This document shows, piece after piece, positions 1 to 64,000 of a stretch of DNA of 64,000 bases. Under the pieces are notes generated by a model. It made no database searches, was not told the DNA's origin, and saw nothing but the letters and a program-made list of their open reading frames with translations. Location of the stretch: NCBI GenBank assembly GCA_947088865.1, contig CAMUHY010000002.1, positions 124,001 through 188,000 of the forward strand. Direction: 5' to 3'. Source of the stretch: an uncultured Eubacterium sp. (GTDB taxonomy: Bacteria > Bacillota > Clostridia > Lachnospirales > Lachnospiraceae). Every line of letters begins with the position of its first letter. Positions within the stretch are counted from its first letter, which is position 1. The position numbers and the translations under genes were made by a program.

Positions 1-357
1 TATGCAGGTATCTTCATTATCTACTAATATGGATTCTGGAATACCTGCACTTTCTTTTCCAAACATAATATAAGCATTGGATTCAAACTCCACCTCTGTA
101 TAAACTTTATGTGCTTTTGTCGTCGCCATATATATTTTGGCTTCTGGATTTTTTGTTAAAAAATCTTGATAGTCATCATAAATTGTCACATCCAACTGTT
201 CCCAATAATCAAGCCCTGCTCTTTTAATCATCTTTTCATTTAAACAAAATCCCAATGGTCGAATCAAATGCAGTTTCGTGCCTGTCGCAACACAAGTTCG
301 CCCAATATTTCCTGTATTTGCAGGCATCTCTGGCTCTAGTAAAACAATATTTAACAT
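1..357 (-). CDS. trmL: tRNA (cytidine(34)-2'-O)-methyltransferase, partial (3' end cut by window)
   Basis: The visible N-terminal 119 residues begin MLNIVLLEPEMPANTGNIGR, the signature start of TrmL, a small SPOUT methyltransferase that 2'-O-methylates the wobble base of tRNA-Leu isoacceptors. The family is about 155 residues long, so roughly the last 35 residues, which include part of the trefoil-knot cofactor site, lie outside the window. The ATG is at 355-357. It directly abuts the stop codon of the upstream cheX-like gene at 358, so the two are probably cotranscribed. Identification rests on the N-terminal NTGNIGR motif and the GKESAGIP stretch typical of the SPOUT knot. Confidence 0.9.
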   Translation of the reverse strand, partial: MLNIVLLEPEMPANTGNIGRTCVATGTKLHLIRPLGFCLNEKMIKRAGLDYWEQLDVTIYDDYQDFLTKNPEAKIYMATTKAHKVYTEVEFESNAYIMFGKESAGIPESILVDNEDTCI

Positions 358-828
358 TTAATTTGCATCCTTTACTGCTACGTCAAGTTCTATTGTAATA
401 TCACCACCGCTTAACGGAATACATATATTTTGTGTATGTGCATGTGAGACGGTCATATTTCCTCTGAAAATAGCAGGTGGTGTAATATCAATTCCAATTC
501 CTTTTGTTGAGAGTATTGTCGCAGCGTTGCCCATAATCATATTGCCCAGTTCACTAATGGCGCTTAAAGACATGGCGTCAAGCTCTGTTACATTGAATCC
601 TGCCATCATTTTAGAGGCAATCTCTAATGACTTTTCATAACTTAGAGCAATCATAACCTGACCGCGCATTTCACCAGTAACACCTATCATAATAACAACA
701 GAATCACTTGAAAATTCTGCCTGTTTAATATAAGGTTTGCCCACAGTTATATCAACTTGACAAATATCTTTTATAATACTAGTTGCTGCCTTTAAAAATG
801 GATTAATATATTCTACATTGATTGACAT
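358..828 (-). CDS. CheX-family chemotaxis phosphatase-like protein
   Basis: This 156-residue protein matches the CheC/CheX/FliY phosphatase fold, which dephosphorylates CheY-P in flagellated bacteria. The catalytic pattern S-x3-E-x2-N is visible at about residues 89-96 (Glu93, Asn96), followed 21-22 residues later by Pro117-Pro118, as in active CheX. There is no signal peptide or membrane segment, so it should be cytoplasmic. No other chemotaxis gene is near; the neighbours are trmL and an aminotransferase. It may act on a response regulator encoded elsewhere, or on a stand-alone REC protein. The start is ATG with purine-rich upstream sequence. CheX is favoured over CheC because only one ExxN motif is present. 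Confidence 0.82.
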   Translation of the reverse strand: MSINVEYINPFLKAATSIIKDICQVDITVGKPYIKQAEFSSDSVVIMIGVTGEMRGQVMIALSYEKSLEIASKMMAGFNVTELDAMSLSAISELGNMIMGNAATILSTKGIGIDITPPAIFRGNMTVSHAHTQNICIPLSGGDITIELDVAVKDAN

Positions 829-844
829 TTACTTTCCTTCCCCC

Positions 845-2002
845 TTAAATACTCTCAATAAATTTTTTAATTCTGTCTAGTCCTACTTTAAGATTTTCAA
901 TCGAATATGCGTATGATATTCGGACAAACCCCTCTCCGCACGCGCCAAATGCTGTGCCCGGAATCACTGCAAGTTTCTGTTCTTGAAGCAAACGATTTGC
1001 AAATTCCTCTGAAGTCATCCCAAACTTTTTAATAGAAGGAAATATGTAAAATGCTCCATATGGCTCAAAACATTCAATTCCCATCTCTTTTAATGCGTGA
1101 ATCAAAAATCGTCTTCTCTGATTATAAGCTTCCACCATTTTATCAACGTCATCATCACAATGTCTCAATGCCTCAACCGCAGCAAACTGACTATTTGTAG
1201 GCGCACACATAATAGCAAACTGATGTAATTTTAATATTTGCTCCATAATATTTTTTGGTCCGCAGGCATAACCAAGTCGCCAGCCCGTCATAGCAAAGGA
1301 TTTAGAAAAACCATTAATCACAATGGTTCGTTCTTTCATACCTGGCAAAGAAGCTATGGAACAGTGCTTATTGTCATATGTCAATTCCGAGTAAATCTCA
1401 TCGGAAATAACATATAAATCATGTTCTATTATAATTGGCACTAATTCTTCCAACTCCTCTTTTGTCATAATAGCGCCTGTCGGATTGCTTGGATAAGCTA
1501 GTATCAATATCTTTGTTTTGTCTGTAATACTTGCAATCAATTCTTCTTTTGTCAATTTAAATTCATTTTCTGCCTTAAGATTGATATATACAGGTGTAGC
1601 ATCCGCCATAATTGCACATGGTGCATAAGACACAAAACAAGGCTGTGGAATTAAAACTTCATCACCTGGATTTATCATGCTTCGCAGTGCCAAATCAATT
1701 CCTTCACTGCCGCCAACAGTAACAACAATCTCTTTATCGGGGTCATAATCCAAACTGTATTTTCGGTTTAGATAATGACTAATCTCTTCCCTTAATTCCT
1801 TTAGCCCTGCATTTGCTGTGTAGTATGTCTTTCCTTGTTCTAACGCATATATGCCCTCTTCCCGAACAACATAAGGCGTATCAAAATCGGGTTCGCCTAC
1901 GCCAAGTGAGATGGCTCCTGGCATCTCGCTGACCACATCAAAAAACTTTCTAATTCCCGACGGTTCAATATCTACTATTTTTTTAGACAATACATTTCTC
2001 AT
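845..2002 (-). CDS. PLP-dependent class I/II aminotransferase (AlaT/PatA-like)
   Basis: A 385-residue fold-type I aminotransferase. The Schiff-base lysine is Lys234 in the motif GFSKSFAMTGWRLGY. AYPSNPTG at about 169-176 and the SDEIY motif at about 200-204 supply cofactor contacts. It should move amino groups between 2-oxoglutarate or pyruvate and an aromatic amino acid or alanine; the exact substrate cannot be read from sequence. Its start overlaps the end of the upstream Lrp/AsnC gene by 4 bp (ATGA type), which implies coupled translation. The pairing resembles the alaR-alaT (yugG-yugH) pair of Bacillus, so alanine metabolism is a reasonable inference. Confidence 0.88.
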   Translation of the reverse strand: MRNVLSKKIVDIEPSGIRKFFDVVSEMPGAISLGVGEPDFDTPYVVREEGIYALEQGKTYYTANAGLKELREEISHYLNRKYSLDYDPDKEIVVTVGGSEGIDLALRSMINPGDEVLIPQPCFVSYAPCAIMADATPVYINLKAENEFKLTKEELIASITDKTKILILAYPSNPTGAIMTKEELEELVPIIIEHDLYVISDEIYSELTYDNKHCSIASLPGMKERTIVINGFSKSFAMTGWRLGYACGPKNIMEQILKLHQFAIMCAPTNSQFAAVEALRHCDDDVDKMVEAYNQRRRFLIHALKEMGIECFEPYGAFYIFPSIKKFGMTSEEFANRLLQEQKLAVIPGTAFGACGEGFVRISYAYSIENLKVGLDRIKKFIESI

Positions 2003-2484
2003 GGTGTTATTAATATCCTTTCGTCCTTATGTGTAGAGCCTAAAACGGTTCCATAATCCTTATATTTTTTAAGAACAAAATGTGTTGATGTGCTAAGAAC
2101 AGTCTCTAACGGTGAGAGTTTATCGGCAACAAACTGTGCCACTGCCTTCATCGTCTTATCCTCTACAATCACCGTAAAATCAAAGCCTCCAGACATTAGA
2201 TATACCGATGTAACCTCATTATATTGATACAGTCGTTCTGCAATCTTATCAAATCCTAAACCTCTTTGCGGTGTAACTTTTACCTCTATCAACGCAATCA
2301 CTTTCTCATCGCCTGTCTTTGACCAATCTATGATTGTATTGTAGCCGCAGATAATATTTTCTTTTTCCATAGCAGCAATCTCATTTGCTACTTCCACTTC
2401 ACTGACACCAAGCATAACTGCTACATCTTGAATATCAATCCTGCTGTTTTTCTCAAGTAAACTTAATATTTTTTCTCTCATCAT
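1999..2484 (-). CDS. Lrp/AsnC-family transcriptional regulator
   Basis: A winged-HTH domain spans about the first 60 residues (REKILSLLEKNSRIDI onward), followed by an RAM/AsnC ligand-binding domain with the usual GFDFTVIVEDKT core. Such proteins form octamers and sense amino acids. The frame stays open farther upstream, but the ATG near 2484 is chosen because it lies 8 nt after an AGGA ribosome-binding site; the extra upstream residues are unlike the family. Its first 30 bp overlap the 3' end of the AIR-synthase-like gene, and its 3' end overlaps the aminotransferase start. It probably controls this operon in response to an amino acid. Confidence 0.85.
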   Translation of the reverse strand: MMREKILSLLEKNSRIDIQDVAVMLGVSEVEVANEIAAMEKENIICGYNTIIDWSKTGDEKVIALIEVKVTPQRGLGFDKIAERLYQYNEVTSVYLMSGGFDFTVIVEDKTMKAVAQFVADKLSPLETVLSTSTHFVLKKYKDYGTVLGSTHKDERILITP

Positions 2485-3460
2485 CAACATTTCCTTTCCA
2501 ATCAGCATACAAACTATCTTGCTTTGGCAAATCCAAATAACGAACTTCATCCAGATTGTGAATAATCTTATCATTTCCTGATATTGTTCTGCCAATCACA
2601 CTTGCCTTAATTCCCTGTTTCGCTAATGTTTTTACTATACCATATCCATCTGCAAATGTCATTAACAAACACCCCGCAGATTGCAATTGATATGGATTGA
2701 TATCATACATTTCACAAATTTCAATAATTTCCTGTTTCACAGGAATCTTTCTAAGGTCTACATCAATCCCCACACCCGATGCTTGTGCCATATCCCACAA
2801 CGCTGCAAAAATGCCGCCCTGTGATACGTCGTGCATACAATGTACACCTGCTTTTTTAGCAATTTCAGCCTCAATCCAAACAGACATATCTTCTTTATTT
2901 CCCATCGCTTTATCAATAAAATCAATGTTATATCTTGACAAAATCTGCTCTTTGTTTTGTTCAATAATATTTCGTATGCCTCCGATACCTATCCATTTTG
3001 TAAGAACAATATCTTCGTGAACAAGAGCCTTATTGCTTTGCATCCTATGTTTGTCATCTTCCATAATTCCAATGCCTGTCACAGAAATAATAGGTTTTAA
3101 AACTACATCACTGACCTGTGTATGCCCTCCTGCTATGGCAAGTCCAAGACTACGGCAATCTTTTGAGAGTTCTTCCATTATTTCCCGCAATCGTATCTCA
3201 CGAAAATTTTGAGGAAGAACGATACTGCACTGTATACAAACTGGTCTGCCGCCTCTTGCACATATATTATTTGCAACGGTATAGACGGGTTCTATCCCAC
3301 AATCGGTTGCCATTAACACAAAATCTTGTTTTCCTATATAAATCTTGTTTGCATCAAGTCCAACCTTATTTTTTTCTGGAACATAGGCATTATAAAGACC
3401 ACTAATAGTTTTTAAAACGGTTCTTTTTAAAATTGTATTTGATATTTTCCCTATTTTCAT
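2453..3460 (-). CDS. AIR synthase-related (PurM/HypE superfamily) protein
   Basis: This 335-residue protein has the two-lobe PurM-like architecture. An N-terminal domain contains DFVLMATDCG and the metal/ATP-contact stretch NNICARGGRP; a C-terminal domain contains CMHDVSQGGI. These are the hallmarks of AIR synthase, HypE, SelD and ThiL relatives, which use ATP to form phosphorylated or dehydrated intermediates. It is shorter than SelD, lacks the SelD catalytic Cys/Sec context, and is not next to hyp genes, so the substrate is unknown. It leads an operon with an Lrp regulator and an aminotransferase. An AAGGA ribosome-binding site sits 5 nt before the ATG and directly follows a copy of the interspersed repeat at 3471. 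Confidence 0.8.
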   Translation of the reverse strand: MKIGKISNTILKRTVLKTISGLYNAYVPEKNKVGLDANKIYIGKQDFVLMATDCGIEPVYTVANNICARGGRPVCIQCSIVLPQNFREIRLREIMEELSKDCRSLGLAIAGGHTQVSDVVLKPIISVTGIGIMEDDKHRMQSNKALVHEDIVLTKWIGIGGIRNIIEQNKEQILSRYNIDFIDKAMGNKEDMSVWIEAEIAKKAGVHCMHDVSQGGIFAALWDMAQASGVGIDVDLRKIPVKQEIIEICEMYDINPYQLQSAGCLLMTFADGYGIVKTLAKQGIKASVIGRTISGNDKIIHNLDEVRYLDLPKQDSLYADWKGNVDDERKNIKFT

Positions 3461-3470
3461 ATTTTTCCTT

Positions 3471-3515
3471 ATTTTCGCGCTGCTTTATTGCGCAAAAAAC
3501 AAAATTTTAATTTTC
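3471..3515. repeat. Short copy of the RBS-proximal interspersed repeat (family 1)
   Basis: On the coding strand the element ends with AAAGCAGCGCGAAAATAAGGA, running straight into the ribosome-binding site of the downstream gene at 3460. It shares its proximal GCGCTGCTTT box and distal TTTTAATTTTCA end with copies at 7889, 22752, 36870 and 38681, but lacks the middle hairpin, so it looks like an internally deleted copy. Confidence 0.65.
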
Positions 3516-3562
3516 AATCTCTTCTGCTCTTGTTCTTTTTCTCTAAATAGTTTATTATTAAT

Positions 3563-3679
3563 TTAGTTAAAGGATAATATTGCTGAAGCGATTACTGGAA
3601 GTACCATCGCTGCTATAAGGAGAATAATTAATACAGATGACATTATTTTTTTATTTTTCTTATTATTAAAATCAATCAT
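3563..3679 (-). CDS. Small single-pass membrane protein (38 aa)
   Basis: The frame begins ATG at 3677-3679 and encodes a lysine/asparagine-rich head of about 12 residues (MIDFNNKKNKK), then one hydrophobic segment at about residues 14-35 and a short tail ending LSFN. An AAGGG ribosome-binding site lies 7 nt before the start. The positive-inside head predicts an N-in topology. It is divergent from the 218-residue gene, with only 33 bp between the two start codons, so each promoter must lie inside or beyond the other gene's leader. I do not recognise the family. The function is unknown, though small membrane-protein regulators are a possibility. Confidence 0.6.
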   Translation of the reverse strand: MIDFNNKKNKKIMSSVLIILLIAAMVLPVIASAILSFN

Positions 3680-3712
3680 AATAACCCTTTCTATATGGAG
3701 GTAACTTAACTT

Positions 3713-4369
3713 ATGCAACTAATACTGCCTTATTTTATACTATTCATCGTAGTGTTGCAAATACTTTTAAGGAAAAATTCCAAAAAAAACGATGAAAAAA
3801 TAAATCAATTTTGGGAACGCGAACGAAAAGCCAATGAAGTGCGCAAAAAAGATATTTCTAATTTAAATTATATTGTGATACCAAATCACTTACTGCCTGA
3901 TAGAACTCTTCCTGATAATACTTTAGATAACAGTAGTGATTCTCTTACTGCTGCTATCTTTACGATTCCAGAAATTAAAGATGCTTACTATTCATTTGCA
4001 AGTTTTCAAGAAAAAAAAATGTTTAACTTAAACAATTGCAGCAATACTGATATTAAAATGGAATATGGTGCTGCCAATCTTACCATTATGTCCGAATATG
4101 ATGATAATTTTATTGCTATGTGCAAAGCTGCTGTAAAACTTGCCAACGCTTTTGATAAAAATGGAATGATAGAAAAAGCGGTTCCCTATCTGGAATTTAT
4201 CGTAAAATCAGGAACGGATATAAGCTCTGCTTACTTAATGCTTGCAAATTATTATATTGAAAACAATAATACAAAAGAGATTGATAACTTAAAATTATAT
4301 GCTAGTTCACTTAATTCTCTCACAAAAGATATTATTTTAAAAAAGCTGGAGCAGACTGTATCAACCTAA
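3713..4369 (+). CDS. Membrane-anchored protein of unknown function
   Basis: A 218-residue product with an N-terminal hydrophobic anchor (about residues 2-19), then a charged Lys/Glu region at about 21-50, a Ser/Asp/Thr-rich linker, and an alpha-helical C-terminal half. Pairs of helices such as AVKLANAFDKNGMIEKAVPY suggest one or two TPR-like repeats. It is one of few plus-strand genes here. GGAGG 10 nt upstream supports the ATG. It diverges from the small membrane protein at 3563-3679, and they may form a functional pair at the membrane. No enzymatic motif is visible. Confidence 0.7.
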   Translation: MQLILPYFILFIVVLQILLRKNSKKNDEKINQFWERERKANEVRKKDISNLNYIVIPNHLLPDRTLPDNTLDNSSDSLTAAIFTIPEIKDAYYSFASFQEKKMFNLNNCSNTDIKMEYGAANLTIMSEYDDNFIAMCKAAVKLANAFDKNGMIEKAVPYLEFIVKSGTDISSAYLMLANYYIENNNTKEIDNLKLYASSLNSLTKDIILKKLEQTVST

Positions 4370-4433
4370 CATATGAATGACCCTACATGCCATTTGCACA
4401 AACAAAACTGTATACTAACTTTGCATAATCAAA

Positions 4434-4600
4434 AGAGTTTTCATAAAAATCATCCATTCCGAAGCGTAGCGTAGGAATTGCGCAATAGAAATTCGCAGAG
4501 GCGATTTCTATTGTCGCATCAAGCCCTATTTGTGACGCTTCGGCACAAATAGGTAACAAACTGGTTTGTTTGTGAAATAATAAGCGCATCAGCATTATTT
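4434..4600. repeat. Interspersed palindromic repeat, variant of family 1
   Basis: Contains a perfect hairpin with arms CCTATTTGTG (4525-4534) and CACAAATAGG (4544-4553). Its 9-nt loop ACGCTTCGG is exactly complementary to CCGAAGCGT at 4459-4467, so a pseudoknot is possible. A second hairpin pairs AATAGAAAT with ATTTCTATT around 4483-4512. The CCGAAGCGTAGC box recurs just upstream of the ilvE start at 34434. A short open frame across this element is judged non-coding. Confidence 0.65.
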
Positions 4601-4608
4601 TTCACACT

Positions 4609-4674
4609 AATATGCTCCCTTCTAAGCAAATAAGTGAAATAATAAAAATCACTTAATACTTAAAAGGGAGCATT
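4609..4674. terminator. Nested palindrome, possible bidirectional terminator
   Basis: Outer arms ATGCTCCCTT and AAGGGAGCAT enclose inner arms AAGTGA and TCACTT. The structure lies between the convergent 218-residue gene and the pectate lyase gene, the expected place for a shared terminator. The T-run after it is short, only four residues on the plus strand, so termination is not certain. Confidence 0.5.
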
Positions 4675-4746
4675 TTCTATGCCTAAAATATATACATAAA
4701 TTAAATAAATATTTTTAGATATTTTTATCGATTGTAAAGTCTACTT

Positions 4747-6708
4747 CTAACCATAAAGAGCATCAATATCAATCAATTGAGCTAAATGCTTTAAAAGAAG
4801 AACAGCATCACTAACATTCGTGCTACCATCACCATTTACATCACATGCTTTTTCATAAATTGTTATATCGAAGTCTCTTACACCAGCTAAATATTTTTTT
4901 AAAAGCACAGCGTCCGTTGAATCTCTATCACCATCGCCGTCTATATCACCTTTCTTGACAGCAGAATCTGCAACATAGTCTGTTTGAAGCCACTCTGTGT
5001 TTGTCATTTCTATAACACCTGCACCAGAATTTCCAGTTACAACTTCCTTCACATCCTCAAGTGGAAGTACTTGATATTCAAATGGAAGTGTTCCATCTGT
5101 ATCATATGTAAATTCCATTGGCTTTGCTTCTTCGACCGTATAATTTCTCTTTTCATACGAATCTTCATTTACAATATGGGATGCCCAAGCCCACTTGCCA
5201 ACCGTTGACTTGTCTTTATATTTAAAGCCTGTTGTAAACAAATTATCGCCATTATTATCCCAACTGCTTCCTGTATAGGTACCCTTTGAATTAGTTACAG
5301 TTGAATTAACAATCAATGTATGATTGTACACATTCTTAAACATTATTGCCCACTCTGCAGTCATATTGCCTGTATCATCGCCTTGAACCTCAGCGCCTAC
5401 AATTGGCTCTTCAATACCATTAAATATACACGTATCTGCTGCAATACATGCACCATTTCTTGAATTTAAACAGCGTGATAATTTATATGGTCCAATTTTT
5501 TTAAATATTGGATTTGCTGCTTCTGCTGTCTGATGTGTTGAATCATCAATATAACAGTTGATAAGGTTGCCTACACCCTGTCGAATCATTGGCACACGCT
5601 GTCCAACATTCACATAGTGATTATATGCAAGCGTCAGCTTAATATTGCTGTTTGCATCCTCTACAACTCTGCCGTCTGAATATACATAATTTACAAAATC
5701 CTTATCACCTGAACCACTCAAATGACATTTCTTGTGATATGCAGAATATGCCATAATCTGCTCTGGTGTTGCACCGCCTTCTCTCATCTGTTTATATAAG
5801 CTTGATGCTTTAAGCTCACCTTTCTGATAACGGTCTTCCATAAACATAATAGACTGATAAATAGAGCCATCTTTTGATGGATTCTCAAGGGCTTCATCAC
5901 CAATCTTGCACCATGAAATCGTAATTCCTGTCGCACCATTTTCTAAATCGATATTTCCATCAGAGGCAATTTCAAATGTACAATGGTCAACCCATACATT
6001 CTTGCTGCCATTAAGCTTTAAGTTCGACCAACCAACTTCCTTTTGTGAACCGGCATCATCCCACTGCCACATTTCTTTAAAATGCAGATTTCTTATAACA
6101 ATATCACTGCCTGTAATTTTAAGCTCTGTATGCTTAATACAGCTTGCGTTTGGTGAAAAGATTGTAAGACCATCAATATTTCCTACGGTAATTGTTGTTA
6201 CACCGCTTTTCTCCATAAGCGGATTCGTAAATCCACCATTGACATTCGCCAACTCATTGGATGGTGTTTTATATTGACGAACAAAATTGTACTTTCTAAG
6301 CTCACTGCTTGTCAATAATTCCGTAAGATACTTATACCCCAAATCCATATCTTTTGTAATTTCCATAACTTTGACTTTACCACTCTGTGCATCACGAATT
6401 GCATCAAGGAATTTCTTTTCATCATCAATAACTCTGTAATACTCCGTTCCAACATACTCACTTCTGTCATGCACATTTCCTGAAGCAAATCCCGTAACAG
6501 AAAGAAATGAACTGTTATAAGCGCTTTCTGTTGATACAGTACCCGGAATTTCTGTTACAACATTTTGTGCATCACCTGCTGTTTTGCTTTCTGCATAGCC
6601 ACTTACAGGATTTTGAACAAATATTGCTGAAACAGTAAACATTCCTGCTAGCACAAGCGCACTGAACTTTGAAACATTTTTTCGATTAAAGCATAATTTT
6701 TTCCTCAT
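4747..6708 (-). CDS. Secreted pectate lyase (PL1-like) with C-terminal dockerin
   Basis: A 653-residue exoenzyme predicted to cleave polygalacturonate by beta-elimination. A signal peptide occupies about residues 1-39 (MRKKLCFNRK, hydrophobic LVLAGMFTVSAIF). The parallel beta-helix catalytic domain carries the WVDH motif at 239-242, the GNIDL and ITISWCK strands at about 251-267, and an RVPMIRQG stretch that matches the family's catalytic Arg region. Residues 585-653 form a type I dockerin with two calcium loops (DIDGDGDRDSTDA and DVNGDGSTNVSDA). GGAGG precedes the ATG by 10 nt. No scaffoldin or cohesin is encoded nearby. It fits a gut or rumen pectin degrader. Confidence 0.93.
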   Translation of the reverse strand: MRKKLCFNRKNVSKFSALVLAGMFTVSAIFVQNPVSGYAESKTAGDAQNVVTEIPGTVSTESAYNSSFLSVTGFASGNVHDRSEYVGTEYYRVIDDEKKFLDAIRDAQSGKVKVMEITKDMDLGYKYLTELLTSSELRKYNFVRQYKTPSNELANVNGGFTNPLMEKSGVTTITVGNIDGLTIFSPNASCIKHTELKITGSDIVIRNLHFKEMWQWDDAGSQKEVGWSNLKLNGSKNVWVDHCTFEIASDGNIDLENGATGITISWCKIGDEALENPSKDGSIYQSIMFMEDRYQKGELKASSLYKQMREGGATPEQIMAYSAYHKKCHLSGSGDKDFVNYVYSDGRVVEDANSNIKLTLAYNHYVNVGQRVPMIRQGVGNLINCYIDDSTHQTAEAANPIFKKIGPYKLSRCLNSRNGACIAADTCIFNGIEEPIVGAEVQGDDTGNMTAEWAIMFKNVYNHTLIVNSTVTNSKGTYTGSSWDNNGDNLFTTGFKYKDKSTVGKWAWASHIVNEDSYEKRNYTVEEAKPMEFTYDTDGTLPFEYQVLPLEDVKEVVTGNSGAGVIEMTNTEWLQTDYVADSAVKKGDIDGDGDRDSTDAVLLKKYLAGVRDFDITIYEKACDVNGDGSTNVSDAVLLLKHLAQLIDIDALYG

Positions 6709-6875
6709 AAATGTAATTCCTCCTTTTATATTTACAATTTAATTTTAATATGTTTAATATATACAGCATAATGACAAAAAATTGCTGCATATATTAAATA
6801 CTTTTAGTAAAATTTTACATAAAATTTTACTTTTAGTCAAGCAGATATTCATAATTTAGATAGTCAAGTAAAATA

Positions 6876-6970
6876 GTCAAATACCCCGCAGCTTGCTACG
6901 GGGTATTTGACCCTTGCGGCAGTCGCCAAATGGAAAGGCAAACATGTCCGCTTGGCTCGTTGCTCGCAGG
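6876..6970. repeat. Interspersed repeat family 2, copy A
   Basis: The first part, 6876-6911, is a perfect palindrome with 13-nt arms GTCAAATACCCCG and CGGGGTATTTGAC around a 10-nt loop. It is followed by a second imperfect palindrome, with TTGCGGCAGTCGCCAA at one side and TTGGCTCGTTGCTCGCA at the other. The second part is nearly identical to 35309-35371 and related to 22886-22955. It occupies the pectate lyase to kinase gap; the remainder of 6709-7118 is AT-rich and probably holds the lyase promoter. Confidence 0.75.
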
Positions 6971-7118
6971 AATAAAACACACTCAATAATTGTTAATTAT
7001 GCAAAAAAAGAGACCGTTGCAAAAAGAATTTTAAGAACTATATATAGCATAAAATTTCTATTTTGCAACTGCCTCAGAAAACTTTATATTTTTAATCTGC
7101 CTGCTGCTTGCCTATTCC

Positions 7119-7877
7119 CTATTGGAAATCACAAATATCAATCATAGACTCCAACAGTTCTTTTTCTTCTTCATTTTTTCTTGTCAACCTTGCTGCTGCA
7201 ACAATTGGCATCCACTTGTCAACATAGCGCTTTTCTGTATTGGTCTTCTCACAGAATTTTGCAATATACTTTTCTGCAAAATCTTCATCTTTTAATTTGA
7301 TTGTAAGATATGTATTTGCCACATCTGCACTAGCATTGCCCTGTGTTGCATGAACCCAGTCAACAGCAGTGATATCTGTAATATTATTATTTTCATCCGT
7401 ACTTACAATAATATTATCTGGACAATAATCACCATGACACAGCTTATTATGCTTTGGAAGCTCCTCTAATCTTGCAGACAACTCATACTTAATATTTGCA
7501 TGAATATCCAACTCTTTAATCTGTCTTGCCAACTTATCCTTTAACTTTAAAAGAAGCGGATTGCTGCGCTTGTTAAATTCAATCTGATATTCCACCATTG
7601 CCTCTGCATAGGCATCTGCATTTTCAGGATGCTCTTTAAGCAATTCTGCTAATGTCTTTCCTTTGATATATTCGCTCGCGATTACCCAACTTCCATCTTC
7701 TTCAACTGAAACACTCAACAACTTTGGAATTGCAAGTCCTGTATCCTCTACCCTTGCAGTGTTCAATGCTTCATATAACACATCTGTTTTGCTGTATTCA
7801 GGAGAGAATACTTTTAATGCCTTATCTCCTTCAATACGCACTAATTTAAGATTGCTTTTTGAAACTTCATTTGCCAT
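7119..7877 (-). CDS. Aminoglycoside/choline kinase-like (APH family) phosphotransferase
   Basis: About 252 residues with the protein-kinase-like APH fold. An N-lobe contains VIASEYIKGKTLAELL; the catalytic loop HGDYCPDNII includes the Brenner-motif Asp and Asn; a magnesium-binding DW follows in ITAVDWVHA. Homologues phosphorylate aminoglycosides, choline, homoserine or sugar alcohols, and the substrate here cannot be assigned. The ATG at 7877 is preferred because GGGG lies 6 nt upstream; an in-frame ATG at 7889 is the alternative. The gene directly follows a copy of the RBS-proximal repeat, which supplies the GGGGA sequence. Confidence 0.8.
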   Translation of the reverse strand: MANEVSKSNLKLVRIEGDKALKVFSPEYSKTDVLYEALNTARVEDTGLAIPKLLSVSVEEDGSWVIASEYIKGKTLAELLKEHPENADAYAEAMVEYQIEFNKRSNPLLLKLKDKLARQIKELDIHANIKYELSARLEELPKHNKLCHGDYCPDNIIVSTDENNNITDITAVDWVHATQGNASADVANTYLTIKLKDEDFAEKYIAKFCEKTNTEKRYVDKWMPIVAAARLTRKNEEEKELLESMIDICDFQ

Positions 7878-7888
7878 ACGAATCCCCA

Positions 7889-7990
7889 TTTCTGTGCCGC
7901 TTTATTATTTAAAAGAAAAAATTTGATACAATGTGTATCTGGCAGCACACAGACACACATTGCAAAATAACTTTAATTTTCAATATTATT
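7889..7990. repeat. RBS-proximal interspersed repeat (family 1), full-length copy
   Basis: The coding-strand proximal box reads GCGGCACAGAAATGGGGA and abuts the kinase start. The central hairpin has arms CAATGTGT (7929-7936) and ACACATTG (7955-7962). The loop GGCAGCACACAGA is partly complementary to the proximal TCTGTGCCGC box. The distal end is TTTAATTTTCAAT, shared with other copies. Confidence 0.7.
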
Positions 7991-8056
7991 TAACATAAAA
8001 TATTACTTATTGTAACAATATTATTTGTCATAATAATACTACTTACCGTAATAATA

Positions 8057-10663
8057 TTACTTACCGTAATATGCCTTAAGATATATCTCTTTAATCTCAC
8101 TCATCAATGGATAACGAGGGTTTGCTCCTGTACATTGGTCGTCAAATGCCTTTTCAACCATATCATCCAACGTATCTAAGAAATACTTTTCATCAATACC
8201 ATATTCCTTGATTGTTTTCTTAATACCAACTTTAACCTTCAATTCTTCAATTGCCTGAATGAAATTCTCAAATTTTTCATCATCATCTTTGCCCTGAATA
8301 CCCAAGAAATTTGCACATTCTACATAGCGCGCCTTGCAGTGTGGATACTCATACTGTGGAAATGTTCCCATCTTTGTTGGCACTTCTACTGCATTGTAAC
8401 GCATAATATCCGTTATTAAAATCGCATTGGCAACACCATGTGGAAGATGATGGAATGCACCTAACTTATGTGCCATAGAGTGACACAAACCTAAGAACGC
8501 ATTTGCAAATGCCATACCTGCCATTGTGGAAGCCGTTGCCATCTGTTCACGTGCCTTTGCATCAGCTGCACCATTCTCATAGGCAGATGGAAGATACTCA
8601 AAGATATTTTTCATTGCCTTTAATGCAAGACCATCTGTATAATCGGTAGCCATAATAGAAGCATATGCTTCGAGCGCATGAGTCAAAGCGTCAATACCAG
8701 ATGCTGAAGTAAGTCCTTTTGGCTGATTCATCATCATATCTGCATCGATAATAGCCATATTGGGAAGAAGCTCATAATCGGCAAGCGGATATTTAATATT
8801 GGTGTCTTGGTCTGTAATAACGGCAAATGGTGTCACTTCTGAACCTGTACCTGAAGATGTCGGAACAGCTATAAAATATGCTTTTTCACCCATCTTAGGG
8901 AATGTGTATATTCTCTTTCGGATATCCATAAAGCGCATAGCCATATCCATAAAGTCTACTTCTGGATGCTCATACATAACCCACATAATTTTACCAGCAT
9001 CCATTGCTGAACCACCACCAATTGCAATAATGCAGTCTGGCTCAAAAAGAGTCATAGCGGCAGCGCCTTCTTTTGCACATGCAAGTGTTGGGTCTGGTGC
9101 AACATCATAAAATGTTGTGTGAACGATACCCATCTCATCAAGCTTATCGGTTACACATTTTGTATATCCATTTTTGTAAAGGAACTGGTCTGTTACAATA
9201 AATACTCTCTTCTTGCCCATGACATTTTTCAGCTCATCTAACGCCACAGGAAGACATCCCTTCTTAAAGTAAACTTTCTCAGGTGCCCTAAACCAAAGCA
9301 TATTTTCTCTCCTTTCAGCTACGGTCTTAATATTAATAAGGTGCTTTACATTGACATTCTCTGATACAGAGTTGCCGCCCCATGAACCACAACCCAATGT
9401 AAGAGATGGCTTTAAAGCAAAGTTATAAATATCACCAATACCACCCTGTGAAGAAGGTGTATTGATAAGAACTCTACATGTTTTCATAGCTTCTTGGAAT
9501 ACTGCAATCTTTTCATGCTCTGTTGCAGCATTGATATAGAGTGATGATGTATGACCATAACCACCGTCAGCAACCAAATGCTCTGCCTTTGACACAGCAT
9601 CCTCAAAGTTGCTTGCCTTATACATTGCAAGAACTGGAGATAACTTTTCATGCGCAAATTCTTCTGATATATCGACGGATTCAACTTCTCCGATAAGAAT
9701 TTTTGTTGTTGTTGGAACCTCAATTCCTGCAAGCTTTCCAATATTATAAGCGCTCTGTCCTACTATCTTGGCATTGAGCGAACCATTTATCAATATCGTT
9801 TTACGAACTTTTTTAAGCTCATCTTTATTTAAAATATGACAGCCTCTTGCAATAAATTCATCCTTAACTTGCTTATACAATGAATCAGCAACAATGACAG
9901 ACTGCTCTGATGCACATATCATACCATTGTCAAATGTCTTAGAATGAATAATTGAATTAACGGCTAATACTACGTCTGCTGTCTCGTCTATAATCGCTGG
10001 CGTATTACCTGCACCAACACCCAATGCTGGCTTTCCAGATGAGTATGCGGCTTTAACCATACCTGGACCGCCTGTTGCTAAAATAATATCGGCTTCCTTC
10101 ATAACTAAGTTTGTCAATTCCAGTGAAGGAACATCAATCCAGCCAATAATTCCCTTTGGTGCGCCTGCTGCAACGGCTGCGTTAAGAACAACCTTTGCCG
10201 CCTCAATCGTGCTGTTTTTTGCACGTGGATGAGGGCTGATAATAATACCATTTCTTGTCTTTAATGATATCAGTGTCTTAAATATTGCTGTTGAAGTTGG
10301 GTTTGTCGTTGGAATAACAGCCGCAACAACACCAATTGGCTCTGCAACTTTCTTTATGCCAAACGATTTATCCTCTTCAATAACACCACATGTCTTCACA
10401 TCTTTATAAGCATTGTAGATATACTCTGAGGCATAGTGATTTTTGATAACCTTATCCTCAACAACGCCCATACCGGTCTCTGCAACGGCTTGTTTTGCAA
10501 GACTGATTCTTGCTTGGTTTGCTGCCATAGCAGCAGCCTTAAAGATATTGTCTACTTGCTCTTGTGTATATGTAGCAAATATCTTTTGTGCTTCCTTCAC
10601 TTCTTTAATCTTCGCTTCTAAAGATTCAACCGTATCAACAATCATACTACTCTCCTTCTGCAT
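8057..10663 (-). CDS. adhE: Bifunctional acetaldehyde-CoA / alcohol dehydrogenase
   Basis: An 868-residue AdhE that converts acetyl-CoA through acetaldehyde to ethanol while reoxidising two NADH. The N-terminal aldehyde dehydrogenase half (about residues 1-450) has GVGAGNTPAII and the catalytic cysteine in NGMICASEQ. The C-terminal iron alcohol dehydrogenase half has the NAD-binding AIGGGSAMDAG and iron ligands in GIDALTHALEAY and LCHSMAHKLGAFHHLPHG. AdhE usually forms helical spirosomes in the cytoplasm. GGAGG 7 nt upstream supports the chosen ATG; a second ATG six codons later also has a good site. A Rex-like operator and a strong promoter precede it, so redox control by NADH is expected. 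Confidence 0.97.
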   Translation of the reverse strand: MQKESSMIVDTVESLEAKIKEVKEAQKIFATYTQEQVDNIFKAAAMAANQARISLAKQAVAETGMGVVEDKVIKNHYASEYIYNAYKDVKTCGVIEEDKSFGIKKVAEPIGVVAAVIPTTNPTSTAIFKTLISLKTRNGIIISPHPRAKNSTIEAAKVVLNAAVAAGAPKGIIGWIDVPSLELTNLVMKEADIILATGGPGMVKAAYSSGKPALGVGAGNTPAIIDETADVVLAVNSIIHSKTFDNGMICASEQSVIVADSLYKQVKDEFIARGCHILNKDELKKVRKTILINGSLNAKIVGQSAYNIGKLAGIEVPTTTKILIGEVESVDISEEFAHEKLSPVLAMYKASNFEDAVSKAEHLVADGGYGHTSSLYINAATEHEKIAVFQEAMKTCRVLINTPSSQGGIGDIYNFALKPSLTLGCGSWGGNSVSENVNVKHLINIKTVAERRENMLWFRAPEKVYFKKGCLPVALDELKNVMGKKRVFIVTDQFLYKNGYTKCVTDKLDEMGIVHTTFYDVAPDPTLACAKEGAAAMTLFEPDCIIAIGGGSAMDAGKIMWVMYEHPEVDFMDMAMRFMDIRKRIYTFPKMGEKAYFIAVPTSSGTGSEVTPFAVITDQDTNIKYPLADYELLPNMAIIDADMMMNQPKGLTSASGIDALTHALEAYASIMATDYTDGLALKAMKNIFEYLPSAYENGAADAKAREQMATASTMAGMAFANAFLGLCHSMAHKLGAFHHLPHGVANAILITDIMRYNAVEVPTKMGTFPQYEYPHCKARYVECANFLGIQGKDDDEKFENFIQAIEELKVKVGIKKTIKEYGIDEKYFLDTLDDMVEKAFDDQCTGANPRYPLMSEIKEIYLKAYYGK

Positions 10664-10702
10664 TTTCTTACCTCCATTTTCATTCTCAAATCCTTATAAA
10701 CA

Positions 10703-10720
10703 TTGTTATTTTTTTAACAA
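10703..10720. promoter_or_regulatory. Putative Rex operator upstream of adhE
   Basis: The 18-bp sequence TTGTTATTTTTTTAACAA is an inverted repeat, one base away from the clostridial Rex consensus TTGTTAAnnnnTTAACAA. It lies just downstream of the adhE -10 element, where binding of NADH-free Rex would block transcription. Confidence 0.7.
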
Positions 10721-10724
10721 AAAT

Positions 10725-10753
10725 ATACTATCAAATATTAAGTCATATGTCAA
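10725..10753 (-). promoter_or_regulatory. Sigma-A-type promoter of adhE
   Basis: On the minus strand a perfect -35 TTGACA (10748-10753) is separated by 17 bp from TAGTAT (10725-10730). The start codon is about 60 bp downstream, and the Rex-like site sits between. Confidence 0.75.
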
Positions 10754-10833
10754 CCCTTAAATTTATATTTATTTTTATAACAATTGTACTATGTACTGCC
10801 AAGAACAAACAGCTATATAAACAAAACGATTAC

Positions 10834-11547
10834 TTACTTTCCATACTCCGAAATAATCTTATCAATCATTCTTGAAGCCATACTTTTTGTAAGCTTTTCT
10901 ATATCTTCCTCAATATCTAACTGATGTTTAATAAGCAACGCTGCAAGATAACGTTTTTGTGCCTCTGTGATGGGAACATCTTTTTTTATATGAAACACTA
11001 ACGGCGTCGTAGTACAAAATCCCTCATCATCTGGTTTTATCTCATACAACTTATGATACAGCTTAATTGCGCTTTTGGCATCGTCAAAAGCTCTATGGGA
11101 GCTTCCTTTATCCAATTTAAAATAATCGCACAGATATTCCAAATTTTTATGGGGAACTTCTGGCAATAGCCGTCTTGCAATCTTTAATGTGTCAATTCCT
11201 TGCTTTTCAAATGTATAATTTGAATTGACAGCCGCCTTTTTTAAAAAACTATAATCAAATATAATATTGTGACCCAACAAAGGTAAATCTCCAATAAAAT
11301 CAAGTATATCTTTAATTATTTCCGATATGACTGGTTTATTCAAAACCATACTATCGGTTATCCCTGTTATTTCTGTTATCCTTGCACTAATATGTATATC
11401 TGGATTGATTAATGTCTTATAAGTGGCAGCCTCTTTTCCATCAATAATTTTTGCCATACCTATCTCAATAATTTTATCCAGTGAAGGATTGATTCCTGTT
11501 GTCTCCAAATCAAGAGCAACATATGATTCTATCTTTAAATTACTCAT
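10834..11547 (-). CDS. DnaQ-like 3'-5' exonuclease (DEDDh family)
   Basis: A 237-residue protein whose first about 170 residues form an RNase T/DnaQ exonuclease domain. ExoI is ALDLETTGINP (catalytic Asp and Glu), ExoII is LGHNIIFDYSFL and ExoIII is HRAFDDAKSA, with the His-Asp pair of the DEDDh type. The C-terminal 60 residues are helical and charged with no known motif. The start overlaps the end of the upstream GGDEF gene by 8 bp, so they are cotranscribed. A role in DNA repair or RNA processing is likely; it could be a Pol III epsilon-like proofreading subunit or a stand-alone nuclease. Confidence 0.88.
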   Translation of the reverse strand: MSNLKIESYVALDLETTGINPSLDKIIEIGMAKIIDGKEAATYKTLINPDIHISARITEITGITDSMVLNKPVISEIIKDILDFIGDLPLLGHNIIFDYSFLKKAAVNSNYTFEKQGIDTLKIARRLLPEVPHKNLEYLCDYFKLDKGSSHRAFDDAKSAIKLYHKLYEIKPDDEGFCTTTPLVFHIKKDVPITEAQKRYLAALLIKHQLDIEEDIEKLTKSMASRMIDKIISEYGK

Positions 11548-13291
11548 TTAAAAATCCTGTTCCAAATATATTGCCAAGAATCGCTAGATACACGGCATCC
11601 ATTTTGCTCCATTTACTCATCTGTTTACTGCGGTTAAAAGAAACAATTTTATTTTTATCACCGACAATAACCTGTACTGCTTGATTAATTCCCATATTCT
11701 TAAAAGCTTCTACCGTCTTTTGGGCTTTTCTCTCAAAAAAATTGATATTGTTTATCACTTCGATTCCATCTTCTGAAAAATCTGCTAAATAAGACTTTTC
11801 GTCCAAATAACTATTATCATCCAAATAGTCGCCATCACCTAAAAGAATATATCGGTTCCAATCTTGATTTTCCATTTTTTCATAGACAAAAATACTGTCA
11901 ATACCAAATGTAAACTGAATCTTTTTTGCAGAAGCCTCAAAACTATCTTTTCCATGAAGTTTATAATCGTTAATAATATCATTTACAATACTTAATTTGC
12001 GATATTTGTAAAACATATATTCCGCCGATTTTGCTTTTCCTAAACCATTAATAAACTCTGAATGAAGCTCCGGAATATAGATAATATATCTGTTTTTTCC
12101 TTTTTCTTTTGCAAGATGTAATACCTTATAAGCAATTTCACATAATTTTTCATATGTTGCTGCATCTTCAGGATATGTTGCAGAACCAATAGAACATGTT
12201 ATTTGCGGTTTATCTTCTTCATTATTATACATAAATGCAATATTGTTTCTTATTGTTCTCAATAAACTTCGGATATCTGTATTACTTCCTAAACGCTGCG
12301 CTACAATCAATATTTCATCATCGCCAATTCGTCCAACAACGCCAGTCACGCCAACCGCATCTTTTATAACAGTGGCAACACTATTTAAAACTTCATCACC
12401 AAACAACTCACCATATTCATCATTAATATATTTAAAATCATCAATATCTAAAACAGCAATCGTAACAGGATATATAGGTTTTGAAGCGATAAGTTTTGAA
12501 GCGTAATCCTCAATAGCTTTTTTATTTAAAATTCCTGTACAGGCATCCAACATCTCTGTCGTATTATAGGAATTGTCCAAATTATCTACTGGATTTACTT
12601 TAGACATTGTGGCAATAACATGCGTCTTTGCATTGGAATCAATAATTGATTTTCCTTTTATCAGACACCAATCCATTGCCTTTGTGCCCTCAAAAATTCT
12701 CATTTTAAACTCATGTTCAAACTGTTTTGTCCCTTTTCTAAAATTAGAACAGAGCATATTAAATACATTTTTATAAATTTCATCAATGTTACCGTTTGTA
12801 ATCATTGTTTTTTCCCAGTCTGTAAGTGTTCCATTATAAAAATTCACTTGTTGTTGATTGCCCATCATAAATATTTTCAATTTATCGGTATGAATATCAT
12901 ACGAAAACATAAGATGTTCCATCAAACTAAAATACTGCATATAATTTTCATCTTCTGCTATATGCAAACTTTTTACTTCTGCTATATCATGCAGTTCAAT
13001 GCGAATCTGCCTATCGTGATTTCTATTTTTAGGTATATCCACCAACAGCATAATAACCCATCTATAACGACCATTGTCATCAACCATTCGCAAGGAAATA
13101 ATTGTACTTTCTTCTATACTAACTGCCTTAAGACCATCTTCAAGTCTAATAATATCATTTGGATGGATACTTCTTGCAAGCGTATACATAGCATTATTTC
13201 CAAGATATTTACTAAGCTTTGTATCTGCTGTCAATATATTTAAGCTTTCATCAATAATTGCTCTGCCAATAAAATGTGTATTTTGTTCCAT
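11540..13291 (-). CDS. GGDEF-domain protein with degenerate active site
   Basis: About 583 residues. A PAS-like sensor region occupies roughly the first 250 residues, a GGDEF domain about 260-420, and a further alpha/beta domain the C-terminus. The signature loop reads RIGDDEILI in place of RxGGDEF, so the second glycine and the Phe are changed and no RxxD inhibitory site is seen five residues upstream. Diguanylate cyclase activity is therefore doubtful. Another start 24 codons upstream would need TTG and overlaps trmD, so the ATG at 13291 is preferred, although its GAGG is 14 nt away. It lies between trmD and an exonuclease in one operon. Confidence 0.8.
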   Translation of the reverse strand: MEQNTHFIGRAIIDESLNILTADTKLSKYLGNNAMYTLARSIHPNDIIRLEDGLKAVSIEESTIISLRMVDDNGRYRWVIMLLVDIPKNRNHDRQIRIELHDIAEVKSLHIAEDENYMQYFSLMEHLMFSYDIHTDKLKIFMMGNQQQVNFYNGTLTDWEKTMITNGNIDEIYKNVFNMLCSNFRKGTKQFEHEFKMRIFEGTKAMDWCLIKGKSIIDSNAKTHVIATMSKVNPVDNLDNSYNTTEMLDACTGILNKKAIEDYASKLIASKPIYPVTIAVLDIDDFKYINDEYGELFGDEVLNSVATVIKDAVGVTGVVGRIGDDEILIVAQRLGSNTDIRSLLRTIRNNIAFMYNNEEDKPQITCSIGSATYPEDAATYEKLCEIAYKVLHLAKEKGKNRYIIYIPELHSEFINGLGKAKSAEYMFYKYRKLSIVNDIINDYKLHGKDSFEASAKKIQFTFGIDSIFVYEKMENQDWNRYILLGDGDYLDDNSYLDEKSYLADFSEDGIEVINNINFFERKAQKTVEAFKNMGINQAVQVIVGDKNKIVSFNRSKQMSKWSKMDAVYLAILGNIFGTGFLNE

Positions 13292-13301
13292 ATTGCTGTG
13301 C

Positions 13302-14000
13302 TTAACCTCGCTTTTCCATATATTTATTATATAAATCTGGCCTATACTTTTTTGTTCTCTCAATGGATTGTTTTAACCGCCATTCATCTACATTTGCATG
13401 ATGTCCAGACAATAAAACTTTTGGTACTGAAACACCTTCAAATACTTCTGGTCGTGTGTATTGTGGATATTCAAGCAAATCATTTTCAAAACTTTCCGTC
13501 TGTGCCGATTCGCCATTGTGCAGCACTCCAGGCAGCAGTCTTGCAATAACATCAATCATAATCATTGCTGGAAGCTCGCCACCTGTCAGCACATAATCGC
13601 CTATTGACACATAATCTGTAACGATTCGTTCAAGCGCCCGTTCATCAATCCCCTCATAATGTCCACATAATATCACAAGTTCTTCTTCTTTTGCAAATTC
13701 TTGCGCCATTTGCTGTGTAAATGTATATCCAACTGGCGTCATATATACCACTCTCGGTTTTTTTCCTAAAGTTGAAACCAAATCATCATAAGCAGCACAA
13801 ACAGGTCTTGCCTGCATGACAAGACCTGCACCTCCACCATATGGATAATCATCAACTTTCATATGCTTATTATCTGCATAATCCCTAATATTAACTGCAT
13901 TAATCTGAAGAATTTTGTTCTCCATCGCTCTCCTAATAATACTGTGATTCAATCCATTGACAATCATATCTGGAAATAATGTCAACACATGAAAGTTCAT
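13302..14000 (-). CDS. trmD: tRNA (guanine(37)-N1)-methyltransferase
   Basis: This SPOUT enzyme methylates G37 of tRNAs reading CNN codons, preventing +1 frameshifts, and is usually essential. It starts MNFHVLTLFPDM, the family-typical N-terminus; the ATG at 14000 has AGGA 5 nt upstream, while the ATG at 14012 overlaps that site. The AdoMet knot region LCGHYEGIDERALE and VSIGDYVLTGGELPAM is intact. The length of about 232 residues is normal. In many Firmicutes trmD follows rpsP-rimM; here it follows an SGNH hydrolase gene and precedes a GGDEF gene, an unusual setting. Confidence 0.96.
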   Translation of the reverse strand: MNFHVLTLFPDMIVNGLNHSIIRRAMENKILQINAVNIRDYADNKHMKVDDYPYGGGAGLVMQARPVCAAYDDLVSTLGKKPRVVYMTPVGYTFTQQMAQEFAKEEELVILCGHYEGIDERALERIVTDYVSIGDYVLTGGELPAMIMIDVIARLLPGVLHNGESAQTESFENDLLEYPQYTRPEVFEGVSVPKVLLSGHHANVDEWRLKQSIERTKKYRPDLYNKYMEKRG

Positions 14001-14014
14001 AACATTCCTCATTT

Positions 14015-14920
14015 CTAACCGTTAATTAACTTACTAATACTATTTAACATAAATGGGTAATATTCACCATAAATATTACTTCCATTACCTGTGCATTCCG
14101 TTTTAAGATAACCGCTTCCATCTTTATAAGCATCTGCCAAATCAATAAATGTAGCGCCATACCCCGCTGCATTTTCACTTAACGTCTCATTAATTTCATC
14201 CAATAAAGACTGTTTGATACTGACATTAGAACGATTTTCAAAAGCCGATGTCACAGGCAAAACCGACAAAATATATACGCTTGTCGAAGCGCTTTTTGAT
14301 TTTATTTCCGCAACAGTCTCGCCAATAAAACCAGCAATTGTCTTACCATCCCTTGTGCCATAGTTGGCATCATTTAATCCCACCATGATAAACACTTTTG
14401 AAGGATTTGAAGAAAGTGCGGTGTCAATATGCTTTGAAAGTTTATCACTGGTAACATTATCATCAGATACTACCTGTGACTCTGGAAGAAACTCATAAAA
14501 TGAAATACCGCTAACAATCGAATCCCCTAAAAATACACAGTCTTTAAACTTATCAGCCCCTACAAAATCCTGCTTTTCCACAGAACCAGAAACTTTTAAT
14601 GTACCTCCAACCTGCTGAGCTTTCGTTGTCGGCTGTTGTGTTGTTGTCTGTTCATTTGTCGGTTCTGTCTGAGCTGTTGTCTGTGTATTTGATAAATCTT
14701 CTTTTGTCTGTGAAACTGTATTATTATGATTGGTTGGCTCTTTTGCAACATCACTGTTATCTTTATCTTTTGTCACCATATTAACAACAATAAATACCGC
14801 AAGAATAACCACTACCACACCGGCGGCAATAAAACAATAATTACGATACTTATTCCAAGTTCTCATTTTTTTGTTAATTCTTATCTCTGGTCTTCCTTCA
14901 TCTTCTCTATTATTACTCAT
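14015..14920 (-). CDS. Membrane-anchored SGNH/GDSL-type esterase
   Basis: A 301-residue extracytoplasmic hydrolase. Charged residues 1-28 precede a transmembrane anchor at about 29-50. A Thr/Gln-rich low-complexity linker (about 60-105) leads to an SGNH domain. The block I nucleophile motif is FLGDSIVSG and block III is MVGLNDANYG. The last-block DxxH is not obvious, as the C-terminus reads IDLADAYKD without a clear His, so catalysis is uncertain. Such proteins deacetylate or de-esterify cell-wall or capsule sugars. Its stop is 14 bp before the trmD start, giving one operon. Confidence 0.82.
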   Translation of the reverse strand: MSNNREDEGRPEIRINKKMRTWNKYRNYCFIAAGVVVVILAVFIVVNMVTKDKDNSDVAKEPTNHNNTVSQTKEDLSNTQTTAQTEPTNEQTTTQQPTTKAQQVGGTLKVSGSVEKQDFVGADKFKDCVFLGDSIVSGISFYEFLPESQVVSDDNVTSDKLSKHIDTALSSNPSKVFIMVGLNDANYGTRDGKTIAGFIGETVAEIKSKSASTSVYILSVLPVTSAFENRSNVSIKQSLLDEINETLSENAAGYGATFIDLADAYKDGSGYLKTECTGNGSNIYGEYYPFMLNSISKLING

Positions 14921-15099
14921 CGTAACCTGCTGCTTAATATATAAATAAATCTCTATATAAAACAGCTTTCTCCTTTCCTTCTTTTAAATGCTTGTTTAAG
15001 TCCTCGTACTTTCTCAATACACTCTACTGTATCTCTCAACGGTTCTTTTCTATATTTCTGTCAAAGAATATTTGCAACCTGCTTCACTGCTTGATAAAG

Positions 15100-17217
15100 T
15101 TAAAATTGCATCTTTCTCAGTACCATAGCAGACTTATTTCTCATACCAACATCTAACCAGCCCTCTTTTACGGAATATCCAAGTTTATTATTATCATACC
15201 CATTTTCATACGTAACAAAAATTTGTTCCATATCATAATCTCTCATCAGTCCAATTTCCCACACTGGAACATGCACTCTTCGCTCATCATCCGAATTGTT
15301 TACAATAACGACCACCATATCATTCCTGTCAAAACGTCCATAAGCAATTAAATTATACTCACTGATAAGCGGTTTGTACGAACCTGTACTAAGAACTTTA
15401 CACTCTTTATGCATCTTAATAACATCTTTGTGAAACTGAAGTAACAACCTATCTTCTTTTCCCCATGGGTACGTTCTTCGATTATCTGGGTCTGTCCAGC
15501 CACAAACGCCTGCCTCATCTCCATAATATAATGTCGGTGCACCAGGCCATGTCATCTGAATAATCACTGCCGCCATAAAGACAGCTCTATCTACATGTTC
15601 ATTTGCTTTTTGTGGTCCCATTGTATTTGTTCTTCCCACAATGCGATTGGTTCTTGTAAGAAATCTTGAATGGTCATGATTTGACAATTGATTCATGGAT
15701 ATACTGACTGCCTGATGTCCCATACGCGACATATTATGATGCATGGCGCCAAAAAAATTGCTGGCATTGCCAATCATATCCTGTCGAAATTCATCACTGT
15801 GCTTTTCCATACCTGTTAAAAACCATGTTATAGGTTCCATAAATGCATCGTAATTCATAATCGTATCCCACTGTCCGCCTAAAAGCCAATCGTGAGAATC
15901 GCCATAATGCTCTGCAAGAATAACAGCTTCTGGGTTTGCCTCTTTCACTGCTTTTCTAAATTTTCTCCAAAATCGATGGTTATACTCGCTGTTATATCCT
16001 AAATCAGCCGCCACATCTAAACGCCATCCATCTACATTATACGGAGGAGACACCCACTTTTTTCCAATCTCTATAATGTAATCTTCTAATTTTTCAGATT
16101 CTTCATAATTTAACTTTGGTAAAGTATCATGTCCCCACCAGCCATCATAAGAACCATTATCAGGCCATTGGTCACTATAAAATTTAAAAAAACTATGATA
16201 TGGGCTTTCATATTTTTCATAAGCACCCACTGCATAATCATCTTTACTGCTGCTATATATATGCTCTCTATCAAGCCATTTATTAAATGAACCACAGTGA
16301 TTAAACACACCATCAATAATGACTTTCATTCCTCTTTTGTGTATCTCCTCCACAAGCTTTGCAAAGAACGCATTGCTCGCTTCAAGATTTTCTTTGCTTG
16401 TAACTCTGCTAATATACTTTGTGGCATGTCGATTATCTTGGTCGCCTTCCTTTAGCACTTCTCCTTCATCGACTTTTATCACGCCAATATGCGGGTCAAC
16501 ATAATCATAATCTTGAGTATCATATTTGTGATTAGAAGGCGACACAAAAATGGGATTAAAATAGATAACATCGATTCCTAAATCTTGAAGATAATCCAAC
16601 TTATCCCATACTCCTTGTAAATCTCCTCCATAAAATTCTCGTACACCCATCTGTGCAGGATATTTATTCCAATCTTTTACTTGGATTACATGTTCTCCTA
16701 TATAGCTATACTCATCATCAACTACATTATTACTTGTATCGCCGTCACAGAATCGGTCAACATAAATTTGATACATAACAGCACCTTTTACCCATTTTGG
16801 CACTTTATGTCCTGGTATAATTGTAAAATTATAATAAGGATTTAACTCACGCGCTCCTCCCATTTGATTATAGTAATAACACAGCCCTCGTTCTCCTTCT
16901 ACCTTAAAATAATAAGACATAATTGAATCGGATACTTCTATCGCCGCTTCATAATAATCAAAACTCACATCGGAATCTACTCGAACCATAGCATACTCTT
17001 CATTATCAACATAAAGATATGCCCGCTCAATATTGAATCTTCCTACTCGAAGCCGAATACGAACGGTGTCCCAAGGTTCACACTCTGGCGGCATTCTATA
17101 ATTTTCAGTTGCATCTGAAAACAATGCACGAGGCTTAAACACAGGTCTCGTATTACACATATATAGTAACTTTTTATATTCTAATTTCATTGAATCAACT
17201 GCTTTAACAATTCTCAC
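15100..17217 (-). CDS. GH13 alpha-amylase family enzyme (neopullulanase/cyclomaltodextrinase-like)
   Basis: A 705-residue glycoside hydrolase without a signal peptide, so probably intracellular maltodextrin degradation. An N-terminal beta-sandwich (CBM34-like, about residues 25-130) precedes the (beta/alpha)8 barrel starting VMYQIYVDRFCDGD. Catalytic residues are visible: the nucleophile Asp in DGWRLDVAADLG, the acid/base Glu in VILAEHYGDS and the transition-state Asp in LSNHDHSRF. A C-terminal beta domain ends the protein. GTG at 17215-17217 is the start, with AAGGAG 8 nt upstream. The tandem hairpin repeat at 17288 lies in its leader region. Confidence 0.92.
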   Translation of the reverse strand: MRIVKAVDSMKLEYKKLLYMCNTRPVFKPRALFSDATENYRMPPECEPWDTVRIRLRVGRFNIERAYLYVDNEEYAMVRVDSDVSFDYYEAAIEVSDSIMSYYFKVEGERGLCYYYNQMGGARELNPYYNFTIIPGHKVPKWVKGAVMYQIYVDRFCDGDTSNNVVDDEYSYIGEHVIQVKDWNKYPAQMGVREFYGGDLQGVWDKLDYLQDLGIDVIYFNPIFVSPSNHKYDTQDYDYVDPHIGVIKVDEGEVLKEGDQDNRHATKYISRVTSKENLEASNAFFAKLVEEIHKRGMKVIIDGVFNHCGSFNKWLDREHIYSSSKDDYAVGAYEKYESPYHSFFKFYSDQWPDNGSYDGWWGHDTLPKLNYEESEKLEDYIIEIGKKWVSPPYNVDGWRLDVAADLGYNSEYNHRFWRKFRKAVKEANPEAVILAEHYGDSHDWLLGGQWDTIMNYDAFMEPITWFLTGMEKHSDEFRQDMIGNASNFFGAMHHNMSRMGHQAVSISMNQLSNHDHSRFLTRTNRIVGRTNTMGPQKANEHVDRAVFMAAVIIQMTWPGAPTLYYGDEAGVCGWTDPDNRRTYPWGKEDRLLLQFHKDVIKMHKECKVLSTGSYKPLISEYNLIAYGRFDRNDMVVVIVNNSDDERRVHVPVWEIGLMRDYDMEQIFVTYENGYDNNKLGYSVKEGWLDVGMRNKSAMVLRKMQF

Positions 17218-17287
17218 AAAAAATACTCCTTTATACGATGTATTATAATTTTATACTCAAACCTGATATTATTCAACTATTTTTTGT

Positions 17288-17466
17288 AAAAAAAGAGTTG
17301 CAAGGCAACTCTCACAAGTTTGTTTCACAAACTTGTTGCTACATTATTATTCTTTATCTTTCCTTAAAAAAGAGTTGCAAAACAACTCTCACAAGTTTGT
17401 TTCACAAACTTGTTGTTCAATTATTATTCCTTATCTTTTCTAATAAAGAATGGCAACGCAACTCTT
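17288..17466. repeat. Tandem 77-bp repeat with double hairpins (2.3 copies)
   Basis: Each unit has two hairpins: AGAGTTGC/GCAACTCT and ACAAGTTTGT/ACAAACTTGT. Copies start near 17288 and 17365, and a degraded third lies at 17445-17466. The period is 77 bp, judged from the GAGTTG boxes at 17295 and 17372. Confidence 0.75.
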
Positions 17467-17476
17467 ATAATAACAT

Positions 17477-17508
17477 AAAGAGGACAGCCTGGGGTGGCTG
17501 TCCTCTTT
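17477..17508. terminator. Strong hairpin between amylase and ftsH genes
   Basis: Arms AAAGAGGACAGCC and GGCTGTCCTCTTT enclose a 6-nt loop. The position downstream of ftsH suits a terminator for that operon. T-tracts on both sides are only three residues long before other bases, so efficiency is uncertain. Confidence 0.6.
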
Positions 17509-17704
17509 AGAAGGTATTTCACTTTTATGGGGTGTAGCAAAATATAATGTATTGGGGGTTTTACGTAAATTATAATATCATGTTAAATAATGTAAGTGTT
17601 CATAAACTTAACAAAAAAACATAACTTTTTTTATGCAAATTGTACAAATAACAAATTGTATTATGAATACAATCTTTTCTTATAAATTTCCAAAGCCCCA
17701 ATCT
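17509..17704. other. AT-rich non-coding gap downstream of ftsH
   Basis: No gene is visible. A small inverted repeat ATTGTATT/AATACAAT around 17655-17674 lies just after the ftsH stop and may help terminate it. A TATAAT on the minus strand near 17570 is a possible amylase promoter, with no good -35. Confidence 0.4.
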
Positions 17705-19543
17705 CTATGCTTCTGACACCACCTCAGAGTTAAATAAAGCTTCAAATTCTTCCCTTGTTATCTTTTCTTTTTCTAATAAAAGTTTTGCTGACCGATGAAG
17801 AATATCAATATTATCCATAATTAATTTTTTTGCTTTATTATAACAGTCATTGATAATATTGCGCACTTCATTGTCAATCTCGGAAGCAATATTTTCACCA
17901 TATGGTCTTGCATGTGCTAAATCTCTGCCGATAAAGACCTCATCGCCATCTGCATCATAATTGATAAGACCTAACTTTGATGAAAATCCATATTTTGTAA
18001 CCATATCTCTAGCAGTCTGAGTCGCCTGCTTAATATCTTGAGAAGCGCCTGTTGTGATATCATCAAACACCAGTTCTTCTGCCACGCGTCCACCTAAACT
18101 AACAATAATATCTTCAAGCATCTTGCCTCTTGTGTTAAACAACTCGTCTTTTTCAGGCAATGGCATAGTGTAGCCTGCTGCCCCCAGTCCTGTTGGAATA
18201 ATTGAAACGGAATGCACAGGTCCTACCTCTGGAAGTACATGGAATAATATCGCATGTCCTGACTCATGATATGCTGTAATCTTCTTTTCTTTCTCTGATA
18301 TAATCTTACTTCTTTTTTCTGTCCCGATTCCAACCTTGACAAAGGCATAATTCACATCGCTGTTAATAATGTATGGACGTTTATTTTTAGCCGCATTGAT
18401 AGCCGCCTCATTTAATAAATTTTCCAAATCAGCGCCTGTAAATCCTGCTGTTGTCCTAGATAATGCATCCAAATCAACATCGTCTGCCAACGGCTTTTTG
18501 GCAGCATGAACATTTAATATCTCCAATCTTGCCGCAACATCTGGTCTTCCAACAACAACCTTTCTGTCAAATCGACCTGGTCTTAATATAGCAGGGTCTA
18601 AAATATCAACTCTGTTTGTTGCCGCCATCACAATAATGCCCTCATTAACTGCAAATCCGTCCATCTCAACAAGCATTTGATTGAGCGTTTGTTCTCGTTC
18701 ATCGTGTCCGCCGCCCATACCAGTTCCACGTCTTCTTGCCACTGCATCAATCTCATCTATAAAAACAATACATGGTGCATTTTTCTTTGCATCCTCAAAA
18801 AGGTCACGCACTCTTGAAGCGCCGACACCGACAAACATCTCGACAAAATCAGAACCGGATATTGTAAAAAACGGAACACCCGCCTCACCGGCGACAGCCT
18901 TTGCAAGAAGTGTCTTACCTGTTCCCGGAGGACCTGTAAGAATAACACCTTTTGGTATTCTTGCACCCAGCTCCATATATTTTGACGGACTTTTAAGAAA
19001 ATCAACAATTTCTTCTAACTCTTCCTTCTCTTCTTTTAGCCCAGCAACATTTTTAAATGTAATCTTATTATCCTCTGTTGTCATTAACCTTGCACGGCTT
19101 TTCCCAAAATTCATCATCTTTGAATTTGCCCCGCCGCCAGCCTGTCTGTTTGTAATCATCAATATAATAAAAATAACAATAATAACAAGCACCGTAGGCA
19201 CTAATACTGTAATCCACATATTCTGACGCTTTACATCGGTCAATGTATATGCAATTCCTTTGTCTTTAAGCAGCTTTTGTACTTCATTGATATCAGAAAC
19301 ATACGTAATCTTCGTACTTCTGCTATTTTCAAAATTAATATACAACTTACCTGTTGGAACCTCTGCATTTTGCTGAATCCCTACTTCTGCAATATTACCA
19401 CTGTCTAAATCCTTCAAAAAAGAACTATAACTATAATCTGCTGTCGATGCGCTAAATCGGTTTATTATCATATAAATTAACAAAATGATAAGAACAATAC
19501 CGACATAAACACCAAATCCACCAGTTCTGCCTTTGTTATTCAT
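17705..19543 (-). CDS. ftsH: ATP-dependent zinc metalloprotease FtsH
   Basis: A 612-residue membrane-bound AAA+ protease for quality control of membrane and regulatory proteins. Two transmembrane segments (about residues 11-27 and 108-128) flank an extracellular domain. The AAA module has Walker A GPPGTGKT, Walker [10 protein letters not shown] and the second region of homology [19 protein letters not shown]. The protease domain has the zinc motif HESGH. Length and layout are normal. The order ftsH-hpt-tilS-spoIIE matches Bacillus subtilis. The gene ends near a weak inverted repeat. Confidence 0.98.
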
Positions 19544-19561
19544 TTCTATCCTCCATTCTTT

Positions 19562-20089
19562 TTAATCGAAATGTAATACACCCACATATGGGAGATTTCT
19601 ATAATTTTGGCTGTAATCCAGACCAAACCCTACCACAAATTCATCTGGAATACAAAAACCATTGTAATCAACTTCAACAGGTGCTGTCCTTCGCTCTGGC
19701 TTATCCAAAAGCGTACACACTTTTAGACTTTTAGGCTCTCTTTCTTTGAGCATAGGGAGCAGTTTTGACAGCGTATTGCCAGAGTCAACAATATCTTCTA
19801 TAATCAGAACATGGTCTCCTTTAATCGGTTCGTCCAGCTCTTTTTTTATTATAATATGACCGCTTGACTCGGTGCTTTTTCCATAACTTGAAACCTGTAT
19901 AAAATCAAACATAACAGGCACTGTAATTCTTTTAGCAAGCTCACAGCAAAAAAAGATACTTCCCTTTAATATACAGATTAATTTTAACATCTCGCCCTGA
20001 TAATCATGGCTTATCTGTTGTGCAAGCTCATCAATTCTATTATCCAGCTCTTCTTTTGAAATTAATACACTTATATTTTGATAATCCAT
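19562..20089 (-). CDS. hpt: Hypoxanthine phosphoribosyltransferase
   Basis: About 175 residues. It salvages hypoxanthine or guanine with PRPP to make IMP or GMP. The PRPP-binding motif VLIIEDIVDSGNTL is intact, as are the flexible-loop SSYGKSTESSG and the purine-binding C-terminal VVGFGLDY. ATG at 20089 is chosen, with GGAG 7 nt upstream. The frame is open eight codons farther, into tilS. The stop of tilS lies 2 bp upstream of this start, so translation is coupled. In B. subtilis TilS and HprT act together on the ftsH promoter; the conserved order here is consistent with that. Confidence 0.96.
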   Translation of the reverse strand: MDYQNISVLISKEELDNRIDELAQQISHDYQGEMLKLICILKGSIFFCCELAKRITVPVMFDFIQVSSYGKSTESSGHIIIKKELDEPIKGDHVLIIEDIVDSGNTLSKLLPMLKEREPKSLKVCTLLDKPERRTAPVEVDYNGFCIPDEFVVGFGLDYSQNYRNLPYVGVLHFD

Positions 20090-20091
20090 CT

Positions 20092-21576
20092 TTAGTCTCC
20101 AATCACTACGCATATTTTCAATATATTTTTTGTGTTCTCATCAACAAACGCCGTCTGACATCTTCTAACGCCCACAGCCCACAGGATTTCATTCTCACAT
20201 GCCAACAGCAAAATATGATTCCTGACATTTGCAGGAACTTTAAGGTCTATCAATTCTTTTTTTATTTTCTTTTTACGTCCATCTGCATGAATCCGAATAA
20301 AATCTCCCTGCTCCTTAAATCTTATATCAATTTTTCTATTTATCTTATCACAATCAAAAAATTTAGTATAGACATTATTGGAATAAATATTTTTAATTTC
20401 CTTCTTATCTACTAATTGTAGACATATTTTTTCTACTTTATGCCATATTCCATTGATATCACATATATTGATACCCAATTGAACACATTGTTCTTCCCCC
20501 ATCTTCATAGCGGACAAATCCATACTTATCGGATTCCATATCGGTTGTTTGTCTAAATGATTCTCTTGACGGACAAACCGCTGCAATGTAATTTCGTGAT
20601 ACCCTCGAACAGCTATTATTTCATTGGATAGATTTATCTTTTTGCCAACTTGCTTTTGACATAACTGTCTTAATAGTTCAATATGTTTTCGATAAATGTC
20701 TACGGAAGTTTGTGCTATCTTTTTTAAAACTGCACGAAGCAGATAGTTTTGTAATGTCTTATCAATCTTTTGAAATTCATTTAATAACAAATGTGCTAAA
20801 AGTCCATTATTGGTATTGTCATAACGCACACAAGCCGCCTCAAGCTGAACAACTTGCCTGTCAATATAATGGTTGATTTCCAACAAATCGGTTGCCATAT
20901 GATATATTGCTTTTGAAAATTCAGGATTATATTTGTTTTCAATCATCGGAATAAGCTGATTCCTCAATTGATTTCTCTGATAATCACTCTCAAGATTGGT
21001 ACTGTCTATTACATATCCAATACCTTCCCTTTTCAAAAATTCGGTTATTTCTTTTTTATAAACACACAAAAGCGGTCTTATAATATCTCCATTTACGGGC
21101 AAAATACCCGAAAAACCCTGTATTCCGCTTCCTCTGATAAGATGCATAAGTGATGTTTCCACCAAATCATCAATATGGTGTGCAACGGCAATTTTTGTTG
21201 CTACATCCGACAATCCCAACTCTTTTTTTACTTGTGCAAAACTCTCATAACGCACTTGTCTTCCTGCGGTCTCAAGACTTACTCCTCGCAGCTTTGCAAT
21301 TGCCTTGACATCTTTGTTTAAAACATAACAGGCAATCCCTAAATCCTTTGATAAATTCTTTGCAAAATACTGGTCTCTTAAGGCTTCATCACCTCTAATT
21401 TCATGGTTTATATGAACAGCAATGATATCCATATCCATCTGATATTGTATACAGATACGATGCAACAGCACCAATAAACATACAGAATCTGCACCGCCAG
21501 ATAATCCCACAATCATATGCCTGCAATCATCAAACATCTTATTTTTTTTCATATATTGGTATACTTTTTCAATCAT
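20092..21576 (-). CDS. tilS: tRNA(Ile)-lysidine synthase
   Basis: A 494-residue N-type ATP pyrophosphatase that converts C34 of tRNA-Ile(CAU) to lysidine, allowing AUA decoding. The PP-loop GLSGGADSVCLLVLL is at about residues 24-38; further ATPase motifs such as AVHINHEIRGDEA and VAHHIDDLVETSLMHLIRGSGIQG follow. The C-terminal substrate-specificity domain ends GVRRCQTAFVDENT. An AUA-rich, AT-rich genome needs this essential enzyme. It sits 15 bp after the SpoIIE-like gene and directly before hpt. Confidence 0.96.
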   Translation of the reverse strand: MIEKVYQYMKKNKMFDDCRHMIVGLSGGADSVCLLVLLHRICIQYQMDMDIIAVHINHEIRGDEALRDQYFAKNLSKDLGIACYVLNKDVKAIAKLRGVSLETAGRQVRYESFAQVKKELGLSDVATKIAVAHHIDDLVETSLMHLIRGSGIQGFSGILPVNGDIIRPLLCVYKKEITEFLKREGIGYVIDSTNLESDYQRNQLRNQLIPMIENKYNPEFSKAIYHMATDLLEINHYIDRQVVQLEAACVRYDNTNNGLLAHLLLNEFQKIDKTLQNYLLRAVLKKIAQTSVDIYRKHIELLRQLCQKQVGKKINLSNEIIAVRGYHEITLQRFVRQENHLDKQPIWNPISMDLSAMKMGEEQCVQLGINICDINGIWHKVEKICLQLVDKKEIKNIYSNNVYTKFFDCDKINRKIDIRFKEQGDFIRIHADGRKKKIKKELIDLKVPANVRNHILLLACENEILWAVGVRRCQTAFVDENTKNILKICVVIGD

Positions 21577-21591
21577 ATAGTGATTATAGTA

Positions 21592-22743
21592 TTATTTGTC
21601 ATATGTGTCAAACAATCCCAGCACTAAAACTGTCATATCATCCGATGGCTTTCCCCCATTGCACTTTAACGACTTTCGCATAATCTCTTCCGCCATTGCA
21701 TCCGGTTTTCTAACCGATATATTTTTTATGATATCCGCCATTTTCTCCTCTTTATATACTCCTGAAATATTATCAAGCAATCCATCACTTATCATAATAA
21801 CATAATCGCCGCTAAACAGTTTCCTTGTAAACGTTGTATAATCAATTTTTTCAAGCACACCTAATGGAAGCGTTGTTGATTCAATCACTTCAACTTCCGA
21901 TTCCCTTTTGATAAAGGTTGCTGCTGCGCCTAGCTTGATACAAGACAACACTCCTGTTTTACAGTCAATAACGCTCATATCCATTGTAACGGGATGAACA
22001 CCTTTCCCTCCGCCTGCTATGTATGCTGTATTAATTAATTCCAATGCCGCCTGCTCCTGAAAACCAGCATCAATACAATTTTCCATAAGTTCTATTACCA
22101 TACGGCTCTCAGCAAACGCCCTCTTGCCGCTTCCCATGCCATCAGCAATCGCCGCTACTGTCTTTCCACAATCAAGACGTGAAATCAAAAAGTTATCCCC
22201 GTTATACCGGCTTGTCCCTTTACCTCTTCTGGCAACGCCCGACAACATCTTAAACCGGCTTTCCTGAATAAAAATATATTGATGAAATTCCTCATTGATA
22301 ATCGTTCTGCAAGAGCCTGGCACATAATAATCGGCTCCCAAGACATCAGACAATATGGGAAAAAGCTTTTTTGCTGATATACAACCTCTCCCAACCGTTC
22401 TTGCCTGAAATGCAAGCTCTGTCATTCCAGACTTTCCCTCAATCATTGTAATATTTTTAATTCGCACTCCTGCAAGAAAACATTTTCTAAATAGTTCTTT
22501 TTCTACACTTTTGTCCATATCTTTAGAATATAGGTTCATTGTGACACACTCTTCCAAAACGTCCGCCACCAAAAGCAATTGTTTTGATATTCCTGTCATT
22601 ACAGTGTCACCACCATTTACTGTGTCTAATGTATCTACATAGGCATCCTCATAGGCTTCGCCCAGTCGCCTAAAGGTTCGTGCGGTCTCTTCTAAGCGAT
22701 TAAATGAATAGGTTGTTATATAATCCTGCAAACTTTCTGCCAT
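21592..22743 (-). CDS. spoIIE: SpoIIE-like PP2C serine phosphatase lacking the membrane domain
   Basis: About 383 residues. The C-terminal PP2C-type domain has metal-binding VAAIADGMGSG, VIMISDGLLDN and PSDDMTVLVLG, like SpoIIE, which dephosphorylates SpoIIAA to release sigma-F. Canonical SpoIIE is about 820 residues with ten membrane helices; none of these is encoded here or in the 340-bp gap upstream. The remaining N-terminal 170 residues correspond to the central regulatory region. ATG at 22743 has AGGA 5 nt upstream, just after a family 1 repeat. Its place beside tilS matches the conserved spoIIE locus, so this is an orthologous position with a shortened protein. Confidence 0.85.
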   Translation of the reverse strand: MAESLQDYITTYSFNRLEETARTFRRLGEAYEDAYVDTLDTVNGGDTVMTGISKQLLLVADVLEECVTMNLYSKDMDKSVEKELFRKCFLAGVRIKNITMIEGKSGMTELAFQARTVGRGCISAKKLFPILSDVLGADYYVPGSCRTIINEEFHQYIFIQESRFKMLSGVARRGKGTSRYNGDNFLISRLDCGKTVAAIADGMGSGKRAFAESRMVIELMENCIDAGFQEQAALELINTAYIAGGGKGVHPVTMDMSVIDCKTGVLSCIKLGAAATFIKRESEVEVIESTTLPLGVLEKIDYTTFTRKLFSGDYVIMISDGLLDNISGVYKEEKMADIIKNISVRKPDAMAEEIMRKSLKCNGGKPSDDMTVLVLGLFDTYDK

Positions 22744-22751
22744 AATATCCT

Positions 22752-22840
22752 CATTTCTGCGCTGCTTTTTGTGCATAAGCAACTTTGTGTCAAGCAACGC
22801 ACAGACACAAATTGCGGTGTAAAAAATTTATTTTTCACAC
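22752..22840. repeat. RBS-proximal interspersed repeat (family 1), full-length copy
   Basis: Ends in the coding-strand box AAAGCAGCGCAGAAATGAGGA, whose AGGA is the ribosome-binding site of the SpoIIE-like gene. Central hairpin arms are TTTGTGTC (22784-22791) and GACACAAA (22804-22811). The loop AAGCAACGCACAGA is largely complementary to TCTGCGCTGCTT at 22756-22767. Confidence 0.75.
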
Positions 22841-22885
22841 TATCCTCCTTATCTATACTTGAAAAATGCGGTAACAAGCTGCAAT

Positions 22886-22955
22886 CATTTGACTTTTATA
22901 GCAATGCCAAGCGTACATATTTATATGTCCACTTGCTCGTTGCCCGCAAAAATAA
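22886..22955. repeat. Interspersed repeat family 2, diverged copy C
   Basis: Aligns with the copies at 6914 and 35309: it has GCCAAGCGTACATA, TATATGTCCACTTG and the end CTCGTTGCCCGCAAAAATAA. The inner ACATAT/ATATGT arms differ from ACATGC/GCATGT in copy B, and pairing is kept. Confidence 0.6.
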
Positions 22956-23040
22956 TTGTATACTGTTAATAATTATATTCATAGGAATAAAGAGTTTATT
23001 CATAAAAAGAGAAATTTATTCCTACTTTCTTGATGAGGTT

Positions 23041-23080
23041 AAAAAGCTGATGTTTTCAATCAATGAAAACACCAGCTTTT
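23041..23080 (-). terminator. Rho-independent terminator after divIC
   Basis: On the minus strand AAAAGCTG-TGTTTTCA pairs with TGAAAACA-CAGCTTTT around a 5-nt loop, with one mismatch, and is followed by TTTTT. It begins 8 bp after the divIC stop and so closes the yabO-yabP-yabQ-divIC operon. Confidence 0.88.
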
Positions 23081-23087
23081 ATATTGC

Positions 23088-23414
23088 TTATGAATCTGGT
23101 TTAATAACAATTTCGTCAGGATAAATTAACCCAAACTTATTTTTAGCGATATCTTCTGCAAACTTTTTTGTTTGAACATATTTTTTATATTCTTCTATAT
23201 CATCACTTCTTTCTTTTTGCTCATTAATTTGACTCTCAAGAACTATCTTTTGCGCTTCATACTCTTCATTTTTTTCAATAAGAGATTGCTTGCTTACCCA
23301 TAAAGTCACGCCAATTATCACTATCAGTACACATGCTAAGACAAATCCCAAGATACCTGAATAGCGTTGTCTTTTTAATCGTTGCTGTTTTTCATACTTC
23401 GATTCAAGTACCAT
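23088..23414 (-). CDS. divIC: Septum formation initiator DivIC/FtsB family
   Basis: A 108-residue bitopic division protein. A basic N-terminus (residues 1-20) is followed by one transmembrane helix at about 21-43 and a periplasm-facing coiled coil at about 44-85, then the conserved end AKNKFGLIYPDEIVI. With FtsL and DivIB it assembles at the septum and activates wall synthesis. GGGAGGGA lies 7-8 nt before the ATG. It overlaps the yabQ 3' end by 40 bp and is last in a four-gene operon closed by the terminator at 23041. The order yabQ-divIC is the same as in Bacillus. Confidence 0.92.
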   Translation of the reverse strand: MVLESKYEKQQRLKRQRYSGILGFVLACVLIVIIGVTLWVSKQSLIEKNEEYEAQKIVLESQINEQKERSDDIEEYKKYVQTKKFAEDIAKNKFGLIYPDEIVIKPDS

Positions 23415-23854
23415 GATTTAATCCCTCCCTTCTTCTTCGACTTTTTCGGTCTGCGTTTTTTGCGCAATTCTTTTAAATGACCTAACTTAATACTAATCAA
23501 ACCACCTATTTTTTTCAATGGTTTTATTAAAAAATTAATCCATTTTGTCATATATTTTACATAATATTTTCCAAGAACTGCCCTGTACAATAATGCTCCA
23601 AGTATTGCAGTCACCACCATAAACCCTCTTACAGCGCCATTACTCAGATTATATGTAGCACTAAAAGCCAAAAAACTCATACACACCCAATATATAATAT
23701 CTTCTACTGCAATAGTCCAAACCCTTTTATGTCTTATAATTCTTCGGACTACTCGTATACAATCGTATATAAACGCAGCCGCCATTCCAAGAAATGCACT
23801 GGATAGCACTGTTGAAAGCTCCCATTGTAACAAATCACTTAAGCAGCTTTCCAA
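23375..23854 (-). CDS. yabQ: Spore cortex biosynthesis protein YabQ
   Basis: About 160 residues, with several membrane helices (around residues 8-25, 45-62, 70-88 by position in this reading) and a very basic C-terminal tail of Lys/Arg repeats. YabQ is a membrane protein of the forespore needed for cortex formation. The start is probably TTG at 23854, which follows AAAGGAG by 9 nt; longer readings run through yabP. The 3' 40 bp overlap divIC and the start overlaps yabP by 20 bp, so the operon is tightly coupled. Assignment comes from helix pattern plus conserved locus. Confidence 0.85.
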   Translation of the reverse strand: MESCLSDLLQWELSTVLSSAFLGMAAAFIYDCIRVVRRIIRHKRVWTIAVEDIIYWVCMSFLAFSATYNLSNGAVRGFMVVTAILGALLYRAVLGKYYVKYMTKWINFLIKPLKKIGGLISIKLGHLKELRKKRRPKKSKKKGGIKSWYLNRSMKNSND

Positions 23855-24116
23855 ACCACGATTCTCCTTTCTTAGAAAAATTATCCTTATCCGAATATTC
23901 CATAGCTTGAATCGTTCCATCAATATCCAACTCGCCTTTTTCAACAGAAAGACGGTTCACATGAAGGTTTTGTCCCTTAATCGTTATCACTCCATAATCA
24001 CTTTCCAACAACACTTTTGTTAAATCAAAGGATATAACATCGCTGATTCCCGTCATTTCTAGTTTACTTCTGTTCGACATGCTAACCTTATGTGCATGTT
24101 TTATATTACCCTCCAT
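23835..24116 (-). CDS. yabP: Sporulation protein YabP
   Basis: About 93 residues with the YabP/YqfC fold core: KLEMTGISDVISFD, then ESDYGVITIKGQNLHV and LSVEKGELDIDG. YabP is a mother-cell protein required for spore cortex assembly in Bacillus. ATG at 24116 is chosen since GGAGG lies 8 nt upstream; an earlier in-frame ATG at 24140 has no site. The gene sits between the S4-domain gene and yabQ as in other spore formers. It shows that at least part of the spore coat/cortex pathway is kept. Confidence 0.88.
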   Translation of the reverse strand: MEGNIKHAHKVSMSNRSKLEMTGISDVISFDLTKVLLESDYGVITIKGQNLHVNRLSVEKGELDIDGTIQAMEYSDKDNFSKKGESWFGKLLK

Positions 24117-24169
24117 ACATAAGACCTCCATTTCATACATTGCCTGCTTTACAATGTATGTCCGAAATC

Positions 24170-24409
24170 TTATATATATTCAAACATTTCTGCCGCTTCT
24201 TCTTTGCGGACAACTTCTTTAACATTGGTCACTTTCACTTTGACATTTTTATTTCCAAACGCAATTTGTATGACATCGCCCACTTTTACATCAAGCGAAG
24301 CTTTGGCAACCTTATCATTTACCGTCACTCTGCCTGCATCACATGCCTCGTTTGCAACGGTGCGTCTCTTAATCAAACGTGATACTTTTAAATATTTATC
24401 CAATCTCAT
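24170..24409 (-). CDS. rqcP: S4-domain RNA-binding protein RqcP (YabO)
   Basis: About 79 residues forming one S4 domain: MRLDKYLKVSRLIKRRTVANE, with basic residues that contact rRNA, then GRVTVNDKVAKASLDVKVGDVI. RqcP works with RqcH in ribosome-associated quality control, stabilising the P-site tRNA during alanine tailing. The family start is MRLDK, so 24409 is used; ATG at 24421 is also possible because it directly follows GGAAGG. It lies between hup and yabP, as yabO does in Bacillus. Confidence 0.9.
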   Translation of the reverse strand: MRLDKYLKVSRLIKRRTVANEACDAGRVTVNDKVAKASLDVKVGDVIQIAFGNKNVKVKVTNVKEVVRKEEAAEMFEYI

Positions 24410-24437
24410 TAAACTAACCATACCTTCCCACAAGGCG

Positions 24438-24470
24438 CAAAAAGGTACAAGACTGTTGTCTTGTACCTTA
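24438..24470 (-). terminator. Rho-independent terminator after the HU gene
   Basis: On the minus strand AAGGTACAAGAC and GTCTTGTACCTT form a 12-bp stem with a 4-nt loop, followed by TTTTT. It separates the highly expressed HU gene from rqcP. Confidence 0.9.
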
Positions 24471-24503
24471 AGTCCCCGTAATTAATTTTGTTATAACAAG
24501 TAA

Positions 24504-24782
24504 TTACTTTTCATTAACAGTATCCTTTAAAGCCTTGCCAGCCTTAAACTTTGGAGCCTTACAAGCAGCAATCTTAATTGTCTTACCTGTTTGTGGATTC
24601 TTTCCTGTTCTTGCAGCTCTCTTTGTCACTTCAAATGTACCAAAACCGACTAACTGGATTTTTTCACCCTTTTTCAACTGCTCACTAACAACATCTATAA
24701 ATGCCTTAAGAGCCTTTTCACTATCCTTCTTTGTCAGTTCTGTCTTTTCCGCAATAGCTGCTACTAATTCAGTCTTATTCAT
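24504..24782 (-). CDS. hup: Histone-like DNA-binding protein HU
   Basis: A 92-residue HU beginning [20 protein letters not shown]. The core [21 protein letters not shown] holds the beta arm with the proline-containing [10 protein letters not shown] tip that kinks DNA. It forms dimers and compacts the nucleoid. ATG at 24782 has GAGGAG 9 nt upstream. A perfect-looking promoter (24835) and a strong terminator (24438) make this a monocistronic, highly expressed gene inserted in the sporulation block. Length and motifs are normal. Confidence 0.96.
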
Positions 24783-24834
24783 CGTAAACTTCTCCTCAAT
24801 AGGTATTTTTTGCTGACACCTGCCAACAAAGTCA

Positions 24835-24863
24835 TTTATAACCTCTTTTTCACGATTTGTCAA
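24835..24863 (-). promoter_or_regulatory. Sigma-A-type promoter of hup
   Basis: On the minus strand TTGACA (24858-24863) and TATAAA (24835-24840) are separated by exactly 17 bp. The HU start codon is about 50 bp downstream, preceded by GAGGAG. Confidence 0.85.
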
Positions 24864-24924
24864 TACAACCTAGCATTTTTAAGCAGTTTCGCTACATTTA
24901 AGAGGATTTGCACTATATATTGAG

Positions 24925-25455
24925 CTATTTTTTGGTAATAATGCCTAATTCAATTTGGAATTTATCCAGCTTTTTTTGTTGCAATTTTAATAAATCCATA
25001 CTAATTTTTCCTTGATGGTATAATTGTTCATATTCTTTTAATCGCTCTTGCTTTTCTTTTAATTTAATTTGATTCCAATGACTGATATTCATAGCGCTAT
25101 ACTCTAAATTCTCACTGTCCGTACCATCATTAAAAACGTTTAGATGCCTTTTTACCATTTTTTGCGCCGCACAATGAATAACCTCTTCTAGTGTAAATTC
25201 ACCGCGTTCCTTTGCTATTTCTGAATACATCACCACTTGCAGCAGCAAGTCTCCCAGCTCTTCTTTTAAATTAATAAAATCATGGTTGTTGACCGCTTCT
25301 ATCACTTCATTGGCTTCATTGACAACACAGTCTCTTAAACTCTCATAGGTCTGAACACTATCCCATGAACAACCGTCAGGCTGTCTTAGTATATGTATGA
25401 TATCCTGCAAATCCTGCCAGTTGTATTGTTTTTTTATATATTGTTCATTTTTCAT
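24925..25455 (-). CDS. mazG: MazG nucleotide pyrophosphohydrolase domain protein
   Basis: A 176-residue all-alpha NTP pyrophosphohydrolase. The signature runs PDGCSWDSVQTYESLRD, with EANEVIEAV and EELGDLLLQVVMYSEIA supplying the acidic magnesium-binding residues, and KMVKRHLNVF. It is a single-domain form, shorter than the two-domain E. coli MazG and YabN, which adds a methyltransferase part in Bacillus. It probably removes non-canonical or damaged nucleotides. It lies between the YhgE-like operon and hup and occupies the yabN position of the conserved block. Confidence 0.9.
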   Translation of the reverse strand: MKNEQYIKKQYNWQDLQDIIHILRQPDGCSWDSVQTYESLRDCVVNEANEVIEAVNNHDFINLKEELGDLLLQVVMYSEIAKERGEFTLEEVIHCAAQKMVKRHLNVFNDGTDSENLEYSAMNISHWNQIKLKEKQERLKEYEQLYHQGKISMDLLKLQQKKLDKFQIELGIITKK

Positions 25456-25468
25456 ATTCTTGCTCTTT

Positions 25469-27247
25469 TCATATCATCACTCCAGAATGTTCTTTGCTCT
25501 TTTCTATCATTTGATTGAACTTTTTGCATGGTATTGCGACAACAAGTCCTATAAACAATGATATAAAAACATATATCAGCAATTTTCCCAAACATTCGTA
25601 ATAATAAGTAGAATAAAAACCGCCCACACATTCTCTCAATGCTTCCATCGCATGTGTAAATGGCAGAAATCGATATATTGCCTGATATACTTGTGGTAAA
25701 ACTTGTATTGGAAATGTTCCGCCAGCCCCAGCCACCTGTATAACCATAATCACAACCGCCAAAGCCTCTCCGACATTTTCAAAGGCAACTGTAAGCGAAT
25801 AACATATTAATGTAAATACAAAACTTGTTACTGAAGCTGCAAGCCAAAATTTAAATGCACTTTTACATTGTATATTAATAAATAAAAGATTTCCTAATAC
25901 TGCCAACAACGCCTGCATCTGCCCAACAAGGAAAAATGTGATATATCGACCAAAAAATGCCTGATAAGGCTTTATTTCTGATATATCAATGCCATAGGAA
26001 GGCTCAATGCTTTGAACCTTAACATGGATAATTGCAACCAAAATCAATGCGCCTACCCACAAGGCAAGTACCGTATAAAATGCCGACATTGCAGAACCAT
26101 AATTGTCAATAGAATATAACTCTATGGAATCTATTGTGACTGGCGCTGCCACAAATGCCCCCAAATCCTGTGCATTTAATGTTAATACAGATGATAATAA
26201 ATGATATTCTCCACTATCTTTAACTGCATTTAATTCTTGTACGGTCTTTGATAGGGATTCCCTCAAATCTGTAATCATCGTTTTTGTTTCTGAAAGATTG
26301 TTGCCCATCTGCTGGATAGCACTGTTAAATGCTGTCAAATTGCCGCCAACCTGTTCATAAAGATTCGATACTGAACGCATTGCTGACTGAAGTCTGCTAA
26401 TCTCTAAAGACATCTGTCCAAAGAAATTGTTGTCTGTCATCACTTTATTATCCAGCATTGTTTGAAGATGGCTTAACATGTCCGACTCTTTTTGAAACAT
26501 ATCTGTTATATCAGGCGACATATTTTCAACCATTCCCGATGTAGTCTGTGTTGTGTCAATAATTCCAAGCAAAGCGCCAATAATCGTGTCATAGCTTTCT
26601 AACTGTATGTTTACTGCTTCTATTCTGCCAACGACAAAATCAAGCATACTCCCTGAGTTATTCTCACTTGACACCAAATTGTTGTTATTGTTAAAACCTC
26701 CTACGGTTCCTGCTGCCTTTAACAACGTTTCTGTCAATTTGCTGACAAATGTCGAATTTACCTGCTGCCTTACAGCAGTCTTTGCCTTATCGGTTATCTT
26801 TGGCGCAATTGCATTCTTTTTTTGATTGGTATAATAAATAATTTCAGGATTCGTTACACTATCCGTCATAAAACTTATCATATCTTTTGTAAAATCTTCT
26901 GTAACAATAAGCGCTGCATAATAATCACCAGCGTACACCCCATCAATGGCTTGTTTTGAACTATCGGCAAACACCCAGCCAATCGTATCATTTGTTTTTA
27001 GTGCCTCTGTAATACTGTCACCCACGCAAAATTGTTCATCTCCTAATGCAATCCCTTTATCATCGGAAGCGATAGCAACTTTAATATGAGAGGTCGCCTC
27101 TGCTCCATAAGGGTCCCAATTGGATAAAATATTAAACCAACCATAAAGCGACGGCAAAATAGTAAGTCCCATAATCACCACAATTGCAACTACATTTCGA
27201 CCAACACGCCTACAATCGGATAAAAAAATAGCGATTATATTTTTCAT
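25469..27247 (-). CDS. YhgE/Pip-family membrane protein (second copy)
   Basis: A 592-residue protein with an N-terminal membrane anchor at about residues 15-38 and the conserved LPSLYGWFNILSNWDPYG stretch that defines YhgE/Pip N-termini. A long extracytoplasmic helical region follows, and then about five C-terminal membrane helices (from about residue 385) of the ABC-2 permease type. Relatives include the phage infection protein of Lactococcus and type VII secretion component EsaA. Its start overlaps the 222-residue gene by 4 bp. It forms an operon with a larger paralogue at 27934. Substrate is unknown. Confidence 0.85.
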   Translation of the reverse strand: MKNIIAIFLSDCRRVGRNVVAIVVIMGLTILPSLYGWFNILSNWDPYGAEATSHIKVAIASDDKGIALGDEQFCVGDSITEALKTNDTIGWVFADSSKQAIDGVYAGDYYAALIVTEDFTKDMISFMTDSVTNPEIIYYTNQKKNAIAPKITDKAKTAVRQQVNSTFVSKLTETLLKAAGTVGGFNNNNNLVSSENNSGSMLDFVVGRIEAVNIQLESYDTIIGALLGIIDTTQTTSGMVENMSPDITDMFQKESDMLSHLQTMLDNKVMTDNNFFGQMSLEISRLQSAMRSVSNLYEQVGGNLTAFNSAIQQMGNNLSETKTMITDLRESLSKTVQELNAVKDSGEYHLLSSVLTLNAQDLGAFVAAPVTIDSIELYSIDNYGSAMSAFYTVLALWVGALILVAIIHVKVQSIEPSYGIDISEIKPYQAFFGRYITFFLVGQMQALLAVLGNLLFINIQCKSAFKFWLAASVTSFVFTLICYSLTVAFENVGEALAVVIMVIQVAGAGGTFPIQVLPQVYQAIYRFLPFTHAMEALRECVGGFYSTYYYECLGKLLIYVFISLFIGLVVAIPCKKFNQMIEKSKEHSGVMI

Positions 27248-27912
27248 TTTTCCCTCCTTTCTGCACTGCTTTTGGCATGTTCTTTATATAAACTGCTGTA
27301 ATCTCCCATACCTAGTTGTGTTCTTAACTGAGCAATTTCTCGGAGCATTTGAATTTCTTTTTCAAGGTCAGCAGTCCTATCTTTTTGACCTATACTTTGA
27401 TATATATTTTGATATTCTTCTTGAGATATATTTTCATATTCCTTTTGAATCTCAGGCGACTTTTGCACTGAATAGTTCTCCATTTCTTCCTGTTTTTTTT
27501 CTACTATATTGTTATTTTGCTTTAATTTTGCATTATCTTTTTGGGGTATTTTTTCATCTTTTTTTAATATTTTTTTATCTTTTTTCTGTATTTTATTGTC
27601 TTCTAAACCAGTCAAATCTATTATATCAGGAAATTCAATTAGCGGCTGATTTGCCTCTTCCCCAATAAATGCCTTTAACTGCTTTTGCATTGTATAATCT
27701 CTATATTCAACCGATATTAAATATGCACTGATAATAAATAATGCTGCAATCCATAAAACAAGATAGACTAATTTTGAACTTTTCATTGTAAACATCAATA
27801 TCAAAAAAACAAGCGGTATTGCAATCATACATAGAATGCCATACTTAATTTTTTGCTGGCTTTTTTGGTGTTCACTGGTGTAATATTCTGCAATTTTTTC
27901 CTTATAATCCAC
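27244..27912 (-). CDS. Membrane protein of unknown function between YhgE paralogues
   Basis: A 222-residue protein. Two membrane helices at about residues 25-45 and 49-67 are followed by a highly charged, Lys/Gln/Glu-rich cytoplasmic tail with coiled-coil tendency (repeats such as KKDKKILKKDEKIPQK). The C-terminus EIQMLREIAQLRTQLGMGDYSS could be a leucine-zipper-like segment. It starts 22 bp after the larger YhgE-like gene and overlaps the smaller by 4 bp. It may be an accessory subunit of their complex. No known domain is recognised. Confidence 0.7.
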   Translation of the reverse strand: MDYKEKIAEYYTSEHQKSQQKIKYGILCMIAIPLVFLILMFTMKSSKLVYLVLWIAALFIISAYLISVEYRDYTMQKQLKAFIGEEANQPLIEFPDIIDLTGLEDNKIQKKDKKILKKDEKIPQKDNAKLKQNNNIVEKKQEEMENYSVQKSPEIQKEYENISQEEYQNIYQSIGQKDRTADLEKEIQMLREIAQLRTQLGMGDYSSLYKEHAKSSAERREK

Positions 27913-27933
27913 GCTAATCCTCCTTCCCTCACT

Positions 27934-30075
27934 CTACATCATCTCTGTATCGTGCATACGTTTGTGCATAAAATGATTGAGATTGATAAATGGTTTTCTT
28001 ATCACAAGTCCTAATAAAAGCGAACCAATTACAAATACCATAAGCCACAACAGATAAATTCCAAAATCATTTTGATAGGTTCCGCTCACAGCTTCCCTCA
28101 TCGCATTAATTGCATATGGAAATGGAAAGTATAAATATATCTTTTGGAAAAAGTCTGGAAGCAGCTCTATTGGGAATGTTCCGCTTGAACCTGCTATCTG
28201 TAAAACCACCATAACCACTGCAAATGCTTTTCCGATATCGCCAAATGACAAGGTAAGCGTATATATTAACAATGTAAATGTAAAACTTGTAAGAGAAGCT
28301 GCAACCATAAACAAACCTGGATGCAAACATTGTATTTTAAGCAGATATAAATCGCCTACAACTGTTATAACAGCCTGAATCTGTCCCATTACAAAAAACA
28401 ACAGATATCTTCCAAAATATAATTGATACTCTTTTGCCTTCGATAAAAATCCTTTTTTTTGAGGAGCTACTTTAATAAGAGCCGTTAATAAAAGACCGCC
28501 TACCCACAAAGCTAACGTTGTATAAAACGGTGAAACGGCTGTTCCATAATTGACTGCCTCATATACATTTTCTGTTGTAACCTCCACAGGTGATGCAAAA
28601 AATGTACCAAATACAGAAGAATCCTTTGTCAAAAAATTCATCATTATATCATACCGCTCATTTTCTGATGCGGATTCCAATGTATGAATAAACGTTGTCA
28701 ATTTTTCAGACATTCCTGTCAACATTTCATCAATCTGGCTTAATGTTGTATTCACTCCGCCCATACCGCTATTCAGTCCATTTATCATGGTTTCTACGGT
28801 TCCAATACTTGAACCTGCCATCTCTAACGATGTGTAGATATTATCTACTGCATTTCTAATAAGATTTTGAACATCGAACACAGCATTTGAAATAGCGCCA
28901 TTATATACTTCCATCAAACGATTCATTCTATCAATACTGTTATCTAAAAGATTCACAATGGTTTTTCTAACTTCTGTTAAATCAATGACGCCGCCAGACA
29001 GTTCCTTTGCCGTTTCAAGCGCTGTTTTCACGCCTTTTTCCAATTCGGATAACGTTCCTACAATATTTTTTAATTCTTCCACAATAGTATCATTGCCAAG
29101 CTGATTGCCGATATTGGTAAGCTGTTCTATCAATATCTCATTTTTAGCGATAAGATTGTCCACAGCCTGAATACTTTTATCAATCTGGTCGGATATATTG
29201 ATATCGTGCATACCATCAATGGCATCCCTTAATTTCTGTATTGATTCAATGGTTACTTCACCACTTGTCTTAATGTCCAAAAGAACATTATCAAATTTTG
29301 CGATATATTCATTAATGGCTTCATTCGTCTGTGTTTTGGATTGATTTAAATTTTCCTGTGACAGCGTATTTTGTGCTTCACCAAACATATTAACTGCATT
29401 TTCTAATGTGGCACTCAATGCGTTATTACTATCTTTAAAAACAGTAATTGTATCATCATATCCTATAAGATTTTCATTTAAATTTTTTAATTTATCCACT
29501 ATTTTAACAAGAATATCGCTGTCTTTATCCAATGCGCCATCCGTATTTTTCATTATTGTTGTCACAACGGTATTGATAAATTCTGAATTAATGCTTTCTT
29601 CCAGAGAGGATTTTCCCGATTGCGTGATTTTGCTGGCAACTGCATTTTTTTTCGCATTTTCATAATATGTAACAGAAGGTTTTTCCATTCCATTGTCTAT
29701 AAACTCATACATGCTTTGACTAAAGCTATTGCCAATAATAATTGCAGCATAACATTCCCCGCTCTCAACGGTCTTCATTGCCTCCTCATTGGTATGGACA
29801 AATACCCATCCAAGCTTATCATTTTCTTTTAAATTATCAATAATAGAATCTCCCATATTCATATAGGTTCCATCGCTGTTTTGATATCCTGTATCTTCTG
29901 AATAAACAGCAATGCGAATGGCATTTGTATTGCCATACGGGTCCCAGTTTGAATAGATATTAAACCACGCATAAAGCGATGGTATAATACATAATCCCCC
30001 CGCAACAATCAGGGCAAATAAATTTTTTACCAATCCCTTTATATCGCTGCAAAATAATTTAAATATCAAATTCAT
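27934..30075 (-). CDS. YhgE/Pip-family membrane protein (larger copy)
   Basis: A 713-residue paralogue of the 592-residue protein downstream. The same N-terminal anchor and IPSLYAWFNIYSNWDPYG motif appear at about residues 30-48. A roughly 450-residue coiled-coil-rich extracytoplasmic domain contains many QIDKSIQAVDN-like heptads. Five or six C-terminal membrane helices end at about residue 695. It leads a three-gene operon. Known relatives act as phage receptors (Pip) or form secretion-related complexes (EsaA/YueB). It sits where Bacillus has yabM, between spoVT and mazG. Confidence 0.85.
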   Translation of the reverse strand: MNLIFKLFCSDIKGLVKNLFALIVAGGLCIIPSLYAWFNIYSNWDPYGNTNAIRIAVYSEDTGYQNSDGTYMNMGDSIIDNLKENDKLGWVFVHTNEEAMKTVESGECYAAIIIGNSFSQSMYEFIDNGMEKPSVTYYENAKKNAVASKITQSGKSSLEESINSEFINTVVTTIMKNTDGALDKDSDILVKIVDKLKNLNENLIGYDDTITVFKDSNNALSATLENAVNMFGEAQNTLSQENLNQSKTQTNEAINEYIAKFDNVLLDIKTSGEVTIESIQKLRDAIDGMHDINISDQIDKSIQAVDNLIAKNEILIEQLTNIGNQLGNDTIVEELKNIVGTLSELEKGVKTALETAKELSGGVIDLTEVRKTIVNLLDNSIDRMNRLMEVYNGAISNAVFDVQNLIRNAVDNIYTSLEMAGSSIGTVETMINGLNSGMGGVNTTLSQIDEMLTGMSEKLTTFIHTLESASENERYDIMMNFLTKDSSVFGTFFASPVEVTTENVYEAVNYGTAVSPFYTTLALWVGGLLLTALIKVAPQKKGFLSKAKEYQLYFGRYLLFFVMGQIQAVITVVGDLYLLKIQCLHPGLFMVAASLTSFTFTLLIYTLTLSFGDIGKAFAVVMVVLQIAGSSGTFPIELLPDFFQKIYLYFPFPYAINAMREAVSGTYQNDFGIYLLWLMVFVIGSLLLGLVIRKPFINLNHFMHKRMHDTEMM

Positions 30076-30128
30076 AAACCGATTTTCTCCTTTATATTAC
30101 AACTATATATATTTTAACCTCGTCAAGG

Positions 30129-30173
30129 AAGTCCCCACTTCAATACTGCAAAGGCATAAGTGGGAGTGGGGAC
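30129..30173. terminator. Large hairpin downstream of spoVT / upstream of the YhgE operon
   Basis: Arms AAGTCCCCACT and AGTGGGGACTT enclose a 23-nt loop. GC-rich stems like this are rare in the surrounding AT-rich DNA. No clear T-run follows on either strand, so it may be a repeat element more than a terminator. Confidence 0.5.
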
Positions 30174-30216
30174 TTGCGCTACGATAGTAGCTATTAATAT
30201 TTTGCAAACTACAAAA

Positions 30217-30260
30217 TTGCCATAATCACGCAGCTATATTATAGTGCGAAATTATGGCAA
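30217..30260. repeat. 44-bp near-palindrome
   Basis: Outer arms TTGCCATAAT and ATTATGGCAA are perfect, and the CGCA/TGCG pair continues the stem inside. The predicted hairpin is long and stable. It is in the spoVT to YhgE gap. Termination of spoVT or a small mobile palindrome are both possible. Confidence 0.55.
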
Positions 30261-30326
30261 CTAATACAATTTATAGGACTATCACAAAATATCTGTTCAT
30301 TTATGTGGCAGCCCCACTTTTTATGA

Positions 30327-30875
30327 TTACTCTTCCATATGTCTTCCAATAAAATCAGCAGCCGTCTCTGTAAGCTTTTGTTCTGTTCCTGAAAGCTGTG
30401 TCTTTTCATTGTTGGACAACATTATAACAGCGCCAAGCACATCGCCTGCTGATATAATAGGACTGATAATCTCAGCATGGAATGAATGACTTGAATTTTC
30501 TGTAACATTAACATATTCTTTATCATTCTTAGCTGCACATACTTTTTTTCTTTCATGTATTGCATCTTCTAACTCTTGAGACAGCTTTTGCTCCATCAAT
30601 TCTTTTTTCTCTGCTCCAGCCGCCGCAATAATTTGTTCTTTATCTGTTATACATACACTGTGTCCGCTCATTCTAGCCATTGATTCTGCATAATCCTTTG
30701 CAAATTTAATACTGTCACCCATAGATGAATATTTTTTTAATATAATGGCTCCATCATCATCCGTAAATATTTCCATTGAATCTGTTTCACGTATATGCAA
30801 AGTTCTTCTAATTTCCTTAGGAATTACAATACGTCCTAATTCGTCAATCTTTCTAATTATACCAGTTGCTTTCAT
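30327..30875 (-). CDS. spoVT: Stage V sporulation protein T (AbrB-type regulator)
   Basis: A 182-residue transcription regulator. The N-terminal SpoVT-AbrB swapped-hairpin DNA-binding domain is MKATGIIRKIDELGRIVIPKEIRR. A C-terminal GAF-like domain (about 55-180) follows. SpoVT modulates sigma-G-dependent genes in the forespore and is well conserved in spore-forming Firmicutes. The start follows GGAGGAA. A sequence resembling a sigma-G promoter is at 30908-30936. As in Bacillus it heads the block containing mazG, yabO, yabP and yabQ, here separated from it by three YhgE-type genes. Confidence 0.95.
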   Translation of the reverse strand: MKATGIIRKIDELGRIVIPKEIRRTLHIRETDSMEIFTDDDGAIILKKYSSMGDSIKFAKDYAESMARMSGHSVCITDKEQIIAAAGAEKKELMEQKLSQELEDAIHERKKVCAAKNDKEYVNVTENSSHSFHAEIISPIISAGDVLGAVIMLSNNEKTQLSGTEQKLTETAADFIGRHMEE

Positions 30876-30902
30876 TAATATAATTCCTCCATTTTCATGT
30901 TG

Positions 30903-30947
30903 TTGTGAAGTATGTTTTGTAATGTATTGCTATACATAGCTTCACAA
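30903..30947 (-). promoter_or_regulatory. Putative sigma-G-like promoter and inverted repeat of spoVT
   Basis: On the minus strand TGTATA (30931-30936), a 16-bp gap and CATACTT (30908-30914) resemble forespore promoters. The same stretch is an interrupted palindrome, TTGTGAAG-TATGT against ACATA-(GC)TTCACAA, which could bind a dimeric regulator such as SpoVT itself. Confidence 0.5.
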
Positions 30948-31034
30948 TTTGTACTTCATGTTGTTAGTATCTGTAAGAAATGAAGAATTATTCAAAATTT
31001 AAGCAACTGTTCTTATATAATACAACATATGTAA

Positions 31035-31682
31035 TTAATTTGTTAAAAGCGTTCTCAATTCCTCAACACTCTCAACAATATAATCGGCGCCTGCCTGCTC
31101 TAACTCTTTTCGGTCACCATATCCAAACAGTACGCCAATAGAATCAATGTTATTATTCTTTGCACCTTCTATATCATGTTTTCTATCGCCAATCATCACT
31201 ACTTCTCTTTTTGAGACAGCATTGATATGTTGCAGTGCATATTCTATTACTGCTGTTTTGGTATTTCTAGTCTCGTCCATTGTAGCCCCTGCCACAAATT
31301 GGAAATAAGAAATTAAATTAAAATGTTCCAATATCTTTATGGTATATTTTTCTGGCTTTGATGTGGCAACCACCAACTTTTTACCAGCGCCCTTCAGCTC
31401 GCTTAGCAATGTATCTATGCCTGAAATAATCTTATTTTCAAACATTCCTCTTTCACTGAAATATTCTCTGTAATAACAGACAGCCTGAAGCGCCTGCTCT
31501 TGTGAAAAATGATAAAACTTTTGAAAGGACTCCGCTAATGGCGGTCCAATAAAAGCATATAATTGTGTTCTATCTTCCACTTCAATATCAAATTTTTTCA
31601 GTGCATATAAAACAGAGTTCATAATACCTGTTCCTGAATCGGTCAATGTTCCATCTAAATCAAACAGTAAATAGTTATACAT
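31035..31682 (-). CDS. HAD-superfamily hydrolase (phosphoglycolate phosphatase-like)
   Basis: About 215 residues. HAD motif I is FDLDGTLTDSG at the N-terminus, motif II is VVATSKPEKY, the motif III lysine follows, and motif IV is MIGDRKHDIEGA. The four-helix cap between about residues 20 and 85 is of the Gph/PGP type. It likely dephosphorylates small phosphorylated metabolites in the cytoplasm. ATG at 31682 has GAGG 6 nt upstream; the earlier in-frame ATG overlaps that site. It follows mscL by 29 bp. Confidence 0.88.
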   Translation of the reverse strand: MYNYLLFDLDGTLTDSGTGIMNSVLYALKKFDIEVEDRTQLYAFIGPPLAESFQKFYHFSQEQALQAVCYYREYFSERGMFENKIISGIDTLLSELKGAGKKLVVATSKPEKYTIKILEHFNLISYFQFVAGATMDETRNTKTAVIEYALQHINAVSKREVVMIGDRKHDIEGAKNNNIDSIGVLFGYGDRKELEQAGADYIVESVEELRTLLTN

Positions 31683-31711
31683 TATAATCCTCATTTTTAT
31701 TTATATAAAAA

Positions 31712-32149
31712 TTATTCACAAGATTCTTCTTCGTCAAGTTTTGATGTACAATATGGACATCTTGTTGCCGAAATATCAATTTTACTCTTACAGAATGGAC
31801 ATTCCTTTTCTGTTGGAACTGCTGGCATCTCCTCTTTTTTTCTAAAACTTGCCGCTTTATTTAATGCCTTAACAAGACAAAATATAATAAAAGCTGTTAT
31901 CAAAAAATTAATGACAGCCGTAAGAAAGCTTCCATACATTAATATAGGCGCATTGTCGCTTGTCCCCATTTTTAATGTGAGGTTTGAGAAATCCACACCG
32001 CCAAATATGGCTAATATAGGTGTTATAATATCTTTGTTAAGCGATGTCACAATTGCTGTAAAAGCGCCGCCGATAATAACACCTACCGCCATATCCATAA
32101 CATTGCCGCGTGCAATAAAATCTTTAAATTCTTCAAAAAATTTCTTCAT
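31712..32149 (-). CDS. mscL: Large-conductance mechanosensitive channel with zinc-ribbon tail
   Basis: A 145-residue MscL. The N-terminal amphipathic helix and TM1 read [20 protein letters not shown], the pore-lining constriction helix. TM2 is at about 75-100. It releases osmolytes during hypo-osmotic shock. The C-terminal end carries [18 protein letters not shown], two CxxC pairs that form a zinc-ribbon-like knuckle in place of the usual charged helical bundle alone. It lies between a VanY-like peptidase and a HAD phosphatase. Confidence 0.95.
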
Positions 32150-32173
32150 AATTGTATTTTACCCTTTTGCCTA

Positions 32174-33082
32174 TTATTCATACTGAGAAGTTATCCCATA
32201 ATATTCTTCAAGACACAATCCAGAATCATACACTTTTTTTGCAAGTTCTTTTCCAAGATAGCGAAGATGCCATGATTCATACATATAACCTGTCACATCC
32301 TCTTTTCCCTTTGGATATCTTATAATAAAACCATATTCCCATGCGTGATTTGCAACCCACTCTCCTTCTGGCGTAGCTGCAAACGAATCATCAATCGAAT
32401 TTAAATCAAAACATAATCCTGTCTGATGTTCGGAATGTCCTGCTCTGGCAGAATAGCGGTCAGCTTCTGCCTTTCCATCTTTTGCAACATAATTGTTATA
32501 CAGTCTGTTTTGTGTTTCATAAGACCTGAATCCAGAAGATATATAAATATTTAGCCCTTCTCTGGCAGCAGCATTTTGCATAACAGAAAATGCTTCCATA
32601 ACTTCACTGTCAACAGCTCCTGGATTATAATCTGCCGGCAGCGCATAGGTCTTATTGGCAATCAAAATACCATCAACATAAGTTATCCCATCAACTTCCG
32701 TAATAGAATAACCCTTGCTTGTTTTAGAAGTCATACCATTATTCCCCGCTTGATTTGTTGGATTAACATTTTGTGTTGGTGTATCGACATTGTCATTTGA
32801 AACTGCATTTGTGTTATCTGATGTCTCATTTTGTTTATCATCGACACTGGTTTGTTGAGGCACTGTACTTAAATTATCCTTCTTATTGGAATTATTTTGT
32901 GCTGCATCTGCAACAATTCCACTATTATAAGAAGAATCGCCAGACTTATCTTTGCCGCTGACAATAATTAAAACGGTTGTTGCCACAACAAGGGCAGCAA
33001 GACTTGTAGAAGCAATAGCAATTCTTTTATAATTCCACTTTGTCTTATGTCTTCTTTTTCTTTTTTTATATGCCACTTTCAA
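32174..33082 (-). CDS. Membrane-anchored D-alanyl-D-alanine carboxypeptidase (VanY/M15B)
   Basis: A 302-residue cell-wall peptidase. A basic N-terminus (KKRKRRHKTKWNYKR) precedes one membrane anchor at about 22-44, then a Ser/Asn/Thr-rich linker to about 120. The M15B domain has SSGFRSYETQNRLY, the zinc motif SEHQTGLCFD (His and Asp ligands) and WHLRYLG with the third His ligand. It trims D-Ala from peptidoglycan stem peptides. No van resistance genes are nearby, so a housekeeping wall-maturation role is more likely than vancomycin resistance. Confidence 0.9.
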   Translation of the reverse strand: MKVAYKKRKRRHKTKWNYKRIAIASTSLAALVVATTVLIIVSGKDKSGDSSYNSGIVADAAQNNSNKKDNLSTVPQQTSVDDKQNETSDNTNAVSNDNVDTPTQNVNPTNQAGNNGMTSKTSKGYSITEVDGITYVDGILIANKTYALPADYNPGAVDSEVMEAFSVMQNAAAREGLNIYISSGFRSYETQNRLYNNYVAKDGKAEADRYSARAGHSEHQTGLCFDLNSIDDSFAATPEGEWVANHAWEYGFIIRYPKGKEDVTGYMYESWHLRYLGKELAKKVYDSGLCLEEYYGITSQYE

Positions 33083-33127
33083 ACCTCCATACTATGACTA
33101 ATTTTTAGGAGCAGCAAAATGCAAGTT

Positions 33128-33370
33128 TTAACCTTTACCCTTTTTTACTTTTTCCCCTAGCGCTTCTTTTGCGGTTTCATAAGAGTCCATATGTATTAGT
33201 ATATCACATTTTGCTGTTTTATTTCCAAATAGTTTAAATATTCCTGAATGTGTTTTCCATCGCTCATAATACGAAATATTATTTTTGCGAAGGACTTTCT
33301 CAATTTGTTTGCACTCTTCCATAGTTATATCTGCGCGCAATACGCGCTCGTTTGTATTAAATTCTGACAT
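33128..33370 (-). CDS. Small uncharacterised protein, DUF2007-like
   Basis: An 80-residue soluble protein beginning MSEFNTNERVLRADITMEECKQIEK. The pattern of an alpha-beta unit with CDILIHMDSYETAKEAL resembles small signal-transducing DUF2007-type proteins, but the match is by eye only. It lies between ilvE and the VanY-like gene on the same strand, 18 bp after ilvE, so cotranscription is likely. No catalytic residues are visible. Confidence 0.6.
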   Translation of the reverse strand: MSEFNTNERVLRADITMEECKQIEKVLRKNNISYYERWKTHSGIFKLFGNKTAKCDILIHMDSYETAKEALGEKVKKGKG

Positions 33371-33388
33371 AGCTATTTCCTCATATGA

Positions 33389-34420
33389 TTAAACTTCTTC
33401 AACAGTATATATCCATCCCTTTGGAGCTTCAATTTTACCCATCTGAATGCCTGTAAGCGTATCATATAATTTCTGAATGGTATCGCCCATTTTCTCCATA
33501 CCGCTTGGGAATAAAATTTCCTCACCATGATGAACCACTTTGCCTACTGGAGAAATAACAGCAGCCGTACCGCACAATCCACATTCGGCAAAATCTTTTA
33601 CTTCGTCAATAAACACTTCTCGTTCCTCAACTTCAAGACCAAGATATTCCTTTGCAACATACATTAATGAACGGCGTGTGATAGAAGGAAGAATACTGTT
33701 TGACTTTGGTGTTACAACCTTACCATCTTTAGTAACAAATAAAAAGTTTGCGCCGCCAGTCTCCTCAACCTTTGTCCTTGTTGCCGCATCCAGATACATA
33801 TTTTCTGCAAAGCCTTCCTCATGTGCTGTTACAATAGCATGTAAACTCATAGCATAATTTGCACCTGCCTTAATATGTCCTGTACCGTTTGGTGCAGCTC
33901 TGTCAAAATCGGAAACTTTAATTGTAAGAGGTTTTGCGCCGCCTTTAAAATATGGACCAACTGGTGTTGTAAATACTCTAAATTGATACTCATCAGCAGG
34001 TTTAACGCCAATAACCTGACTGCTGCCAAACATATATGGACGAATATAGAGTGTTGCTCCTGAACCAAATGGCGGAACCCATGCCATATTTGCCCTTACA
34101 GTCTGCGCTACTGCATCAACAAATTTTTCTTCAGGAAATACAGGCATCTCAAGCCTTTTACATGAACTAACCATTCTTGCAGCATTCATATCTGGTCTAA
34201 ACATAACGATTTGTCCATTCTCTGTTGTATATGCTTTCAAACCTTCAAAACATGTCTGTGCATACTGAAGAACGCCTGCGCACTCACTGATAACGACCTT
34301 GTCATCCTCTGTAAGGACTCCGTCATCCCATGCTCCATTTTTATAGTTTGCTACAAATCTCTTGTCTGTCTTCATATAGCCAAAACCAATATTTTCCCAA
34401 TCAAGATTTTTCTTTTCCAT
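33389..34420 (-). CDS. ilvE: Branched-chain amino acid aminotransferase
   Basis: A 343-residue fold-type IV PLP aminotransferase of the BCAT type II group. The PLP lysine is in GHIKAGANYAMSL; other family marks are CFEGLKAY near residue 58, FGSGATLYIRPYMFG and ETGGANFLFV. It interconverts Leu/Ile/Val and their 2-oxo acids. GGAGG lies 7 nt before the ATG, directly after a CCGAAGCGTAGC box shared with the repeat at 4434. No T-box motif is visible upstream. It probably heads an operon with the 80-residue gene. Confidence 0.95.
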   Translation of the reverse strand: MEKKNLDWENIGFGYMKTDKRFVANYKNGAWDDGVLTEDDKVVISECAGVLQYAQTCFEGLKAYTTENGQIVMFRPDMNAARMVSSCKRLEMPVFPEEKFVDAVAQTVRANMAWVPPFGSGATLYIRPYMFGSSQVIGVKPADEYQFRVFTTPVGPYFKGGAKPLTIKVSDFDRAAPNGTGHIKAGANYAMSLHAIVTAHEEGFAENMYLDAATRTKVEETGGANFLFVTKDGKVVTPKSNSILPSITRRSLMYVAKEYLGLEVEEREVFIDEVKDFAECGLCGTAAVISPVGKVVHHGEEILFPSGMEKMGDTIQKLYDTLTGIQMGKIEAPKGWIYTVEEV

Positions 34421-34598
34421 GTTAATCCTCCATTCCGAAGCGTAGCATTACACTACTTCCTTTCTAAATTGTATTTTTGTTGATACATTCACTCCCACAA
34501 ACAACAGCATCAACATACAAGCGGCTTATCGAACTCGCTATATGTACACATTTTAACTCCACGAAAATAATAAGTCAAGTAAACATACATGTTGATGA

Positions 34599-34627
34599 TT
34601 GTCACCATGTAAATTTTCAGTTATAAT
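34599..34627 (+). promoter_or_regulatory. Sigma-A-type promoter of the methyltransferase gene at 34681
   Basis: TTGTCA (34599-34604), a 17-bp spacer and a perfect TATAAT (34622-34627). The start codon is 54 bp downstream. Confidence 0.75.
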
Positions 34628-34680
34628 TTATTCAATAGATAAATTATCAAATAAACTTTTAGAAAGGCAATCATATTTTT

Positions 34681-35298
34681 ATGAAACCATTAGGAATTAT
34701 TATACTTATTATTTTTTATTCAATTTATATTGGTAAAATGATTTTACAGAAGAAAAAAGGAATACAGACAGACCAGATGGCAAGAAATAAACAAAAAAAT
34801 AAAGTATTTTATATTGAATTAATATTAAAAATTGCCACTTACACGGTTGTCATTGTTGAGGTTATCAGTCTGTTTGCTGTTTCATCAAAACTGCCGCTTA
34901 TTTTCACTATAAGCGGCTCGGTCTTAGGAATAATTGGAGATATTATCTTTGCAACAGCAGTTTTTACTATGCACGATAGCTGGAGAGCAGGCATTGCCGA
35001 ACATGACAAGACACAAATTATTACAAAAGGTATCTATCAATTTAGCAGAAATCCTGCCTTTCTAGGATTTGACTGTGTATACATCGGATTTGTTCTTATG
35101 TTTTTTAATGTGCCTTTACTTTTATTTTCCATCTTTGCAATAGTAATGCTTCATTTGCAAATCTTACAAGAAGAACAGTATTTAACAAAAGCATTTGGCG
35201 AAACTTACACAAACTACAAGAAGAAAGTATACAGATATGTAGGCAGAAAAAGTCAAATACCCCGTAGCAAGATGCAATGCGTCCAAAAAACGCTATAA
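34681..35298 (+). CDS. Isoprenylcysteine carboxyl methyltransferase-like membrane protein
   Basis: A 205-residue integral membrane protein with about five helices. The conserved C-terminal motif GIYQFSRNPAFLGF, with the downstream EEQYLTKAFGETYTNYKKKVYRYV, is that of the ICMT/PEMT family, which binds AdoMet in the membrane. Bacterial substrates are mostly unknown. A strong promoter lies upstream, but the ribosome-binding site is weak (AAAGG, 14 nt away). The last roughly 15 codons (from about 35252) fall inside repeat copy B, so the native C-terminus has been replaced by repeat sequence ending QCVQKTL. Confidence 0.82.
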   Translation: MKPLGIIILIIFYSIYIGKMILQKKKGIQTDQMARNKQKNKVFYIELILKIATYTVVIVEVISLFAVSSKLPLIFTISGSVLGIIGDIIFATAVFTMHDSWRAGIAEHDKTQIITKGIYQFSRNPAFLGFDCVYIGFVLMFFNVPLLLFSIFAIVMLHLQILQEEQYLTKAFGETYTNYKKKVYRYVGRKSQIPRSKMQCVQKTL

Positions 35299-35371
35299 TA
35301 TTTGACCCTTGCGGCAGTCGCCAAATAGACATGCAAGCATGTCTGCTTGGCTCGTTGCTCGCAAGAATAAA
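35252..35371. repeat. Interspersed repeat family 2, copy B
   Basis: Begins GTCAAATACCCCGTAGC like copy A and ends CTCGTTGCTCGCAAGAATAAA. The inner palindrome GACATGC-AA-GCATGTC is flanked by GCCAAATA and TGCTTGGC. The first part codes for the end of the methyltransferase; the rest separates it from the convergent radical SAM gene. Confidence 0.78.
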
Positions 35372-35373
35372 TT

Positions 35374-36216
35374 TTAATTTAATTTGGCTTTCACTAATTC
35401 TGCGTGATAAAAATAATTGATATAGTTAACTGCATTTATATGGCAATAATTTTCTATCTCAACCGATAGATTATGCCAATACTGCATATCGCCTTTTATG
35501 TATATATCCTTATATAATTCTATCCATTGAGGATAAGAGGTTTCAATATAATTTAATATATCCTGTTTATAGCTTCCTCGTAAATTTAAGTTTTCAAACC
35601 AGTATTCATCTGCATTATTTTTTGTTTTTTCAATGATTTTCTGAAAATTTGTTATACCTGGAAAAATAGGCGACATAAATACAATTGTATATATTCCATT
35701 TTCATGCAATATTTTTAATGTTTTTAATCGCTCTGAAATACTGCTTGCATTGTCCATATCATTTTTAAACTGTTCATCAAGCGTATTGATGGATATACAA
35801 ACTTTCAGCTTTTTACACTGTTTTAACAAATCAATATCCCTTAAAATCAAGTTTGATTTTGTTGAGATACTTAATTCACAATCAATATCAATTAATTGTT
35901 TTAATATCTTTTGTGTATTTTTATATTTCTCCTCAAATGGATTGTAACAATCCGTCACAGAAGAAAGAAATACCGATTTATTTTGCAGCCTTTTTTTACT
36001 TATTGGTTTGTCACATTTCTTAATATCAATAAAACTGCCCCATTTTTCTTTATGATTGGTAAATCGTTTCATAAAACAAGCATAACAATATCTGCATTGA
36101 TGCGGACAGCCTATATAAGGATTGATTACATAATCACTTGCGGGCAGATTGGATTTTGTAACAAAATCTTTTACCAAAACTTCTTTTTCTATTATCTTCA
36201 CACTACAACTCTCCAT
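35374..36216 (-). CDS. SPL-family radical SAM protein
   Basis: A 280-residue radical SAM enzyme. The cluster motif is GCPHQCRYCYACF (CxxxCxxC) at about residues 35-47, preceded by VINPYIGC. It resembles the SplB-like/Rv2578c group, whose members cleave or repair nucleotide lesions or have unknown roles. It is shorter than true spore photoproduct lyase (about 340) and lacks the clear C-terminal Cys of that enzyme. It follows the GyrI-like gene by 5 bp. An archetypal ribosome-binding site is missing, so translational coupling is likely. Confidence 0.83.
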   Translation of the reverse strand: MESCSVKIIEKEVLVKDFVTKSNLPASDYVINPYIGCPHQCRYCYACFMKRFTNHKEKWGSFIDIKKCDKPISKKRLQNKSVFLSSVTDCYNPFEEKYKNTQKILKQLIDIDCELSISTKSNLILRDIDLLKQCKKLKVCISINTLDEQFKNDMDNASSISERLKTLKILHENGIYTIVFMSPIFPGITNFQKIIEKTKNNADEYWFENLNLRGSYKQDILNYIETSYPQWIELYKDIYIKGDMQYWHNLSVEIENYCHINAVNYINYFYHAELVKAKLN

Positions 36217-36221
36217 AATAT

Positions 36222-36860
36222 TTATTCTTCTCTTATTTTTATTGGATGACGAATAACTGTTTTTAGATTTTGTATTTTACATTTTCGCACATCACTCAAG
36301 TAAATTTCATGGTGATAACGAGAAGAATTGATATCCAGTTCATATCCCTGCTCATAAGCAAATGCGTCCATTTTTTCTATTGTCGCCGGTTCCTCATCAT
36401 AAGAGCCAATGTGCATACACTGTACACATAATCCCTCATCATATGTAAAAAATTCCACTTTAGAAAAATTCATTTTCTTTTTTGCTGTCGCCTCTTTTAC
36501 TGCCCAGCAAAATTCTTCTCTTGTGACAAACTCTGGAAGACGAATCATGGAAATCCATTCAAAATCTTCTTTTCGGGAATAATCTATCTGTTTTGTATCT
36601 TTCTGCCACCAAAATCCTTCCAATGGCGGCACAACATAGTCAAAATATCCCTCTATCTGATGACTGCCTAACTTACTCATCTTAATTGTAAATGCAACTG
36701 CATAAAGCAACCCAATAGATTGCTTATATGCGCCATCTTCCTGATTAGGATTTCCCTTCCCACGCACAGCAATAAAATTCATAGAAGGCACGGTTATCAA
36801 CTGCGGTTTATTTTTCGGCAAATAAAATTCCTTATATTCTTTTTTATAATCAAATGCCAT
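36222..36860 (-). CDS. GyrI-like small-molecule-binding domain protein
   Basis: About 213 residues starting MAFDYKKEYKEFYLPKNKP. It has the SHS2-type GyrI-like fold: LITVPSMNFIAVRGKGNPN, the conserved aromatic VPPLEGFWWQ and VEFFTYDEGLCVQCMHIGSYDEEPATI. Such proteins bind or hydrolyse amphipathic small molecules. The ATG at 36860 has GGAG 6 nt upstream; the longer frame starts within a family 1 repeat. It is in the same direction as the second GyrI-like gene and the WYL regulator upstream. Confidence 0.85.
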   Translation of the reverse strand: MAFDYKKEYKEFYLPKNKPQLITVPSMNFIAVRGKGNPNQEDGAYKQSIGLLYAVAFTIKMSKLGSHQIEGYFDYVVPPLEGFWWQKDTKQIDYSRKEDFEWISMIRLPEFVTREEFCWAVKEATAKKKMNFSKVEFFTYDEGLCVQCMHIGSYDEEPATIEKMDAFAYEQGYELDINSSRYHHEIYLSDVRKCKIQNLKTVIRHPIKIREE

Positions 36861-36869
36861 GTTCCTCTC

Positions 36870-36905
36870 CATTTCTGCGCTGCTTTCCGCAAAAAAATCA
36901 TTTTT
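36870..36905. repeat. RBS-proximal interspersed repeat (family 1), short copy
   Basis: The coding-strand box GCAGCGCAGAAATGGAGAGGA runs into the ribosome-binding site of the GyrI-like gene at 36860. The middle hairpin is missing; the copy resembles the one at 3471. Confidence 0.62.
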
Positions 36906-36973
36906 AATCCTTTGATGAAAACAGCGTGCAAACATAACTTTTGTTACTTCTTAAATTTTAGCACTTACATTTT

Positions 36974-37699
36974 TTAATTCTTTTTCCAACATTTGCATTG
37001 TTCAATTCTTTTTCCATTATCGCCCTGTTTCTCATCATAGGCAAACTGATTGAGCAAATCACATGGAAAATCCTCACATTGTCCGCAATGTTCCAACTGC
37101 TTTGCCTCACAGCAATCTTTAACAGGACAACTTTCACCCCAAAACGGCTTTTGCATATGTACACAGCCTGCACAATTCATTTGTTCACGATAATCACATT
37201 CACTGCACAAAAGTCCGCAGCGAGATTCAATTACAGTCGTATTATTCTCAGTCAAGCCTACATAAATATGGATTTCGGCATTATCCATGCAGTCATCTTG
37301 ATATTCCTCAAAATCACATTGAAATGTTCTAGGCAAATTCATCTGCCAGATTTCCTGCCAAGCTGCGGCAACTGCCTGTACCATATCCCCATGTATAACA
37401 AATTTTGCATATCTACCTGCCGGAATCTTGCAAACTGTATAGCCTTCTTTTTCTGGCTCTTTTAGCGTTTCACATGCTACTATCGTTGTGTAATCGGCTT
37501 TTTCATCGCCAGCATAATCCGTATAAATTCCAAGCGCCTTCCTATTTGCTTTTTCAGAAATAGATGCATATATGCCTTCATTGTAAAAACGATTCCATAA
37601 TCCGCCAATAATAGCGCCTGCATCGGGGGATGTATTGTTTGTCCGCGCTGATATTCCCACAGCAATTTTTTCTTCTAGTGTTACAATTTCATAATTCAT
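36974..37699 (-). CDS. GyrI-like effector domain fused to a DUF3795 cysteine-rich domain
   Basis: About 241 residues. The N-terminal part (about 1-150) is an AraC/GyrI-type effector-binding domain like E. coli YdeE, with the typical IPAGRYAKFVIHGDM and DNAEIHIYVGL. The C-terminal part is DUF3795: CGLLCSECDYREQMNCAGC, SCPVKDCC and HCGQCEDFPCDLL, at least ten Cys that could hold zinc or an iron-sulfur centre. The two domains are usually separate proteins. ATG at 37699 gives the family start MNYEIVTLEE; one at 37720 is possible and is closer to AGGA. Confidence 0.83.
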   Translation of the reverse strand: MNYEIVTLEEKIAVGISARTNNTSPDAGAIIGGLWNRFYNEGIYASISEKANRKALGIYTDYAGDEKADYTTIVACETLKEPEKEGYTVCKIPAGRYAKFVIHGDMVQAVAAAWQEIWQMNLPRTFQCDFEEYQDDCMDNAEIHIYVGLTENNTTVIESRCGLLCSECDYREQMNCAGCVHMQKPFWGESCPVKDCCEAKQLEHCGQCEDFPCDLLNQFAYDEKQGDNGKRIEQCKCWKKN

Positions 37700-37762
37700 A
37701 GGTAAAAACCATCCTTTCATTTGATGGTCTTATTTTATCAAAAGAACCATGACACCTATATG

Positions 37763-38671
37763 TCATGGTTCTAAATGTTTTTTTCGGATTCCTTCTGCAA
37801 ACGCCAATACATCTTTGCGAAATTCTGCCGGTTCCAACAATTCTGCACCACCCCCAAAGGAAGCAATCCAACTTACAATACTGGTTTTATCGAAAAAACC
37901 AAATGAAAAAAGCAACATTCCATCTGGCTGTACGGTAAAACTGTTTGGTCCATATTCTTCAATTAATCGCCATTTGTATTCTGGAGAAACTTTTGCTTTC
38001 ACTTGATATGTATGTGGAAATACCTGCTTTGGCGATAAATCAGGAAGAAAGGCACAACGCTTTTTAAACGATTCGCCTGCTTTCAAATCGGTCATACGTC
38101 CTAATTTAAAGAGACGAAAATCGGCTCTGTCCTCACACCACCCCCAAATATACCAGCTTGCCCACTGAAAAATCAGATCATACGGCTCTATCGTTCGCTT
38201 GGATTCACCTTTTGGCGCAAAATAGGTAAACGAAACCTTATATCCAGAAAGAATGGCATCGTGCAGCAATTCAATTTTTGGTGAGAGCGAATCCTTATAC
38301 CACGAAGAAAGGTCAATTAAAATATGCGTATCGCCTGCAAGGAGATTGGACGCCCCTGCTGACAATTTCTCCATCAACTGCGCATAGCGATTTGTTCCGC
38401 TCACACTATCCAAACTCCGAAGTCCTGCCAAAATGGACTGCATATCCGATGTACTAAGCAATGTTCGGTCTATTCTATAACCATCCATTATAGAAATGCC
38501 ACCTTTTTGTCCTTGTTTTGTCACCAATGGAATCCCCGCCATGCACAATGCCTCAATATCACGGTTAATGGTACGGCGCGAAACTTCAAATGTTTCTGCA
38601 AGATAGGGAGCTGTCACTTGCTCTTGCTGTAACAAAATAGATAATATTCCAATCATTCGGTCAATTTTCAT
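37763..38671 (-). CDS. HTH/WYL-domain transcriptional regulator
   Basis: About 303 residues. A DeoR/HTH_11 winged helix occupies about 1-60 (APYLAETFEVSRRTINRDIEAL is the recognition unit). A WYL domain follows at about 140-220 with IEPYDLIFQWASWYIWGW. WYL domains bind nucleotides or nucleic acids. ATG at 38671 has AGGA 5 nt upstream, within the end of a family 1 repeat. It precedes two GyrI-like genes in the same direction and probably regulates them or the methyl-mercury/drug-type response they suggest. Confidence 0.85.
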   Translation of the reverse strand: MKIDRMIGILSILLQQEQVTAPYLAETFEVSRRTINRDIEALCMAGIPLVTKQGQKGGISIMDGYRIDRTLLSTSDMQSILAGLRSLDSVSGTNRYAQLMEKLSAGASNLLAGDTHILIDLSSWYKDSLSPKIELLHDAILSGYKVSFTYFAPKGESKRTIEPYDLIFQWASWYIWGWCEDRADFRLFKLGRMTDLKAGESFKKRCAFLPDLSPKQVFPHTYQVKAKVSPEYKWRLIEEYGPNSFTVQPDGMLLFSFGFFDKTSIVSWIASFGGGAELLEPAEFRKDVLAFAEGIRKKHLEP

Positions 38672-38680
38672 CTGTTTCCT

Positions 38681-38780
38681 CATTCTGCGCTGCTTTTTCA
38701 CATGACAAACTAAAATTCTTATGGATTTGTGACAAGCGGCGCACAAACACAAATCCAATAATTGAAAATTTTAATTTATA
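38681..38780. repeat. RBS-proximal interspersed repeat (family 1), full-length copy
   Basis: Proximal box TCTGCGCTGCTT (38684-38695) abuts the WYL-regulator ribosome-binding site. Hairpin arms are GGATTTGTG (38723-38731) and CACAAATCC (38748-38756). Loop AAGCGGCGCA (38734-38743) can pair with TGCGCTGCTT (38686-38695) with one G-U. The distal end is TTTTAATTTA. Confidence 0.75.
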
Positions 38781-38977
38781 ACAATAAAATCATTGTAAAG
38801 AGTGGATTCTATTGTTTTTAATGCTATTTTTTTATATACGAACACAGTATACCACAAAATAAGGACATATATATGTCATGTTTGAAAATAAGATAAAATG
38901 ATTGTTATTTATTACTAAATATCACAAAATCTTCTATTGATTTTTTTCAGGCGGATAAAAAACTTATTTGTTTATAT

Positions 38978-38999
38978 AACAAGTATTACAATACTTGTT
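38978..38999. promoter_or_regulatory. 22-bp palindrome, probable operator of the XRE gene
   Basis: AACAAGTATT and AATACTTGTT are perfect arms around AC. It lies 77 bp before the XRE start, where a Cro/CI-type dimer would autoregulate. The half-site ACAAGT recurs near 39021. Confidence 0.55.
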
Positions 39000-39075
39000 G
39001 CAGATTACAAAAATATTACAACAAGTTTAAAATAGAAGTATAAGAAAAAATTTCTATTTTTAACAGGAGATAAAA

Positions 39076-39315
39076 ATGGATAAAGATTATGGACATTTAG
39101 AAATTCGACTTATGGAATTGATAAAAGAAAGAGGATTAAATAAATATCAATTATCAAATAAAGCTGAAATGAATTGGAAGCAAATTGATAATTATTGTAA
39201 TAATAACATTACTCGATTAGATACATTTGTTTTATGTAAATTATGTACTGTTTTAAATTGTGAAATCAAAGACTTACTTATTTTTGTTCCATCATCTATT
39301 GAAGATAATAATTAA
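39076..39315 (+). CDS. Small XRE/Cro-CI family HTH protein
   Basis: A 79-residue protein that is essentially one five-helix HTH domain: LIKERGLNKYQLSNKAEMNWKQIDNY contains the recognition helices. The length matches minimal Cro-like repressors found next to toxins or in mobile elements. AGGAG is 6 nt before the ATG. A perfect palindrome lies upstream at 38978. Its first residues (DYGHLEIRLMEL) resemble those of the 61-residue protein downstream (KYGYLEMDIEYF), suggesting a shared origin or partner role. Confidence 0.8.
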   Translation: MDKDYGHLEIRLMELIKERGLNKYQLSNKAEMNWKQIDNYCNNNITRLDTFVLCKLCTVLNCEIKDLLIFVPSSIEDNN

Positions 39316-39446
39316 ATAACCTTTTATTGTAAATATTTGTTCTTGTTCCTAAAATCTTTACGCTTTATTATAATTATAAATTTTATATAGTAAATATAAA
39401 ACTTAGACAAATAAGATAGGTACGATAGTTATGTTCGAGGTGAAAT

Positions 39447-39632
39447 ATGGAAGAAAAGTATGGATATTTAGAAATGGACATTGAATACTTTAAAGATAAA
39501 CTTTTTGATTTACTTAATGATGCCGACAACATTGGAATTATTAATATTGAAACTTATGATAAAGAAAATATTTTTAAGATATTTTTTCAAAATGGAACCA
39601 TTTATGAAATAGAATGCCGACAAATATTATAA
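39447..39632 (+). CDS. Small acidic protein of unknown function
   Basis: A 61-residue acidic protein. GAGGTGAAAT directly precedes the ATG and supports translation. The sequence suggests an alpha-beta-beta fold, with helix EYFKDKLFDLLNDAD and strands IGIINIETYD and IFKIFFQNGTIYEIEC. No known family is recognised. It follows the XRE gene by 131 bp on the same strand and shares N-terminal YG-LE residues with it. It is followed by a terminator-like hairpin at 39732. Confidence 0.6.
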   Translation: MEEKYGYLEMDIEYFKDKLFDLLNDADNIGIINIETYDKENIFKIFFQNGTIYEIECRQIL

Positions 39633-39731
39633 TACTAATTAAAAATAAAAACTATAATCTATATTAAAGAGAACTTTATTTTATGTTTACTAAAAAACCT
39701 CAAAAATAAATTTTATTTTCAAACAAAAAGC

Positions 39732-39765
39732 TCCTTCCAAACTTCAAAAATTGAAGTTGGAAGGA
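39732..39765. terminator. Bidirectional terminator hairpin
   Basis: CCTTCC-A-AACTTCAA pairs with TTGAAGTTGGAAGG over a loop of about 3 nt. A-rich sequence precedes and T-rich sequence (ATTATTTTT) follows, serving the convergent 61-residue and C45 hydrolase genes. Confidence 0.8.
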
Positions 39766-39843
39766 TATTATTTTTAATTTATGTTTTTATCATATTTCTT
39801 CCAATAGACATAATCTTCTCATGCCCAATCAAACCTAATTTTT

Positions 39844-40875
39844 TCATTTACATAACCTGTTATCATCAATAAATTTCTTTTTTCTTGGGTCGCCTTCTGC
39901 ACGATAAATCGCCAATGTTTTTAAATCAAATATCGAACTCCAAACGGTTTCAAAATCAGGCTCGTTATCATACTGACACATAAAACCATACTCCCCTTTT
40001 AACAGTTTTTTTGTTGTTTCAATATAATCTTCTTTGATGTATTTTGAGAAACTATCCATAACAACCATATACCGCTTATGCGAATCATAGTCATTCCCAT
40101 TGGAATCATCATAGGCTTTCATTTCATTGGATATAAAACTATTGACCGTGCAAACAATACTATCCTCACCAAATTTTTTGGCTTCTCGAATCTTTTTAGC
40201 TGATGGTGTACATTCCACAACAACCATTCTGCCACTTCTATCTGCAAGCAAAATATTACAATTAGAAGCAATTGGCAATTCAGAAAGCAAGGCAATCGCC
40301 TGTTCTGTATTATTTGCCTTTTCAAGCAAATAGCGGACAATAAAACAAGAATTAAATCCTGCCTGTATCTTTTTAAGCTGTGTCATTACAAATGTCATAG
40401 CAACAGCAAGTCCATGTTCATTTAACCCCTTTTCACCGTTAATAAAAGAGGATGTTGTAATATTAAAACGATTCCCTCCCTCAGGCGTATAAATTTCACT
40501 TTTGCTGCCATCTCGCAAATATGGCGGTAAATCGTTATTTCTGCCATATATTATTTTGCCGCCTTTTGAATAGGCAAACGCTGTACAACCTCGAATTTCA
40601 ACAGGAACATTTTTTTCCAAATTATACATACAACAACCCATACATAACATCCAGCTAACAAAATATGAATAATCGACGCCTATCGTATCGCTTACCCCTC
40701 TTATTTCCTCACAGACTTCAGGAAAAAATGTTCTTAATATCTTCTCACTCCGTCTGCCATGTTCCAATTGAAAATTATCCAACTGAAGCGGAAAGGATAA
40801 TTGCCCTTTATTAAAAATTTTTCCACGTTTTACACCCATTTCATAATGGCTGCCTTTTAATCGCAAATGATACAT
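39844..40875 (-). CDS. C45-family autoproteolytic N-terminal nucleophile hydrolase
   Basis: A 343-residue protein of the acyl-coenzyme A:6-aminopenicillanic-acid acyltransferase family. The conserved nucleophile lies at RGCTAFAYSKGG (about residue 104), preceded by GVDYSYFVSWMLCMGC; self-cleavage before this Cys would give alpha and beta chains. YGRNNDLPPYL and GLNEHGLAVAMTF are the usual substrate-pocket segments. Bacterial members hydrolyse linear amides such as N-acyl lactones, peptidyl amides or bile-salt-like amides; the substrate is not known here. No signal peptide is seen. Confidence 0.85.
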   Translation of the reverse strand: MYHLRLKGSHYEMGVKRGKIFNKGQLSFPLQLDNFQLEHGRRSEKILRTFFPEVCEEIRGVSDTIGVDYSYFVSWMLCMGCCMYNLEKNVPVEIRGCTAFAYSKGGKIIYGRNNDLPPYLRDGSKSEIYTPEGGNRFNITTSSFINGEKGLNEHGLAVAMTFVMTQLKKIQAGFNSCFIVRYLLEKANNTEQAIALLSELPIASNCNILLADRSGRMVVVECTPSAKKIREAKKFGEDSIVCTVNSFISNEMKAYDDSNGNDYDSHKRYMVVMDSFSKYIKEDYIETTKKLLKGEYGFMCQYDNEPDFETVWSSIFDLKTLAIYRAEGDPRKKKFIDDNRLCK

Positions 40876-41059
40876 AATAAATCCTCCTTGTCAAAAAATT
40901 TTAGCCTCATTAAATCAAGCGGGAACAATGGACTTGCCTTTTTTTTAATCCAGCCAAGTACAATGAGGTTATAAACAAGCAACCAAGCGGATTATAATTA
41001 TCTGCTTGATATTGATTCATATATCGTATCAGAATAAAAATTTTATTGCAAGAAATTAT

Positions 41060-41575
41060 TTATTGATAATATTCTTTTACAATATCCTTCATTTTTGCAA
41101 TCGTCCATTGTCTTTGTTTTTTCTCTTCAGCACTTCCATTTTCTACTTCCATACACAAATCAACAACCGCCTTAATTAAATCTTTATTGGACATTTCTTC
41201 TTTAACAGCATTATCACTACAATTAAACTCTGTGCCTTCTATCTCATAAACTTCAATACCTTTCAAAAAATTACCAGATGTCGTAATCCATTCTTGTACA
41301 ACATCTTTATAATTATCAATAATAAATTTTGAATAATTCCTAAAACACATGGTTGGACTAGGAATACGCTTTTTTACTTCTAATATGATGTCAACAGAAG
41401 ATGAATTTACAGTCTGCTTTACAATCTGCTTATATGTCCTTGCTTTAGCACCTGCCCTATTAAAATCTTGTTTTGCTTTTTCAAAAATCATCTGATTTGC
41501 TGTGGAGTCTAATTGTACCTTTCCAACTATTTTGTCATTTGCTAACCTAAATTTAATAAAATAATAAATCATCAA
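41060..41575 (-). CDS. Uncharacterised protein
   Basis: A 171-residue soluble alpha/beta protein. AGGAGG lies 8 nt before the ATG, so translation is well supported. It contains a basic central part (RAGAKARTYKQIVKQ) and an acidic, Lys/Glu/Gln-rich end. No motif is recognised; a role next to the ADP-ribosylglycohydrolase gene upstream (174 bp away) cannot be claimed. It is oriented like its neighbours and lies in an accessory-gene stretch with small unknown genes. Confidence 0.55.
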   Translation of the reverse strand: MMIYYFIKFRLANDKIVGKVQLDSTANQMIFEKAKQDFNRAGAKARTYKQIVKQTVNSSSVDIILEVKKRIPSPTMCFRNYSKFIIDNYKDVVQEWITTSGNFLKGIEVYEIEGTEFNCSDNAVKEEMSNKDLIKAVVDLCMEVENGSAEEKKQRQWTIAKMKDIVKEYYQ

Positions 41576-41749
41576 CGGAGCCTCCTTATTTTTTAATTTG
41601 ATTACATATTATCATTTTATTGCAATTTAGTCAATATTAATTTTGTAATCTTTTTAAAATTGTTTTCATGTATTAAAAATTATAATTTATTATACTTTTT
41701 CCGAAAAACTGGAAACTAAATAAAATTAACCATTTCTGCAAAATCTTTT

Positions 41750-42886
41750 TCAAATATTATCCTCCATCATCTTTTTATAATTCGGCTGATATGTTTTATA
41801 TACATATTTTTGTTCCCATATCTCCTTATCATATGGGTCATATTCTGCCATCTTATAATCCTTATAAAGGTCGTCGGCAAGTTCAATTATCGCATTTTTA
41901 AGTTCAAGATGTTCCAAATATTTTTGTGGAATGCCTTTGAGTCCAAGATGTGCGCCTAAGATATTTCCTGTCACAGCACCCGTCGAATCGCTGTCACCGC
42001 TATGATTGACGGAAGCAATCAACGCTTTATCAAAATCATTAACATATTTTAAAGAACAGTATATTGCAATAGCAAGTGTTTCTTCTGCTACCCAACCTTC
42101 TCCAAGCTCTCCTATGGCCTCTAAATCGTCTATATTTTCCTTTGATAATGCAATCGCTGTGTCTATCAACTTAATTTGTTCATTTAAATGCTTTTTACCA
42201 GCAAACTGTCTTAAAAGCGCTTCTTTTGCATCCAACACTGCATTTAATAATGTAATGTTATCATTATGCGAAACTAAATGAATGATATGTACGAAAGCCG
42301 CCGCAGGAATATACCCAAGTTCATGACCATGTGTGATAGCTGCTGTCTCAGCTCCTATCCTATCTATCTCATCATTTGTACCATTTTTACCTTCAAAATA
42401 TAATCCAATAGGAGCAACACGCATTATGCCACCACAGCCTTTACTATCATTAATTGAATTATCTATCGTACCATTCGCACCATCTTCAATAGCGGTCAAA
42501 CAAGTATCTCCAGGAGCGCGCCTGCTAAACAATTCTGGAATATGGACAAGCCAAGAATCAAACGTTTTTTCTTTCAGAGGATAACTATTATTCTGTGTTT
42601 GCAACCAATCTTTGTAGCAACAAGCAATATATTCTGGATATGTTTTCATTATTCCACTAGTCATGCCTGTTGTTGTTCCAAGCAGCAAACCATTGGCAGT
42701 AAATAAACTCATCTGTGTATCATCAGAAATTTGAGCGATTCCATCTACAAGGTCATACTCGATAATTCCTTTTTTCCCATAACGTTTGAATATGGATAGT
42801 TCATCAAGAAACTCAACAGCATAGCCCAATGCATCGCCAGCTGCCCCGCCAATAAGACAACCTCTATATTTATCTAAATTTTTCAT
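41750..42886 (-). CDS. ADP-ribosylglycohydrolase family protein
   Basis: A 378-residue all-helical enzyme of the ARH/DraG family, which removes ADP-ribose from arginine or other acceptors. The N-terminal GCLIGGAAGDALGYAVEF and the metal-binding ISDDTQMSLFTANG (Asp-Asp) are intact, as is the C-terminal metal site HSGDSDSTGAVTGNILGA. Two magnesium ions should bind. There is no nearby nitrogenase or ART gene. The substrate may be a modified nucleotide or protein. A second, unrelated ADP-ribose cassette (macrodomain and sirtuin) is encoded at 61-63 kb. Confidence 0.9.
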   Translation of the reverse strand: MKNLDKYRGCLIGGAAGDALGYAVEFLDELSIFKRYGKKGIIEYDLVDGIAQISDDTQMSLFTANGLLLGTTTGMTSGIMKTYPEYIACCYKDWLQTQNNSYPLKEKTFDSWLVHIPELFSRRAPGDTCLTAIEDGANGTIDNSINDSKGCGGIMRVAPIGLYFEGKNGTNDEIDRIGAETAAITHGHELGYIPAAAFVHIIHLVSHNDNITLLNAVLDAKEALLRQFAGKKHLNEQIKLIDTAIALSKENIDDLEAIGELGEGWVAEETLAIAIYCSLKYVNDFDKALIASVNHSGDSDSTGAVTGNILGAHLGLKGIPQKYLEHLELKNAIIELADDLYKDYKMAEYDPYDKEIWEQKYVYKTYQPNYKKMMEDNI

Positions 42887-42987
42887 TTTATCAATCTCCT
42901 TTCAAAATTATTGGTTTAAATCAAAAGTTATTTATAAATGTATATATTTTTACTAATCAAACAATTTTATTAATTGTCAATCAAAAA

Positions 42988-43017
42988 AGTGCCTGAAAGC
43001 GGAAACTCCCAGACACT
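42988..43017. terminator. Weak hairpin between esterase and ARH genes
   Basis: AGTG-CTG pairs with CAG-CACT, each arm with one unpaired base. It lies 30 bp after the esterase stop and could end that transcript. Confidence 0.4.
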
Positions 43018-43046
43018 GTACAATCAAAAAGCTATACTATGGTAAA

Positions 43047-43994
43047 TCAATTACGGTTAATCCACTCAGTAGACGCATCCATAGCAATACGACAGGCATT
43101 TGTCTTATCTAGTGCATTGAGCATTACAAAGTCATGTATTGTCCCCTGCACTCGTACAGCAGTTACATCTACACCTGCACATCGCAGTTTTTCTCCAAAG
43201 GCTTCTCCCTCACTGCGCAAAACATCTGCCTGACCATTGATAATCATCGTTTGAGGAAAGTTTTTTAAACAATCTTTGCTTGCTCGAAGCGGAGATGCCG
43301 TTATCTGATTTCGGTCTTTTATAGAGCTTGTATATTGCTGCCAAAACCATTGCATCCCTTCGCGATACAGATAATAATTTACTGCAAATTGACAGTAACT
43401 TGGTGTGTCAAAACAAGCATTTGTCACGGGATAATATAATAACAGCTTGTGAATACTTGGACCATGTCGCTTCAATGCCATAAGCACCATAGCAATTGCC
43501 ATATTTCCTCCTACACTGTCACCTGCAACTGTAAGAGCTGAACAATTATCAATTGAAAATCGAGCCTCAACAATTTCTTTTATATGAGAAAGAATAAAAT
43601 AACATTGTTCAATCGCTTTAGGATATTTTGCTTCTGGTGACCGAGTATATTCAGGAAATACAACCAGTGAATTTGTCCTTGCTGAAAGCTCTCTGACCAG
43701 TTTCTCATGTGTATGAAAACTTCCAAATACCCAACCTGCACCATGAATATAAAATATAATATTTCTGATTTTTTCGTTCTTTGGCGCAATAAAATATACG
43801 GGGATACTTCCCCACATTTCAGTGTCTATGCAATCAGAGAATATATTTGCAGGATATTTATATACAGGCGTACTCTGTATTTCTTCCAATGCTTTTCTGC
43901 CTTGCTCAGGCGGCAACTGAAAAATCAGCGGAGGTACACTGCTTTGATTGCAGACTTCTTCAGCTGCTGGTTCCAGTGGAACGCATCGTTTCAT
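43047..43994 (-). CDS. Alpha/beta hydrolase, hormone-sensitive-lipase-like esterase
   Basis: A 315-residue esterase of the HSL/arylacetamide-deacetylase group. The oxyanion-hole HGAGWVFG, nucleophile elbow VAGDSVGGNMAIA (Ser), acid in INGQADVLR (Asp) and base in VQGTIHDFVML (His) are all visible. No signal peptide is present. Such enzymes hydrolyse short acyl or acetyl esters, for example on xylan or pectin fragments; the link to pectin use is inference. The start follows a weak GGGA site. Confidence 0.9.
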   Translation of the reverse strand: MKRCVPLEPAAEEVCNQSSVPPLIFQLPPEQGRKALEEIQSTPVYKYPANIFSDCIDTEMWGSIPVYFIAPKNEKIRNIIFYIHGAGWVFGSFHTHEKLVRELSARTNSLVVFPEYTRSPEAKYPKAIEQCYFILSHIKEIVEARFSIDNCSALTVAGDSVGGNMAIAMVLMALKRHGPSIHKLLLYYPVTNACFDTPSYCQFAVNYYLYREGMQWFWQQYTSSIKDRNQITASPLRASKDCLKNFPQTMIINGQADVLRSEGEAFGEKLRCAGVDVTAVRVQGTIHDFVMLNALDKTNACRIAMDASTEWINRN

Positions 43995-44284
43995 ATATTA
44001 TTCTCCCTTAATACTATAATTCTTTATTATTATAATATGCGGTTCTTCTGCTTTTGTATATCTGTCAATAAATGTGACTAAATACTGGGATATAAAATAC
44101 TCTTTTGTTTTTGCTGTTTATAATCTTCAAATCTGTCCTTTATTGATTAAACAACATAACAGAAAACACACTTAACAAAAAAGAAAACTCCTCTTAATAA
44201 TTCTTTCAAAAATATAATTTTCCATCATCGCATTTACTATTCTATTTTCTTGATTTTATAAATTGGAAACTATTAATTTATTCT

Positions 44285-44698
44285 TTATTTTCTATTTGGT
44301 TTCCTTTTAATACTCAATAGTCTGATAAAATCATCAAACAAAGAAGTGTCTATTGGCTCAAACATCATCCATTTCCCATCATGATACGTTTGAGTTTCAT
44401 CATAAATTCTTTGAACTTCCTTCCCATAATGTTCTCTATCTTTTTCAAATTTTAAGCGTTCATCTTTTCCTAAAATAATCATAAATCCTATACAATTTTT
44501 TCTTGCATACAATGCACATAGAGTTTTGCCACCTCGACGATATTTATATTCATATGTCCATGCTTTACCACCTTTATTCCATAGACAATCCATATCATAT
44601 TTTTCATCAATTAAAGCACATAATTTATCCCATATATCATATAAAGACTTTCCAACTAAAGTTACCATTTGTTCTGTATTAGGTATTACATCAAGCAT
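44285..44698 (-). CDS. DUF3788 domain protein
   Basis: A 137-residue protein similar to DUF3788, with the core KGGKAWTYEYKYRRGGKTLC and the Tyr/Trp-rich surface expected of the family. GGAGAC-like sequence precedes the start. The function is unknown. In other anaerobes, members occur singly among accessory genes. It is the last gene before the integrase-derived remnants that start at 44842. The preceding 290 bp (43995-44284) shows nothing recognisable. Confidence 0.72.
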   Translation of the reverse strand: MLDVIPNTEQMVTLVGKSLYDIWDKLCALIDEKYDMDCLWNKGGKAWTYEYKYRRGGKTLCALYARKNCIGFMIILGKDERLKFEKDREHYGKEVQRIYDETQTYHDGKWMMFEPIDTSLFDDFIRLLSIKRKPNRK

Positions 44699-44841
44699 AA
44701 TAGTCTCCTCTATAACTCTGATTTGTTCAATTCATCATTTTAAAAAATGGACAATCCCATTATAGAACTGCCCATTCCTTTTAACTCCAAAATCTATCTG
44801 CTTTTCAGGTGTCGTGCTTCACACTCTCTGATTTTATTATT

Positions 44842-44943
44842 TTACTTATTTTTGAAGTATAAGTCAAGCTCCTCAAATTTGGAATGCTTAAATCCCTTTG
44901 TCACATTAATGTAAATATTAAGCGTGGTACAAATATCGTTGTG
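44842..44943 (-). pseudogene. Remnant of a tyrosine integrase 3' end (copy A)
   Basis: The last 34 codons read HNDICTTLNIYINV, then KFEELDLYFKNK, matching the end of the intact integrase (HKDISTTLNIYTDV, then EFEGLDLYFKNE). The catalytic Tyr of the family, in LNIYT, is kept. Upstream of it the frame continues into unrelated sequence, so this is a truncated remnant. Confidence 0.85.
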
Positions 44944-45215
44944 CAACAAACTGTTTCCAAATGTGAGAAGAAAGAACAGATTGTCCGTTCCTGATTCTGA
45001 TATGTTAATCTCCATATCAGAAATACTTGAACTGAAAGTTATAAACTTACAACTCGCACAGCGAAACAATAAAACGACTCTAATTCTAAGATATCGTTCA
45101 GAATCCAAATTTCCCCTTTATCGGGCGAACAATATATCATCACAAAACCAAACATTTTAGGTGCTGAGCTGGTAACAAGTGAGCAATCACCTGTATTCAA
45201 AAGACAATTAAGCCG

Positions 45216-46451
45216 CTATTTTGTAATATTGTGATATGAAATTGTCATTCTCCCATTCATGGTTGAAACTCCGATTATGTTATGAGAATAGGAAACCGCA
45301 GGTGGAACAAAAATAATATTTTTAATTTTATAATTTCCATAAGAAGTAGGTATGTCAATTACTGTCAAGTTACTGATGCCCAAATCTTTTGTATTTTTTC
45401 CAAAGTAGCCCAAGACTTTTGCCGTTTTTTCGGCTAAGGGTTCACAACAAAAATCGTATGTATTTAATAATACGGCGTCTATCAATGTCATAGGCAGCCT
45501 AGCAAGAAATTGCAATACAAATACCCTATACCGCTTTAATTTTCTTGTTATTTTTTTATGAACTTGTACTGCATTTTCAGCAAAAGTTTTTTCTACATTA
45601 TACTTATAATTAATGCTAATACCAGAAGTAAGATTTGACATAGCTTCGTTTTTATCTTGTCGTATACTAACAGGTATTCCTACTTTACACAAGTTTGGAT
45701 GTTTTTGCAAAAACATCGTCACAATATAACTATTGACAGAACAGCCAATTTGCTTTGCATCGTCTTTTATTTCTTGTGTTTCCTCAACAGACAACGTTTC
45801 GTATCGTATATCAGATGAAACCATTTTCCAATACTTCTTGTGTAAATTATAATAATCCTGCCATGTAAAAAAATGGTTATCCCATTTATGTTTACAATAG
45901 CGGGCATATAATTTTGCAATTACACACAACCCTTTTTGCGGCAAATTTCTTTCAAGCAAGGTAAGAGGTTTGTAGGTAAGCGGAATATCTGATAAAGCAT
46001 TCATAATATCCTTGACAAAATAGATGATGGATTTACCATCGCCCACTAAATGATGAGCCATAATTATAATCTGCGTTTTATCCTCTAATGGTATGATAAA
46101 AACCCTAACTAATTCTCCATTGTCAATCGCAAATGGAACTTTTTCATTTTGATTCACAAGTTCTATCCAATTCTTATTTTCATTTTCTATCTCTATTTTA
46201 CAGTTTGATACAGACATTTTTTCATAATACGCCAAATCATGTTTTAACACGATTTTTGACATAGTAGCCTCATTTGCTTTAAACGCCTGCTTTACAGCAG
46301 CAGACAACTTATGCGTGCATATTTTTCCTATTATTTCAACACATACCGTAATATAGACATTAGGCTCAAATAAATTCGAGCGTTCTGTTACAATTTCATT
46401 CATCTGTCCTATGCTGCCAGACACATTTGTTATCATTGCTATTTTTTTCAT
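45216..46451 (-). CDS. Stand-alone condensation-domain acyltransferase-like protein
   Basis: A 411-residue protein with the condensation fold: the HHxxxDG motif is HHLVGDG at about 133-139, and further motifs include SNLTSGISINY. Such domains form amide or ester bonds in non-ribosomal peptide synthesis or act as PapA-like acyltransferases. No carrier, adenylation or PKS gene is nearby, so the partner is unknown. AAGGGA 6 nt upstream supports the ATG. It sits between two integrase-tail remnants, i.e. in mobile DNA, and next to an IS200/IS605 element. Confidence 0.8.
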   Translation of the reverse strand: MKKIAMITNVSGSIGQMNEIVTERSNLFEPNVYITVCVEIIGKICTHKLSAAVKQAFKANEATMSKIVLKHDLAYYEKMSVSNCKIEIENENKNWIELVNQNEKVPFAIDNGELVRVFIIPLEDKTQIIIMAHHLVGDGKSIIYFVKDIMNALSDIPLTYKPLTLLERNLPQKGLCVIAKLYARYCKHKWDNHFFTWQDYYNLHKKYWKMVSSDIRYETLSVEETQEIKDDAKQIGCSVNSYIVTMFLQKHPNLCKVGIPVSIRQDKNEAMSNLTSGISINYKYNVEKTFAENAVQVHKKITRKLKRYRVFVLQFLARLPMTLIDAVLLNTYDFCCEPLAEKTAKVLGYFGKNTKDLGISNLTVIDIPTSYGNYKIKNIIFVPPAVSYSHNIIGVSTMNGRMTISYHNITK

Positions 46452-46479
46452 AAAAGTCCCTTTACGCTTTATCTTTTAA

Positions 46480-47205
46480 TCAGGACCACCAGCTTAGCTG
46501 GTGGTTTGCTCTACGGCTATAAGCCTGTGATACTAGCTGGCTCTAAAGAGCCTCGAAGGTTCGCCATCTGCATTCGTCCACAAGCTTACCCTAAAGGGCT
46601 TCCTTTTTCTATGCCTTTATTACCGGCTCACCCGTAAACGGGTCTATGTATTCTTTCAGCGACATTTGATTATATTCTAAATCTTCTTTCATCTGATTTC
46701 TTACATATTCCTCTATTTTCTTTGCATTTTTTCCTACTGTATCTACATAGTATCCTCTACACCAAAAATGTCTATTTCCATATTTGTACTTCAAATTCGC
46801 ATGTCTATCAAATATCATCTGTGAACTTTTCCCTTTTAAATACCCCATTATTTCTGACACACTATACTTTGGTGGTATACTCACAAACATATGTACATGA
46901 TCTGGCATACATTCTGCTGCTATTATTTCTATTCCTTTTCTTTTACATAATTCACTTAATATATGTGCTACATCTGCTCTTATCTGCTTATATATCACCT
47001 TTCTTCTATATTTGGGTGCAAATACAATATGATATTTGCATGTCCACTTTGTATGTGATAAAGTATTATTATCCATTTGGATACCTCCTTGTTTTTATAT
47101 TTGTGGTTGGCGAACCTACAAACTATTTTAACATGGAGGCTTTTTTCCTTAAAGCTAAAGCTATCTGGGCACTCACCTGCATAGCAGGTGGTTTTATTGA
47201 TTGTT
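46480..47205. mobile_element. IS200/IS605-type insertion sequence
   Basis: A single transposase gene is bracketed by the subterminal hairpins ACCACCAGC-TTA-GCTGGTGGT (46485-46505) and CACCTGC-ATA-GCAGGTG (47174-47190). There are no terminal inverted repeats, as expected for single-strand HUH transposition. Exact ends are estimated from the hairpins. Confidence 0.85.
46609..47076 (-). CDS. tnpA: IS200/IS605 family transposase TnpA
   Basis: A 155-residue HUH transposase. The start is SHTKWTCKYHIVFAPKYRRK; the metal-binding HUH pair is PDHVHMFVSIPP; the catalytic Tyr is expected in YVDTVGKNAKKIEEYV. Length is typical for TnpA of IS200. It acts on single-stranded DNA by recognising the flanking hairpins. 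No tnpB or IscB partner is present, so it is an IS200-type element. The frame is intact and probably active. Confidence 0.95.
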   Translation of the reverse strand: MDNNTLSHTKWTCKYHIVFAPKYRRKVIYKQIRADVAHILSELCKRKGIEIIAAECMPDHVHMFVSIPPKYSVSEIMGYLKGKSSQMIFDRHANLKYKYGNRHFWCRGYYVDTVGKNAKKIEEYVRNQMKEDLEYNQMSLKEYIDPFTGEPVIKA

Positions 47206-47218
47206 AAACCAAGAAAAG

Positions 47219-47249
47219 CCCTGACATTCCCAATGGGGAAATATCAGGA
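47219..47249 (-). terminator. Hairpin after integrase remnant B
   Basis: CCTGA-CATTCCCC and GGGGAAATATCAGG pair imperfectly around a short loop. It matches, with changes, the hairpin after the intact integrase at 55918. Confidence 0.55.
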
Positions 47250-47259
47250 CTATATTATT

Positions 47260-47304
47260 TTACTCATTTTTGAAGTATAAGTCAAGAACTTCAAATTCGT
47301 AATC
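47260..47304 (-). pseudogene. Remnant of a tyrosine integrase 3' end (copy B)
   Basis: The last 15 codons read EFEVLDLYFKNE before TAA, nearly identical to the intact integrase end at 55961 and to copy A at 44842. The hairpin and following sequence are also shared, so the whole element end was duplicated. Confidence 0.8.
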
Positions 47305-47376
47305 ACGGAAATCAAATTTCAAGAATCTTCAAAATGAAAATACATCTATTTTTGCATTTATAGTCAACCTCAATCA

Positions 47377-47740
47377 TTACAAAAAGCCGTCATTAGAGTT
47401 TTTTTCTATACTCCCTATTTTTATCTTTTGTTCAGCCAAAAGTCTCGCACATTTTTTTAACAAATCCATCTCCTCAATCCTCTTATATCCAGTTAAGTTT
47501 CCATAACCATTAAATTCAAAAACAGTTTCTGAAGCCACTAAAAAAACAAAATTATATTTTTCTTTGAATTTTTTAAAAATACCTTTCATACTCTCTTCCA
47601 TTGTTTCCTTTTTTACTGGTATAAGACTATCAGAATAAATAATAATTAAACCTATCTTTTCAAACCCCTTTTGATGATAGCTTATAATCTTATCCATTTT
47701 CTTTCCATATATTTCACAGATAGTTTTCCACTCATCTTCT
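47377..47740 (-). pseudogene. 5'-truncated gene of unknown function
   Basis: About 120 residues of a soluble protein (EDEWKTICEIYGKKMDKIIS onward to SNDGFL). No ATG with a ribosome-binding site is present upstream; the reading frame continues through about 27 residues whose complementary strand encodes VEAVKMNDRIIREMMGL, which looks like the C-terminus of another gene. A junction at about 47740 is therefore likely. Met at residue 43 of the long reading could be an internal start. The function is not recognised. Confidence 0.5.
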
Positions 47741-47838
47741 GAGGTAATGGTTGTCGAAGCTGTGAAGATGAACGATAGAATTATCCGTGAAATGATGGGG
47801 CTTTGATTGTGACTTTTTTGCAAATTTCAAATACACTG

Positions 47839-47867
47839 TTGTATTTTACGATAAATTAGGATATAAT
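47839..47867 (+). promoter_or_regulatory. Promoter of the toxin-antitoxin pair
   Basis: TTGTAT (47839-47844), a 17-bp spacer and TATAAT (47862-47867). AAAGGAG follows before the antitoxin ATG at 47899. Confidence 0.72.
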
Positions 47868-47898
47868 AATTACAGCAAATTTGAAAGGAGCGAATGTA

Positions 47899-48153
47899 AT
47901 GCCCAATATAAAGCCTGTGTCTGATTTGAGAAACTATACGGAGGTATTGCGGGATATTGCGATTGGAGAGCCCGTTTTCCTGACAAAAAACGGCAGGGGC
48001 AGATATGCCATTGTCGATATGGAGGAATATGAAAAAACAAAGGCTGTGATTAAGCTGATGGGCGAGCTTTCCAAAGGCGAACAGTCCGCAAAGGAAAAAG
48101 GCTGGACGGATATTGCCGATGTTGAGAAAATATTAGGTATTGTCAATGGCTGA
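47899..48153 (+). CDS. Phd/RelB-type antitoxin
   Basis: An 84-residue antitoxin. The N-terminal Phd/YefM DNA-binding part is MPNIKPVSDLRNYTEVLRD, followed by IGEPVFLTKNGRGRYAIVDMEEYE and a helical toxin-binding tail. The ATG at 47899 has AAAGGAG 8 nt upstream. It overlaps the toxin start by 8 bp, a standard TA arrangement. It should repress its own promoter (47839). Such pairs are frequent beside prgI in Tn1549-type conjugative elements, and a prgI fragment follows here. Confidence 0.9.
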   Translation: MPNIKPVSDLRNYTEVLRDIAIGEPVFLTKNGRGRYAIVDMEEYEKTKAVIKLMGELSKGEQSAKEKGWTDIADVEKILGIVNG

Positions 48154-48469
48154 GATAAAATTTTCGCCGGAAGCAATTACAGACTTACAGCAGACAAAAT
48201 CGTATATTACGGAAGAACTTTGCAATGAACAGGCGGCAGTAAACACAGTTGCCAAGATCACAAAGAGAATCCGTATGCTTGCCGACTTTCCTGAAAGCGG
48301 CGCTCCGCTTTCCTCTATCGTGGACTTTGAAACGGACTACCGATTTTTGGTCTGCGGAAACTATACGGCGTTTTACCGAATCGAAAATCAGACAGTAAAT
48401 ATTGTCCGTGTGCTTTACGGACGGAGGAATTTTATGCAAATCCTGTTCGGAGAGCCGAGAGACAACTGA
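48146..48469 (+). CDS. RelE/ParE-family toxin
   Basis: A 107-residue toxin of the RelE/ParE superfamily. AEIKFSPEAITDLQQTKSYI and the later FLVCGNYTAFYRIENQTVNIVRVLYGRRNF form the conserved beta-sheet with Arg residues expected to cut mRNA or poison gyrase. ATG at 48146 overlaps the antitoxin stop; translation is coupled. It is intact and likely functional, serving as an addiction module for the element. Confidence 0.9.
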   Translation: MAEIKFSPEAITDLQQTKSYITEELCNEQAAVNTVAKITKRIRMLADFPESGAPLSSIVDFETDYRFLVCGNYTAFYRIENQTVNIVRVLYGRRNFMQILFGEPRDN

Positions 48470-48545
48470 ATACTGCTTAACAGAGCAAATGAATCGTCAT
48501 CTGAAAAGGGTGGCGATTTTTTATATGAAAAGAAAGGAGCTTTTA

Positions 48546-48672
48546 ATGGAAGTAAAAATTAACCATGAAATCAGAAATTACAAGGAAGCGATATTTTTCG
48601 GACTGTCTCTCAGGCAGTTCATTTTTTCTGTCTGTGCCTGTGCGGTGGCGGTAGGTCTAAGCTTTCTTGGAA
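48546..48672 (+). pseudogene. prgI: prgI 5' fragment (conjugative element)
   Basis: The frame starts MEVKINHEIRNYKEAIFFGLSL with an AAAGGAG site 5 nt upstream, the N-terminus of PrgI, a small membrane protein of type IV secretion in Tn1549-like elements. Only about 40 residues remain; from about 48660 the DNA is the reverse complement of a pilin/adhesin fragment. The open frame runs on to 48956 but only by reading antisense sequence. The conjugation module has been deleted. Confidence 0.8.
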
Positions 48673-49048
48673 ATGAACACATCAAAGTCCTTCATCAGCT
48701 CATGACCTTCCCAGCCTTTCGTCTGGTAGACAGTGTAAATGCCGTAAGGCATATCCTTTGTCTGACCGAAGCCATTTTCATCACAGACAATACCATCACG
48801 CTCATCGGGATCGGCATTTGCATATCTGCCTGCGGATTTCAGGTAAACTTCAAATTCTGCTCCTTCTTCGAGTGTTTCAATATGGGTTTCCCCGTCATCG
48901 GTGTGCTTAATCAGGGCGTTATTGCCCTTGATAACCTGCTCAATTACATCGTCTGAAGTCATGGATTATGCTCTACGGTATAAAGCTGCGGCTCTGCGCC
49001 GATATGGTGAACGGTCGGATACAGGATCACTTTCTTTCGTATTTTTTG
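48657..49048 (-). pseudogene. Fragment of a SpaA-like isopeptide pilin/adhesin
   Basis: The 101-residue frame at 48657-48962 (MTSDDVIEQVIKGNNALIKH, then ETLEEGAEFEVYLK and GIYTVYQTKGWEG) is a Cna-B/SpaA prealbumin-like repeat. The reading continues upstream in another frame as ILYPTVHHIGAEPQLYTVEHNP, so a single-base deletion near 48962 has split it. Both ends are truncated. It is a remnant of a surface protein often carried by conjugative elements. Confidence 0.75.
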
Positions 49049-49120
49049 TTGCAAACTTATTATACATCAAGAAATCTTGTATGACATTTTTTATAAAAAA
49101 GTTGTAAACTGGTAATTCTT

Positions 49121-49723
49121 TTACAGAATCCTATAAATATAGGACAGCAAAGCAATAATTTCCTCCTCACGATTTTCCGTCGTATTGATACAGTAATTGT
49201 AATCTGACGGTTTTCCCCAATCATGCCCGGTATAAAAGTTATAATATACACTTCTCACCTTATCTTCTTTTCTGATTTTGGCTGCCGCCTCCTTTTCACT
49301 GAGTTTGTCAATTTCCATCGTCTGCCTGATCCGATATTCCATAGGCGCTGTAAAAAAAATGCTTCTTACTGAACAGTTTGTAAATTCTTTCAGAATATAA
49401 TCCGCGCATCTCCCAACAAATACTGCATCGCCCTTTCCAGCCTCCTCCAAAATGATTTTCTTTTGCGCCTCAAACAGAATATCATTGGCATTTTTCCCAT
49501 AATATTTTTTTGAATTTCCTTCATAATAGATTGGCTGCCAGAGAGGATGTGCAGTCCTCTCATCTGCACGTTCCAATATTTCACCTGCAATACCGCTTGC
49601 TTCAATAGCACGTTCCACTATTTTCCTGTCAAAATATGTGATCCCCTCCTGTTTGGCAAATTTCTGGGCTATATAATGTCCTCCGCTTCCAAACTGTCTT
49701 CCGATACAAATTATTTTCTTCAT
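49121..49723 (-). CDS. Cytidylate kinase-like family protein
   Basis: A 200-residue P-loop kinase. The N-terminus IICIGRQFGSGGHYIAQKFAK holds a Walker A-like loop; GDAVFVGRCADYIL and AAKIRKEDKVRSVYYNFY follow. This group is common in clostridia and distinct from true Cmk, which starts IAIDGPAGAGKS. Its substrate is unknown; nucleoside monophosphate phosphorylation is plausible. It lies 4 bp after the MMPL exporter gene and shares its operon. A strong ribosome-binding site is not seen, so it may be translationally coupled. Confidence 0.82.
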   Translation of the reverse strand: MKKIICIGRQFGSGGHYIAQKFAKQEGITYFDRKIVERAIEASGIAGEILERADERTAHPLWQPIYYEGNSKKYYGKNANDILFEAQKKIILEEAGKGDAVFVGRCADYILKEFTNCSVRSIFFTAPMEYRIRQTMEIDKLSEKEAAAKIRKEDKVRSVYYNFYTGHDWGKPSDYNYCINTTENREEEIIALLSYIYRIL

Positions 49724-49727
49724 AAAA

Positions 49728-52637
49728 TCAGTGAACCTCCTTTTTCTTTTTTACCATAAAACGATCCAGTGTATATGTCAGAGCCGGCAACAGGAAAATG
49801 ACCAATATTACCGCACATAATGCCCCATATGCAATAACTGAACATGTCTGCGCAATCACTTTCTGAGTCATGATAAGGCCTACTGTCAGACAGCAACAGA
49901 TCAATATCAGTGAGGATGTCATTATTGTTTTTATGGAATAATTCATCGCACAGATCACAGCCTCCTTTTTATCTTTTTCCTGCCGCAATTCTTTGTAATT
50001 GCTGATGAAAAGAATTCCATAATCAATTGTGGAACCCATCAGTATACACTGCACCAAAATCAACGCAATATAATTGACTGAAATTCCCATCATTGCAGCG
50101 ATCGCAGTTACGATATATACCGCTGCCTGAATAACCGCTACCAGTGTTACAGAACATACAATGGAACGAAATGTTATAATCACTACTGCCAAAATTACCA
50201 CAACTGTAAGAACCGTTACAAAGTTTAGTTCATCTGAAAATCCCAGATCCATCTCATAGCCCATAGTAGAATCGCCAACAAGCCATACTTTGTCTGTAAA
50301 TGTATCCTTTGCTTTTTCTTCCATCTTTCCTATAAAAGCAAATGTTTCATCCCCTTCCAACGGCAGTGCAAGTGATACCATCATCCGGTTATAATCCTTT
50401 CCAACCATCTGTCCCCTGTTTTCCTCAATTTCTTTTTGTCCATCCTCCAGTTCCTTGCGCATATCATCGTCAATAGCTTCTGCATAAGTTTCGTTTGGCA
50501 GAATTTCTCCTGCGATGAAATCTACAAACTCCTCCAAGCTCATCCTCTCATTTTCTACATCTATTGCGGACATCCTATGGATTTTAAGCATTTCCTCCAC
50601 ATCGGATACATTTTCTTCCATGACATCTGCCAGTTCTTCTGCTGTCATTGGTTTTTCGTATATTTCTTTGCTCTCCTCTAATTTTGCTTTACCGTCCTCT
50701 AGTTCCTGTCTGCCATCCTCCAATCCTTTCTTCCCTTGCTCTACTTCAGCTTTTCCTTTTTCAATCTCTGCCCTGCCAAACGCAAGTTCCTGTTTTTTCG
50801 ATGCCAGTTCAGCTTTTCCAGCCTCGATCTGCTGTCTTGCTGCCGATAGTGTTTGCTCCTGTTCAGCAAGCTGGCTGTGAATGGTTTCTTCATCCATTCC
50901 CGAATTCCGCATCTGTTGTTTTGCTGCTGCAAGTTCCGTCTCCCCGTTTATTATCTGTTTTTCGTTTTCTGTCAGTTCAGCTTCTGCCGCAGCAATCTGT
51001 GTTTCGCCATCCGCTATCTGTTTTTCATTCTTAGCGATTTGAGCCTCACCGTCCGCAAGTTCTGCTTCGCCATCCGCCAATTCCTTTTCACCATCCTTGA
51101 TTTCCTGCTCTGCATCTGCTATTTTGTTTTTGCCATCCTCCAATTCTTTTTTTGCATCCTGAATCTGTGTAACCTGCTCTTCTGTCATAAAATCAGCATA
51201 AGCAGGATTGCCAGCAACATTCTCCTCCAAATAACAGATCAGGTCATACATTGTAATTTTTTCATATTCAGACTTATCCCTGTTTTCCTGATACATCTGA
51301 TACATTATTTTTGCCTGTGCTTCCGTTATATCCATGTCCTCCGCCAGCTCTTTGTATGTATATTTTTTCCCGATGGTATTGGAGTAGTCCTGGACAGAAT
51401 TGACTTTTTCCTGGTCTTCCAGCCAGCTTATATATTCTGCCAGCTTTCCCGGATTCTCCGAACGGTCATAAAGCAGCACGACTTGGTTATCTATGCCAAA
51501 TACATTCTCTATCTTTTCCTGTTCCTCATTATCAAACGTTTTGACATAACCAATCCCCAATCCCCCTTTTAGCAGAATAGATAAAACTACGATAACTACG
51601 ACCAAAGGTATTAATATAAATCTTGCTTTTGTAACAGCCTTCATCAAAAAATTCATTTTAAAGTTCAGGGATTTCTTATGCGTCTTCATAATCAGTTTAT
51701 CGAACATAATCACCAATGCCGGCAGGATCGTAAAAATACAAAGCAGGCTGATAAACACCCCCTTGGCAAGGACAATCCCCATATCCTGCCCTATCTTAAA
51801 GCTCATAAACACAAGCACGAGTAATCCCACAATTGTCGTTACCGAACTGCTTGTAATTGCACCGAATGCATGAAACAGCGCTTTTTTCATTGCAGCTGCG
51901 GGCACCGGATCATCCAGTTTTTCCTGGTTGTAGCGGTTCATGAGCATAATGGAATAGTCCATTGACAATCCCAACTGAAGGAGTGCACATACGGCAAACG
52001 TCATGAATGACACAGAAGGCAGCAGCGCATTTGTCCCCATATTAATCAGTATGGCAATCCCGATACATGTCATATAAAGGAATGGCTCAATCCACGAATC
52101 ACATAATAGAAATAAAATAATAAAAATAATGCCAACTGCAACCACCGCAATGACGGGTATTTCGTTCGCCAAAGTGCTTACCAGCAGGTCATTATCCACA
52201 ACCGCACCACTGACTGCAATGTCATAGTCCTGATATCTGCTTCTGATTTCTTTCAGAACCTCCCCAGCCTCTTTAGAATAAGTCCCCGCCGAAACTGCCA
52301 CCATATATTTTGAATATCCATCCTTTTGATATGTTTCATCATCCTGAAGATATACGACGCTTTTCACATTTGGAATCGATGCCATATCCTCTTTTATGTC
52401 TAACTGTTCCGATGTATCCAGACCATGAAACATAACAGTGATGCTTGCTAGATCACCGTATTCACTGCTCATCTTTTCCATTCCCATCTTTGTGAAAGAC
52501 TCTTTGGGAAGATATTTGGACATATCATAATTAACATTTACATGCAGCATACCCAAAGCGCTTATAATCAAAATGACCAGATACAATGCAATAACATATC
52601 TGCGTTTGTCAACAATAAAATCCGCTATTTTTATCAT
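49728..52637 (-). CDS. MMPL/RND-superfamily exporter with central coiled coil
   Basis: A 969-residue transporter with two six-helix repeats (about residues 10-340 and 720-960) of the SSD/MMPL type. The central region (about 490-640) is a long, low-complexity coiled coil built from DGE-type heptads such as KELADGEAELADGEAQIA. In typical MmpL proteins this region is far shorter; similar extensions occur in YhgE/Pip-type proteins. It should use proton-motive force to export lipids, drugs or peptides. A divergent TetR gene shares its promoter region, so drug- or lipid-responsive repression is likely. Confidence 0.9.
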   Translation of the reverse strand: MIKIADFIVDKRRYVIALYLVILIISALGMLHVNVNYDMSKYLPKESFTKMGMEKMSSEYGDLASITVMFHGLDTSEQLDIKEDMASIPNVKSVVYLQDDETYQKDGYSKYMVAVSAGTYSKEAGEVLKEIRSRYQDYDIAVSGAVVDNDLLVSTLANEIPVIAVVAVGIIFIILFLLCDSWIEPFLYMTCIGIAILINMGTNALLPSVSFMTFAVCALLQLGLSMDYSIMLMNRYNQEKLDDPVPAAAMKKALFHAFGAITSSSVTTIVGLLVLVFMSFKIGQDMGIVLAKGVFISLLCIFTILPALVIMFDKLIMKTHKKSLNFKMNFLMKAVTKARFILIPLVVVIVVLSILLKGGLGIGYVKTFDNEEQEKIENVFGIDNQVVLLYDRSENPGKLAEYISWLEDQEKVNSVQDYSNTIGKKYTYKELAEDMDITEAQAKIMYQMYQENRDKSEYEKITMYDLICYLEENVAGNPAYADFMTEEQVTQIQDAKKELEDGKNKIADAEQEIKDGEKELADGEAELADGEAQIAKNEKQIADGETQIAAAEAELTENEKQIINGETELAAAKQQMRNSGMDEETIHSQLAEQEQTLSAARQQIEAGKAELASKKQELAFGRAEIEKGKAEVEQGKKGLEDGRQELEDGKAKLEESKEIYEKPMTAEELADVMEENVSDVEEMLKIHRMSAIDVENERMSLEEFVDFIAGEILPNETYAEAIDDDMRKELEDGQKEIEENRGQMVGKDYNRMMVSLALPLEGDETFAFIGKMEEKAKDTFTDKVWLVGDSTMGYEMDLGFSDELNFVTVLTVVVILAVVIITFRSIVCSVTLVAVIQAAVYIVTAIAAMMGISVNYIALILVQCILMGSTIDYGILFISNYKELRQEKDKKEAVICAMNYSIKTIMTSSLILICCCLTVGLIMTQKVIAQTCSVIAYGALCAVILVIFLLPALTYTLDRFMVKKKKEVH

Positions 52638-52679
52638 ACAAAATTCTCCTTCTTTTTATTGTTCAACTGAATTTTTATG

Positions 52680-52692
52680 AACAACTGTTGTT
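52680..52692. promoter_or_regulatory. Palindrome near the MMPL/TetR promoters (possible operator)
   Basis: AACAACTGTTGTT has arms AACAA/TTGTT around CTG and lies downstream of the MMPL -10. A second small palindrome, TGTTCTTGAACA, lies at 52761-52772 on the TetR side. Either could bind the TetR dimer. Confidence 0.5.
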
Positions 52693-52708
52693 TTTCTTGA
52701 CGTGATAT

Positions 52709-52736
52709 ATTATAATACACATGAAAAGAAAATCAA
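52709..52736 (-). promoter_or_regulatory. Overlapping divergent promoters of MMPL and tetR
   Basis: Minus strand: TTGATT (52731-52736), 16 bp, TATAAT (52709-52714). Plus strand: TTGTTT (52688-52693), 17 bp, TATAAT (52711-52716). The two -10 boxes share bases, so only one polymerase can bind at a time. Confidence 0.7.
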
Positions 52737-52807
52737 TCATCAAAAAACAGAGGATTTGAATGTTCTTGAACACTTTAAACGCAAATTGTATAAGAAAAGA
52801 GGATTTT

Positions 52808-53383
52808 ATGAAAAATTCACATTTGGACAGGCGTACAAAATACAGCCTGCAGGTAATCCGTTCCGCACTTTTTGAATTATTGGAAACAAAAGAACTAAAA
52901 AATATCACTGTGACAGATATCTGCAGACTGGCAGATGTAAACAGGGGAACCTTCTATAAATATTACGATGACGTTTTTGATTTGTTCCATAAGATAGAAT
53001 TGTCCATCGTGGACAAAACCTGTGAAGTCATAAACCAAAATTATCTGGAATATTTTTCTGTGGAAAAGCTGATATCGGGCAGCATAAATATTCTTACAGA
53101 AAACAGCGATTTTACCCGTATGCTTGCAAAAAACCCAGTTGAAACACTATTTTTGCAGGAAATTATCTCATCCTTCCGTCCACAGTTAATTGAAACCATG
53201 CTCATAAATATACCGAATCTTACACAAGAAATGTCGGATTTATATTTTGACTTTATTTTGGGTGGAACAGCAAACATTCTGCTTGAGTGGATTAAAAATG
53301 ATATGGTGATTCCCGCTGAACAGATAAAGACTCTTTCAATCCAGTTTATCAATTCTGTACTTAACACGAAATTTATCAATTAG
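52808..53383 (+). CDS. TetR/AcrR-family transcriptional regulator
   Basis: About 191 residues. The N-terminal HTH is typical: SLQVIRSALFELLETKELKNI followed by VTDICRLADVNRGTFYKYYDDVFDLF. The C-terminal half is an all-helical ligand-binding/dimerisation domain. ATG at 52808 has GAGG 5 nt upstream. It diverges from the MMPL exporter gene, with overlapping promoters, so it most likely represses the exporter until a ligand appears. Shut-off of its transcript is provided by the hairpin at 53380. Confidence 0.9.
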   Translation: MKNSHLDRRTKYSLQVIRSALFELLETKELKNITVTDICRLADVNRGTFYKYYDDVFDLFHKIELSIVDKTCEVINQNYLEYFSVEKLISGSINILTENSDFTRMLAKNPVETLFLQEIISSFRPQLIETMLINIPNLTQEMSDLYFDFILGGTANILLEWIKNDMVIPAEQIKTLSIQFINSVLNTKFIN

Positions 53384-53414
53384 GAACTGTACATGTTATT
53401 TTGCACAGTTCCTG
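53380..53414. terminator. Terminator hairpin after tetR
   Basis: AGGAACTGT and ACAGTTCCT are perfect 9-nt arms around a 14-nt loop. The stop of the convergent gene at 53396 lies inside the loop, so it can serve both transcripts. Confidence 0.72.
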
Positions 53415-53812
53415 CATAACTGTAAAGACATTATTATTGCCGCACAGACGGTAACCCTTCGGCTTATAAAGTCCATATCCGAAAGACATCTTAATTCATA
53501 TTGAGGATTTTCTGAATTATATTCAGGCGTAAACAGTTCTGCCTCAATAATGATTTTATTTTTTCCACCCAGTTCAAGAAAAATATCATTATATTTAAAA
53601 AGTGAATCCTTTGCCGCGGTGATACAAAAATATTCAGACGGTGGGATTTGGATAATATTATCCGGTAACTGGGTTGTATCGATGATAATATCTACTGTAA
53701 TATAATTGTAGATGGTATCACAGTTTTCTTTGCAGATAATCATCCTGCCTGTATCATAGGTTGTTATAACTCCCTGTTTTTCCATATCATTAATTTTTAG
53801 ATAAAAATACAA
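53396..53812 (-). CDS. Uncharacterised protein (possible effector-binding remnant of a regulator)
   Basis: A 138-residue frame: KINDMEKQGVITTYDTGRMI, then IIDTTQLPDNIIQIPPSEYFC and PEYNSENPQYELRCLSDMDF. The pattern of a ligand-binding beta-alpha module without an HTH suggests the C-terminal half of a MerR- or GyrI-type regulator that has lost its DNA-binding part. Its start is inside the small upstream gene and no ribosome-binding site is seen, so it may not be translated. It separates the TetR gene from the zinc-ribbon protein operon. Confidence 0.45.
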   Translation of the reverse strand: MYFYLKINDMEKQGVITTYDTGRMIICKENCDTIYNYITVDIIIDTTQLPDNIIQIPPSEYFCITAAKDSLFKYNDIFLELGGKNKIIIEAELFTPEYNSENPQYELRCLSDMDFISRRVTVCAAIIMSLQLCRNCAK

Positions 53813-54039
53813 AAGCCGTTCGGATTTATTTTCAAAAGCTTGATAGGGTTCAATCCATAAATTAACAGCAGGAATCTGGCATCGTATAATATCATGTTCC
53901 TAAAGGACTTTTTCGCAGCGTTCTGTTTCGCTTTGCATCTGCCTTGCTCTATCAAACTGTTTTTCAGGCTAATCAGCGACTGAATAACCCTGCTGTATTC
54001 GCTGTCATCAAGATATATATGATATTTTCCTTCTTTCAT
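53797..54039 (-). CDS. Small conserved-type protein, probably frameshifted
   Basis: An 80-residue frame starting MKEGKYHIYLDDSEYSRVIQ, with an excellent ribosome-binding site (GGAGAGGGAG) and a start adjoining the upstream stop. The N-terminal 33 residues look like a conserved small protein of mobile elements; from about residue 34 the sequence (CKAKQNAAKKSF onward) appears unrelated. A frameshift or recombination junction there is likely. Function unknown. Confidence 0.5.
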   Translation of the reverse strand: MKEGKYHIYLDDSEYSRVIQSLISLKNSLIEQGRCKAKQNAAKKSFRNMILYDARFLLLIYGLNPIKLLKINPNGFCIFI

Positions 54040-55458
54040 TTACTCCCTCTCCTTAGACTGATATATTTGCTTCCGCCATTCCTGAAACCGCTTTCTGATA
54101 ATAGCTGCGTCCTTCTCATCATCGGAAGCTATAAAGATATGTACGCCCTGATAGGCTTTCTTGATTTTACGGATATATTCGATTTCTCCCTCGTTTGTCT
54201 TGTATGGCAGCTTCAAAAGTTTTATGCCCTGCTTACGGCATATATAGGCTTTCAACCGTTCCTTTTCCTCTGATAAGTTTTTCGATTCAATCGCCAGTCC
54301 CTCATTTACAATGTAGACTTCAAGAGGGAGTCCGATTTCTGTGTCCGTATTAAGACGAACCTGTAAGCCTTTACTTCCTGCATAATAGCTTACCGCTAAC
54401 TGTGGAAATACGCTTCGGTATTCCTGCTCACATATCGTACAGCCCTTTTCTCCTATGGTACGCTCATAAATCTTTGCTTTCCACGAATGACCGAGAGAGC
54501 ATTTCCACCATACGCTTTTCATTGAATTTCTTGAAACCGCAGCAGGAGTAATGTCTTTGTTTTTCTCATAGTCCCATTCATCAAGCAGATGTGCGTCTGT
54601 TGTTTCCAAATCATTATAGCCGGCAAGCACAGCACGATCAGCACATACCAGGCAGACAGTTCCTTTTATCCGGGCATAGACAACTGACTTCCACTCGTTG
54701 CCGCGCTCTCTGCATTTCCACCAAACATTTTTACGGGATTTTTCATTTATCATATCCGGTGTAAGCGGAAGATTACGGTCTGACCATTCCTCTGCAAGCT
54801 GTGGCTGGGTAGTAGCAAAATCATTAAAGCCTTTCAACAGAATTTGCTCGCTGCAATAGGGACATTTACTGCCGCCGGATTGGGTAGAAATAAGCGTGTG
54901 CCATTCGTGTCCCTTACTGCACTTCCACCATACTTTCCGATTGGCAAACGGCGTAACCATAGTAGGCAATAGCGGATAGTTTTTCTCCGACCATTCGGCG
55001 GCTATCTCCGGCATTTGAAAAGCAAGGTCATTAAATCCCTCCAGCACCTTATTGTGGGAGCAGTACGGACAGCCTGTACCGTTTACGGTTCTGCTCTTAA
55101 TGCTCGCTTCCCATTCGTGACCGAGCCTGCATTTCCAAATCACTTTTTTATGTGAGCCAATAGAAACCTCCGTAGGATTTATCTCATTTTTATCTGACCA
55201 TTCCTGTGCTAATTCAGGCTTCAATGTGGCTAAATCGTTGATTCCCTCAATCACCCTTGCACCTGAGCATATAGGGCAGTTCTCGCCCTTTGAGCGAGCC
55301 TTAACACTTGTCTGCCATTCGTGACCACAGGCAGCTTTCCACCAAACGATTTTATTTGAGCCATAGGTTATTTTATCGGGCGTAAGCGGAAGATTTTTGT
55401 CTGACCACTCACGCACAAGCTCCGGGCGCATAGCCGCTAAACTGTTGCTCATAATCAA
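54040..55458 (-). CDS. Five zinc-ribbon repeats (DUF4379-like) with nuclease-like C-terminus
   Basis: A 472-residue protein. Five tandem repeats of about 68 residues (about 8-345) each carry the pattern EWS-KN, VWWKC, GHEW and CPxC; Cys and His ligands suggest treble-clef zinc binding. Repeat four has lost the His (RGNEW). Residues about 350-470 form an alpha/beta domain with LEVYIVNEGLAIESKN and KAYICRKQGIKLLKLP, resembling the PD-(D/E)xK/Vsr-like core seen in relatives. The first acidic position is Glu, so activity is uncertain. It is the first gene after int and may be a DNA-targeting defence protein. Confidence 0.72.
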   Translation of the reverse strand: MIMSNSLAAMRPELVREWSDKNLPLTPDKITYGSNKIVWWKAACGHEWQTSVKARSKGENCPICSGARVIEGINDLATLKPELAQEWSDKNEINPTEVSIGSHKKVIWKCRLGHEWEASIKSRTVNGTGCPYCSHNKVLEGFNDLAFQMPEIAAEWSEKNYPLLPTMVTPFANRKVWWKCSKGHEWHTLISTQSGGSKCPYCSEQILLKGFNDFATTQPQLAEEWSDRNLPLTPDMINEKSRKNVWWKCRERGNEWKSVVYARIKGTVCLVCADRAVLAGYNDLETTDAHLLDEWDYEKNKDITPAAVSRNSMKSVWWKCSLGHSWKAKIYERTIGEKGCTICEQEYRSVFPQLAVSYYAGSKGLQVRLNTDTEIGLPLEVYIVNEGLAIESKNLSEEKERLKAYICRKQGIKLLKLPYKTNEGEIEYIRKIKKAYQGVHIFIASDDEKDAAIIRKRFQEWRKQIYQSKERE

Positions 55459-55539
55459 TCCTCGACCTCCTTTGCAATTACATTGTATTGGAAATCAGGA
55501 AAAACTTATAGTTTGCGACCGGGTACATCGTACAACGCA

Positions 55540-55577
55540 AAAAAAACCTTGAAAGGTTTTGTCCTCTCAAGGTCTTA
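55540..55577. terminator. Hairpin upstream of the zinc-ribbon gene
   Basis: AAAACCTT and AAGGTTTT pair over GA, and CCTTGA/TCAAGG can pair alternatively, giving two competing structures. It lies between int and the zinc-ribbon gene. The rest of 55459-55917 is non-coding, with several GATGTAA direct repeats (near 55638, 55649, 55870 and 55879), which could be integrase arm sites. Confidence 0.5.
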
Positions 55578-55917
55578 AATACAAAATTATGCGATTTTTT
55601 CATCTCTGCACAAATCTTTGTACCGTTTGATGTAAGTTTGATGTAAAGATGTAATTTTCGGCGTTTCCCCAAGTCCGCAGACCCGCATAAATAGGGACTT
55701 TTTAGCCTTTTTCGTTCGGTAAGGACTTCATTGTCGGAACGAAATCGGTCATATTGATATTGACTTCTGCCAATCCCTACAATGCTCTTTATCCTATATT
55801 ATCAGATTTACAACCAATTACTTTCCCTACCTTACCCAGCCATCAACGGGACGAATGGTGTAAAATTTGATGTAGATGATGTAAATGTTTCTAACCGTTT
55901 TCTGTTTTCATAAAAGA

Positions 55918-55952
55918 AGTCCTGACATTCCCGATATGGGAACATCAGGACT
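55918..55952 (-). terminator. Terminator after the integrase gene / element end
   Basis: AGTCCTGA-CA-TTCCC pairs with GGGAA-CA-TCAGGACT, leaving a 2x2 internal loop. It directly follows the int stop and is duplicated with changes at 47219. Confidence 0.7.
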
Positions 55953-55960
55953 ATATTATT

Positions 55961-57196
55961 CTACTCATTTTTGAAGTATAAGTCAAGCCCCTCAAATTCG
56001 GAACGCTTCAGTTCCTTTGTCACATCGGTGTAGATATTAAGCGTTGTGGAAATATCCTTGTGACCGATTGCGTCCTGAATTACCTTCACATTCACTCCTG
56101 CTTCACACATTCTTGTCGTGAATGTATGCCGGAGAGAATGGCAGCTAAAGTGCGGCAGCAATACCTCTGCATTTTCGTCTTTCAATAATTGTTCGTCATT
56201 ACAGTCCCGAATAATCCGGCGGATTGCTTTATTCAGCGTTGACTGATGTTGCGCCTGCCCGAAGCGGTTAATAAATATGAAATCACTGTATCCGTCAATA
56301 ACCACTTCGCAATGCAAATCAAACATTTCCTGCCTTTCCTTTTCCATAAGGAAGGCTTCTTTTACAAAATCAAGCATTGGAACTTGCCTGTTGCCCGCCG
56401 GAGTTTTCGTTGTATTCACATTGAAATAGCAGCCTTTCTTGCTGTCATCGGTTCGATGATCGTAATAAACCAAAGTGTGATTGACATCAATAACGCCTTC
56501 TTCCAAATCAATATCGCACCATCTCAATCCGGTTACTTCGCCAACTCGTAATCCCGTACCGACCATTACTGCAAATATCGGATACCAGTTTTGTGCTTTC
56601 GGCGTATTCTTCAGATAGTCAAGAAACAAATCCTGCTCAGGTCTTGTTAATGCCCTGCGTTTTTCCGTCTTAAAAACATGGGATTTTTTCAGCTCTCTCA
56701 GGACATTATCAGACGGATTGTTCCGAATGTAATCATCATCAACCGCCATATCCAAAATCTGATGAAGCACGGTATGGATACTGTCAATCGTAGAAGCCTT
56801 TAACCCTCTTTCATCGGCAAGATAATTATAATACCTCTTGACATCAGATTTTTTCAGCGTTGATATGCGCTGTTTCCCGATGTTAGGGCGAACGAAAGTC
56901 TCATACATATATTTATAGTTTTCAAAGGTATTATTTTTCAATCCTCGTTTCAGAACTTTCCATAAATCAAAAAGTTCATTTACCGTAGTATAGCGGGCTT
57001 CGGTCTTAATGCCGTCGCTTTTATCTTTTGCAATCTGTTCTTCCTTTGCACGAAGATCGTCCAAGTTCCTTGCATAGACATATCGCCTTTTTCTGTTTGC
57101 GTCCATCCAAGAATATTGGTAAGTGCCATTGCTTCTCTGTAATTCCCCAGTACGAAGAACCACTCTTGATTTATCTTTTCTCTTTTCCTTAGCCAT
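55961..57196 (-). CDS. int: Tn916-type tyrosine integrase
   Basis: About 411 residues. The N-terminal arm-binding domain (RVVLRTGELQRSNGTYQYSW) is of the Tn916 Int class, then a SAM-like core-binding domain (about 80-165) and a catalytic domain. Visible catalytic residues are Arg in GTGLRVGEVTGL, His-x-x-Arg in HSLRHTFTTRM, His in GHKDIS, and Tyr in TLNIYTDV. ATG at 57196 has AGGAGG 8 nt upstream; the extra GTG-led codons overlap that site. It is intact. Partial copies of its end lie at 44842 and 47260. Confidence 0.95.
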   Translation of the reverse strand: MAKEKRKDKSRVVLRTGELQRSNGTYQYSWMDANRKRRYVYARNLDDLRAKEEQIAKDKSDGIKTEARYTTVNELFDLWKVLKRGLKNNTFENYKYMYETFVRPNIGKQRISTLKKSDVKRYYNYLADERGLKASTIDSIHTVLHQILDMAVDDDYIRNNPSDNVLRELKKSHVFKTEKRRALTRPEQDLFLDYLKNTPKAQNWYPIFAVMVGTGLRVGEVTGLRWCDIDLEEGVIDVNHTLVYYDHRTDDSKKGCYFNVNTTKTPAGNRQVPMLDFVKEAFLMEKERQEMFDLHCEVVIDGYSDFIFINRFGQAQHQSTLNKAIRRIIRDCNDEQLLKDENAEVLLPHFSCHSLRHTFTTRMCEAGVNVKVIQDAIGHKDISTTLNIYTDVTKELKRSEFEGLDLYFKNE

Positions 57197-57208
57197 TATC
57201 CGCACCTC

Positions 57209-57448
57209 CTAAATATGCTTCTTGCCTTTGATATAGGTATCTAATTTCTCTCGGACAATAAAAACCTGATTCCCAAGCGGCATTACAAACGGGCATTTCT
57301 TTTGCCGTGATAATTGTCTGAGCTTGGTTATCCCGATACCGGAATACGCCGCTGCTTCTTCAATAGAGAGACATTTTTTCTCCCATATCGGTTTGTCAGC
57401 GTTTCTTGCTTCAAGAATCTTTTTGTATGTCATTATCTCATCAGCCAT
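57209..57448 (-). CDS. xis: Excisionase-type HTH protein 1
   Basis: A 79-residue excisionase-like protein next to int. The winged-helix core is KCLSIEEAAAYSGIGITKLRQLSR then GNQVFIVREKLDTYI, as in Tn916 Xis. AGGAGG 8 nt before the ATG. It is 12 bp from int and likely directs excision by bending att DNA. Two paralogues follow upstream (57460 and within 57784-58578), an unusual triplication. Confidence 0.88.
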   Translation of the reverse strand: MADEIMTYKKILEARNADKPIWEKKCLSIEEAAAYSGIGITKLRQLSRQKKCPFVMPLGNQVFIVREKLDTYIKGKKHI

Positions 57449-57459
57449 TGCGACACCTC

Positions 57460-57687
57460 CTAAATGGAATAAGCTTTTTCCATATATTCCTCAAATGCTT
57501 TTCGTTTGATAACTCTGCGGTTTCCTATCCACAAAACAAATGAGCAATCCTCTCTGTTAGTTATTTCATAGAGCTTTGCTCTGCCTATGCCTGAATACAA
57601 AACTGCTTCGTCTATTGATAGGTTCATCTTATGCCATAATGGAACTTGAATTTTTTCGGCTATGGCATTTTCATTTTTACTTTCCAT
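57460..57687 (-). CDS. Excisionase-type HTH protein 2
   Basis: A 75-residue paralogue of the first Xis. The core VPLWHKMNLSIDEAVLYSGIG then RAKLYEITNRED and GNRRVIKRKAFEEYM is even closer to the C-terminal segment of the fused protein at 57784. AGGAGG precedes the ATG by 9 nt. It lies 12 bp from xis 1. It may control directionality or act as the Tn916 orf10-like regulator in this module. Confidence 0.85.
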   Translation of the reverse strand: MESKNENAIAEKIQVPLWHKMNLSIDEAVLYSGIGRAKLYEITNREDCSFVLWIGNRRVIKRKAFEEYMEKAYSI

Positions 57688-57783
57688 TAGCTGTACCTCC
57701 TTGCCTTTGCTGAGTACATCATAAGAAAAAAGCTGCGATAAGCCAATTATGCGAACTGGCTCATCGCAGACTTGACAACTCCG

Positions 57784-58578
57784 TTATACTGAGTACATAT
57801 TCGCTATGTACTCATCAAAGACCTGCCGTTTAATCAATCTTCGATTTCCAATCCACAGGACAAAAGGACAATTATCCCGGCTTGTCATTTCATATAATTT
57901 GTCTCTGCCAATTCCGGTATAAGCAACGGCTTCCTCAATAGAAAGATTTGTCTTGTGCCACAATGGAACTTCATATTTGGGCTGCTTTGCCTTCTTATTA
58001 TCATTCATAAGTCTGCCCCCCCCCTTGTCCACGGTGGAAGTGCGTCTTTCATAAATGATATAATCCCAGCCCATATTGTCGCACTTATCGCATTTCTCCC
58101 GTTTGGAAGCCAGCGGATCAAGCCGCCTGACAATATAATTCTGTGTATTCTTATATGCCTGTAAGCAGGCGGGACAAAGGCAACGAATATCCCCCTTATG
58201 CTTTTGCGGCTTATCCACCCACAAGCCGAGTGCTTTTTTCAGACCGCAATTAACCTTATGGAGCAGATACTCGCTGTCAACAAATCCGATATACTCCACA
58301 AGCTCAGACTGATTGACTGTTTTCAGTTGTTCAAGCATAACCATTGAAGGCTCTTTCATCCCATATTTATCTTCCAAAATAATATGGGACGGTAAATAAC
58401 GCTTCTTTATTACTGATGTAATTGCTGCAACAATCGTTGTCGTGCTTGCCTGATTGCCCTCCTCGCATTGAACCACAAGAACAGGTCTTACCCCATTTTG
58501 GATTGAGCCTACATTGTTTCCAAAGTCATGCAGATAAATTTCCCCACGCCTCACTTTTTCTTTATTCTCTGTTTGCAT
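57784..58578 (-). CDS. PemK/MazF-like toxin fused in frame to a third Xis across a poly-G tract
   Basis: A 264-residue frame. Residues 1-115 are MazF/PemK-like (RRGEIYLHDF, NGVRPVLVVQCEEGNQ, ATTTIVAA), an mRNA interferase fold. Residues 120-185 have CLCPACLQ and KCDKCDNMGW, a zinc-ribbon. After a tract of nine G (58016-58024) comes MNDNKK, aligning with the start of xis 2, and a full Xis domain (LSIEEAVAYTGIGRDKLYEM). The Xis also has its own ATG at 58008, with the G-run as a ribosome-binding site. With eight or ten G the toxin frame stops within four to eight codons, so the fusion depends on tract length. Confidence 0.8.
   Translation of the reverse strand: MQTENKEKVRRGEIYLHDFGNNVGSIQNGVRPVLVVQCEEGNQASTTTIVAAITSVIKKRYLPSHIILEDKYGMKEPSMVMLEQLKTVNQSELVEYIGFVDSEYLLHKVNCGLKKALGLWVDKPQKHKGDIRCLCPACLQAYKNTQNYIVRRLDPLASKREKCDKCDNMGWDYIIYERRTSTVDKGGGRLMNDNKKAKQPKYEVPLWHKTNLSIEEAVAYTGIGRDKLYEMTSRDNCPFVLWIGNRRLIKRQVFDEYIANMYSV
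58016..58024 (-). repeat. Homopolymer G9 tract at the toxin/xis junction
   Basis: Nine consecutive G on the coding strand, 7 nt before the ATG of the third Xis. One base less or more closes the toxin frame, with ATGA-type overlap at eight. The tract could mediate slippage, serve as a ribosome-binding site, or be a sequencing length error. Confidence 0.85.
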
Positions 58579-58679
58579 AGCATTGACCTCGCATTTCCAA
58601 GATTAAGTGAAGGGGAAATCTTTATCCGGATTCAAAACAACCCCTTCACTAATTTGCAATCAGTCAGCCAAATGACAAC

Positions 58680-59258
58680 CTATTTTCGGAAAAATCCCTC
58701 AAATATTTTTTTCACTTTCTTGACCGCTGCGTTTAAATGCTTTTCAATCGCCTGATGAGATACCCCCTCCGCTTCGGCAATTTCCCTTGCGCTTTTATTT
58801 GCTACATAGCGAGCTATAAGGTATTTATATTGCTTTTCGGTAAGGCTTGAAAGAGCCTTGTCCAACAGCTTCATCTTCAACTGATAACGATTTTCTTCGT
58901 ATTCTTCTGTTATCTGTTGTTCAACAAAGCTGGAAACAACGACCTCTGAGTGGAATACTCCTATCAGCTCATCGTCATATCCAAAAGTGTCCTCGTTATT
59001 TAAGCTGCGCTTATAAAACTTGCTTTCATTTCTCCTGAACTCATATACTGCCTTTCCCTGTTCAACAGACAGTAGCACGAACGGTATGTAGTGGGATATA
59101 ATATCAGGGTATTTTTCAAACAGTTCTTTTTCGGATAGTTCTGTAATGACTACCCATTGTTCCTCGCCTGTGTAACCCTCATATTCATATTTCAAATTGA
59201 TAACCTTGCACTCGTTCTGAAATTCCTCTTTCAGAACATCTAATTGGCTTTTTGCCAT
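58680..59258 (-). CDS. Sigma-70-like factor of a Tn916-type element
   Basis: A 192-residue protein. The C-terminal region 4 HTH is clear: ALSSLTEKQYKYLIARYVANKS then AREIAEAEGVSHQAIEKHL; the N-terminal part is unrelated to region 2. It corresponds to the Tn916 orf7-type regulator, which activates transfer genes. GGAGG with 7 nt spacing precedes the ATG. It is oriented toward xis and int, opposite to the XRE gene at 59776, as in Tn916. Confidence 0.85.
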   Translation of the reverse strand: MAKSQLDVLKEEFQNECKVINLKYEYEGYTGEEQWVVITELSEKELFEKYPDIISHYIPFVLLSVEQGKAVYEFRRNESKFYKRSLNNEDTFGYDDELIGVFHSEVVVSSFVEQQITEEYEENRYQLKMKLLDKALSSLTEKQYKYLIARYVANKSAREIAEAEGVSHQAIEKHLNAAVKKVKKIFEGFFRK

Positions 59259-59363
59259 TTTCTTTACCTCCAGTCTGAATTTTCAAAAATATAAAATTTC
59301 AGACCGGAAGGCGGCGAACGACAACCAGCACTATAAAAGGTCGAAATATCGCAAAATATAAAA

Positions 59364-59403
59364 ACGCACCTGCATAGCGACAAATTTCGCCGTGCAAGTG
59401 CGT
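59364..59403 (+). terminator. Hairpin in the regulatory gap upstream of the sigma-like gene
   Basis: ACGCAC-TGCA and TGCA-GTGCGT pair around a 21-nt loop and are followed by TTTATTTC. It sits in the 517-bp gap between the sigma-like and XRE genes. Confidence 0.6.
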
Positions 59404-59574
59404 TTATTTCATTGTATTTATGGCATATCAGTTCATAATATAAGCCACAATGTTCCTTTGTGTGGCAAGTGCTTCTTTTGATAAAACACCTTCTGATAAT
59501 GCCTATGTCATAGCTTAATATTCGCTACTCATCACAAGTAGCGGAACGCCGAGAATACTCCAGCGCATAAAAGA

Positions 59575-59607
59575 ACCTCCGATCCAAAAAACTCAGAATC
59601 GGAGGGT
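59575..59607. terminator. Hairpin in the sigma/XRE intergenic region
   Basis: CCTCCGAT and ATCGGAGG are perfect arms around a 15-nt loop. Together with the hairpins at 59364 and 59625 it suggests attenuation of the divergent regulatory transcripts. Confidence 0.6.
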
Positions 59608-59624
59608 TTAGGCATATTGAATCG

Positions 59625-59658
59625 CCCTGTCAAAACCTCGTTTTTTTATTTGGCAGGG
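59625..59658. terminator. Hairpin with internal T-run in the sigma/XRE gap
   Basis: CCCTGTCAAA and TTTGGCAGGG pair in 9 of 10 positions; the loop contains seven T. On the minus strand it could end a transcript before the sigma-like gene. No gene is visible in 59259-59775. Confidence 0.55.
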
Positions 59659-59775
59659 TTCATATTTCTTTATAGTTCAGTTATTTGCGAACTTCCAATC
59701 CACTTATAATTGAATTGTCGTGCCATTATAAAGGTGGCATAAATCAGTATAATTATATATGGAGGTGAACTGTAA

Positions 59776-60108
59776 GTGCATAATAAACCTGAAACGCTTG
59801 GTTGTATTATTAAGGCAGCTCGTGAAAATTCCGGAATTACCATAGAAGCGTTAGCAAACAAAGTAGATATTACCGAGCGATACCTATACCGGATTGAGAA
59901 CGAAGGCAAAAAGCCGAGTTTCGATGTCCTACATAAGCTCGTCCGGGAATTGAACATTTCTGCGGATTCGATTTTCTACCCTGAGAAGCCGTCCAAAGAT
60001 TCTGAGGTAGAAAATCTCCTCCGTATGCTTTCAGCTTGCGATGAACGGTCGCTCGCCGTCGTCAAAGCAACTGCGAAAGCCTTAATTAATACTGTACCCG
60101 AAAAGTAG
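59776..60108 (+). CDS. XRE-family regulator of a Tn916-type element
   Basis: A 110-residue protein; the HTH is LGCIIKAARENSGITIEALANKVDITERYLYRIENEGKKPS in its first 50 residues, a Cro/CI type. It corresponds to Tn916 orf9, the repressor of the transfer/excision module. The start codon is GTG with GGAGG 10 nt upstream. A small inverted repeat TGCCA-TGGCA lies about 40 bp before it. It diverges from the sigma-like gene. Confidence 0.9.
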   Translation: MHNKPETLGCIIKAARENSGITIEALANKVDITERYLYRIENEGKKPSFDVLHKLVRELNISADSIFYPEKPSKDSEVENLLRMLSACDERSLAVVKATAKALINTVPEK

Positions 60109-60138
60109 CCGCAAGACTGCTTTTCCTCTATATAAAGA

Positions 60139-60184
60139 ACAGAGCCGATAAACTTGTGATTGCTCACTTGTTCATCGGCTCTGT
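60139..60184. terminator. Terminator between convergent XRE and KTR genes
   Basis: ACAGAGCCGAT and ATCGGCTCTGT are perfect 11-nt arms around a 24-nt loop. The KTR stop at 60164 falls inside the loop. Confidence 0.7.
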
Positions 60185-60337
60185 GATGACTGTTATATGT
60201 AAATTTTTTGCTTCAATCAATGTTTCCTGTCTGCATTTTGGGCAGTACAGAGGAAAGTTTTTCAAAATGGTATCCTCTCTAATTTTATCACGACTTTTAT
60301 TTCCGCAAACTGGACATCGTATCCATTCAATTCTCAT
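60164..60337 (-). CDS. Cysteine-rich KTR domain protein
   Basis: A 57-residue zinc-ribbon protein, MRIEWIRCPVCGNKSRDKI then FPLYCPKCRQETLI, with two CxxC pairs. This family is a constant companion of Tn916-type elements and lies next to tet(M) there. ATG at 60337 gives the family start; the frame is open 11 codons further without a good site. It lies between the XRE gene and the cargo operon, in the normal Tn916 position. Confidence 0.88.
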   Translation of the reverse strand: MRIEWIRCPVCGNKSRDKIREDTILKNFPLYCPKCRQETLIEAKNLHITVITEPMNK

Positions 60338-60375
60338 ATACTCATCAACCATCCATTTATAATTTATCATTGTAT

Positions 60376-61263
60376 TTATACAAAATACTTACCTTTACAT
60401 TTTCCGCAATCGGAACACCCATTGCAGATCAGCCTACTTCCGCATTGCTCACAATTACTCCGATAATGCGATACATACAAATTTTCTTTTGGAACCAGTT
60501 TGCCAAAGGGATCAGTCAGCTTCCAGTCTATCGGCTTGCCCTCACAATTCATTCCCGATTTATACGCCATTTCACTTTGTATTTGCTTTTTCGGAATGTG
60601 ATAGCGTTTTCCATCCTTGATAAAAACTGTCCCTGTTTCAATAAAGCAGAATGTAATATTATGAGCAACGCACTCCGCCTGTAAAGACTTTACCCAATCA
60701 AAGTTACACGGTCTTGCGCCGTCATAATTTTCGCCGCCGCAAATTACCTGTTCAATCACACCGTCGCCAAGATATTTTTCAATACTGACCGCACCAATGA
60801 ACGGAGCGCACATGATTCCTTTATGCTTAAAAGGCAGTTCCTTCAATATCGGAATACGCTCGTCGGCTCTGTGCTGATTCTCACAGGTAACATTAAACAT
60901 TATATTATCCCAGCCATCGCCCCAATCTTTCGGCAGGCATTTTTCCACTCTCTGCGGGCGTTTCGTCAGCAGAAAAAATTTCACATCCGGGCGACGGCGT
61001 ATCATATCCCACGCTTCTTCACGCCAGTTGTCAGCCTCCTCTAAAAAGAAATCAGAGGACATACAGACACGGATTAGCTCGCCGCTTTTGATTTTATAAC
61101 CGCCGTCACGCTGTTTTTGAATCGGATAACGAAAGCCCGATTTTGTGCGGTATATATCAGCGCCGTTTCGCTCCCGCACACGGTCAAGAAAATACATATA
61201 GCAGTGCTGACAACCCTCGCTGCATTTCACACAGCCGTGCCACGGATTCCAAATATCGTGCAT
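60376..61263 (-). CDS. DUF5131 (phage Gp37/Gp68-type) protein
   Basis: A 295-residue protein. The N-terminal IWNPWHGCVKCSEGCQHCYM has Cys spaced CxxxCxxC, as in radical-SAM enzymes, and the DUF5131 core follows: RVCMSSDFFLEEADNW, FFLLTKRPQRV and ICGGENYDGARPC. The C-terminus ends in a cluster of Cys (CEQCGSRLICNGCSDCGKCKG) that looks like a zinc or iron-sulfur knuckle. Function is not established for the family. Its GAGGTGA site overlaps the sirtuin stop, and the gene starts 5 bp later, so it is translationally coupled to the ADP-ribosylation genes. Confidence 0.88.
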   Translation of the reverse strand: MHDIWNPWHGCVKCSEGCQHCYMYFLDRVRERNGADIYRTKSGFRYPIQKQRDGGYKIKSGELIRVCMSSDFFLEEADNWREEAWDMIRRRPDVKFFLLTKRPQRVEKCLPKDWGDGWDNIMFNVTCENQHRADERIPILKELPFKHKGIMCAPFIGAVSIEKYLGDGVIEQVICGGENYDGARPCNFDWVKSLQAECVAHNITFCFIETGTVFIKDGKRYHIPKKQIQSEMAYKSGMNCEGKPIDWKLTDPFGKLVPKENLYVSHYRSNCEQCGSRLICNGCSDCGKCKGKYFV

Positions 61264-61267
61264 AGCG

Positions 61268-62137
61268 TCACCTCAAATCAGAAAGAACCGTCCCAATATC
61301 ACTGTCAATACAAATGGACTGTGCCTCAATCTCTTTCGGGCAGACTGCTTCCCCATAATTTACACAAGCATAGACCGCCTCGCTGTTCTGTGCTGTCATC
61401 TGCCAAAACGGATATTTAATAATAACCGGAGTATTGTAGCCCACGCCAAGCTCCAAAAACAGGATTTTCTGATTTTTCCTTGTCCGCAGGAAGTTTTCGT
61501 ATCTCTCAGTGGCGGCAATCCAGCCTTCGTCCTCAACAAATTTATCGTCCGAGCGCAGATTCATTGTCAACGGCTTCCCGCATTTCGGACATTTCGGAAT
61601 CAGTTCCGCAGGGATTTTCATATCCTTTTGTTCGTCCATCATACGCCGTATGATTTCTTCGTTATCGTAGGTATCTATATCGCATGGAACGCTGCATTGA
61701 AACAGTCCGTAATCTCCCTGTGTGTAAAACAAACGCTTTTTGTCAAAGCCCGCCTTCTGAAAGCAATGATCCACATTGGTGGTAATGACAAAATAGTCCT
61801 TATCCTTTACAAGCTCAAAAAGCTCCTGATAGATCGGTTTTGGAGCGTCCATATAGCGGTTCACATAGATATACCGGCTCCAATACGCCCAATGTTCCTC
61901 CGGCGTTTTGTACGGATAAAAACCGCCGGAATACATATCGTGAAAGCCATATTTCTCCTCAAAATCCGAAAAATACTCGTGAAACCTCTCGCCCGTATAA
62001 ACAAATCCTGCGGAAGTGGAAAGACCTGCGCCTGCGCCGATCACAATGGCGTCGGCAGATTGGATTGATTCTTTCAGGCGGCTAATTTGTTCGGAGTAGC
62101 TTTTTGTAGATTTCGTAGTCCAAATCCTTGAAAACAT
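61268..62137 (-). CDS. Class M sirtuin (SirTM-like), predicted ADP-ribosyltransferase
   Basis: A 289-residue NAD-dependent enzyme. The Rossmann start IVIGAGAGLSTSAGFVYTG and the TTNVDHCFQKAGF motif are of the SirTM class. Where ordinary sirtuins have the catalytic His of HG, the sequence reads FYTQGDYG, so Gln replaces it; SirTM proteins transfer ADP-ribose in place of deacetylating. A zinc motif CPKCGK is present with a degraded second pair. AAGGTG 6 nt upstream supports the ATG at 62137, which overlaps the macrodomain gene by 56 bp. It pairs with the macrodomain gene, as in Staphylococcus and Streptococcus. Confidence 0.92.
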   Translation of the reverse strand: MFSRIWTTKSTKSYSEQISRLKESIQSADAIVIGAGAGLSTSAGFVYTGERFHEYFSDFEEKYGFHDMYSGGFYPYKTPEEHWAYWSRYIYVNRYMDAPKPIYQELFELVKDKDYFVITTNVDHCFQKAGFDKKRLFYTQGDYGLFQCSVPCDIDTYDNEEIIRRMMDEQKDMKIPAELIPKCPKCGKPLTMNLRSDDKFVEDEGWIAATERYENFLRTRKNQKILFLELGVGYNTPVIIKYPFWQMTAQNSEAVYACVNYGEAVCPKEIEAQSICIDSDIGTVLSDLR

Positions 62138-62861
62138 TAAATATCACCTTGATTTCGCTTTGTTTTTGCGCCATAAATTCCGTTACAGTCTGTATGGCGA
62201 TTTCGGCTGCACGGTCGTTTGGAAAATGAAACTCGCCCGTAGAGATACAGCAAAATGCAATGCTGTTTATTCTGCTCAGTGCCGCAAGCTCCAAGCAGGA
62301 ACGGTAGCAGGACGCAAGCAGTTTTTCATCTTCCTTTGTCACACAACCTTTCACGATTGGACCGACTGTGTGAAAAACATAATCGCATGGAAGATTATAG
62401 GCAGGTGTGATTTTGACTTTACCCGGTTCTTCATCAACGATCTGTTCCAGCATAATATCCGCACAGGCAAGGCGCAACTGAACACCTGCAAAGGTATGGA
62501 TGGCATTGTCAATACAGCCGTGATTCGGGCAAAAGCAGCCAAGAAGCTGTGAGTTTGCGACATTAACGATAGCGTCACACCGAAGCGTTGTAATATCCCC
62601 CTGCCAAAGGTAGAGATTATCCTTTTCAGGCGATAGATCTTCCAGTAGCGTTATCCCTTTCCGTGCGGTTTCCTCCTGCAAATACTCATCCTGTACTTGC
62701 AAAAATTCCTCTGATACAGGCTCCGGCATACGGATATTAAAAAGCGAACGCAGGAGCTTCTTTTGCTCATCAGCGTTCGCTGGAATCTGCATATCCGCAT
62801 ATTTCGGCTGCTCTGCGAGCAATGCTTTGATTAAGAAAATCCTTCTTTCCGTTTGATTCAT
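62082..62861 (-). CDS. Zinc-containing macrodomain protein (protein-ADP-ribose hydrolase)
   Basis: A 259-residue macrodomain protein of the SirTM-linked, zinc-dependent type. Nucleotide-binding DAIVNVANSQLLGC, zinc-ligand stretch CFCPNHGCIDNAIHTFAG and the catalytic loop SISTGEFHFPN (here CCISTGEFHFP) are visible. It reverses mono-ADP-ribosylation made by SirTM. The N-terminal 70 residues are helical. The start overlaps the ferredoxin-fusion gene by an ATGA junction, and the 3' end overlaps the sirtuin gene, so the three products are made together. Confidence 0.93.
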   Translation of the reverse strand: MNQTERRIFLIKALLAEQPKYADMQIPANADEQKKLLRSLFNIRMPEPVSEEFLQVQDEYLQEETARKGITLLEDLSPEKDNLYLWQGDITTLRCDAIVNVANSQLLGCFCPNHGCIDNAIHTFAGVQLRLACADIMLEQIVDEEPGKVKITPAYNLPCDYVFHTVGPIVKGCVTKEDEKLLASCYRSCLELAALSRINSIAFCCISTGEFHFPNDRAAEIAIQTVTEFMAQKQSEIKVIFNVFKDLDYEIYKKLLRTN

Positions 62862-63478
62862 TTGCCGCCTCGTTTCCCAACTGCATGAACAGGGCAGTTT
62901 TCATAACAGTTTCCGCAGTGCAGACAATGTTCCTGCCGGATAAAATAAGGCTTGCCCTGCGTAATGCACTGCTGCGGACAGCCACGCTGACATTTCCCGC
63001 ACCCAATACAGCTATCGGTGATAACATATCCTTTTTCGGAAAGCGTTCCCGCTCCAAGCGTATAACTTTCCCTGAAAATCGGCTTTACGCCAAGATTGAA
63101 GTATTCAATCTCTGCATCTTTTATCTCGAAAATAATCCCTATTTTTCGGGTATCGCCCGGATAAACATTTGAGAGGTAGGGCTGCTCTGCAAAAATCGTG
63201 TTGATTTTTTCTTCCTGCTCCGATTCGGGGGCAGGCTGCGCCTTTGCTGACAGCCGTATCATTTCTTTGAAACGGGTATAGGCGAGTATCTGTACCTTTC
63301 CGTTCTCAAGAAGCTCTTGGCAAAAGTTTTTTCCTCTTGCAGTAAAGAAATAAAAGCTGTCGCTGTCATAATGAATTGCGCTGATACAGCGAATTTGCGG
63401 ATTGCCCTCGCTGTCAACGGTTGCAAAGGACAAAACGCCGACAAGCTTCAATTTTTCCATACAGGTTTTTGCGTCCAT
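62858..63478 (-). CDS. FMN split-barrel (PNPOx-like) / two-[4Fe-4S] ferredoxin fusion
   Basis: A 206-residue protein. The N-terminal 120 residues are a pyridoxamine-oxidase-like FMN barrel (GVLSFATVDSEGNPQIRC, FYFFTARGKNF). The C-terminal end carries two ferredoxin motifs, CIGCGKCQRGCP and CLHCGNCYENCP, for two 4Fe-4S clusters. It is likely an electron-transfer partner or flavin reductase. ATG at 63478 lies 9 nt after AAGG; a GTG at 63487 is an alternative. It is placed between a nitroreductase and the macrodomain gene, with ATGA overlap to the latter. Confidence 0.88.
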   Translation of the reverse strand: MDAKTCMEKLKLVGVLSFATVDSEGNPQIRCISAIHYDSDSFYFFTARGKNFCQELLENGKVQILAYTRFKEMIRLSAKAQPAPESEQEEKINTIFAEQPYLSNVYPGDTRKIGIIFEIKDAEIEYFNLGVKPIFRESYTLGAGTLSEKGYVITDSCIGCGKCQRGCPQQCITQGKPYFIRQEHCLHCGNCYENCPVHAVGKRGGK

Positions 63479-63497
63479 ATACACCATCCTTCCTAAA

Positions 63498-64000
63498 TTA
63501 TTTTAGCGGTGCCTGATTATAGAAACAGGTCTCGCTAAGCGGCTTCCTGTGGCAGCCGAGTTTGATATTCGGTACAAAATCATCTGCCGGATAGCCGACA
63601 TAAAGCATACACACCGGCTGCCATGTTTCGGGAATCTTCAAAAGCTCTTTTGCCTTATCTTCATCAAAATAGCTGATCCATACCGTTCCAAGACCAATAC
63701 TTGCCGCTTCCAGCATCATATGTGTGGCGACAATCGTTCCGTCTGTCGCTCCGCTACTTTTTCCGCTCTGCGGGTGTGTCCAGCAGGCAGTTTTGTCATA
63801 ACACACAAACAGTACAAGTGGTGCGCCGTAGTAGAGATTGATTTTTCCATGCTCTTTATCGTCGCACTCTTTCGATAAATCCACATACTTCTGATCGTAA
63901 CCGAAAGAGCAGAACTCCTTGACCTTCGCCAGATTTTCAGGCGTATTCAGTATAATGATTCTTTGCGGCTGTGCGTTTACCGCAGTAGGCGACCATCTGC
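63498..64000 (-). CDS. Nitroreductase family protein, partial (5' end cut by window)
   Basis: About 166 C-terminal residues of an FMN nitroreductase. The frame enters the window in RWSPTAVNAQPQR, the conserved phosphate-binding segment near the N-terminus, continues through VDLSKECDDKE, and includes THMMLEAASIGLGTVWI and the end KPLSETCFYN. About 35-60 N-terminal residues are outside. It uses NAD(P)H to reduce nitro or quinone substrates. It is the first visible gene of the five-gene operon, with 19 bp to the next ATG. Confidence 0.9.
   Translation of the reverse strand, partial: RWSPTAVNAQPQRIIILNTPENLAKVKEFCSFGYDQKYVDLSKECDDKEHGKINLYYGAPLVLFVCYDKTACWTHPQSGKSSGATDGTIVATHMMLEAASIGLGTVWISYFDEDKAKELLKIPETWQPVCMLYVGYPADDFVPNIKLGCHRKPLSETCFYNQAPLK

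Follow-up and report, generated by a model that had tools for sequence, protein, structure and literature searches.

Which protein does a class-M sirtuin (SirTM) modify when no GcvH-L gene accompanies it? Where the system is known, SirTM acts on GcvH-L specifically, requires its prior lipoylation and ADP-ribosylates it, likely at Asp27, a mark that the macrodomain reverses (passages cited from PMC4518038). The portion of the 2024 Zn-Macro paper cited here gives GcvH-L as the sole known SirTM target and calls those of other SirTM/Zn-Macro systems unknown (PMC11490716). We addressed this question for an operon at the end of a 64,000-nucleotide stretch of contig CAMUHY010000002.1 from an uncultured Eubacterium sp. 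(the window).

The initial annotation described five minus-strand genes with tight overlaps between positions 60376 and 64000. All five were present, their family assignments held in ORF and profile searches, and the overlaps were 4 bp (fusion and macrodomain genes) and 56 bp (macrodomain and sirtuin genes); the DUF5131 gene starts 4 bp beyond the sirtuin end. The genes are real, but they do not make up the whole operon: they form the 3′ half of a longer one that crosses base 64000. The ACGX peptide, its radical-SAM maturase and the HxlR regulator lie further upstream and had been missed because they are beyond the window end. Genes past this point were located in L004 and are given in window-equivalent coordinates (Table 1). 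The operon starts with acgA at window-equivalent 67370, behind the divergent HxlR gene, and runs over nine genes to the DUF5131 gene, or ten if the KTR gene 5 bp beyond it is included. Pfam searches placed its oxidoreductases in the nitroreductase, PNPOx, Fer4 and ADH families, with no OYE or LLM among them.

Table 1. Features of the operon and of the element that carries it; we: window-equivalent coordinates.
Feature	Position	Strand	Match
Left direct repeat of the element	55501..55738		79 bp at 85%, 155 bp at 94%
Tn916-type integrase of the operon-bearing element	55961..57205	-	PF00589, 106 bits; PF02920, 62 bits
Cys-rich KTR protein, 68 aa; mobile-element gene, operon membership uncertain	60164..60370	-	PF14205, 103.9 bits
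DUF5131 protein, 295 aa; CX3CX2C near N-terminus (C14, C18, C21)	60376..61263	-	PF07505, 137.8 bits
Class-M sirtuin (SirTM), 289 aa; N121, Q140, R195	61268..62137	-	PDB 5a3a, 249 bits, E 6e-73
Zn-macrodomain (protein-ADP-ribose hydrolase family), 259 aa	62082..62861	-	NF003163, 357 bits (cut-off 272); PDB 8rsi, 288 bits
PNPOx-like FMN domain fused to ferredoxin domain (two 4Fe-4S motifs), 209 aa	62858..63487	-	PF01243, 42 bits; PF00037, 42 bits, two stretches
Nitroreductase, 199 aa full length	63498..64000, on to we 64097	-	Pfam
Fd-nitroreductase (second, Fe-S)	we 64115-64999	-	
Quinone oxidoreductase	we 65022-65993	-	
Radical-SAM/SPASM AcgM	we 65990-67042	-	TIGR04340, 590.3 bits (cut-off 400)
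ACGX-repeat peptide AcgA, 73 aa	we 67149-67370	-	TIGR04341, 98.4 bits (cut-off 28)
Operator-like motif	we about 67451		
HxlR regulator, divergent	we 67638-67970	+	

Residues Q140, N121 and R195 of the sirtuin were invariant across 15 aligned rows and matched the Q, N and R of 5a3a. A Gln thus replaces the deacylase His and is accompanied by the Asn and Arg of class M, as in Spy, where Q137, Asn118 and Arg192 are reported as key residues (PMC4518038, in part). The adjoining protein exceeded the NF003163 cut-off and its zinc motif, GCFxPxHxCIDN, aligned with that of 8rsi, identifying it as a Zn-macrodomain. Comparison of homologous sequences indicated that the overlap between the two genes is not due to chance, because 41 of 52 pairs with the macrodomain first overlap likewise, by 44-74 bp. 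An apparent macrodomain-SirTM fusion in L096 was discarded, its ORF running across a stretch of N.

At the other end of the operon, a TIGR04340 maturase stands beside a TIGR04341 peptide, both over their curated cut-offs, which defines an ACGX system. AcgM carries a SPASM domain (PF13186), and ACGX peptides are built of CX3D or CX3CX3D repeats, the motif of PapB ranthipeptides. Within CX3D, PapB crosslinks Cys to Asp (PMC9413430, in the part cited). Among 474 Cys residues of 80 distinct peptides, the +4 residue was Asp in 252, Cys in 190 and Glu in 8. With CX3D/E repeats adjoining a SPASM radical-SAM enzyme, the pair has the sequence features of a ranthipeptide system; AcgM scored 64.7 bits against the PapB equivalog NF047865, far under its cut-off of 340. 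Peptides with and without a linked SirTM showed no difference (+4 Asp after 204 of 373 and 65 of 130 Cys, respectively).

The ACGX radical-SAM gene was detected at E 1e-80 in 54 of 397 genomes of the family (51 above cut-off) and in 19 of 391 of the class (16 above cut-off), with the own genome counted in both sets. Among loci whose downstream sequence reached 3.5 kb or more and whose radical-SAM ORF scored above 350 bits, a same-strand SirTM followed in 39 of 59 (29/47 in the family set; 10/12 in the class set, six of these ten coming from one family). The redox genes and DUF5131, or DUF1848, occur with SirTM in other genomes, as the initial annotation had asked to be checked. On a Roseburia plasmid the annotated genes read HTH-acgA-acgM-nitroreductase-4Fe4S-ADP-ribose hydrolase-Sir2-DUF1848. 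The SirTM tree indicated that the linkage arose repeatedly: a single clade of ACGX-linked SirTMs was rejected (p-AU 7e-9), and 18 changes were counted over 84 rows. SirTM was missing downstream at the other 20 of the 59 loci, and 13 of the 39 SirTM-positive loci had no macrodomain downstream. Conversely, in the scan set, 37 SirTM loci with 4 kb or more of upstream sequence had no adjoining ACGX system, and the ACGX radical-SAM gene was found elsewhere in 7 of these 37 genomes. ACGX was therefore rejected as a universal SirTM partner, and the 20/59 and 7/37 counts also speak against an obligate ACGX target. As a SirTM-specific partner, the PNPOx-ferredoxin protein was weak (p 0.053 in one of five tests uncorrected for their number and for kinship); the same uncorrected tests gave 0.053 for nitroreductase-type proteins, 0.02 for HxlR and 0.33 for the quinone oxidoreductase.

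Neither GcvH-L nor LplA was found among the genes read in the operon, including the extension past 64000, so that their reported absence holds beyond the window. The own genome (99.98% complete) contained no PF01597 GcvH match over cut-off. TIGR00545, which a very diverged lipoate ligase could escape, matched at E 1e-10 in none of the 34 genomes with both ACGX and SirTM, the own genome included, and in 7 of 14 control genomes (3 above cut-off). Seven of the 34 passed the Pfam GcvH cut-off, scoring 22.0-24.8 bits across 39-60 of the 122 positions. The earlier suggestion that the target may differ is thus supported: since the known target did not turn up in the own genome, and SirTM has neither GcvH-L nor LplA beside it, these sequences indicate that the SirTM family probably has a second kind of target besides lipoyl-GcvH-L.

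The divergent regulator offers a context for the operon. Of 80 distinct ACGX loci, 72 have the operator-like motif AGTGCGTACTT, allowing at most one mismatch, ahead of the radical-SAM gene, 44 of them exactly. With one mismatch allowed, the motif was also found in 12 of 24 HxlR-SirTM units that lack ACGX (exact in L113, L121, L132, L150, L158, L160, L164 and L166) and was missing from the other 12 examined. The N-terminal Cys site of HxlR reads CPVA in 68 of 71 sequences and CAVA or CDVA in 2. The own genome contained a second candidate operator, with 2 mismatches, at C12:43129 inside a long glycosyltransferase-like frame; it was dismissed as chance level, the reversed pattern giving 3 and 4 matches. 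HxlR co-regulation alone could account for the linkage of ACGX and SirTM.

Collectively, these comparisons point to an HxlR-controlled thiol/electrophile-stress operon with a lipoylation-independent SirTM/Zn-Macro switch, a reading to which we assign a probability of about 0.62. The conserved N-terminal Cys of HxlR would sense an electrophile or oxidant and derepress the promoter through the conserved operator. AcgM would then crosslink the ACGX peptide at its CX3D repeats into a ranthipeptide-like, Cys-rich product, around which the operon's flavin and Fe-S enzymes may shuttle electrons. Judging from their families, SirTM would place ADP-ribose on an acidic residue in a partner encoded by the operon and the Zn-macrodomain would strip it, the pair acting as an on/off switch by analogy with lipoyl-GcvH-L, minus the lipoyl carrier. 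Of the initial proposal, the SirTM/Zn-Macro operon with redox genes is retained; DUF5131 does not emerge as the core partner.

The leading single candidate for the partner, tentative as it is, would be the matured ACGX peptide, at the Asp of CX3D; most of the remaining probability is divided among the PNPOx-ferredoxin protein, a nitroreductase and HxlR itself. The full proposal, in which the peptide stands in for lipoyl-GcvH-L, SirTM reversibly marks this Asp and the Zn-macrodomain erases the mark, is possible but on balance doubtful. If true, SirTM would have the ACGX peptide as its second substrate, and a RiPP would be switched by ADP-ribosylation.

A somewhat unlikely, serious alternative is that SirTM and Zn-Macro belong to the same HxlR regulon as a module of their own, answering the same stress need with a target elsewhere in the cell, such as a housekeeping or redox protein. 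The ACGX-less HxlR-SirTM units with the same motif (12/24) and the rarity of ACGX in genomes of ACGX-less SirTM loci (7/37) fit this explanation. So does a second SirTM pair in the own genome, which adjoins a BFD [2Fe-2S] protein; neither HxlR nor an ACGX maturase was found in the stretch around it. Against it stand the repeated same-strand linkage (39/59 loci, 18 tree changes) and the tight overlaps with redox genes, which suggest more than co-regulation.

An anti-phage cassette, in which SirTM would consume NAD+ or mark a phage sensor and a DUF5131/DUF1848 radical-SAM protein would be the effector, is improbable. PADLOC models did match DUF5131 (PDC-M30B/M41B, 97-101 bits) and DUF1848 (RTasDUF1848, 130 bits), and the operon is mobile, with a GC content of 43.6% (vs 35.4%). 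The pVip viperin models matched AcgM weakly (48 and 30 bits), which probably reflects common radical-SAM sequence. SirTM, the macrodomain, the flavin enzymes and HxlR, however, had no PADLOC match, and the recurrent core consists of HxlR and redox genes, with DUF5131 or DUF1848 at only 8 of 39 SirTM-positive ACGX loci. DUF5131 lay within 3 kb of SirTM at 1/33, 2/80 and 2/12 SirTM-bearing loci of three sets. DUF5131, or DUF1848, is an occasional neighbour, and DUF5131 is not the core partner. CX3CX2C, a radical-SAM motif, was invariant in 7 aligned rows of each family; predicted models had pLDDT values of 68.6 (DUF5131) and 76.9 (DUF1848), with motif regions below 50. Comparison of the two profiles aligned only the CX3CX2CY segment (probability 4.6%, not significant), a PDB sequence search with both returned no credible match, and a literature search found no paper on either.

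The integrative element around the operon lies at lysS and is decayed; the counterpart of its left repeat, at window-equivalent about 69116-69464, contains the 3′ end of lysS. The Tn916 setting proposed earlier stands as far as the Int (PF02920) and Xis (PF09035) domains go; conjugation genes are missing, only a remnant encoding a 332-aa CHAP protein being seen between the operon and lysS. The idea of cargo in the slot where Tn916 has tet(M) is in part sustained by a Monoglobus record in which tet(O/32/O) and tet(40) come after a related CHAP protein, but not by conjugation genes here. The setting is rare among relatives: within flanks of up to about 10 kb, a window-like Int was found at 1 of 56 family-set ACGX loci (the own locus) and 0 of 19 in the class set; in the SirTM scan set, two ACGX loci had a weaker Int match (L099, 177 bits; L148, 80 bits).

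Two explanations have very little probability left. Modification in trans of a lipoylated GcvH-L encoded elsewhere, which has in its favour that GcvH-L is the sole known SirTM substrate (PMC11490716, as cited in part), was rejected because no GcvH of the own genome passed the cut-off and no ligase match was found in the 34 genomes, vs 7/14 controls. Chance assembly of functionally unconnected cargo, suggested by the decayed element, was refuted by recurrence: many genomes have the same operon without that integrase in the examined flanks, and it recurs in other families of the class (10/12) and on the Roseburia plasmid.

The preferred reading, a stress operon with a lipoylation-independent switch, provides a short list of co-encoded candidates for the SirTM target; together with the missing lipoate ligase match in these bacteria, this makes the target question testable with purified proteins. 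For the ACGX peptides, in turn, redox stress under HxlR control becomes a likely setting in physiology. Curated NCBI models exist for them, and a literature search found no paper about them. Nor did searches turn up a paper describing ACGX-SirTM/Zn-Macro linkage or combining sirtuin, radical SAM and macrodomain, and among the matches listed for ADP-ribosylation with RiPP, radical SAM or sirtuin nothing was relevant.

Several known systems resemble parts of the operon. Like the HxlR/DUF24 electrophile sensors, the regulator has a conserved N-terminal Cys; it has CPV at this site, unlike the Cys-x-Lys formaldehyde-bridge sensors, and therefore would not form that bridge (both from the part of PMC7835342 cited). 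The peptide and maturase match the ACGX system (TIGR04340/TIGR04341; acgA and acgM in NCBI annotation). At the level of sequence they resemble PapA/PapB in CX3D spacing and in a SPASM radical-SAM enzyme (PMC9413430, in part), unlike PapB in the equivalog score. The extended SirTM operon of Staphylococcus and Streptococcus comprises GcvH-L, LplA2, Zn-Macro, SirTM, OYE and LLM (passages of PMC4518038 and PMC11490716). According to these passages, it shares with the present operon the Gln/Asn/Arg of SirTM, the overlapping Zn-macrodomain gene, flavin oxidoreductases and a link to redox stress. GcvH-L, lipoate ligase, OYE and LLM were not found here, where the ACGX peptide, its maturase, nitroreductases, the PNPOx-ferredoxin protein, the quinone oxidoreductase and HxlR are present instead. 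Lone or 'minimal' SirTM/Zn-Macro pairs also come without GcvH-L, as far as the cited part of PMC11490716 describes them; unlike these, the pair studied here is embedded in a defined, recurrent peptide-maturation operon.

The initial annotation had described five coupled minus-strand genes encoding a nitroreductase, an FMN/ferredoxin fusion, a zinc macrodomain (Zn-Macro, an ADP-ribose eraser), a class-M sirtuin (SirTM) and a DUF5131 protein. Gene calls, profile matches and geometry confirmed these genes and their overlaps. As a unit the set was real but incomplete: ACGX genes were found upstream, past position 64000, indicating that it forms only the 3' half of an ACGX operon. From the radical-SAM/SPASM maturase (AcgM) downward, intergenic gaps in this operon do not exceed 22 bp. 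A CHAP-protein remnant and then lysS follow the HxlR gene.

The sirtuin matched the SirTM structure 5a3a with 249 bits. Its residues Q140, N121 and R195, invariant over 15 aligned rows, align with positions equivalent to Gln137, Asn118 and Arg192 of SpySirTM, whose mutants are described as dramatically decreased in activity (PMC4518038). The macrodomain scored 357 bits against the 272-bit cut-off of the protein-ADP-ribose hydrolase model, and its alignment to PDB 8rsi spans the zinc motif. With these features kept, both SirTM and its eraser look intact.

Genes of the ACGX operon beyond the window and direct repeats of the surrounding element (L004, stretch of the same genome past the window end)
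Feature	Position	Length	Profile match or remark
Nitroreductase	extends past 64000 in L004	199 aa	
Ferredoxin-nitroreductase	past 64000, L004	294 aa	
Quinone oxidoreductase	past 64000, L004	323 aa	
Radical-SAM/SPASM enzyme	past 64000, L004	350 aa	TIGR04340 'ACGX system', 590 bits (cut-off 400)
ACGX-repeat peptide	past 64000, L004	73 aa	TIGR04341, 98 bits (cut-off 28)
HxlR regulator	beyond ACGX peptide, divergent, L004		PF01638, 103 bits
Direct repeat, left	window 55501-55738		85-94% identity between copies
Direct repeat, right	69116-69464 (window coordinates continued past 64000)		overlaps lysS 3' end

At E 1e-80, TIGR04340 matched 54 of 397 family genomes and, in a class-wide sample of 391, 19 genomes; 51 and 16 of these, respectively, exceeded the cut-off. 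The own genome is part of both counts. The surroundings of each of the 56 family places, and of the 19 class places outside the own genome, were examined. Among the 59 loci whose radical-SAM ORF scored above 350 bits and whose downstream flank reached at least 3.5 kb (lower-scoring and incomplete loci excluded), SirTM was encoded downstream on the same strand at 39 (family 29/47; class 10/12, six of these ten belonging to one family, f20); a looser family-set count gave 31/48. Divergent HxlR genes were present at 49 of the 59 loci, and PNPOx-ferredoxin and nitroreductase-type genes at 37 each, both at a low score threshold. A macrodomain was found downstream at 26/59 and was missing from 13 of the 39 SirTM-positive loci (e.g. 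L049, L059, L063 and L086-L088 of the family set), making the association with ACGX more frequent for SirTM than for its eraser. The same gene order recurs, under NCBI names, on a Roseburia plasmid: HTH, acgA, acgM, nitroreductase, 4Fe-4S protein, protein-ADP-ribose hydrolase, Sir2 and DUF1848. Collectively, the sequence data support well a recurrent SirTM/Zn-Macro variant without lipoylation that is part of ACGX peptide operons in Clostridia; no report of such a variant was found in the literature searched. In L072 (5806-7600), two additional, very diverged SirTM-like ORFs with long tree branches lie near an ACGX maturase on the opposite strand.

A 15-row SirTM alignment, used to search named genomes, gave at least 598 matching stretches, at least 526 of them encoding relatives. 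The best 80 loci, a set biased to near relatives and with many incomplete loci, contained an ACGX maturase at 20 and a macrodomain above 150 bits at 58. Without identical or short rows, 17 were ACGX-linked, 37 lacked ACGX over at least 4 kb upstream and 22 had incomplete flanks. In a tree of 84 family and scan rows (46 ACGX-linked, 38 not; excluding the 22 incomplete loci and 4 rows whose ACGX genes lie on the opposite strand), the ACGX label required 18 changes. A single clade of ACGX-linked SirTMs was rejected (p-AU 7e-9, quick tree under a simple model), and in a 110-row tree starred branches alone forced at least seven changes. Judged by these trees, gains or losses of the linkage have been numerous. 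At some ACGX-less loci (L157, L164, L166) the Macro-SirTM pair directly follows a divergent HxlR gene; in L146, L153, L158 and L160 a protein of cluster k16 lies between them (five loci, L153 6358-7146 and relatives; 180-326 aa; a Pfam scan of one member gave no match).

Of the 64 distinct HxlR-acgA intergenic stretches, 59 contain GTGCGTACT, spaced inverted repeats were commoner than in base shuffles (best 16/64 versus at most 3) and GTTAC-N6-GTAAC was present in 10/64, these stretches being mutually related and their counts not independent. The 11-mer AGTGCGTACTT, with at most one mismatch and no more than 900 bases ahead of the maturase gene, was found at 72 of 80 distinct ACGX loci (44 exact; 77/85 before five duplicates were dropped), against a background of about one match per 10 kb, counted on both strands of a locus set in which ACGX loci are included. 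It was also found in the HxlR gap of 12 of 24 HxlR-SirTM loci without intervening ACGX, eight being exact (L113, L121, L132, L150, L158, L160, L164 and L166), and not in that of the other 12. The HxlR N-terminal cysteine stands in CPVA in 68/71 proteins and in CAVA or CDVA in two, L076 being ambiguous; in the DUF24 family this cysteine is described as a sensor of electrophiles or oxidants (PMC7835342). The shared motif and regulator suggest that SirTM and ACGX are probably under one common type of regulation. This favours a SirTM pair that is a separate module of the same HxlR regulon as much as a direct link between SirTM and the ACGX system.

With a direct link, the peptide AcgA would be one candidate substrate. 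Requiring xCG repeats and an ACGX-like composition, we recovered a peptide from 85 of the 91 loci whose maturase scored more than 350 bits, and none from L077, L091-L094 and L096. In 80 distinct peptides the Cys+4 residue was Asp 252, Cys 190 and Glu 8 times out of 474, so the repeats read CX3D or CX3CX3D; the composition filter favours these letters but not this spacing. The bond that PapB forms in CX3D is described as running from Cys to the Asp beta-carbon (PMC9413430), and such a link would leave the Asp carboxylate free. Since acidic residues are reported as sites of SirTM and Zn-Macro action (PMC4518038), we infer that the matured peptide is the most attractive single candidate target. 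The system-level reading is well supported, the identity of the target is not. Several results speak against an obligate ACGX target: of the 37 genomes with ACGX-less loci, just 7 had an ACGX maturase at any position (five over cut-off; from the best 80 of at least 526), 20 of 59 ACGX loci had no SirTM downstream, peptides with and without SirTM at the locus showed no visible difference, and the own genome carries a second, diverged SirTM/Zn-Macro pair without ACGX, behind a BFD-like [2Fe-2S] protein (L005 7294-9520, G000:C21; PF04324, 61 bits).

DUF5131 carries a CX3CX2C motif at its N-terminus, DUF1848 at its C-terminus. Within 3 kb of SirTM, DUF1848 was found at 6/33, 8/80 and 1/12 and DUF5131 at 1/33, 2/80 and 2/12 SirTM-bearing loci of three sets (the 80 being the best of at least 526). 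DUF1848 occurs in 127/299 family genomes, mostly as a single copy, so chance adjacency would be rare. Among the 59 ACGX loci counted above, one or the other was present at 8 of the 39 with SirTM and at none of the 20 that lack it (p 0.04, uncorrected). Outside this count, DUF1848 lies near a maturase with no visible SirTM in L095, L207 and L213 (opposite strand or several kb off) and in L215 (directly downstream, at a contig end). Tentatively, both are optional SirTM accessories. In PADLOC, DUF5131 matched candidate defence models PDC-M30B/M41B, and DUF1848 matched RTasDUF1848 of DRT systems. Viral-labelled IMG/VR contigs (L220-L223) encode DUF5131 relatives of 74-79% identity, in L221 beside a macrodomain protein on the opposite strand; L220 has a short SirTM-like stretch (66 bits) without a Pfam match. 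The own genome has a DUF1848 gene at G000:C2:217628-218410, ~26 kb past the ACGX operon.

The operon lies inside an element of ~13.7 kb flanked by direct repeats, with Tn916-type Int and Xis. The overlap of the right repeat with lysS suggests site-specific integration there. GC content is 43.6% for the element and 46.1% for the operon, versus 35.4% for window 1-55000. In a Monoglobus record, a longer relative (569 aa) of the CHAP remnant closes a VirB4/VirD4 module, and tet(O/32/O) and tet(40) come after it. A single open frame (window 57784-58578) combines PemK/MazF-like and Tn916-type Xis domains; by eye, two more small xis-like genes adjoin it.

Finally, lipoyl-GcvH-L, the known SirTM target, is very unlikely here, given marginal or absent GcvH and no lipoate ligase (TIGR00545, E 1e-10) in any of 34 genomes with ACGX and SirTM (including G155, with a fragmented SirTM, and G026 and G037, with SirTM on the opposite strand). 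The same search matched 7 of 14 control genomes, three over cut-off. No GcvH passed the Pfam cut-off in the own genome (99.98% complete; top score 20.3 bits, within a 1203-aa frame). Seven of the 34 passed the 22.2-bit cut-off, with matches of 22.0-24.8 bits that cover 39-60 of 122 positions, lie in frames of 123-186 aa and are presumably biotinyl domains. Unlike the known SirTM/Zn-Macro system with its GcvH-L, the variant described here would thus operate without lipoylation, inside ACGX peptide operons of Clostridia.
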